Made by a program: the position numbers and the translations under genes
The notes under the pieces: model-generated
Told to the model about the DNA's origin: nothing
The model's input: only the letters and a program-made list of their open reading frames with translations
Databases searched by the model: none
IMG/VR virus record: IMGVR_UViG_3300022744_000114
Location: 1-20,258 of that record
Direction: 5' to 3' (one strand)
Origin: a virus
DNA: 20,258 nucleotides
Shown: positions 1 to 20,258 of the stretch, piece by piece
Layout: each line of letters starts with the position of its first letter
How positions within the stretch are numbered: the stretch's first letter is position 1

Positions 1-2
1 TG

Positions 3-2342
3 GTGCTCCGCGCCGCGGCCCTGAAGCGCGAGCACGAAGCCAAGATCGCCGAGATCAAAAAGACCTCCGATCCCGCCCTTGCCATCACCGCGTCCGCCGA
101 GGCCATGCGGATCGAGGATGACCTTGCCCGCATCACCGAAGCCCTGCATAAGACCGGCACCGAGTCCGGCCGCTCGCTCGCGGCCCGCAAACTCACGCTC
201 GACCGCGATATGTCGCTGGTGGCGGTGAAGGCCCGCGCCAAGGCCGCCAAGGGTGCCGCGCTCTCTGAGCCTGAGTCGGCCAAGTTTGCCGAACTGGCGA
301 AGAAGTTTGCCGAGGCTGAGAAGCGAATCGCCGAACTGGAAGCCCAGCGGCAGGACAAGAGCGTGGACCGCGCCATTCGGCAGTCGGGCCGGCGGATTGC
401 CCAGCATCTCAGCGCCGAGGAACGCGCGGCCAAGATCGCCGACCTTGCCAGCAGGGCCAAGGCGATGCTCAGCCGCGGCGGCCAGTACGGGCGCAGCCTG
501 GACATGCCCGGCGAGAATCCTGGCGAAGAACCGAGCAAGAAGCCAGAGCCGCCCGAGCAGGACTTCAACAAGACCATCGCGGAACTGGCGATGCACGTTG
601 CCTCTCAGCCCGGCTTCGACACGCTCGACAAGGTGGTGGCCGAACTTCAAAAGATCGTCAGCCAGGACATCACCCGGCAGACGGTCTCCGATGCGATCTA
701 TGCCGCGTCGAATCATCGCGCCAAGGTCATCGACGAGACGACCAAAAACATCCAGAACATCCGCCGCGAGGCCAAGGCCGACAAGTCGCTGCGTGACGCG
801 ATCGACGCGCTCAGTGCGCACCTCAAAGTCGGCACCATGCCCGAGCCGAAGGCCACGAGCGCGACAGAGCCGACCGAGATCATCGCGGAGTTGCACGCGA
901 TCCTTGATGCGCTGCGGAAGCAGATCAGCCAGTCCGAACCCGCACAGAAGAAGCGGCTGGAAGCCTCGTACAACCGGCTGGCTCAGCAGGCCCAGGAACT
1001 CGCCGAGGGTCGGTACGTGCCCGCGGCAGCCAAGCCCGAGCGAACCGCCGCGAGCAAGACGCTGGAACGGCTGGCCTACGAGCGCGACGAACTGCGGCGC
1101 CGGGTGCGGCAGGCGATCAACGACCTCAAACCCAAGACCCCGCTCCAGCGCGTGGGCGGCGCCGTGGGCGAGCCGATCAACCTGCTCCGCGCGGTGATGA
1201 CCAGTGCGGACTTCTCGGCGGTGCTGCGGCAGGGCGGGTTTGTCGCCGTCGGGCACCCCATTCGTGCCGCCAAGGCGATCCCCGACATGCTGAGGGCGGC
1301 ATGGTCCGAGGTCGAGGACCATCGCATCTTCATGGAAACGCTCAATCGGCCAGGTGCGGCACTTGGGGCGCGTGCCGGTCTGTATCTGGCCGACAAGCAC
1401 GGCCCTCTCAACGCCAAGGAAGAGGCGTTCATGTCGAAACTGGCCGGGAAGTTGCCGCTGGTGGCCGGCTCGGAGCGGGCGTACCACACGTTCCTGAACC
1501 GCATCCGCGCTGACGCTTTCGACCAGATGATCGACGGCCTCTGCCGAGACCGCACGCCCACTATGGCCGAGGCCAAGGCGATTGCCAACTACGTGAACGC
1601 GGCGACGGGGCGCGGCGTGCTGCCCGGCTCACTGGAACGAGCCGGCACCGCGCTCAACACCGTGTTCTTCGCGCCGCGGTACTTCGCCAGTCGCGTTCAA
1701 CTGCTGACCGGGCAGCCGATGTACGGAGGGACCGCCGCGACTCGATCGCTGATTGCCAAGGATTACGCGAGGTTCCTGGCCGGGCTTGGCGTGCTGCTCG
1801 CGCTGGGTATTCTGGCCGGCGGAACGCTTGGCACCGATCCACGAGCGAGCAACTTCCTGAAACTGAGGTTTGGAAACACCTACGTCGATCCGATGATGGG
1901 CATGTCGCAGAGCATCGTGCTCACGACGAGGCTTGCCACAGGCGAGACGAAGGGCATGACCGGAAAGGTCACGCCGCTGCGCGGACCCTGGCATCGGTAC
2001 GGCGAGCAAGACTCGGCGGGGCTGCTCTCAAACTTCATCCGGTCCAAACTGGCTCCCGTCCCCGCATCGGCCGTGAATCTGCTTCAGGGCAAGGATGCCG
2101 CGGGTCAGCCCACGGACCTGATGACCGAGGCGCGGCGCGTTGCCGTTCCTCTCTCGGTGATGGACGTGTATCAGGCGATGAAGTCTGAGGGCGTTCCAGA
2201 GGGTTCGGCGCTGGGATTGCTTGGCATCATGGGGATGGGATTGCAGACCATCGACCCAAAGAAGGCTCCCCCGCCGATCCCGCCCTACGCGCCCAGGCCC
2301 TCCGAGGAACCCGCGCTCGCCGCGCCGAACGCTGGCGGGTAG
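3..2342 (+). CDS. Large phage protein, C-terminal part (LPD38-type polyvalent protein-like), 5' partial
   Basis: The frame is open from the left edge. The GTG at 3 has no visible ribosome-binding site, so the gene almost certainly begins outside the window. About 779 residues are visible. Residues 1-160 and 270-380 are charged, Ala/Lys/Glu/Arg-rich and probably coiled coil, with a Pro/Glu linker near 170-190. The second half is more globular and contains the block NTVFFAPRYFASRVQLLTG (about 551-569), followed by one hydrophobic segment (about 590-608) and a Gly/Pro-rich tail. This C-terminal pattern resembles what I know of LPD38-type domains in phage polyvalent proteins, very large proteins packaged or injected with DNA. 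That assignment is from memory and is an inference. An internal virion protein is the main alternative. The stop TAG overlaps the next start by one base. Confidence 0.75.
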   Translation: MLRAAALKREHEAKIAEIKKTSDPALAITASAEAMRIEDDLARITEALHKTGTESGRSLAARKLTLDRDMSLVAVKARAKAAKGAALSEPESAKFAELAKKFAEAEKRIAELEAQRQDKSVDRAIRQSGRRIAQHLSAEERAAKIADLASRAKAMLSRGGQYGRSLDMPGENPGEEPSKKPEPPEQDFNKTIAELAMHVASQPGFDTLDKVVAELQKIVSQDITRQTVSDAIYAASNHRAKVIDETTKNIQNIRREAKADKSLRDAIDALSAHLKVGTMPEPKATSATEPTEIIAELHAILDALRKQISQSEPAQKKRLEASYNRLAQQAQELAEGRYVPAAAKPERTAASKTLERLAYERDELRRRVRQAINDLKPKTPLQRVGGAVGEPINLLRAVMTSADFSAVLRQGGFVAVGHPIRAAKAIPDMLRAAWSEVEDHRIFMETLNRPGAALGARAGLYLADKHGPLNAKEEAFMSKLAGKLPLVAGSERAYHTFLNRIRADAFDQMIDGLCRDRTPTMAEAKAIANYVNAATGRGVLPGSLERAGTALNTVFFAPRYFASRVQLLTGQPMYGGTAATRSLIAKDYARFLAGLGVLLALGILAGGTLGTDPRASNFLKLRFGNTYVDPMMGMSQSIVLTTRLATGETKGMTGKVTPLRGPWHRYGEQDSAGLLSNFIRSKLAPVPASAVNLLQGKDAAGQPTDLMTEARRVAVPLSVMDVYQAMKSEGVPEGSALGLLGIMGMGLQTIDPKKAPPPIPPYAPRPSEEPALAAPNAGG

Positions 2343-2680
2343 TGTTGGGCATGGCGACCTTTTTTGCGTTCTCGAAGTTGTGGGAAGGCCCGCGCCCGTG
2401 CGTCATCACCAGCGTCAACGACGACACCAGCGTAAACGCGGTTGTGACGCTCTGCCCGGTGCGCGACGAGTCCCTGGTGAATCTGACCTCGCCCCAGCAG
2501 CCGCGGTGGCATTGCGACCTTCGCGGGGTGCCGCTCATGGCAAAAACCGACAACGCGGACGCGCCGGCTCTGCGGGTTGAGCATTGGCACGATCCGGTGT
2601 TGATCGCGCTGTCAAACTCTGGTGTCGCGCTGGCGCAGAAGGAATTTGAGGTAGTGCAGTTCCAGCACCGCCAGGGCTAG
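2342..2680 (+). CDS. Hypothetical protein (112 aa)
   Basis: Unrecognised small protein. The GTG at 2342 shares a base with the previous stop (TAGTG), which suggests translational coupling. An internal ATG at 2351 would give 109 residues and is equally possible. It begins with a short hydrophobic/aromatic stretch (MATFFAFSKLW), followed by a beta-rich soluble sequence with a conserved-looking Trp-Glu-Gly-Pro near residue 15. No signal peptidase site, zinc motif or nuclease motif is visible. Its position directly after the large polyvalent-like gene suggests it belongs to the virion or late operon. Its stop lies in a CTAG palindrome that also carries the stop of the convergent minus-strand gene. 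Confidence 0.7.
   Translation: MLGMATFFAFSKLWEGPRPCVITSVNDDTSVNAVVTLCPVRDESLVNLTSPQQPRWHCDLRGVPLMAKTDNADAPALRVEHWHDPVLIALSNSGVALAQKEFEVVQFQHRQG
2677..2680. other. Shared CTAG holding both convergent stop codons
   Basis: The plus-strand gene ends in TAG at 2678-2680 and the minus-strand gene ends in TAG read from 2679-2677. The two coding regions therefore overlap by four bases, and there is no room for a separate terminator between the operons. Confidence 0.9.
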
Positions 2681-3099
2681 CCCCTGACCGCCTCCCACGC
2701 GAGGCACGCGAGTCGGATCAGGTCGTGGGCGGGGTTGCCGCTATCTGTGAGAGTGACAGGAAATCCGTCGGATTCGAGGACCATCTTCCAGTGGTCGTTC
2801 ATGCGCCAAGCGCTCCACTCCCATCGGTGCATGGTTCGGCAGTAGTATCGCTCGAATCGGCACCCCTCCGGCATCGCCGCATGCGCCGCGTCCATGCTGA
2901 GGGCGATGGGGTGGGTATCTTCGCCTTGCTTGGTGACGATGATCGTGCGTCCGGAAGCCGGACACCCGTTGTACCTCTCGTTGATCCAGCAAGTTCTTTG
3001 GAGATTACCGTCGTCTGCGATCAGCCTCCACCCCAAGCACTCCGCGAGGTGGTCGCGGCACGCTCCGGTCGAGCAGGTTCGGAAGTCGGTGGGCATCAC
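2677..3099 (-). CDS. Hypothetical phage protein, CRD/THPI/PEG family (140 aa)
   Basis: Unrecognised by name, but paralogous to the gene at 4091-4459. Both have an N-terminal CRD-x-LA-x(3)-GW segment, a central THPI followed by a D-x-A helix, and a (M/L)PEG(C/W) motif before an aromatic stretch. Here these lie near residues 14, 62 and 75. Tryptophan and cysteine are frequent. The GTG at 3099 forms a GTGA overlap with the upstream stop and sits seven bases after an AAGG. The ATG at 3096 is the alternative start. It is the last gene of the minus-strand block and ends inside the CTAG shared with the convergent operon. Probably a small accessory protein of unknown role. Confidence 0.8.
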   Translation of the reverse strand: MMPTDFRTCSTGACRDHLAECLGWRLIADDGNLQRTCWINERYNGCPASGRTIIVTKQGEDTHPIALSMDAAHAAMPEGCRFERYYCRTMHRWEWSAWRMNDHWKMVLESDGFPVTLTDSGNPAHDLIRLACLAWEAVRG

Positions 3100-4040
3100 A
3101 TACCCACCTTTCCGACGAACTTCATCGCCGCCCTGATGGCCTCGGCGTGGTCGCGTTGGCGTGCGTGAGTCAGGTCGTCGTGGATGATGTCGAGCAGGCC
3201 CTGCACGACGGTTGCCGCCTCGGCGCGGAAAGCGGTTATGGCACAGTCGTGGTCATGCCTGTTGACCCAGTATGGATACATCTGTGCCGAGCGATACGAC
3301 ACTTCGTCAGTGGTCCACACCTTCACGCTCAGATCGATGCCCGCAACGTCGGCAGGGGTTGTCGTGCTGCCGGTGCCACCCGACAAACTGATCGCCCTTG
3401 GTGTGCCCGCTCCACCAGCAGCGGAGCCGTCGCCAGCAGAGGGAGATGCGGGCGTACACGTATGCTTTGTAGCGGGACCAGAGTTCTGGGACGAGAAAGA
3501 AGGATGCGATGATGAGGGGGGCGCAGCCTGTGATGATGATGATGGCGATGATTCTGTGGGTGTCGGGCATGGTGTTCCTTGTGAGGGGGCGGAGAGGAGC
3601 ATGATGGCTTGGCTGTGTGTGATTGCTCCGTGGTACGGTCCAACCGTGTACGGAATATCCCCATCAACGTGTGTCCAACTTCGCAACACACGCATCGGCC
3701 TCCCCTGTTCATCGCACAGCGGCGAGGCGATGGCCTTCATCCGCCTGTACTCCTCGTTCCAGTGGTCGGCGGCATCACGGGCATCGGCGAGTTGCTGTTT
3801 GAGGGCGGCGATCTCCGCGTTACGTTCGGCGCAGGCCGACGCGACCTCTTGGCGGGCGAAGTCGGCGATGAGAATGTGCGGCTGTACGGGGTTCATGGGA
3901 TTGTGGCATTCTGCGTACACAACCTTCGCCCTCTCCTCCATCCCGTCATCGGCGGCGGGCTGGGCGGGCTTCATGGGCGACACCTTCGCTTCGAGTTCGT
4001 CGAGGCGCTGGATGATTTTGGCTACTGCGTCGTTCGTCAT
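3096..4040 (-). CDS. Hypothetical protein with Ser/Pro-rich middle overlapping an embedded gene (314 aa)
   Basis: The ATG at 4040 follows AGGAG at ideal spacing. Residues 1-155 look like a genuine protein: a short N-terminal helix (KIIQRLDELEAKV), then a coiled-coil segment (residues 75-105), then a globular part with WTHVDGDIPYTVGPYHG. Residues 157-245 become a low-complexity Ser/Pro/Thr/Gly tract. That tract coincides exactly with a second ORF in another frame (3307-3570). Residues 246-314 again look folded (VWTTDEVSYRSAQMYPYW, then an acidic helix). Three explanations are possible: one gene with a disordered linker, two genes joined by loss of a stop, or a C-terminal gene starting at GTG 3326 or 3320. 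Neither of those GTGs has a clear ribosome-binding site. Confidence 0.6.
   Translation of the reverse strand: MTNDAVAKIIQRLDELEAKVSPMKPAQPAADDGMEERAKVVYAECHNPMNPVQPHILIADFARQEVASACAERNAEIAALKQQLADARDAADHWNEEYRRMKAIASPLCDEQGRPMRVLRSWTHVDGDIPYTVGPYHGAITHSQAIMLLSAPSQGTPCPTPTESSPSSSSQAAPPSSSHPSFSSQNSGPATKHTCTPASPSAGDGSAAGGAGTPRAISLSGGTGSTTTPADVAGIDLSVKVWTTDEVSYRSAQMYPYWVNRHDHDCAITAFRAEAATVVQGLLDIIHDDLTHARQRDHAEAIRAAMKFVGKVGM
3307..3570 (-). CDS. Small membrane protein with C-terminal CxxC, encoded inside the 3096-4040 gene (87 aa)
   Basis: This frame is embedded in the larger ORF but looks real. It has its own AAGGA-ACACC-ATG ribosome-binding site, very like the AGGAG-AACACC-ATG of neighbouring genes. 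Residues 7-28 form one strongly hydrophobic helix (IIAIIIITGCAPLIIASFFLV). A basic, Trp- and Arg-rich tail follows (CWRRLRCWWSGH near 45-56), ending with GDQFVGWHRQHDNPCRRCG (about 59-77). Many tailed phages encode short single-span proteins with such a WW..GH...CxRCG tail, of unknown function. An inner-membrane protein with a cytoplasmic metal-binding tail is the likely topology. The reading in this frame is compositionally more protein-like than the Ser/Pro tract it overlaps. Confidence 0.72.
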   Translation of the reverse strand: MPDTHRIIAIIIITGCAPLIIASFFLVPELWSRYKAYVYARISLCWRRLRCWWSGHTKGDQFVGWHRQHDNPCRRCGHRSEREGVDH

Positions 4041-4090
4041 GGTGTTCTCCTGCGGGTCGGACTTGGAGCCGGGTGTGGGGTGCGTGTTGC

Positions 4091-4459
4091 TCACTTGATC
4101 CCTTTCTCGTGCATGACGCACGCGACTCGGAGGCGGAAGCGAGCGAGGAGTTCGGTGCTGGCTTCGGAACGGACTCGCTCGGCTGTCTGTTTGGTGACGG
4201 CTTCGCAGACATACCGTTCGCGGAATGGCTTGTCTGCCGTCGCGAACTCGGTGGTTCCTGAGTAGTTGACCCAGAACCACCACCCCTCCGGCAACTTCGC
4301 CGCCTCGTCGAGCGTGGCGGGGATGGGGTGCGTAGCGGTGCCGGGGTCGCCTTCGGACTGCTCCCACCAGTGATTGCCGACAGCAGATCGGAACGTCCAC
4401 CCGGCTTCTTTCGCCAGCCAGTCGCGGCATTCGTCGAGGTTCATGGTGTTGGGGTTCAT
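4091..4459 (-). CDS. Hypothetical phage protein, CRD/THPI/PEGW family (122 aa)
   Basis: Paralogue of the gene at 2677-3099: CRDWLAKEAGW near residue 11, THPIPATLDEAAKLPEGW near 43-60, then WFWVNY. The C-terminal half is a predicted amphipathic helix with many Arg and Glu, which the paralogue lacks. The ATG at 4459 follows AAAGG at good spacing. An internal ATG five codons later (4444) could also serve. Its function is unknown. Short proteins with a Leu-Pro-Glu-Gly-Trp core occur in phage accessory blocks, often in several copies per genome. A 50-bp gap separates it from the downstream gene at 3096-4040. Confidence 0.82.
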   Translation of the reverse strand: MNPNTMNLDECRDWLAKEAGWTFRSAVGNHWWEQSEGDPGTATHPIPATLDEAAKLPEGWWFWVNYSGTTEFATADKPFRERYVCEAVTKQTAERVRSEASTELLARFRLRVACVMHEKGIK

Positions 4460-4476
4460 GGGTTGGCCTTTCGCTT

Positions 4477-4707
4477 TCAGTATCGCGGCACTTCAAGGAT
4501 AAGATACACTCTGCGGGCAATGGTCTTTGCGCGACGGGAGGCGTTGCGATAGTAACGGTCACAATACAGCCGCCTCATGTACCCGCGCCTGCGATGCGAG
4601 TCTTTGAGTTCGTAGAGATGGCAAGTCGTCTTGATCTTGAACAACACTGTCACAGGCATCACCTCGTAGCGAATGTCGTTAACGAACGAGAGTTGATCTG
4701 CGTTCAC
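4477..4707 (-). CDS. Hypothetical basic protein (76 aa)
   Basis: A GTG at 4707 overlaps the upstream stop as GTGA and is preceded by AGGAG with seven bases between. The longer frame reaching back to 4860 is an antisense-like extension without such a site, so the short form is preferred. The protein is strongly basic and Tyr-rich. An N-terminal beta-rich half (MPVTVLFKIKTTCHLYEL) precedes a C-terminal Arg/Tyr cluster (HRRRGYMRRLYCDRYYRNASRR), compatible with nucleic-acid binding. No known family was recognised. Confidence 0.75.
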   Translation of the reverse strand: MNADQLSFVNDIRYEVMPVTVLFKIKTTCHLYELKDSHRRRGYMRRLYCDRYYRNASRRAKTIARRVYLILEVPRY

Positions 4708-5084
4708 TGTTTCACTCCTGCGACCGCGTAGGCGGCGGCGATGAGGGCGAGAAGGGACGTATCGGTGCAGAACGATGGGGCGATGCGGTCGCGGAGCGCT
4801 TCCGGTGTGCCCGGTGGTGATTCGAGTTGCACGAACTGGTTTCCGCCCGGCGTACCCCACTCCTTGATGAGGTAATCGAGCGACTTGACGTGTTCGCGGA
4901 TCGCGTCGCGGGCGAGGGCGGCGGCGTGTTCATCTAGGAGTCGGTATGCGTGTTCATTGACGTTGGGGTTGCTGCTCCAGAACTGCTTGCCGGTCACGGT
5001 GTTCATCACAGTGATGTGCGGCGATTTGCACTCCGGCACCTTGTCCAAGAGGGCGATGAGGGCTTCGCGTTCGGTGGGGGTCAC
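4704..5084 (-). CDS. Hypothetical protein (126 aa)
   Basis: The start is GTG 5084, eight bases after GGAGG, overlapping the stop of the micro-ORF at 5081-5137 as GTGA. The frame is open further upstream, but that part overlaps the end of the 227-aa gene and reads as low-complexity Pro/Glu/Ala. The protein begins TPTEREALIALLDKV, an acidic helix, followed by a beta segment (HITVMNTVTGKQFW) and long helices. It ends with a hydrophobic helix (LLALIAAAYAVAGV) that may be a weak membrane segment or a buried helix. No family was recognised. Confidence 0.75.
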   Translation of the reverse strand: MTPTEREALIALLDKVPECKSPHITVMNTVTGKQFWSSNPNVNEHAYRLLDEHAAALARDAIREHVKSLDYLIKEWGTPGGNQFVQLESPPGTPEALRDRIAPSFCTDTSLLALIAAAYAVAGVKQ

Positions 5085-5137
5085 TTGTGTTTCCTCCGCT
5101 TGGGGGTGAGGTTCACCGGCTTCGGTTGCTTCTTCAC
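5081..5137 (-). CDS. Micro-ORF encoding an 18-aa basic peptide
   Basis: Between two confident genes lies an 18-codon frame, KKQPKPVNLTPKRRKHK after the initiator. Its GTG at 5137 overlaps the upstream stop as GTGA, downstream of a purine-rich GGGAGGTGGGGA. Its own stop overlaps the next gene's GTG as GTGA. It therefore acts as a translational bridge across a 50-bp gap: ribosomes ending the 227-aa gene could translate it and be delivered to the GTG at 5084. The peptide has nine Lys/Arg of 18 residues and no acidic residue. It could bind nucleic acid or could be a leader whose translation, not its product, matters. Confidence 0.5.
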   Translation of the reverse strand: MKKQPKPVNLTPKRRKHK

Positions 5138-5817
5138 TCCCCACCTCCCTTCGCGCGGGCGGATTCGGCAAGTTCGCGGGTGGAGTAGCAGTCACGAACG
5201 TCGTAACTCTCATAGGTTGAGAATCCAGTGTCGCTCTCGAAATACGAGTAGTGGGCCATGTACTCGCAGTCTTCTGGCAACGGAAACTCTGGATCGGGTT
5301 TGGTGTCGGGATGGAGTGGCATTATTTCAAGGTGAAACGACCAGTCCTGTTGCGGGTGGAACAACTCAACTCCAGGCATGGCGATCACGCCGTCCTTAGT
5401 CACCGGCAGCGTCCCCAGCACCTTCCGCACCGCGCCGGTGTCGTCGATCACGCACCCCGGCGGTGCCTTCGGTGTGTTGAGAAGCGAAAGTAACCGATCC
5501 ACTCCGCCTTCGGACTCGTTGCGAGATGCACCCGTATGCAGACGTACGATGAATCGGCCATCTGCATCCTGAATGCCTGTTGCGTATCCGTATTCGTCTC
5601 TGTACGCGGAGAACGGTCCCGGCGGTGCCTTCGTGGACTCGCGGGGCACGAGTTCAATCACGCCCTGCGTGCGAGTGTCCGCGTCGTCGTCGCTGTCGCG
5701 GCAGTGTTCGTCGAACACTTCGGCCTCGGCGCGATAGTGGAATACGCGATAGTCGCACTCGTCGCTCGGTGGGCACGAGACGGCGTAGGCCATTGGTTCA
5801 TCGTGTCGGTCGTTCAT
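5134..5817 (-). CDS. Hypothetical acidic protein (227 aa)
   Basis: The ATG at 5817 overlaps the upstream stop as ATGA and follows GGAG. The sequence is acidic and rich in Tyr, Asp and Pro. An N-terminal segment (MAYAVSCPPSDECDYRVFHYRAE) precedes a beta-rich middle with two APPG stretches about 50 residues apart (near 65 and 120), then a Tyr/Ser/Asp-rich C-terminal part (HYSYFESDTGFSTYESYDVRD). The repeated KAPPG element suggests a duplicated half or two linkers. No catalytic motif is apparent and no family was recognised. It belongs to a chain of overlapping accessory genes. Confidence 0.8.
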   Translation of the reverse strand: MNDRHDEPMAYAVSCPPSDECDYRVFHYRAEAEVFDEHCRDSDDDADTRTQGVIELVPRESTKAPPGPFSAYRDEYGYATGIQDADGRFIVRLHTGASRNESEGGVDRLLSLLNTPKAPPGCVIDDTGAVRKVLGTLPVTKDGVIAMPGVELFHPQQDWSFHLEIMPLHPDTKPDPEFPLPEDCEYMAHYSYFESDTGFSTYESYDVRDCYSTRELAESARAKGGGE

Positions 5818-6194
5818 GGTGTTTCTCCGGGGCACTGGGCGAGGGCCTTTTCAAGTTCAGCCATTGCGTCTGATGGCCTTGGGTTGCAGAGGTTTGCGTA
5901 CTTCGCCGCCGCGTCCCTCACCGCCAGCAGTTTGGCGTTCTCGGACCGCAGCGCCCGCAGTTCGGCGAGGAGGGCGGGGGCTGATCGTTGCAGTGCGGCG
6001 ATAAACTCTCCGTCGCATTCGTTCACGGTTGACGCGGGTTCATTGGATTGCGGATTCCCAATCACCCACCCGGTTTCGCCGACGATGCACCAATATCCCC
6101 TCGGCCAGCCCTTTGGACATGGTTGGAACGTCCACTCGCCCGGTGTCGCCTCCGCCATCAACCTCTCCAACTCCTCGATGTCAACGGGCTTCAT
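5814..6194 (-). CDS. Ead/Ea22-like phage protein (126 aa)
   Basis: The ATG at 6194 overlaps the upstream stop as ATGA and follows AAGGAG. Residues 5-20 (DIEELERLMAEATPGEW) match the ATPG(E/P)W start of Ead/Ea22-like phage proteins. The family's second signature, a run like EFIAALQRSAPALLAELRALRSEN, lies near 65-90 and is probably a coiled coil. Ead/Ea22-like proteins are early accessory proteins of lambdoid and other phages, with no settled biochemical role. A related HTPGPW protein occurs at 18297-18710, so the window carries two members. The identification rests on motif recognition only. Confidence 0.8.
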   Translation of the reverse strand: MKPVDIEELERLMAEATPGEWTFQPCPKGWPRGYWCIVGETGWVIGNPQSNEPASTVNECDGEFIAALQRSAPALLAELRALRSENAKLLAVRDAAAKYANLCNPRPSDAMAELEKALAQCPGETP

Positions 6195-6796
6195 GGGAGG
6201 CTCCTTGCGTTGGTGGTGTCGGTGGCGAACTTGGCTGGCATCACGCACACGCTTGATACCGTCTCTCGCTCGCGGATGTATCGCAAAGCCGTCTGGTGTC
6301 GAGACTCACCAACCGCGTGATAGCACGACTGGACGGACATGATGAGTTCCATGTACGCGGATTCCAGCGTCGCGTGCTTGGCCTCAAGTTCGGCAATGCG
6401 TTCATTCTTCACGTCGATAGACTTCGCTCGATCTCCGAGGTCTGGTCGGTCCCTCAGTTCTCGGCAGCGGTTTCGCAGATTTTCGGCGTTGGCTTTCCAG
6501 TGCCGCACCAACCCTTCAAGTTCTTTTTTCTGGCGATCCATCGCTTCGATGAGAGACTTGTTTTCGACATTGGCCGATCGGACACGCTCTGGTAACAGAC
6601 CAAGATCGTGCCGAAGTTCTGCGATCGCGTCATTCGCTCCTTGGAGCATGTCACGCTGAGTCTGGTTCTCGGCGGTGAGTGCGTCGATGGTGGCGGCAGC
6701 CTGAACCGCCCATTCGTTGAGACGAGCAACGTCGTCTGCGTCGTAGTTGTTGAGATTGAGTTCCGGGCACGCCGTCATCGGTTGGGGTGTGGTCAT
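6191..6796 (-). CDS. Coiled-coil hypothetical protein (201 aa)
   Basis: The ATG at 6796 overlaps the upstream stop as ATGA and follows GGAG. After a short N-terminal segment (PELNLNNYDADDVARLNEW), residues 25-140 are an almost uninterrupted heptad-like run rich in Glu, Arg, Leu and Ala, interrupted by a short break near 60-70. The C-terminal part has two Cys and a basic stretch. No enzymatic motif is visible. Such proteins in phage early regions are generally uncharacterised. A structural or scaffold-like interaction role is only a guess. Confidence 0.8.
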   Translation of the reverse strand: MTTPQPMTACPELNLNNYDADDVARLNEWAVQAAATIDALTAENQTQRDMLQGANDAIAELRHDLGLLPERVRSANVENKSLIEAMDRQKKELEGLVRHWKANAENLRNRCRELRDRPDLGDRAKSIDVKNERIAELEAKHATLESAYMELIMSVQSCYHAVGESRHQTALRYIRERETVSSVCVMPAKFATDTTNARSLP

Positions 6797-7068
6797 GGGT
6801 TCTCCTTCTTCATCAGACCGAGTTCGATGGCGACGTTCCGCATGTTCTCGATGGCTGATTCGATGTGTTCAAGGTGGTAGGACGTTGATGACAGAGTGTT
6901 CATCGCCTTGCAGCAGTTACGGGCGTGGTCAAGGGAGATGATGTCGCCCGCCTTGCTCTTGTCGTAGGAATATCCGGTGGAGAGCAGTTCGAGGTCGGCA
7001 TCTGTCACTTCGACGATCATGGTGGGGTGGTATGGGTCGCGGGATTTGTCGATGGAAAGTATCTTCAT
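6793..7068 (-). CDS. Hypothetical protein (91 aa)
   Basis: Starts at ATG 7068, which follows AGGAG with five bases between. An upstream in-frame start at 7107 would run through the leader hairpin and is rejected. The protein has an N-terminal beta hairpin-like segment (MKILSIDKSRDPYHPTMIVEVTDADLELL), then helices with two adjacent Cys and a Lys-rich end. No family was recognised. It is the first gene after a 63-bp gap that contains a hairpin (7084-7111), and it is coupled by ATGA to the coiled-coil gene downstream. Confidence 0.8.
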   Translation of the reverse strand: MKILSIDKSRDPYHPTMIVEVTDADLELLSTGYSYDKSKAGDIISLDHARNCCKAMNTLSSTSYHLEHIESAIENMRNVAIELGLMKKENP

Positions 7069-7083
7069 GTGTTCTCCTGAATG

Positions 7084-7111
7084 GCCGATGCCCCCTCTCG
7101 GAAGCACCGGC
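7084..7111 (-). promoter_or_regulatory. Leader hairpin upstream of the 91-aa gene
   Basis: In the minus-strand transcript, GCCGGUGC (7111-7104) pairs with GCAUCGGC (7091-7084): eight pairs including one G-U, with a 12-base loop. The sequence CAUUCAGGAGAA follows directly and holds the ribosome-binding site. The hairpin is 15 bases from the start codon. It could modulate translation or protect a processed 5' end. There is no U-tract, so it is not an obvious intrinsic terminator. Confidence 0.5.
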
Positions 7112-7131
7112 AGTAATGGGACCGGCGGGAG

Positions 7132-7317
7132 TCACTTGAAGTTCGCGTAGTCGGCGACCGCCGCCGCTACGTTGAGGGCCAGCCGAAGCCGCTCTCCAGT
7201 CATCGAGTCCATCGCATCGGAGGCGAGTTTTTTCGCGGCCTCCATGAGCGTGAGGTCTGAGTCGCCGATGGTCACTGTTAAATGTCCATTGCCGATTGCT
7301 TTCACGATCTGTTCCAT
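7132..7317 (-). CDS. Hypothetical protein (61 aa)
   Basis: Small soluble protein: an N-terminal amphipathic/beta part (MEQIVKAIGNGHLTVTIGDSDLTLMEAAKKL), then one long Ala-rich helix (RLRLALNVAAAVADYANF). No family was recognised. The ATG at 7317 lacks the strong AGGAG seen at most genes here. Only AAAGTGAG precedes it, in a leader almost identical to the one in front of the gene at 11921-12127. That shared leader supports both the start choice and the reality of this gene. Confidence 0.75.
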   Translation of the reverse strand: MEQIVKAIGNGHLTVTIGDSDLTLMEAAKKLASDAMDSMTGERLRLALNVAAAVADYANFK

Positions 7318-7350
7318 GCTTCACTCACTTTCTGCGGCTGGGCCGCGTTG
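7318..7350 (-). promoter_or_regulatory. Duplicated hairpin leader, copy 1
   Basis: In minus-strand sense, CAACGCGG is followed by a variable loop, then CCGCAGAAAGTGAGTGAAGCATG. Here the stem is GCGGC/GCCGC (7346-7342 with 7338-7334) with loop CCA. Copy 2 at 12128-12159 is identical apart from a one-base deletion and a five-base change confined to the loop region. Retention of the stem with loop change suggests a structured element controlling initiation. Confidence 0.55.
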
Positions 7351-7354
7351 AAAT

Positions 7355-7388
7355 GCCCCGCCGCCACTCACGCGGCGTTCAACGGGGC
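7355..7388. repeat. Nested inverted repeat in a 117-bp gap
   Basis: The inner arms CGCCGC (7359-7364) and GCGGCG (7372-7377) enclose a seven-base loop. The outer arms GCCCC (7355-7359) and GGGGC (7384-7388) lie around them. No T-tract follows on either strand, so an intrinsic terminator is unlikely. It shares the gap 7318-7434 with leader copy 1. The rest of that gap shows nothing recognisable. Confidence 0.4.
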
Positions 7389-7434
7389 GGGTGGTCCCGC
7401 GTAGTCCCCAAGAAACGCGCGGTACCGTCAGTCA

Positions 7435-7743
7435 TCAAGAAACGATCGCTGCGTTCTTCCCAAACCACGCCCGCTTCGCACCGTCTTTCAGATGCACCAC
7501 GTCCGAGTATGGGTCGCTGTCCTCGCTGATGCCCTTCTCGAAACGGTCGTACAAAGACCCCTTGTTCAGCACGTCGCATCGCCAAACACCATCTTCGGCG
7601 TACCACCACGCGAGGACTGTACCGTCGTTGAACGCGATCAATGCCTTCTCTTCGTGAGACGATCCGTAAAACCCCACCTCTCCGCGCACGTCGCCCTCAA
7701 ATTCGATCAGGTCATCGCTCGCACCGTAAATCTTTGTCGCCAT
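7435..7743 (-). CDS. Conserved phage hypothetical protein, KIYGASDD family (102 aa)
   Basis: Starts at ATG 7743 after AAGGAG. The N-terminus KIYGASDDLIEFEGDVRGE is one I recognise as a recurrent small phage/bacterial family. Its members have a beta-rich fold, typically including a Phe-Asn-Asp-Gly-Thr segment (FNDGTVLAWWY here, residues 39-49) and a C-terminal acidic DSDPYSDVV segment. No biochemical function is established to my knowledge. The protein is complete, with no truncation. It lies downstream of a 52-aa gene with a 14-bp gap. Confidence 0.82.
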   Translation of the reverse strand: MATKIYGASDDLIEFEGDVRGEVGFYGSSHEEKALIAFNDGTVLAWWYAEDGVWRCDVLNKGSLYDRFEKGISEDSDPYSDVVHLKDGAKRAWFGKNAAIVS

Positions 7744-7757
7744 GCCATTCTCCTTTG

Positions 7758-7916
7758 TCAGTCGTCCACGCCCGCAACGCGGCAGGCTTCGAGTGCCCTG
7801 AATGCTCGCTCCTTCTTCGCCTGGTGGTACTTGCGGCTCTCGTCGCTGTCGAGCAGTGCCAGCGTCGCCGCCATCAGTTCCTTCACCGCCTCGCGCTTCC
7901 GGTCGTCTGGGGTCAT
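7758..7916 (-). CDS. Small helical protein (52 aa)
   Basis: The ATG at 7916 follows GAGGAG at eight bases. The product starts TPDDRKREAVKELMAATLAL and continues as a charged two-helix protein (SDESRKYHQAKKERAFRALEACR), ending VAGVDD. It is tightly packed between confident genes (10 bp to the upstream gene, 14 bp to the downstream), and its composition matches its neighbours. No family was recognised. A small helical protein of this kind may bind a partner or DNA, but nothing in the sequence shows it. Confidence 0.72.
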   Translation of the reverse strand: MTPDDRKREAVKELMAATLALLDSDESRKYHQAKKERAFRALEACRVAGVDD

Positions 7917-7926
7917 TGGTTGCTCC

Positions 7927-8304
7927 TCATTCGCTGTGGCTCATCGGGTCTGCCGGGTGAGACTGGCACCACGGGCAATCGCAATCGGGATCATCGTGCC
8001 AAACAATGCTCGCTGACTCGCTCTGGCCGTCGATGTCCTCGCCTGTGCAGTGGACCGATCCCGGATGTCCGCACTCGGAACACCTCGCCGCGTCGCCGTC
8101 GAACGCCTGTCCATCCGATTGGCATGATGTGAACACGTCGGCCACGTCATTACCGCACGTCGGGCAATCGGCGTACTCCCACTTGATCCACCGCTTGTTT
8201 TTCGCCCCAGCCTCCAATGTCAGTTTGGCATTGTGGCACTGGGCGCACAAACGATCGTCGTCCTCTTCGTGACACACACCGCATCCCGGACAGTGATTAC
8301 CCAT
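7927..8304 (-). CDS. Multi-CxxC zinc-binding protein (125 aa)
   Basis: The ATG at 8304 follows AAGGAG. Five cysteine pairs or knuckles are visible: CPGCGVC (residues 5-11), CAQCH (20-24), CPTCG (45-49), CSECGH (73-78) and a final CDCPWCQ (about 110-116). Paired, these would make two zinc ribbons plus a further metal site. Acidic residues dominate between the knuckles. Such treble-clef or ribbon proteins are common in phage early regions, as nucleic-acid or RNA-polymerase binding factors, or with no known role. The exact role cannot be read from this sequence. Confidence 0.8.
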   Translation of the reverse strand: MGNHCPGCGVCHEEDDDRLCAQCHNAKLTLEAGAKNKRWIKWEYADCPTCGNDVADVFTSCQSDGQAFDGDAARCSECGHPGSVHCTGEDIDGQSESASIVWHDDPDCDCPWCQSHPADPMSHSE

Positions 8305-8315
8305 ACCGATCTCCT

Positions 8316-8432
8316 TCACTTGAACCACCCGCACACGCCCCACGCCAGCGTCAGCCCGCACAGCAGGCCGAGGACGAAGCCCCACGCGGCGGGCACCATC
8401 GGACGCAGGTAGTCGATGAGGGTCGTTCTCAT
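8316..8432 (-). CDS. Single-span membrane peptide (38 aa)
   Basis: The ATG at 8432 overlaps the stop of the RusA-like gene as ATGA, with GGAG about eight bases upstream. After nine residues comes a hydrophobic run (residues 12-37, MVPAAWGFVLGLLCGLTLAW and onward) with Gly/Leu spacing typical of a transmembrane helix, followed only by CGWFK. The charge pattern (Arg at 2 and 10) suggests the N-terminus stays in the cytoplasm. A small holin-like or membrane-anchoring role is possible, but no lysis gene lies nearby, so function is left open. Confidence 0.68.
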   Translation of the reverse strand: MRTTLIDYLRPMVPAAWGFVLGLLCGLTLAWGVCGWFK

Positions 8433-8869
8433 GGCTTTATCTCCGTGACCGCTATCCTCGCGCCGGGCGTGTCCCCGTACTCTTTGCGGATCAAGTGTTC
8501 TGCGACCTGCGAATCGTCTGCCCACACAATCCCGGTCATCGCGTCCTCGGTGGACCGCATGAGTTTCAGCGCGTCAGGACGTTTCGTGTGGTGCTTGTCG
8601 GCGTTGGGCCTGAGCGTTCCATCCTTGCGGTAATGGCCTTTCGGACGCGGCATCACGAACGTGGTGATGACCGAGAGCGGTTCCCTGCTCGGAGCCTTGC
8701 CATCCATCGCCTTGTGTGCGTACTCACCGACCATCGACCGCCACGGCTTGTTGTTCTTGGCCGCGTCGATGAGGATGCCATTGCCGACGTGCCGCTTTGA
8801 GCCGCCTGGTGCTGGGATGCCTGGTACGAAGAATGCGATCACGTCTTTTCCTTTCGCTACGTCAGCCAT
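8429..8869 (-). CDS. RusA-like Holliday junction resolvase (146 aa)
   Basis: RusA-family endonucleases cleave Holliday junctions and other branched DNA during phage recombination and packaging. Visible family signs are the N-terminal strand FFVPGIPAPGGSKRH (residues 13-27), the basic loop with HHTKRPDALKLMRSTEDAM (93-111) and WADDSQV (116-122), followed by a terminal strand. The usual acidic set is P-D-x-D-(N/K) plus the downstream Asp residues. Here D99, D109, D118 and D119 are present, but the position of the second Asp of D-x-D is Leu101. This may be a subfamily variant or a weakened site. The chosen ATG 8869 has only a weak AGG upstream. A TTG at 8911 would add 14 residues of poor character. 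Confidence 0.85.
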   Translation of the reverse strand: MADVAKGKDVIAFFVPGIPAPGGSKRHVGNGILIDAAKNNKPWRSMVGEYAHKAMDGKAPSREPLSVITTFVMPRPKGHYRKDGTLRPNADKHHTKRPDALKLMRSTEDAMTGIVWADDSQVAEHLIRKEYGDTPGARIAVTEIKP

Positions 8870-8918
8870 GAGCCTACAAGCGGGTCCGGTATCGTCAACC
8901 TCGGCACCCAAATAACGA

Positions 8919-8941
8919 CACCGATTAGGGTTGTTTACCTA
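8919..8941 (-). promoter_or_regulatory. Repeated upstream motif, copy 1
   Basis: On the minus strand this reads TAGGTAAA-NNN-CCCTA-A-TCGGTG. Copy 2 is at 19510-19532 (19 of 23 bases identical). Both copies begin at the 3' end of an upstream gene and lie 50 to 56 bases before the start codon of a gene without a clear Shine-Dalgarno site. An operator or promoter element is an inference. No convincing sigma70 hexamer pair was found. Confidence 0.45.
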
Positions 8942-9122
8942 GATTGTCGGCTGCAATCTCCCGGTCGCACTGGTCGCAGAGCAACCGCACGCGGTACCGC
9001 TCGATCGACTTGCCGCAACGGTCGCACTTGGCGCGGCGGGGCCAATACTCGCCCGCCTTCGGGCCACGCTCGCCGCCGATACTGGCGAGCCACGCGGCTG
9101 ATTCGGTGTGGAGGTCGATCAT
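8925..9122 (-). CDS. Zinc-ribbon protein (65 aa)
   Basis: The ATG at 9122 overlaps the upstream stop as ATGA and follows GGGAGG. The N-terminal part is helical (DLHTESAAWLASIGG). Residues 36-56 hold two knuckles, CDRCGK and CDQCDR, separated by about 13 residues (SIERYRVRLL between them), a standard zinc ribbon. The C-terminus ends inside the repeated motif at 8919-8941. Proteins of this form often bind nucleic acid or are regulatory in phages, but no specific family was recognised. Confidence 0.75.
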   Translation of the reverse strand: MIDLHTESAAWLASIGGERGPKAGEYWPRRAKCDRCGKSIERYRVRLLCDQCDREIAADNLGKQP

Positions 9123-9748
9123 GCGGCACCTCCCGGCTTCTCGCACCGCTCGAAGGTGTAGACCCACACGTACGGGTTGCTGGCCCACGAGTCATCGCCG
9201 TTGATGGAGTTCCACAGCCGCATGTATTCGTGCTGATGGGGCCGTAGTTCTCGCCGGGTTGATGGATCGAAGTAACTGAAAGAAGCACGGTTCTCGCACC
9301 CCTCCGCGATCGCGTCCGCCTCGCTGATCTCCTGCACCCGATCCACCCGCACGTCCTTCACGCGGAGCCAGATGCGGCAGGCCGCGTAGGGCATGTGGAT
9401 CGATGGCTTCCAGCCATTGAAGTCCGCTTCGTTGCACTCGCCGTCTGCCGCGTAGTAGTACCATGTTTCTCGTGCATTCCGTTCGTTTATGTGCGGCAAT
9501 CCACACCACGTCTCCCGCACCCACAGCACGTCGCCAGGCTGGATGCGAGGAAGCCACTTGCCACCCAAGCACCGCTCGCCGCCACCGGACTGATAATCGA
9601 ACCAGTATCCCTCGCCATCACGCACGACCTGATTGGCGTCGGCGTGAGGCTGCGGCTTCATAATCCGCCGTGTCTGCGTCTTGCGCCCGTCGAGGATCGC
9701 CTGCACCATCGGAGTCGAGAACAGCATCGGAACCAGTTTCGTTTTCAA
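9119..9748 (-). CDS. ASCH-domain protein (209 aa)
   Basis: ASCH domains are PUA-like folds linked to RNA binding and, in YqfB, to hydrolysis of N4-acetylcytidine. Phages often encode one. The signature G-x-K-x-x-T-x-R is present as GRKTQTRR (residues 21-28), after LFSTPMVQAIL. Other family features are PGDVLWVRETW (about 71-81), a RIWLRVKDVRVDRVQEISEADAIAEG block (about 126-151) and the C-terminal WNSINGDDSWASNPYVWVYTFER. The TTG start at 9748 has GGAGG seven bases upstream and overlaps the previous stop as TTGA, so it is preferred over internal ATGs. The substrate is unknown. Confidence 0.85.
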   Translation of the reverse strand: MKTKLVPMLFSTPMVQAILDGRKTQTRRIMKPQPHADANQVVRDGEGYWFDYQSGGGERCLGGKWLPRIQPGDVLWVRETWCGLPHINERNARETWYYYAADGECNEADFNGWKPSIHMPYAACRIWLRVKDVRVDRVQEISEADAIAEGCENRASFSYFDPSTRRELRPHQHEYMRLWNSINGDDSWASNPYVWVYTFERCEKPGGAA

Positions 9749-9972
9749 TCCGCACCTCCAGCCCCCGGCCTGTGCGGCATCGCGTCGTCTTCAAGGTCCA
9801 CCGCCTCTTCCGGCTCGTTCGCACGCTCCCACTGATTCCATTGCGAGATTGGCACCCGCTCAGACAGGATCGCACCGGCGACTCGGAACTCGACCTTCAG
9901 CGATCGGGCATTTTGATCCCAGACCGTGCCCATCGGTACCAGCGTCCGCCCTTCGTGCTTGATCGTTTTCAT
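9745..9972 (-). CDS. Hypothetical protein (75 aa)
   Basis: The ATG at 9972 follows AAAGGAG and overlaps the upstream stop as ATGA. The first half is beta-rich (MKTIKHEGRTLVPMGTVWDQNARSLKVEFRVAG), and the second half carries WNQWERANEPEEAVDLEDD, an acidic tail ending in Pro/Gly. No family was recognised. It lies between the winged-helix-like gene and the ASCH gene in a run of coupled genes. Confidence 0.75.
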   Translation of the reverse strand: MKTIKHEGRTLVPMGTVWDQNARSLKVEFRVAGAILSERVPISQWNQWERANEPEEAVDLEDDAMPHRPGAGGAD

Positions 9973-10367
9973 CCTTGCTCCTTTGCCTTCCAAACCCGCC
10001 TCGGGTTCGCGTGACTCTTCGGCTGCCTGCCAGTGCGGAACACATCGGTAGGCACAATCAGACCGGACTTCTTCGCCGCCGTCATCGCGGCACCCATCGC
10101 ACGGCCCTCGGCTGGAGGGTCAATGCTCAGCATCGCCAATGCGTCCTGCACGTCGTCAACCGTGAAGCCGTCCGGGTTCTTGCTCGCCGCGTGCTGGATC
10201 GCACGACGGGCAGCGGCCCACCACTCGTCAGATACTCGCGAGGTCGATCGCTCGATCCCGTCGTCACGCGCGGCGGAGGCAACGGCGGATGCGATTTGCT
10301 TGAACGTCGGGTTGCGGGCCTGGTTGGTGAATAGCGGGGAGTCGGGGTATGGGTGGCGTTCAATCAC
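9969..10367 (-). CDS. Phage protein with winged-helix-like C-terminus (132 aa)
   Basis: The GTG at 10367 is preceded by GGAGG and overlaps the previous stop as GTGA. The long upstream extension of the frame is rejected. The N-terminus is a disordered basic segment (ERHPYPDSPLFTNQARNP). Residues 40-58 are helical (WWAAARRAIQHAASKN). The C-terminal half, from GFTVDDVQDALAML to RGL-like SGLIVPTDVFRTGRQPKSH and ending VWK, matches a recurrent phage pattern with a winged-helix appearance, often near replication genes. A DNA-binding role in replication is plausible but inferred. Confidence 0.75.
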   Translation of the reverse strand: MIERHPYPDSPLFTNQARNPTFKQIASAVASAARDDGIERSTSRVSDEWWAAARRAIQHAASKNPDGFTVDDVQDALAMLSIDPPAEGRAMGAAMTAAKKSGLIVPTDVFRTGRQPKSHANPRRVWKAKEQG

Positions 10368-10900
10368 ACTGCACCTCCTGCCATCTCGCGGTTCGCGAAT
10401 GAGAGCGCGTACCGGAACATCCGGCTCGTTCTCGCGTCCGCAAGTTGAAGCGGGCCAGCATCGCGGCCCCGCGCCGCGTTCGACACGAACGCCGTGTACG
10501 CGAGCGGGTGATGCCGCTTCGTCCACTCAACCATCGCATCCACGTCCGATTGGTCCAGCGTCTCGACCCACGCGAGCAACCGCCGATCGTCCTCGGCAAT
10601 CTCCGCTTCGTGGTCCGCACGCTCAGCGGCGATCCTCGCCCGCTCTTCGGCCCGCTTGCTGTACTGGTCGGTCGGTGTATTCGCGTACGCCACGGCCTTC
10701 ATCCGTTCGATTATGTGGGCTGGGGTGATGTATCCCTTGTGCGTGCATACAACCTCGCTCAGTGCCGCCCTCGCCTGATATGCGTTCATGTTCAGACGCT
10801 CCAGCGTCGGGCGCATCGCCAGCCGTTGGGGTTCCTTGATCTGGCTGGGCCAAAGACTCTCGATGTATGCGAACACGTCTGATATGTCGCCAAGCGTCAT
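10364..10900 (-). CDS. Putative replicative helicase loader (G39P-like N-terminus), 178 aa
   Basis: The ATG at 10900 overlaps the stop of the replication protein as ATGA. The first 65 residues form a compact helical pattern (ISDVFAYIESLWPSQ ... AYQARAALSEVVCTHKGYITPAHIIERM) that resembles the N-terminal domain of helicase-loader/inhibitor proteins of the SPP1 G39P type. Residues 75-110 are a charged coiled coil, and the C-terminal part is helical (VDAMVEWTKRHHPLAYTAF). The pairing of a DUF1376-like replication protein immediately upstream with a loader-like protein is a common phage arrangement. No helicase of the DnaB type is seen in this window, so the partner may be host-encoded. Identification is moderate. 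Confidence 0.6.
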   Translation of the reverse strand: MTLGDISDVFAYIESLWPSQIKEPQRLAMRPTLERLNMNAYQARAALSEVVCTHKGYITPAHIIERMKAVAYANTPTDQYSKRAEERARIAAERADHEAEIAEDDRRLLAWVETLDQSDVDAMVEWTKRHHPLAYTAFVSNAARGRDAGPLQLADARTSRMFRYALSFANREMAGGAV

Positions 10901-11763
10901 ACGGACCCATTCCTTTCTGCGTCGTGTTTCAGCATTTCGGCCATGATTCGCTCACGGCGTTCCTCGTGCGTTTCTCCCGGTGGTTTGGCGAATCCCGTGC
11001 GGTTGGATGGCTTGCTTCCGCCCTGGTCCTGCGCCCTTGTGAGCCAGCCCGTGAGGTATTTGCGGTAGTTGGATTTCCTACCGCCCGCGTTGGCCTTGCA
11101 CCACTCGGCGGCCTTACGGATTTCTCCGTCGAGGTCTACGGCCGGGAACGTGTCGGCCCACTTGGCTCGGTCGTAGTCGGTGATACCGACAAACTCGCGA
11201 GCGTTGGGGTCGAAACGAATCCCCCATCGTGGTAAACCCCAAAGCCCGTCAGGTGGACCTGCGGCCGGGTTCGCTGGCTTTGCAGCGGACACGGCAGGAT
11301 GCGCAGCATCCGTGTTTTGGGTTTTTGGTTTTGGATCGAGAACGTGAGCGTGAACGGGAACGGGAACGGGAACGGGAGGGTCGAGTGATGGTCGAGCAGT
11401 GCTTGAGCGTTGCTTGAGCAGTGCTTGAGCAGTGCTACCTCCCTTTGAGGCTGATGCACGTTTCTGAGCCAGATAGGCCGCCGATTCCTCATAACGCACG
11501 ATCAGCCACGTTTGCAGCCGCCCCCCCACCTCACGTCCGAGCAGCGGGATTATCCGCCCGCGCATAGCCCCCCATTCGGTGCTGCCAGTGTTCGCCAAGA
11601 GGGCGAGCATGGAATCATCGATGGGAAGCGTGCAAGGCGGAGTCTCGCTCCACGACATGACCGAGAGGGCGAACCAGCAGCCGAGTTCTGTGCGGTTGAG
11701 GATCGACATGGGCTTTGCCCAATCCTCTGGAAAGAACGTGATGCCAAGGGGGCGCTTGCTCAT
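10897..11763 (-). CDS. Phage replication protein, DUF1376-like N-terminus (288 aa)
   Basis: Residues 1-100 (ITFFPEDWAKPMSILNRTELGCWFALSVMSW, then LPIDDSMLALLANTG) follow the pattern of DUF1376/YdaU-like phage replication proteins, which bind origin DNA or act in helicase recruitment. A low-complexity linker (about 105-175) includes an Ala-Gln-Leu repeat and a (Pro-Val)n run. The DNA under it contains tandem repeats that may be an origin. The C-terminal part (KWADTFPAVDLDGEIRKAAEWCKANAGGRKSNYRKYLTGWLTRAQD) matches the usual C-terminal domain of such proteins. The ATG at 11763 lacks a strong ribosome-binding site and sits downstream of a structured 157-bp leader. A run of seven G in the coding strand (11521-11527) is a possible slippage point. 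Confidence 0.78.
   Translation of the reverse strand: MSKRPLGITFFPEDWAKPMSILNRTELGCWFALSVMSWSETPPCTLPIDDSMLALLANTGSTEWGAMRGRIIPLLGREVGGRLQTWLIVRYEESAAYLAQKRASASKGGSTAQALLKQRSSTARPSLDPPVPVPVPVHAHVLDPKPKTQNTDAAHPAVSAAKPANPAAGPPDGLWGLPRWGIRFDPNAREFVGITDYDRAKWADTFPAVDLDGEIRKAAEWCKANAGGRKSNYRKYLTGWLTRAQDQGGSKPSNRTGFAKPPGETHEERRERIMAEMLKHDAERNGSV
11352..11375. repeat. Four tandem GAACGG hexamers
   Basis: Four perfect copies in a row. They encode the Pro-Val repeat of the replication protein linker on the minus strand. The unit is two codons long, so here a protein-level explanation is sufficient. Confidence 0.85.
11391..11433. repeat. Four tandem 11-bp iterons
   Basis: The units are 11391-11400 (diverged, one base short), 11401-11411, 11412-11422 and 11423-11433. 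The last two are identical (GCTTGAGCAGT), and the second differs only at positions 8-10. A further GCT continues at 11434. Confidence 0.8.
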
Positions 11764-11920
11764 CCGCGAACACCCCGACAAACACGAACAACCCCGCGCC
11801 GAACGATTGCCGTCCGATGCAGTGAAGCATTGGAATCGCCGGGCGCGGGGCTGGATGTGTTGGTATGGAGATTCATCGGACGGCACAAAACGATAGCCGC
11901 AAAACGCGGCGAGTCAATGG
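11764..11920 (-). promoter_or_regulatory. Structured leader with two competing stems upstream of the replication gene
   Basis: This gap has no convincing gene. Stem I joins CCCCGCGCC (11792-11800) to GGCGCGGGG (11842-11850), with inner pairs CGATT/AATCG and ATGC/GCAT. Stem II joins 11808-11819 to 11874-11885, twelve perfect base pairs. The left arm of stem II lies inside stem I, so the two exclude each other on one RNA. This is the geometry of an attenuator or switch. What would drive it is unknown. Confidence 0.5.
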
Positions 11921-12127
11921 TCAAACAGTCAGTGTCTGGATCGCCACGAGCGAACGAACCTTCACGGCGCGTCTATACCGGCGGCGTTCACGATCAGCCA
12001 CGGCGCACGCTTCGGCAAACGTGCCCGCCACGAACGTGTCGGAATCAAAGACTGGTCCGCCAGCCTCGCCTCGGCCACGTTCAACATATTCGACTTTCCA
12101 GACATTCTTGATTGGTGCCTTCGCCAT
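11921..12127 (-). CDS. Hypothetical protein (68 aa)
   Basis: Small basic protein beginning MAKAPIKNVWKVEYVERGRG, with beta character and then an Ala/Arg-rich helix (FAEACAVADRERRRYRRAVKV). This is the layout of small phage proteins with one beta sheet and one basic helix. No family was recognised. The ATG at 12127 is preceded not by AGGAG but by the AAAGTGAGTGA leader shared with the gene at 7132-7317. A GTG six bases upstream is in frame but lies inside the conserved leader, so it is not chosen. Confidence 0.72.
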   Translation of the reverse strand: MAKAPIKNVWKVEYVERGRGEAGGPVFDSDTFVAGTFAEACAVADRERRRYRRAVKVRSLVAIQTLTV

Positions 12128-12159
12128 GCTCACTCACTTTCTGCGGACGAACCGCGTTG
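12128..12159 (-). promoter_or_regulatory. Duplicated hairpin leader, copy 2
   Basis: In minus-strand sense, CAACGCGG-TTCGT-CCGCAGAAAGTGAGTGA precedes the start codon. The stem is GCGG/CCGC with loop TTCGT. Copy 1 at 7318-7350 keeps stem and flanks but has a different loop. The rest of the gap (to 12229) holds one more inverted repeat, AGGGGC at 12195-12200 with GCCCCT at 12214-12219, and nothing else I can name. Confidence 0.55.
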
Positions 12160-12229
12160 GTTTCAGGGTGCCGGTCATTGACGTACCCGGCATGAGGGGC
12201 GCGGACCATCTCGGCCCCTACGCCCACGC

Positions 12230-12556
12230 TCAGCACCTTGCGGCGGACGGCGTGGAGTGTCCTTCTTCCAAACCCTTCTCAACCTTCGCCACGGCCACGC
12301 CGTAGCGTTCGAGATTCGCCCTCACGTGCTGCACTCCCTCGAACACCGTGCTGTGCCGCTTGCCGATCGCAGCACCGATCTGCGGGAACGACGCGGTAGT
12401 ACGACGACGGGCCACGAACGCGAACACCCGCCTGCAATCGACGATCTCGCGGTGTCGGCTCTTGCTCTGAGCCTCGGCCAGCCTGACCCCATACGCGGCG
12501 AGGCTGATCCTCAGCACGTCGGCGAGTTTTGAGTAGGGGCGCGGGTAGGTGGTCAT
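12230..12556 (-). CDS. Stand-alone DnaA domain IV-like DNA-binding protein (108 aa)
   Basis: The C-terminal domain of DnaA binds the DnaA box through a helix-turn-helix. Here residues 31-80 carry that pattern: SRHREIVDCRRVFAFVARRRT, then SFPQIGAAIGKRHSTVFEGVQHV. This corresponds to the DnaA segment with R-x-x-I-V-x-x-R, the IG-x-x-x-G turn and the signature (R/K)-(D/R)-H-(S/T)-T-V. No AAA+ ATPase domain precedes it, and at 108 residues the protein is complete. ATG 12556 overlaps the methyltransferase stop as ATGA. A phage-specific origin binder or a competitor of host DnaA is plausible. Which one applies cannot be read from the sequence. Confidence 0.82.
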   Translation of the reverse strand: MTTYPRPYSKLADVLRISLAAYGVRLAEAQSKSRHREIVDCRRVFAFVARRRTTASFPQIGAAIGKRHSTVFEGVQHVRANLERYGVAVAKVEKGLEEGHSTPSAARC

Positions 12557-13542
12557 TCCTCAGCCTCTGCCTCGGATTCGTCGTGCTGAAAAAGTTCTGC
12601 CTCGGTCTCGGCATCTGGCTTGTCGGCAAGGGCGAGATTCTTCACGGCCTGCCGGTAGTAGGACTCTTTGAGTTCGATCCCTACAGCCTTGCGGCCCATT
12701 CTGACGGCCATGTATGCTTCGGACCCAACGCCCATGAATGGCGTAAGCACCGCGTCTCCGGGATTCGACCACATGGCAACACACCGCTCTATCACGTCGA
12801 GTTGAAGCGGGTGTACGTGCTTCTCGTCCTGGTCATCCTTCGCCGATCGGTGAGGAAGAACGTGGTCAATGCGGATGTCATCCCACACCGATGAGGCATA
12901 CTGCCTCCAAATCCACTGCGAAAACTTGTTGAGTTTCTGATCTCCCTTCATTCCACGATAGGAAAGCACGTCCATCGGCGGCTTCCGCTCCCCCGCGTAG
13001 TGTTCCATGCCAGTCTCGTGAGTGACCGGCTCGGGATTCTCTCCGCCCTTGCGGAACATCAGCAGGTAGTCGGCATTGGCAATGCTGCACCGAGTCGAGT
13101 CCTCGCAGAACGTCCGATGGTGCAGCGACTTCATCATGGTGCGGTTGCGGACCATGAGCGGTTCTTTCCAGATCGCCCGCCTACCACCGTATACAAAGCC
13201 TCGGCGTTCGTGTTCGAGGATGATCCGGCCCGGAAGGTCGTAGATTGCATCGCACCCGGCGTTGCTGAGCGGGATATCCATGCAATGCACGGCACTGATC
13301 CGACCCGGAAGAGTCAGCCGGTGAATCTCGTCGATGCAGTACCCGTAATGCTCAAAGAACTCTTCCTTGTCGATCGCGTTGCTCATGTCGCGTTCATCGC
13401 TGGAATACTGGTACAGGCCAGCGAACGGGGGAGAGTAGACCGAGAGCCTGATGCACTCGTCGGGTAGTGACCGCATGACCTCAACGCAGTCGGCGTTGTA
13501 GATGGCGTATCCGGCTTCGATGAGTTGTTCCTTCACAGCCAT
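12553..13542 (-). CDS. Beta-class DNA methyltransferase (329 aa)
   Basis: Transfers a methyl group from S-adenosylmethionine to an amino group of A (N6) or C (N4) in DNA. The catalytic motif IV is SPPF (residues 37-40), followed by AGLYQYSSDERDMSN. The SAM-binding motif I, FMGVGSEAYMAVRMGRKAVGIEL, lies after it near 265-290. This order (IV before I) defines the beta class. SPPF fits either base, so the target is unresolved. The end is an acidic Glu/Ala/Asp tail. The start ATG 13542 follows GGAG and lies 10 bases inside the helicase gene. No restriction endonuclease gene is adjacent, so it is either an orphan, perhaps protecting phage DNA, or works with the helicase. Confidence 0.88.
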   Translation of the reverse strand: MAVKEQLIEAGYAIYNADCVEVMRSLPDECIRLSVYSPPFAGLYQYSSDERDMSNAIDKEEFFEHYGYCIDEIHRLTLPGRISAVHCMDIPLSNAGCDAIYDLPGRIILEHERRGFVYGGRRAIWKEPLMVRNRTMMKSLHHRTFCEDSTRCSIANADYLLMFRKGGENPEPVTHETGMEHYAGERKPPMDVLSYRGMKGDQKLNKFSQWIWRQYASSVWDDIRIDHVLPHRSAKDDQDEKHVHPLQLDVIERCVAMWSNPGDAVLTPFMGVGSEAYMAVRMGRKAVGIELKESYYRQAVKNLALADKPDAETEAELFQHDESEAEAEE

Positions 13543-14981
13543 GCGGGCTTCTCCATTGGGTTGACATAGATGTTCTGACGCTCAATACGGGTCGCGTTGT
13601 TCATCTCTCGCACAAGGGCCGTAAACATCGCGTCAGCCTTCGCGGCTTTCCTCCGCATGTTGGCGAGTACGCGTATCTCACCTTCAGTTGAAATCACGTC
13701 CAGTTGAACCGGCTTCTTCTGGCCAAACCTCCAGCACCGGCGGACGCTCTGGTAGTACTGCTCGTAGGAATGCGATGCGAACGTGACAACATGGTTGCAG
13801 TGCTGCCAGTTCAATCCCCACGCTCCTATTTTTGGCTTGATGACGAGAACGCGAAGTTCTCCAGACGCGAACGCCTCGTAGAGTTCGATCTTCCGCTCGT
13901 CCGGCGTGGCCCCGGAAATCTGCTTCGCATCGGGGATGGTTTCCTCAAGCGCGTCTCCCTCGGCGTTCATGTGGCACCACACCACCGCACTCCGCTTGTG
14001 GTTCACCAGTTCAGCAACAAAGTTGCAGCGATCGGTGAGCGTCCTGCGCCGCTCGTCCCGCTCCGCGCCAAGTCCAAACGCTGGCACGTTGAAGAGCATC
14101 CCATCGGGCGGCGTGGTGGTCTTGATAACGTGATCGCGCTCGATGAGTTTCGGAAGGATGAACTTCCCATCCTCAAAGCCGAGATCGGAGGGCATCCGGC
14201 ACGCCTTAGACCATGAGGCTACCCACTTCCAGAACGCGCCTACCGCGTGGTGTTTCAGCCGCCATTGTCCAATCGTCTGCGCGACCCGATAGGCAAGTTT
14301 CTGGTAGTAACTGGCATCGTTCGCTATCCATGACTCGGCCTCATCCTGGTTGCGCTGCTCCGACTTCTGGCCCTTGTCGTCAAGGTATTTGAAGAACCGC
14401 TTGAGCATCTCGGAGTTATTCAACTCTCCCAACGCCTCGGACGATGTACCAAGTTCAACGTAGTCGTTCGGCGCGGCCGTGGCCGTGCAGAGCAATCGGT
14501 ATTGCAGTTTCGACGTGAACCGCGTTACCTGCTTCCGAGTCTCGCCGTCGAACGACTTGAGGATGCTTGATTCGTCGCACACCACGCCCGCGAAGTCGTC
14601 GGGCGAGTAGTGGTGAAGCCGCTCGTAGTTCGTGACGACGATTTTGCCCGTCATCTCGCCAGATACCGACCGCTTGGCCTCGATTCCGAACTTTGCTCCC
14701 TCTCGCTCGGTCTGTTTGGCAACCGCCAGCGGCGTAAGAACCAGCACCCGACCGTTGGTCTTGCGAACCACGTTCTCAGCCCACACTAACTGCATGAATG
14801 TCTTGCCCAAACCACAATCGGCGAAAATCGCTGACCGGCCCTTGCGGATAGCCCACTCAGTCAGGCACCGCTGAAAGTCAATGAGTGTGTCAGGCATCCA
14901 TACCGGCTCAAATCCGGCCATGCCCCCGACCTGTGACTTGCGGTGAATGAACTCCGCGTAGTTCGGTTTCGTCTCGACCAT
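13533..14981 (-). CDS. SNF2-like superfamily 2 DEAD/DEAH helicase (482 aa)
   Basis: ATP-dependent DNA translocase or helicase. Motifs in order from the chosen start: Gln-containing N-terminal segment (IDFQRCLTEWA, 34-44), Walker A ADCGLGKTF (54-62), motif Ia VLVLTPLAVAKQ, Walker B DESS (136-139) in VVCDESSILKSF, motif III-like CTATAAPND (165-173), and C-terminal helicase motif VI YYQSVRRCWRFGQKKPV (about 420-436). The Arg-x-x-Arg-x-Gly-Gln form is of the SNF2 type. The ATG at 14981 follows AGGAG. An upstream in-frame extension to 15044 covers the neighbour's end and is rejected. Overlap with the methyltransferase suggests joint function. Confidence 0.9.
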   Translation of the reverse strand: MVETKPNYAEFIHRKSQVGGMAGFEPVWMPDTLIDFQRCLTEWAIRKGRSAIFADCGLGKTFMQLVWAENVVRKTNGRVLVLTPLAVAKQTEREGAKFGIEAKRSVSGEMTGKIVVTNYERLHHYSPDDFAGVVCDESSILKSFDGETRKQVTRFTSKLQYRLLCTATAAPNDYVELGTSSEALGELNNSEMLKRFFKYLDDKGQKSEQRNQDEAESWIANDASYYQKLAYRVAQTIGQWRLKHHAVGAFWKWVASWSKACRMPSDLGFEDGKFILPKLIERDHVIKTTTPPDGMLFNVPAFGLGAERDERRRTLTDRCNFVAELVNHKRSAVVWCHMNAEGDALEETIPDAKQISGATPDERKIELYEAFASGELRVLVIKPKIGAWGLNWQHCNHVVTFASHSYEQYYQSVRRCWRFGQKKPVQLDVISTEGEIRVLANMRRKAAKADAMFTALVREMNNATRIERQNIYVNPMEKPAWL

Positions 14982-14991
14982 CGCCAATCTC

Positions 14992-15255
14992 CTAAATCCG
15001 CAGCGCCGTTTTCTGTTTGTTGCCCTTGGCCGTGATCGGCTCACGCTTCACGCGGTCGCAGCACAGCCGGAGTTGATCGCCGTCGTCGGTGTTGATGACG
15101 ACCGCCGGATCGCCGGGGCTGGTCACGAACGTGCCGAGCACAACCCCGTGGCGCTTGGCGTCGTCCGATGGCCGCTGGAACCACACGCGGGAACCGATGG
15201 CGAACCGCTCGGAGGGTGGCGTGACCATCGAGGTATCTTTGATTGGTTTGTTCAC
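14992..15255 (-). CDS. SH3-like/KOW-type small protein (87 aa)
   Basis: The GTG at 15255 follows GGAGG and overlaps the upstream stop as GTGA. After a short N-terminal tail the protein shows an all-beta pattern, ERFAIGSRVWFQRPSD..KRHGVVLGTF then DPAVVINTDDGDQLRLC, ending with a basic Lys-rich tail. This looks like an SH3/KOW-type barrel, small domains that often bind nucleic acid or protein. A similar barrel is at 19203-19454. The fold call is by sequence pattern only. Confidence 0.75.
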   Translation of the reverse strand: MNKPIKDTSMVTPPSERFAIGSRVWFQRPSDDAKRHGVVLGTFVTSPGDPAVVINTDDGDQLRLCCDRVKREPITAKGNKQKTALRI

Positions 15256-16160
15256 GCGCCACCTCCCGCCGTTTCGGGTTTGGCTGGCTTAGCCGTCACG
15301 AGCCTTTCCCAAGCCGCCCGGCGCTCATCGGCGGGCATCGAGAGGTAGGACTCAAAGCCCTTGTCCTTGATCGCCTTGTTGAACTTCTTCACGCACGCAG
15401 CCTTGTCGCCGTACCCCCGATCCTGCATCTCGGTCAGCATCGCGTCACGCCAGTCAGTCGCCTCGGTGAACGGGACGGGGCAGGGCTTGATCTCGGGCTT
15501 GGGAGGATCGACGACATCGACGGCGAGCTGCTCGGTCTGCTCGGGCTTGTCATCTTCCAGCAGCGACGCCGCCCGGAGCGTTGACCGCTTGGCCGACGGC
15601 TCGTCGCCAGGTTCGGCCACAACCGGCTCGCCCGCCGCGTTCACCGGAACACCCAACTCCTCGGGCGTGTAGACCGGCCCGCTCAGAACGCCGGGGCAGT
15701 ACCACTTCACGCCGTTGCTCAGGGCGCGGCTGAAATACATGTTGCGGGGGTACGAGCGATACGTCTGTGAACCAGACAGGCCAGCCGCCGTCGCCTCCTT
15801 GACGGTGAACTCCGAAATACCCACCGACTGACCGTTCTCGAAGAACTCCAACCGGCAGCCCTTGTCGTCAAGTTGCAGCACGCGGTAGGCGAACCGGCCT
15901 GACCGCTGGACGCATGACGCGAGGATCGTGGCACCAACCATCACTTTGTCTTTGACGATGTAGATGCCGGTCATTGCGGCGACGGGAGGCACACCCAACT
16001 CGCGGCCAGCGAGAATCTTCACGCCTGCCTGAGCCGCCGATCTGGAATCCTTGAAGAAACCCGACTCGGCGAACATCTTGGACATCGACCCAACGTCCAT
16101 CTCGGGGCCTACGCGGGCGATCGGATTGGCCGACGCTGCCTTGCTTGGAACCATGCTCAT
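15252..16160 (-). CDS. RecT-like single-strand annealing protein (302 aa)
   Basis: RecT-type proteins anneal complementary single strands in phage homologous recombination and act with a RecE-type exonuclease. Residues 29-170 show a family pattern known from phages: FFKDSRSAAQAGVKILAGRELGV, AAMTGIYIVKDKVMVGATILA, LEFFENGQSVGISEFTV, YPRNMYFSRALSNGVKWYCPGV and YTPEELG. The C-terminal 130 residues are a disordered Pro/Glu linker and a helical domain, longer than the core family. The ATG at 16160 follows AGGAG, and the stop of the exonuclease overlaps it as ATGA. The partner gene directly upstream supports the assignment. Members are often annotated only as a recombinase or hypothetical protein. 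Confidence 0.8.
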   Translation of the reverse strand: MSMVPSKAASANPIARVGPEMDVGSMSKMFAESGFFKDSRSAAQAGVKILAGRELGVPPVAAMTGIYIVKDKVMVGATILASCVQRSGRFAYRVLQLDDKGCRLEFFENGQSVGISEFTVKEATAAGLSGSQTYRSYPRNMYFSRALSNGVKWYCPGVLSGPVYTPEELGVPVNAAGEPVVAEPGDEPSAKRSTLRAASLLEDDKPEQTEQLAVDVVDPPKPEIKPCPVPFTEATDWRDAMLTEMQDRGYGDKAACVKKFNKAIKDKGFESYLSMPADERRAAWERLVTAKPAKPETAGGGA

Positions 16161-17026
16161 GCTTCAACTCCTGTTTCGATGTTCTCTTTGCGGAGCCGGA
16201 ACGCGGGCACGCTGATCGGCTCGATCCGGCTCGAATAGCCCGGCCATTTCCCCGTGCGAACGCAGTCGGCGTACAACGCGAGCGCCCGGCGGTACTCGAT
16301 CCGTCCAAGTTCCATCGCCGCTGGTTCGATCTCGTAGACCGCTACGGCCTCTGCGCCGATCTCGCACACCCATTCCTTGTCAACCGCGATGAGAACTACG
16401 CACGGCGGCTCGTGGCCTTCGATAGCGGCGATTCCGTCGGCGTAGAACGCGGCCTGAAAGTGATACCCGTAGTCGTACACGTCACGCTCGAACGCGCCGG
16501 GCGCGGCGTTTCGGGTGGTTTTCAGGTCGATGATCGCGTTGCGGGCCGTCGTCAACTGGTCGAGTCGGGCCTTGCAGAGCGTACCAGTCTCATCGTCGCG
16601 CCAGACCGCCGAGCATTCCCGATCGCCTGCCTTGGCGATGAGTTTCGACGCGGCGGGGTGCGCCATCACGGCTCGCTGGATCGCTCCGAGTGTGGCGTAC
16701 TCGTCGGCGGACATCACAATCTTCCCAGCAGCGGCGGTGTTGAACCGTTCCCATTCCTCCTTGCCCGCCTTGGTGCGCCGGTCGCAGTCCGGGGCCGCGA
16801 CGACTTCAACCGCGAAACGCGACGGCTCGTAGCACGCCAGATGCACGGCTTGGCCGAAGGCAAGGGCCTCGGTCGGCGGCTCGGGATGCTCGCGGAGGTA
16901 CTTCCACTGCGCGGGCGTGAGCGTTCCGAGTTTCTTGAGCGCGGATTGGTTGATGGCTTCGATGCCGTCGTACTGCTCGCGGCTGAGTCCGGGGTGGATT
17001 CCGGGAAGGATGCTGGGGCTGGTCAT
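16157..17026 (-). CDS. RecE-like PD-(D/E)XK exonuclease (289 aa)
   Basis: Resects double-stranded DNA 5' to 3', leaving 3' tails for the RecT-like annealing protein. Conserved residues seen: GQAVH (58-62), a Glu at 137, CKARLDQL with D156, the catalytic IIDLKTT with D167 and K169, and YHFQAAFYADG with Q191 and Y195. This is the RecE/lambda-exonuclease-like order of PD-(D/E)XK motifs. Two ATGs lie six bases apart. The upstream one (17032) has AGGAG just one base away. The second (17026) has it seven bases away and is chosen. The gene is preceded by a structured leader of 171 bp. Confidence 0.87.
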   Translation of the reverse strand: MTSPSILPGIHPGLSREQYDGIEAINQSALKKLGTLTPAQWKYLREHPEPPTEALAFGQAVHLACYEPSRFAVEVVAAPDCDRRTKAGKEEWERFNTAAAGKIVMSADEYATLGAIQRAVMAHPAASKLIAKAGDRECSAVWRDDETGTLCKARLDQLTTARNAIIDLKTTRNAAPGAFERDVYDYGYHFQAAFYADGIAAIEGHEPPCVVLIAVDKEWVCEIGAEAVAVYEIEPAAMELGRIEYRRALALYADCVRTGKWPGYSSRIEPISVPAFRLRKENIETGVEA

Positions 17027-17080
17027 GGTCATTCTCCTGAATCCCGCGATCAGCCCTTCCAGGCTGCCCGCGAGAGAGGG
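17027..17080 (-). promoter_or_regulatory. GGAA-tetraloop leader, copy 1 (upstream of the recE-like gene)
   Basis: In the transcript CAGCCU-GGAA-GGGCUG (17066-17051) forms six pairs including one U-G around a GNRA-type tetraloop. Then follows AUCGCGGGAUUC and the AGGAG ribosome-binding site. Copy 2 lies at 18239-18290. The shared elements are the GGAA loop, GCGGGATTCA and the ribosome-binding site. Confidence 0.5.
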
Positions 17081-17119
17081 CGGTTACGAGGTCCGCCAAC
17101 CCTGTCCGGCGACTTATTG

Positions 17120-17150
17120 CACCTTGGAATCCGCCGTGCCTTCCAAGGTG
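17120..17150. repeat. Perfect 10-bp inverted repeat in the recE leader region
   Basis: CACCTTGGAA (17120-17129) and TTCCAAGGTG (17141-17150) enclose 11 bases. A second inverted pair lies next to it, TCCAGCC (17151-17157) with GGCTGGA (17177-17183). No T-tract follows. The 10-bp symmetry suits a dimeric DNA-binding protein or a stable hairpin. Confidence 0.6.
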
Positions 17151-17197
17151 TCCAGCCTGCACGGTGGAAGCCGCGCGGCTGGAGGCGCGTGGGGTCT

Positions 17198-18238
17198 CTA
17201 CTTCGTGATCCGATCCGCCTCAGCAACGATCTCTTTCGCCAGCGCTGCAACACGGGACTTGAACACGTTGACGGCGTGCTGACCCGCCATTGTCACCATC
17301 TCGGGCAACTCCGCGCCAACCAGCGACTTCGCCCACTTGCGGAGTTTGTCGGCATCGGGTGCCGCCGCTGCGCGGGCACGCGCCGCATCCTCTTTGCGCT
17401 GCTTGCGTTCCGCCTCGGCCTTGACCGCCGCCGCTTCGCGTTCCGCCTTCTCGCGGGCCTCGCGCTCGGCCTTCAACTTCGCCTCGGACTCTTCGCGTTC
17501 CTTGCGTGCCTGAGCCTCGATCGCTTCACGCTCGGCCTTGGCCTTCGCTTCGGCGGCGCGGCGCTCGGCCTCGACCTTGGCACGCTCGGCGGCAGCCGCC
17601 TTCTCGCGGGCGTCGGCCTCGACTTTCAGCCGTGCGTTCTCGGCCTCGATCCGTTCGCGTTCCGCCTTGGCGGCGGCATCAGCGGCAAGACGATCGGCTT
17701 CGGCCTTCTTCGCGTCAGCGATCTTCTTCTCGTGCGCCGTCCGGGCACCGTCAAGCAGTTGCGCCCACTGGTCATCGGTCATCGTTCCCAGCGGGTAGAT
17801 ACTCGGGTCGAAACCAAAGGGGCGCAGCAGGTCGGCGCGGGATGCGGCGAGTTCTGCCTGCCGCTTCGCCTGGGCGCGCTCGGCAAACTCTTCCGCCGCC
17901 TGCAACCGAGACTCGACCGGCTCGATGCGTTCCTTGATCCAGTTCGCGGCGGCATCTACGGCCTTTCCGAAGGAGAGCGCGTCGGCCTTGATCTCCTTGC
18001 GGATGTTCTCGACCTTCACGCGGACGGCGCGGAGTTCGAGGCGCTTGGCGCGGGCCTGCTTCATCTCCTCCAGTTGCGTTGCGTCGGTGACGACAATGGA
18101 CTCCGCCGAACGGACCAGTTCGCCAGCCTCGGCAACCAGCGGCGCAAGCGGCGTGATGATCGGGTGTGCCTTCTCGGCAGCCAGTCCGGCACGCTCGACG
18201 ATCTGGACAAGTTCCGTACTCTGTTGTTCTGCGATCAT
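17198..18238 (-). CDS. Long coiled-coil protein next to RecE/RecT (346 aa)
   Basis: Residues 1-120 are helical and include LEEMKQARAKRLELRAVRVKVENIRKEIK, a pattern shared with DUF1351-like proteins that often sit beside phage recombination genes. Residues about 155-300 are an almost pure Ala/Lys/Glu/Arg coiled coil, and the C-terminal 45 residues are a globular-looking helical end (KLRKWAKSLVGAELPEMV). The ATG at 18238 follows AGGAG in leader copy 2. Low-complexity composition means similarity searches will return many false coiled-coil hits. A role as a RecT/RecE accessory protein is inferred from position only. Confidence 0.78.
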   Translation of the reverse strand: MIAEQQSTELVQIVERAGLAAEKAHPIITPLAPLVAEAGELVRSAESIVVTDATQLEEMKQARAKRLELRAVRVKVENIRKEIKADALSFGKAVDAAANWIKERIEPVESRLQAAEEFAERAQAKRQAELAASRADLLRPFGFDPSIYPLGTMTDDQWAQLLDGARTAHEKKIADAKKAEADRLAADAAAKAERERIEAENARLKVEADAREKAAAAERAKVEAERRAAEAKAKAEREAIEAQARKEREESEAKLKAEREAREKAEREAAAVKAEAERKQRKEDAARARAAAAPDADKLRKWAKSLVGAELPEMVTMAGQHAVNVFKSRVAALAKEIVAEADRITK

Positions 18239-18290
18239 GCGTAAATCTCCTGTGTGAATCCCGCCCGCAACCTTCCGGCAGCGAGCGAGG
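18239..18290 (-). promoter_or_regulatory. GGAA-tetraloop leader, copy 2
   Basis: In the transcript GCUGCC-GGAA-GGUUGC (18282-18267) forms a short stem with one mismatch around GGAA. Then GGGCGGGAUUCACAC and AGGAG lead to the start at 18238. It aligns with copy 1 over the loop, the GCGGGATTCA block and the ribosome-binding site, with a four-base insertion between block and site. Confidence 0.5.
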
Positions 18291-18296
18291 CGGCTG

Positions 18297-18710
18297 TCAT
18301 TTCCCACTGGCCTTGGCGATGGCGGCGCGGGCCATTCTCACTGGGCAGTTGTCCGCGCAGTCGTCACGCCCGGACGCTCCGCATCCGCAGTAGCAAACAC
18401 CCTTGTCGGGAGCAGATGCTTCTTCCAAAGCAACGAGCATTTCGCAGGCCTCCAACAGGTCTGGCGCGGCGGCGATGAGGGCTTCGTCATTGGGCCTTGC
18501 GACAATCACCAACTCAATGCCTTTGACGGCAAGAGCCTGTTCCGATGTCATCTTGGCGCAGGGAATCAGCACATGCATGTCCGTTCCGTCAACCGGACTT
18601 TTGGCGGTTCGGCTGCAAATTGTCCGCGGTTCTCGCTTTCGTGGGTCTGGGTCGTCGTGCATCCCGCGATTCCAGTACCACGGTCCCGGCGTGTGTTGTG
18701 CTTTGCTCAT
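18297..18710 (-). CDS. HTPGPW phage protein, Ead/Ea22-like (137 aa)
   Basis: The N-terminus SKAQHTPGPWYWN matches the HTPGPW motif of a large phage family related to Ead/Ea22. The second mark, NDEALIAAAPDLLEACEMLVAL, appears near residues 74-95. The C-terminal part carries a cysteine cluster (CYCGCGASGRDDCADNC, about 107-123), a probable metal site and not typical of the family. The ATG at 18710 overlaps the previous stop as ATGA inside a 19-bp sequence repeated at 20037-20055. Function of the family is not settled. Confidence 0.82.
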   Translation of the reverse strand: MSKAQHTPGPWYWNRGMHDDPDPRKREPRTICSRTAKSPVDGTDMHVLIPCAKMTSEQALAVKGIELVIVARPNDEALIAAAPDLLEACEMLVALEEASAPDKGVCYCGCGASGRDDCADNCPVRMARAAIAKASGK

Positions 18711-18721
18711 GTCAGTTCCCC
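18703..18721. repeat. 19-bp junction repeat, copy 1
   Basis: This sequence covers the end of one gene and the start of the next, and the same 19 bases occur at 20037-20055. The minus-strand reading is GGGGAACTGACATGAGCAA, containing the stop TGA, the start ATG and the codons for Met-Ser-Lys. Confidence 0.8.
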
Positions 18722-19216
18722 CCGCGAGTACCCGCAGTCGCACGCGAGTTGAGCCGGGTACTTCCTGGTCCGCAGGCTGGCCGGGTCGCCATCGGTCGAT
18801 GCCGCCTCGTGGGTCAACTCGCCTCCGCAGTCAGGGCAAAGAGGCCCGCTCGCGATCTGGTTCTGAGCCTGCATGAGGCTGAACCGCGCCGACTCCAGCG
18901 AGAGCAGGGCGGTCTTGAGCCTCGCGTTATTGATGTCCTTTGCCTTGCCGGCGTCGTTCATCAGCCGATCGGCTCGGATTCTCACGTTCTCGGCGATCCG
19001 CTCGAAGTCCGCTTCCATCGCGTTCCGCGAGTCGCCACGCGCCGCGTCGGCCTCGGCGTGCGTGCAGTCTCCGCCGCAGCAGGGGCCGGTAAACTCGTCG
19101 AAACGCTCGGGCTGCTCCAGGTCACGTGCCAGCCGCAGCGTTCCCCTGTGGTTTGCGGGATTGCCCAACGATTCTGCCACCACCGCCGCCGCCTCATTCG
19201 CTTTACCGTCGTTCAT
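18707..19216 (-). CDS. Hypothetical protein with C-terminal zinc ribbon (169 aa)
   Basis: The ATG at 19216 follows AAGGAG at six bases, 14 bases before the upstream gene's end. The N-terminal half is helical and Ala-rich. CCGGDC at about 47-52 is a first Cys cluster. Residues 60-125 form charged helices. The end carries CPDCGGEL (about 130) and CDCGYSRGEL (about 160), a zinc ribbon. The sequence suggests a helical adaptor with a metal-binding end. No family was recognised. Confidence 0.75.
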   Translation of the reverse strand: MNDGKANEAAAVVAESLGNPANHRGTLRLARDLEQPERFDEFTGPCCGGDCTHAEADAARGDSRNAMEADFERIAENVRIRADRLMNDAGKAKDINNARLKTALLSLESARFSLMQAQNQIASGPLCPDCGGELTHEAASTDGDPASLRTRKYPAQLACDCGYSRGELT

Positions 19217-19454
19217 GCGTTTCTCCTTCGCTGTTGACTGGTTCCAACTCATCCCGTCTGGCAAAGACGTAGTTGCCGCCCACGTCCAGAACGATCGACC
19301 TGACCCGAACGAGTCCGTCATAGAGGTCGTCCGTCCGAAAGTCGATCTTGGCAACCCTGCCAATCCGCCCGTCCTTCGCTGGCCGCTCGCGCGTCCTCTG
19401 GTTCCACGGTCCTACGCCCTTGATCCGCACCTTGTCACCGATTGCGATGTTCAT
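19203..19454 (-). CDS. SH3-like/KOW-type small protein (83 aa)
   Basis: Beta-rich: IAIGDKVRIKGVGPWNQ near the start, then GRIGRVAKIDFRTDDLYDGLVRVRSIVLDVGGNYVFARRDELEPV. The GDKVRI...GRIGRV pattern is that of SH3/KOW barrels. The ATG at 19454 has no Shine-Dalgarno sequence: CACAATCACCGAT precedes it. The start may therefore be leaderless or depend on other signals. Repeated motif copy 2 lies 56 bases upstream. A related barrel protein is at 14992-15255. Confidence 0.72.
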   Translation of the reverse strand: MNIAIGDKVRIKGVGPWNQRTRERPAKDGRIGRVAKIDFRTDDLYDGLVRVRSIVLDVGGNYVFARRDELEPVNSEGETHERR

Positions 19455-19509
19455 ATCGGTGATTGTGGCTTAGGGCTTGAATGCGGCAAGGACATTGGCT
19501 CTATTTCGG

Positions 19510-19532
19510 CACCGAATAGGGCCATTTACCTA
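19510..19532 (-). promoter_or_regulatory. Repeated upstream motif, copy 2
   Basis: Minus-strand reading: TAGGTAAA-TGG-CCCTA-T-TCGGTG. It matches copy 1 (8919-8941) at 19 of 23 bases and carries the stop codon of the upstream gene. Between it and the start at 19454 there is no clear ribosome-binding site. Confidence 0.45.
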
Positions 19533-19715
19533 TTCGATCTCCTTGGCGTACCGCTCCAGCACGATCCGCACCGCGCGGCCGGTGCTGACCGGCAAACCCT
19601 TCTTGGCCGACACGACCTGACGCACGCGGGCGATAACGGCCTCTAGCCGCCGCTTGTCGTCTGCGTCGTCGGGGGTCATCCATACCGCTACGCGGGTGCG
19701 TGGTTTCGCGGTCAC
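19530..19715 (-). CDS. Small protein, possibly ribbon-helix-helix (61 aa)
   Basis: The GTG at 19715 overlaps the upstream stop as GTGA after GGGGG. It begins with a basic strand (TAKPRTRVAVWMTPDD), followed by helices (DKRRLEAVIARVRQVVSA) and STGRAVRIVLERYAKEIE. Strand-helix-helix with Arg/Lys at the strand is the shape of small ribbon-helix-helix DNA-binding proteins, but the order and length are not decisive. If it is a regulator, the nearby repeated motif is a candidate target. That is inference. Confidence 0.65.
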   Translation of the reverse strand: MTAKPRTRVAVWMTPDDADDKRRLEAVIARVRQVVSAKKGLPVSTGRAVRIVLERYAKEIE

Positions 19716-20044
19716 GCTACACCCCCCTTCGCTTTGGCGATGGCCCGATCGCATCTGGCAATCACCTCGATGTTGCCGGACAACCCGGGCATGAGCCGCA
19801 CGATCGCGGCACGATCCTCATACGGCAAGTTGGCGTACCACTGGGATACACCCTCGCACGCGGACAGGAGGTCGGGCATCGCGTTGGCGGAGGTCTTTTC
19901 GATGAAACGGAGAATCGCGGCCTCGGCGGAGTAGGCCAGTGCTTCACCTTGAATACCGATGCGGCGAGGGTTCTTCGCCCACTTCACCAACTTGCGGACG
20001 GGGTTGAGTCCGATGTCTCTCGGGATGTCTTGCTGCTTGCTCAT
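19712..20044 (-). CDS. Hypothetical protein (110 aa)
   Basis: Starts at ATG 20044, one base after the preceding stop (TGA-C-ATG), inside junction repeat copy 2. The N-terminal part is basic (RKLVKWAKNPRRIGIQG), and the remainder is helical with a repeated AEAAILRFIEK/ACEGVSQWYANL pattern. No family was recognised. Confidence 0.75.
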   Translation of the reverse strand: MSKQQDIPRDIGLNPVRKLVKWAKNPRRIGIQGEALAYSAEAAILRFIEKTSANAMPDLLSACEGVSQWYANLPYEDRAAIVRLMPGLSGNIEVIARCDRAIAKAKGGVA

Positions 20045-20055
20045 GTCAGTTCCCC
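20037..20055. repeat. 19-bp junction repeat, copy 2
   Basis: Same 19 bases as 18703-18721, again containing the stop of a cysteine-rich zinc-ribbon gene and the start of the next gene. The encoded starts are Met-Ser-Lys in both. Confidence 0.8.
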
Positions 20056-20234
20056 GTCGCCTCGGCCTCGCGCAAGTTCGCGCGGTCGGCCTTGATCTGT
20101 GCGTCCGACTCCCATTCCAGTTCCGCCCCGCAGTCGCAGCACAGCGTCGATACGCCGCCTTCGATGTTCACTTCCGGCTCAGCGGCTACTACGTGCAGCG
20201 TGGTCCGCGTGCAGCCGCAGTCGGGGCAGGTCAC
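20046..20234 (-). CDS. Zinc-ribbon protein (62 aa)
   Basis: The GTG at 20234 overlaps the upstream frame's stop as GTGA. CPDCGC (residues 3-8) and CCDCGAEL (about 32-39) form a compact zinc ribbon with a beta segment between them, followed by an acidic helix (WESDAQIKADRANLREAEATGN). A stand-alone ribbon of this size may bind RNA polymerase or nucleic acid. No named family was recognised. Confidence 0.72.
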   Translation of the reverse strand: MTCPDCGCTRTTLHVVAAEPEVNIEGGVSTLCCDCGAELEWESDAQIKADRANLREAEATGN

Positions 20235-20258
20235 TGGGCACCATTCACGATCTTGCGG
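20231..20258 (-). CDS. C-terminal end of an upstream gene (partial)
   Basis: Nine codons are visible at the right edge, encoding RKIVNGAQ and a TGA at 20233-20231 that overlaps the next gene's GTG. The coupling fits the neighbouring pattern. Nothing can be said about the product. Confidence 0.45.

Follow-up and report, generated by a model that had tools for sequence, protein, structure and literature searches.

A short hairpin flush with an AGAAAG-led Shine-Dalgarno sequence recurs before unrelated genes in unrelated phages

The stretch of DNA analysed here (the window) is a 20,258-base IMG/VR virus record, a fragment and not a complete genome. It contains on its minus strand two small ORFs, one of 61 codons for amino acids (MEQIVKAIGNGH..., 7132..7317, with its ATG at 7315..7317) and one of 68 (MAKAPIKNVWKV..., 11921..12127, with its ATG at 12125..12127). 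The two proteins do not resemble each other. No relatives of either were detectable in IMG/VR and isolate phages; the 68-aa protein weakly matches phrog_38355 (function unknown, E 8e-4). The 68-aa ORF could alternatively start at an in-frame GTG at 12133, but this is less likely than the ATG. The initial annotation claimed that these unrelated genes share a leader before the ATG, and both copies are indeed present on the minus strand, directly before the start codons. In RNA sense, copy 1 (7350..7315) reads CAACGCGG-CCCAG-CCGC-AGAAAGTGAGTGA-AGC-ATG and copy 2 (12159..12125) reads CAACGCGG-TTCGT-CCGC-AGAAAGTGAGTGA-GC-ATG. Each starts with CAAC just 5' of the stem (7347..7350 and 12156..12159, minus strand). 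The hairpin that follows is GCGGC-CCA-GCCGC, with five pairs and a loop of three, in copy 1 (7334..7346, minus strand), and GCGG-UUCGU-CCGC, with four pairs and a loop of five, in copy 2 (12143..12155, minus strand). Both hairpins are flush with the box AGAAAGTGAGTGA (7321..7333 and 12130..12142, minus strand), an extended Shine-Dalgarno (SD) sequence whose first A lies 16 and 15 nt before the ATG, respectively.

The similarity of the two leaders exceeds chance. Their 30-nt blocks are identical at 26 of 30 bases without gaps, the maximum for any ungapped 30-nt pair in the window, whereas the maxima in 60 shuffles were 21-24. The exact shared core, CCGCAGAAAGTGAGTGA (17 nt), is among only four exact direct repeats of at least 17 nt in the window, and a repeat of that length is present in 3% of dinucleotide shuffles of the window. 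All four mismatches of the blocks fall within the 5-nt loop, whose middle C is common to both copies, and a one-base indel 3' of the box leaves three bases to the ATG in copy 1 versus two in copy 2. Thus, the earlier description of the differences as a loop block and a one-base indel, with the GCGG/CCGC stem kept, is accurate. No third copy was found in the 20,258-base window within two mismatches of a 15-mer, and Megablast of the leader region against phages gave no match. When folded on their own, the window leaders do not stand out (z -1.4 and -0.3). The four-pair stem of copy 2 is marginal, and in a 120-nt context the minimum-energy fold of this copy lacks the hairpin.

The gaps that hold the window leaders are unusually long (117 and 102 nt), GC-rich and structured, and the leaders lie 75-90 nt from the upstream stop. 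A further hairpin, GCCGC-GTGAGTG-GCGGC, is located upstream of leader 1 (7347-7434, minus strand), and its loop contains the box's GTGAGTG. Also on the minus strand, 12230-12556 encodes a 108-aa stand-alone phage DnaA_C, the C-terminal DNA-binding domain of DnaA (PF08299, E 5.7e-14), and 12553-17032 is a replication/recombination block with an N6/N4 methylase, an SF2 helicase, a RecT-like annealing protein and an exonuclease VIII-like DUF3799 protein. The SF2 helicase has hundreds of IMG/VR relatives, and its best isolate match is in Synechococcus phage S-H1 (56%).

Further copies were found outside the window. An exact IMG/VR scan with the 17-mer CCGCAGAAAGTGAGTGA, a query that imposed neither position nor the GCGG arm, returned ten stretches, all directly before the start codon of one 107-109-aa family. 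This is a third gene with the same 17-mer, unrelated to both window genes; its leaders keep the stem and have the loop CACAG (AACAG in one record). Looser searches revealed dozens of leaders before diverse genes, and some phages have at least two with different stems. The pattern GCGG-N3-8-CCGC-AGAAAGTGA was found in 67 stretches, and 25 distinct sites whose loop has 5 or more bases lie before an ATG. At these sites the next inner pair, which the pattern did not impose, was Watson-Crick in 16 of 25 (C-G 8, G-C 4, A-T 4; p=4e-5), compared with 5 of 13 sites without a following ATG. Several of the misses carry a longer, outward-shifted stem (GCGGTGGC/GCCACCGC in L224, GCGGGGG/CCCCCGC in L244). 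In one set of orthologous leaders (L322/L390) the loop differs and the stem, box and flanks are kept; in another (L211, L225 and L242) the stem and box are kept and the loop changes. Across leaders, there is free variation in the loop and in both the sequence and the length of the stem. It extends to copies in the same genome (G009, G019 and G006), and no sequence constraint was seen in stems or loops.

The site had initially been described as a cis-regulatory RNA or protein site. The further phage copies, the non-imposed stem pairs and the orthologous leaders bear out the first half of this description, a cis-acting RNA leader that occurs repeatedly, its stem constrained and its loop free. 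The second half finds no support, because conservation is confined to the box that complements rRNA and neither stem nor loop is fixed in sequence. An RNA-binding protein of the phage or its host might nevertheless recognise the hairpin together with AGAAAG and repress or activate translation, as at T4 RegA or coat-protein operators; a hairpin beside the SD is the usual operator layout, and some phages have two or three copies. We regard such an operator as improbable, since the hairpins vary freely even in one genome, the constant part is fully accounted for by 16S complementarity, and very different phages share the leader without any known common regulator. The T4 RegA and gene 32 operators (reviewed in PMC3014915) resemble the leader in having structure beside the SD of phage genes, but the leader has no conserved recognition sequence beyond the SD.

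A common bacterial 16S tail (...CCUCCUUUCU-3') has CUUUCU as its last six bases. AGAAAG complements these exactly, and therefore AGAAAGUGAGUGA is an extended but core-weak SD. In B. subtilis, mature 16S rRNA has the 3' end GAUCACCUCCUUUCU, with a tail ending CCUCCUUUCU, and the optimal distance from the 16S terminus to the start codon is 15-21 nt (PMC5732282). CUUUCU is at or near the 16S end in several other bacteria (PMC6288834). Tails vary, however: that of Synechocystis ends in UUUAAGGG and that of E. coli in UUA (CCUCCUUA tail), as given in both papers. AGAAAGUGAGUGA pairs with most of the B. subtilis-type tail if one U is bulged, and the predicted duplex is -11.0 kcal/mol with the B. subtilis-type tail and -6.6 with the E. 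coli-type tail, although the tail of the window phage's host may differ from these, given that the best isolate match of the window's helicase is in a Synechococcus phage. In 42 of 43 listed leaders the first A of the box precedes the ATG by 13-19 nt (mode 15-16); the single outlier of 10 nt (L242) arises because the upstream ATG of a 3-codon frame was taken as the start. The window spacings of 16 and 15 nt fall within the B. subtilis optimum, as given in PMC5732282. It is thus well supported that the leaders possess an SD, one that is displaced into the 5' half of the sequence complementary to the tail. The initial annotation stated that a strong AGGAG is lacking. AGGAG is truly absent, but to conclude that there is no strong SD would be a misreading, since the box is an extended SD by its predicted duplex with the B. 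subtilis-type tail.

The layout, that is, a short hairpin of free sequence, a zero gap, AGAAAG plus a weak SD core (UGAGUGA in the window) and 13-19 nt to the ATG, occurs repeatedly, in unrelated phages and in front of unrelated genes. A 277-kb phage record has three leaders with different stems, all AGAAAGTGAGGA, and multiple different-stem leaders per genome are also present in G001, G003, G005, G006, G012, G014, G019 and the isolate Butyrivibrio phage Ceridwen, which has two flush leaders. Another isolate, Brevundimonas phage Strzyga, has one leader, before a 519-aa ORF heading a run of structural genes. Leader queries of 37 and 45 nt returned mostly chance matches in BLASTN, yet led to both isolates. 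Most genes behind the leaders encode small proteins without a known function; a connector, a Sak4-like protein, a head protein and a holin-like protein are also encoded there. Some leaders lie at or just past the stop codon of the preceding gene. The leader is rare in motif-unselected relatives: no convincing flush leader was seen in 80 helicase-selected loci (0.71 Mb). In bacterial chromosomes, the strong-box pattern occurred 6 times in 299 Pseudomonadota genomes and 5 times in 199 Bacillota genomes. These numbers are too small to draw an offset profile, and no match was both flush and before an ATG. A pattern check of the 16S tail in Pseudomonadota detected the site in too few genomes to be informative, and a genome scan gave five matches, without an obvious stem. 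A gene-start pattern scan returned many AT-rich ribosome-binding sites (RBS) without hairpins and was excluded from the evidence. No Rfam 15 family matched at gathering score at the leaders, and a literature search found no description of such a leader. The recurring layout with differing hairpins suggests a little-noticed way of starting protein synthesis.

Repeats of this kind could also act at the DNA level, as a hairpin promoter (N4 type) or as a recombination or boundary sequence copied between genes. The two copies in one fragment would fit, as would the tandem duplication of leader and downstream gene, 591 bp apart, in L004 (4506-5113) and L005 (1883-2490). However, every leader is on the coding strand at a tightly constrained distance from the ATG, and the stems show compensatory pairs with unrelated stem sequences. 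There is also no promoter excess: sigma-70 consensus hexamers and stem plus U-run terminators are at chance level, with none at the leaders on the minus strand. We consider a DNA element very improbable.

The gap between hairpin and box was analysed by counting hairpin ends at each offset. In 18 phage records, the hairpin ended at offset 0 in 28 of 155 AGAAAG starts, about half of these 28 being seed sites that had brought the record in, and in 0-6 at each other offset from -2 to 12. After removal of all imposed sites, 541 AGAAAG starts remained in 5.5 Mb of fetched loci; 20 of these had offset 0, compared with an average of about 9 at other positive offsets, although this and the later counts are enriched for motif-bearing phages because most loci were fetched for carrying the motif. 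Non-seed boxes without a GAG, GGG or GAA continuation gave 17 at offset 0 versus about 4 elsewhere. The controls AGGAGG, GGAGG, AAGAAA and AGAAAA had no offset-0 peak in the 5.5 Mb of loci. When the hexamer was left open, AGAAAG ranked first after a flush hairpin (13 seen versus 2.4 expected, p=1.4e-6). Two further viral scans covered strong AGAAAGGAG boxes with two unrelated stems, and stem extension was not stopped at the box. The independent stem GGGC/GCCC gave 14 at offset 0 versus 9, 13, 6, 10 and 6, and both stems pooled gave 33 versus 15, 26, 15, 17 and 13 (p=0.0017), an excess that is only about twofold. The universal form of the rule, in which every AGAAAGGAG start prefers a flush hairpin, was rejected, as the effect is small there. 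Since the excess is clearest without a GGAG core and smaller at strong AGAAAGGAG boxes, the hairpin goes mainly with core-weak boxes.

Stabilising hairpins near the SD are established in Firmicutes, where 5' stabiliser hairpins and STAB-SD elements place a hairpin or an SD-like element near the RBS. The hairpin described here resembles them in this respect and might likewise be an mRNA stabiliser or a processing product beside the SD, which shields the transcript from 5' nucleases and affects translation indirectly. The unusually long gaps in the window and the Strzyga leader at the head of a structural-gene run are consistent with this. Unlike the Firmicutes elements, however, the leaders also occur inside operons, with a zero gap. 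Two of three boxes in L341 lie 14 nt past the preceding stop and one in Ceridwen lies 1 nt past, so the hairpin is not at the primary 5' end in these cases, and a stabiliser needs neither exact zero-gap abutment nor a fixed 13-19 nt to the ATG. Stabilisation is therefore an unlikely explanation. A stop codon directly at the stem base in L003-L012, and stops close upstream in L341, would instead fit an intercistronic insulator, in which the hairpin only blocks pairing of upstream RNA with the SD or reinitiation by terminating ribosomes. This leaves the exact zero gap and the bias to boxes without GGAG unexplained, and the distance of the window leaders from their upstream stops also argues against it; we find an insulator quite doubtful.

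Complementarity to the tail is established to help initiation where the host has that tail. With a host tail ending in CCUCCUUUCU-3', AGAAAG would pair with the last six 16S bases, so the box would anchor the 30S subunit via the 5' half of the extended SD and not via GGAGG. Because the hairpin ends at the base pairing with the 16S terminal nucleotide, the two helices could stack end to end as one nicked helix. The flush C-A step might contribute about 2 kcal/mol (our own estimate, not computed). A stacked hairpin would reinforce a weak SD and shield it from upstream RNA, and in the window the leader would raise or set translation of the two small genes. That the leader is an RNA element with an extended SD is well supported; we infer the stacking, which would jointly account for the free stem and loop sequence, the zero gap, the AGAAAG start and the weak-core bias. 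Taken as a whole, the reading of the leader as a translation-enhancing initiation element with its hairpin stacked on the SD/anti-SD helix seems to us evenly balanced. More tentatively, we propose a phage-enriched class of leaders in which a freely variable hairpin is coaxial with the terminal pair of the SD duplex at the extreme 16S 3' end and thereby enables efficient initiation on core-weak SD sites.

The box resembles known extended SD pairing, in that AGAAAG complements CUUUCU-3' and the start distance fits the B. subtilis optimum. Excerpts of the papers on this pairing (PMC5732282 and PMC6288834) describe no hairpin abutting the duplex, and in contrast to the sites treated there, the GGAGG core is often weak in our leaders. 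Cluster K mycobacteriophages have SAS, a short repeat directly before the starts of unrelated genes with a suspected role in translation, and ESAS, which adds an inverted repeat just upstream with 17-bp imperfect arms and a sequence consensus per subcluster (PMC3203893). Our leaders share with SAS/ESAS a repeat before unrelated gene starts and an inverted repeat upstream. However, the box is AGAAAG-led, unlike the 13-bp SAS GGGATAGGAGCCC (PMC3203893), and the stems are 4-9 bp of free sequence (4-5 bp in the window), unlike the 17-bp consensus arms of ESAS. The 13-bp GGGATAGGAGCCC was not found before starts with at most two deviations; there were only matches with three mismatches, 5 versus 5.9 expected.

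Hairpins close to an SD are generally regarded as obstacles or as sites for regulators. If an abutting hairpin instead completes the SD helix, RBS prediction and design would have to score the base just upstream of the SD. Phages would then possess a translation signal that is specific to the host's 16S tail and can be recognised in the sequence. The role of this variable 3' tail, which the cited tail-mapping work leaves open, could then be tested directly.

Several other elements were observed in these records. A leader-bearing phage contig (L239) has a Type-P5 twister ribozyme at 13013-13071 on the minus strand (Rfam RF02684, 64 bits). In L004 and L007, many consecutive ACGGC[T/A]ACGGC repeats form the end of the gene preceding the leader. 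The window itself has a second start-associated repeat, 19 exact bases GGGGAACTGACATGAGCAA at 18703-18721 and 20037-20055. The copies span the ATGs of two further ORFs, at 18297-18710 and 19712-20044.
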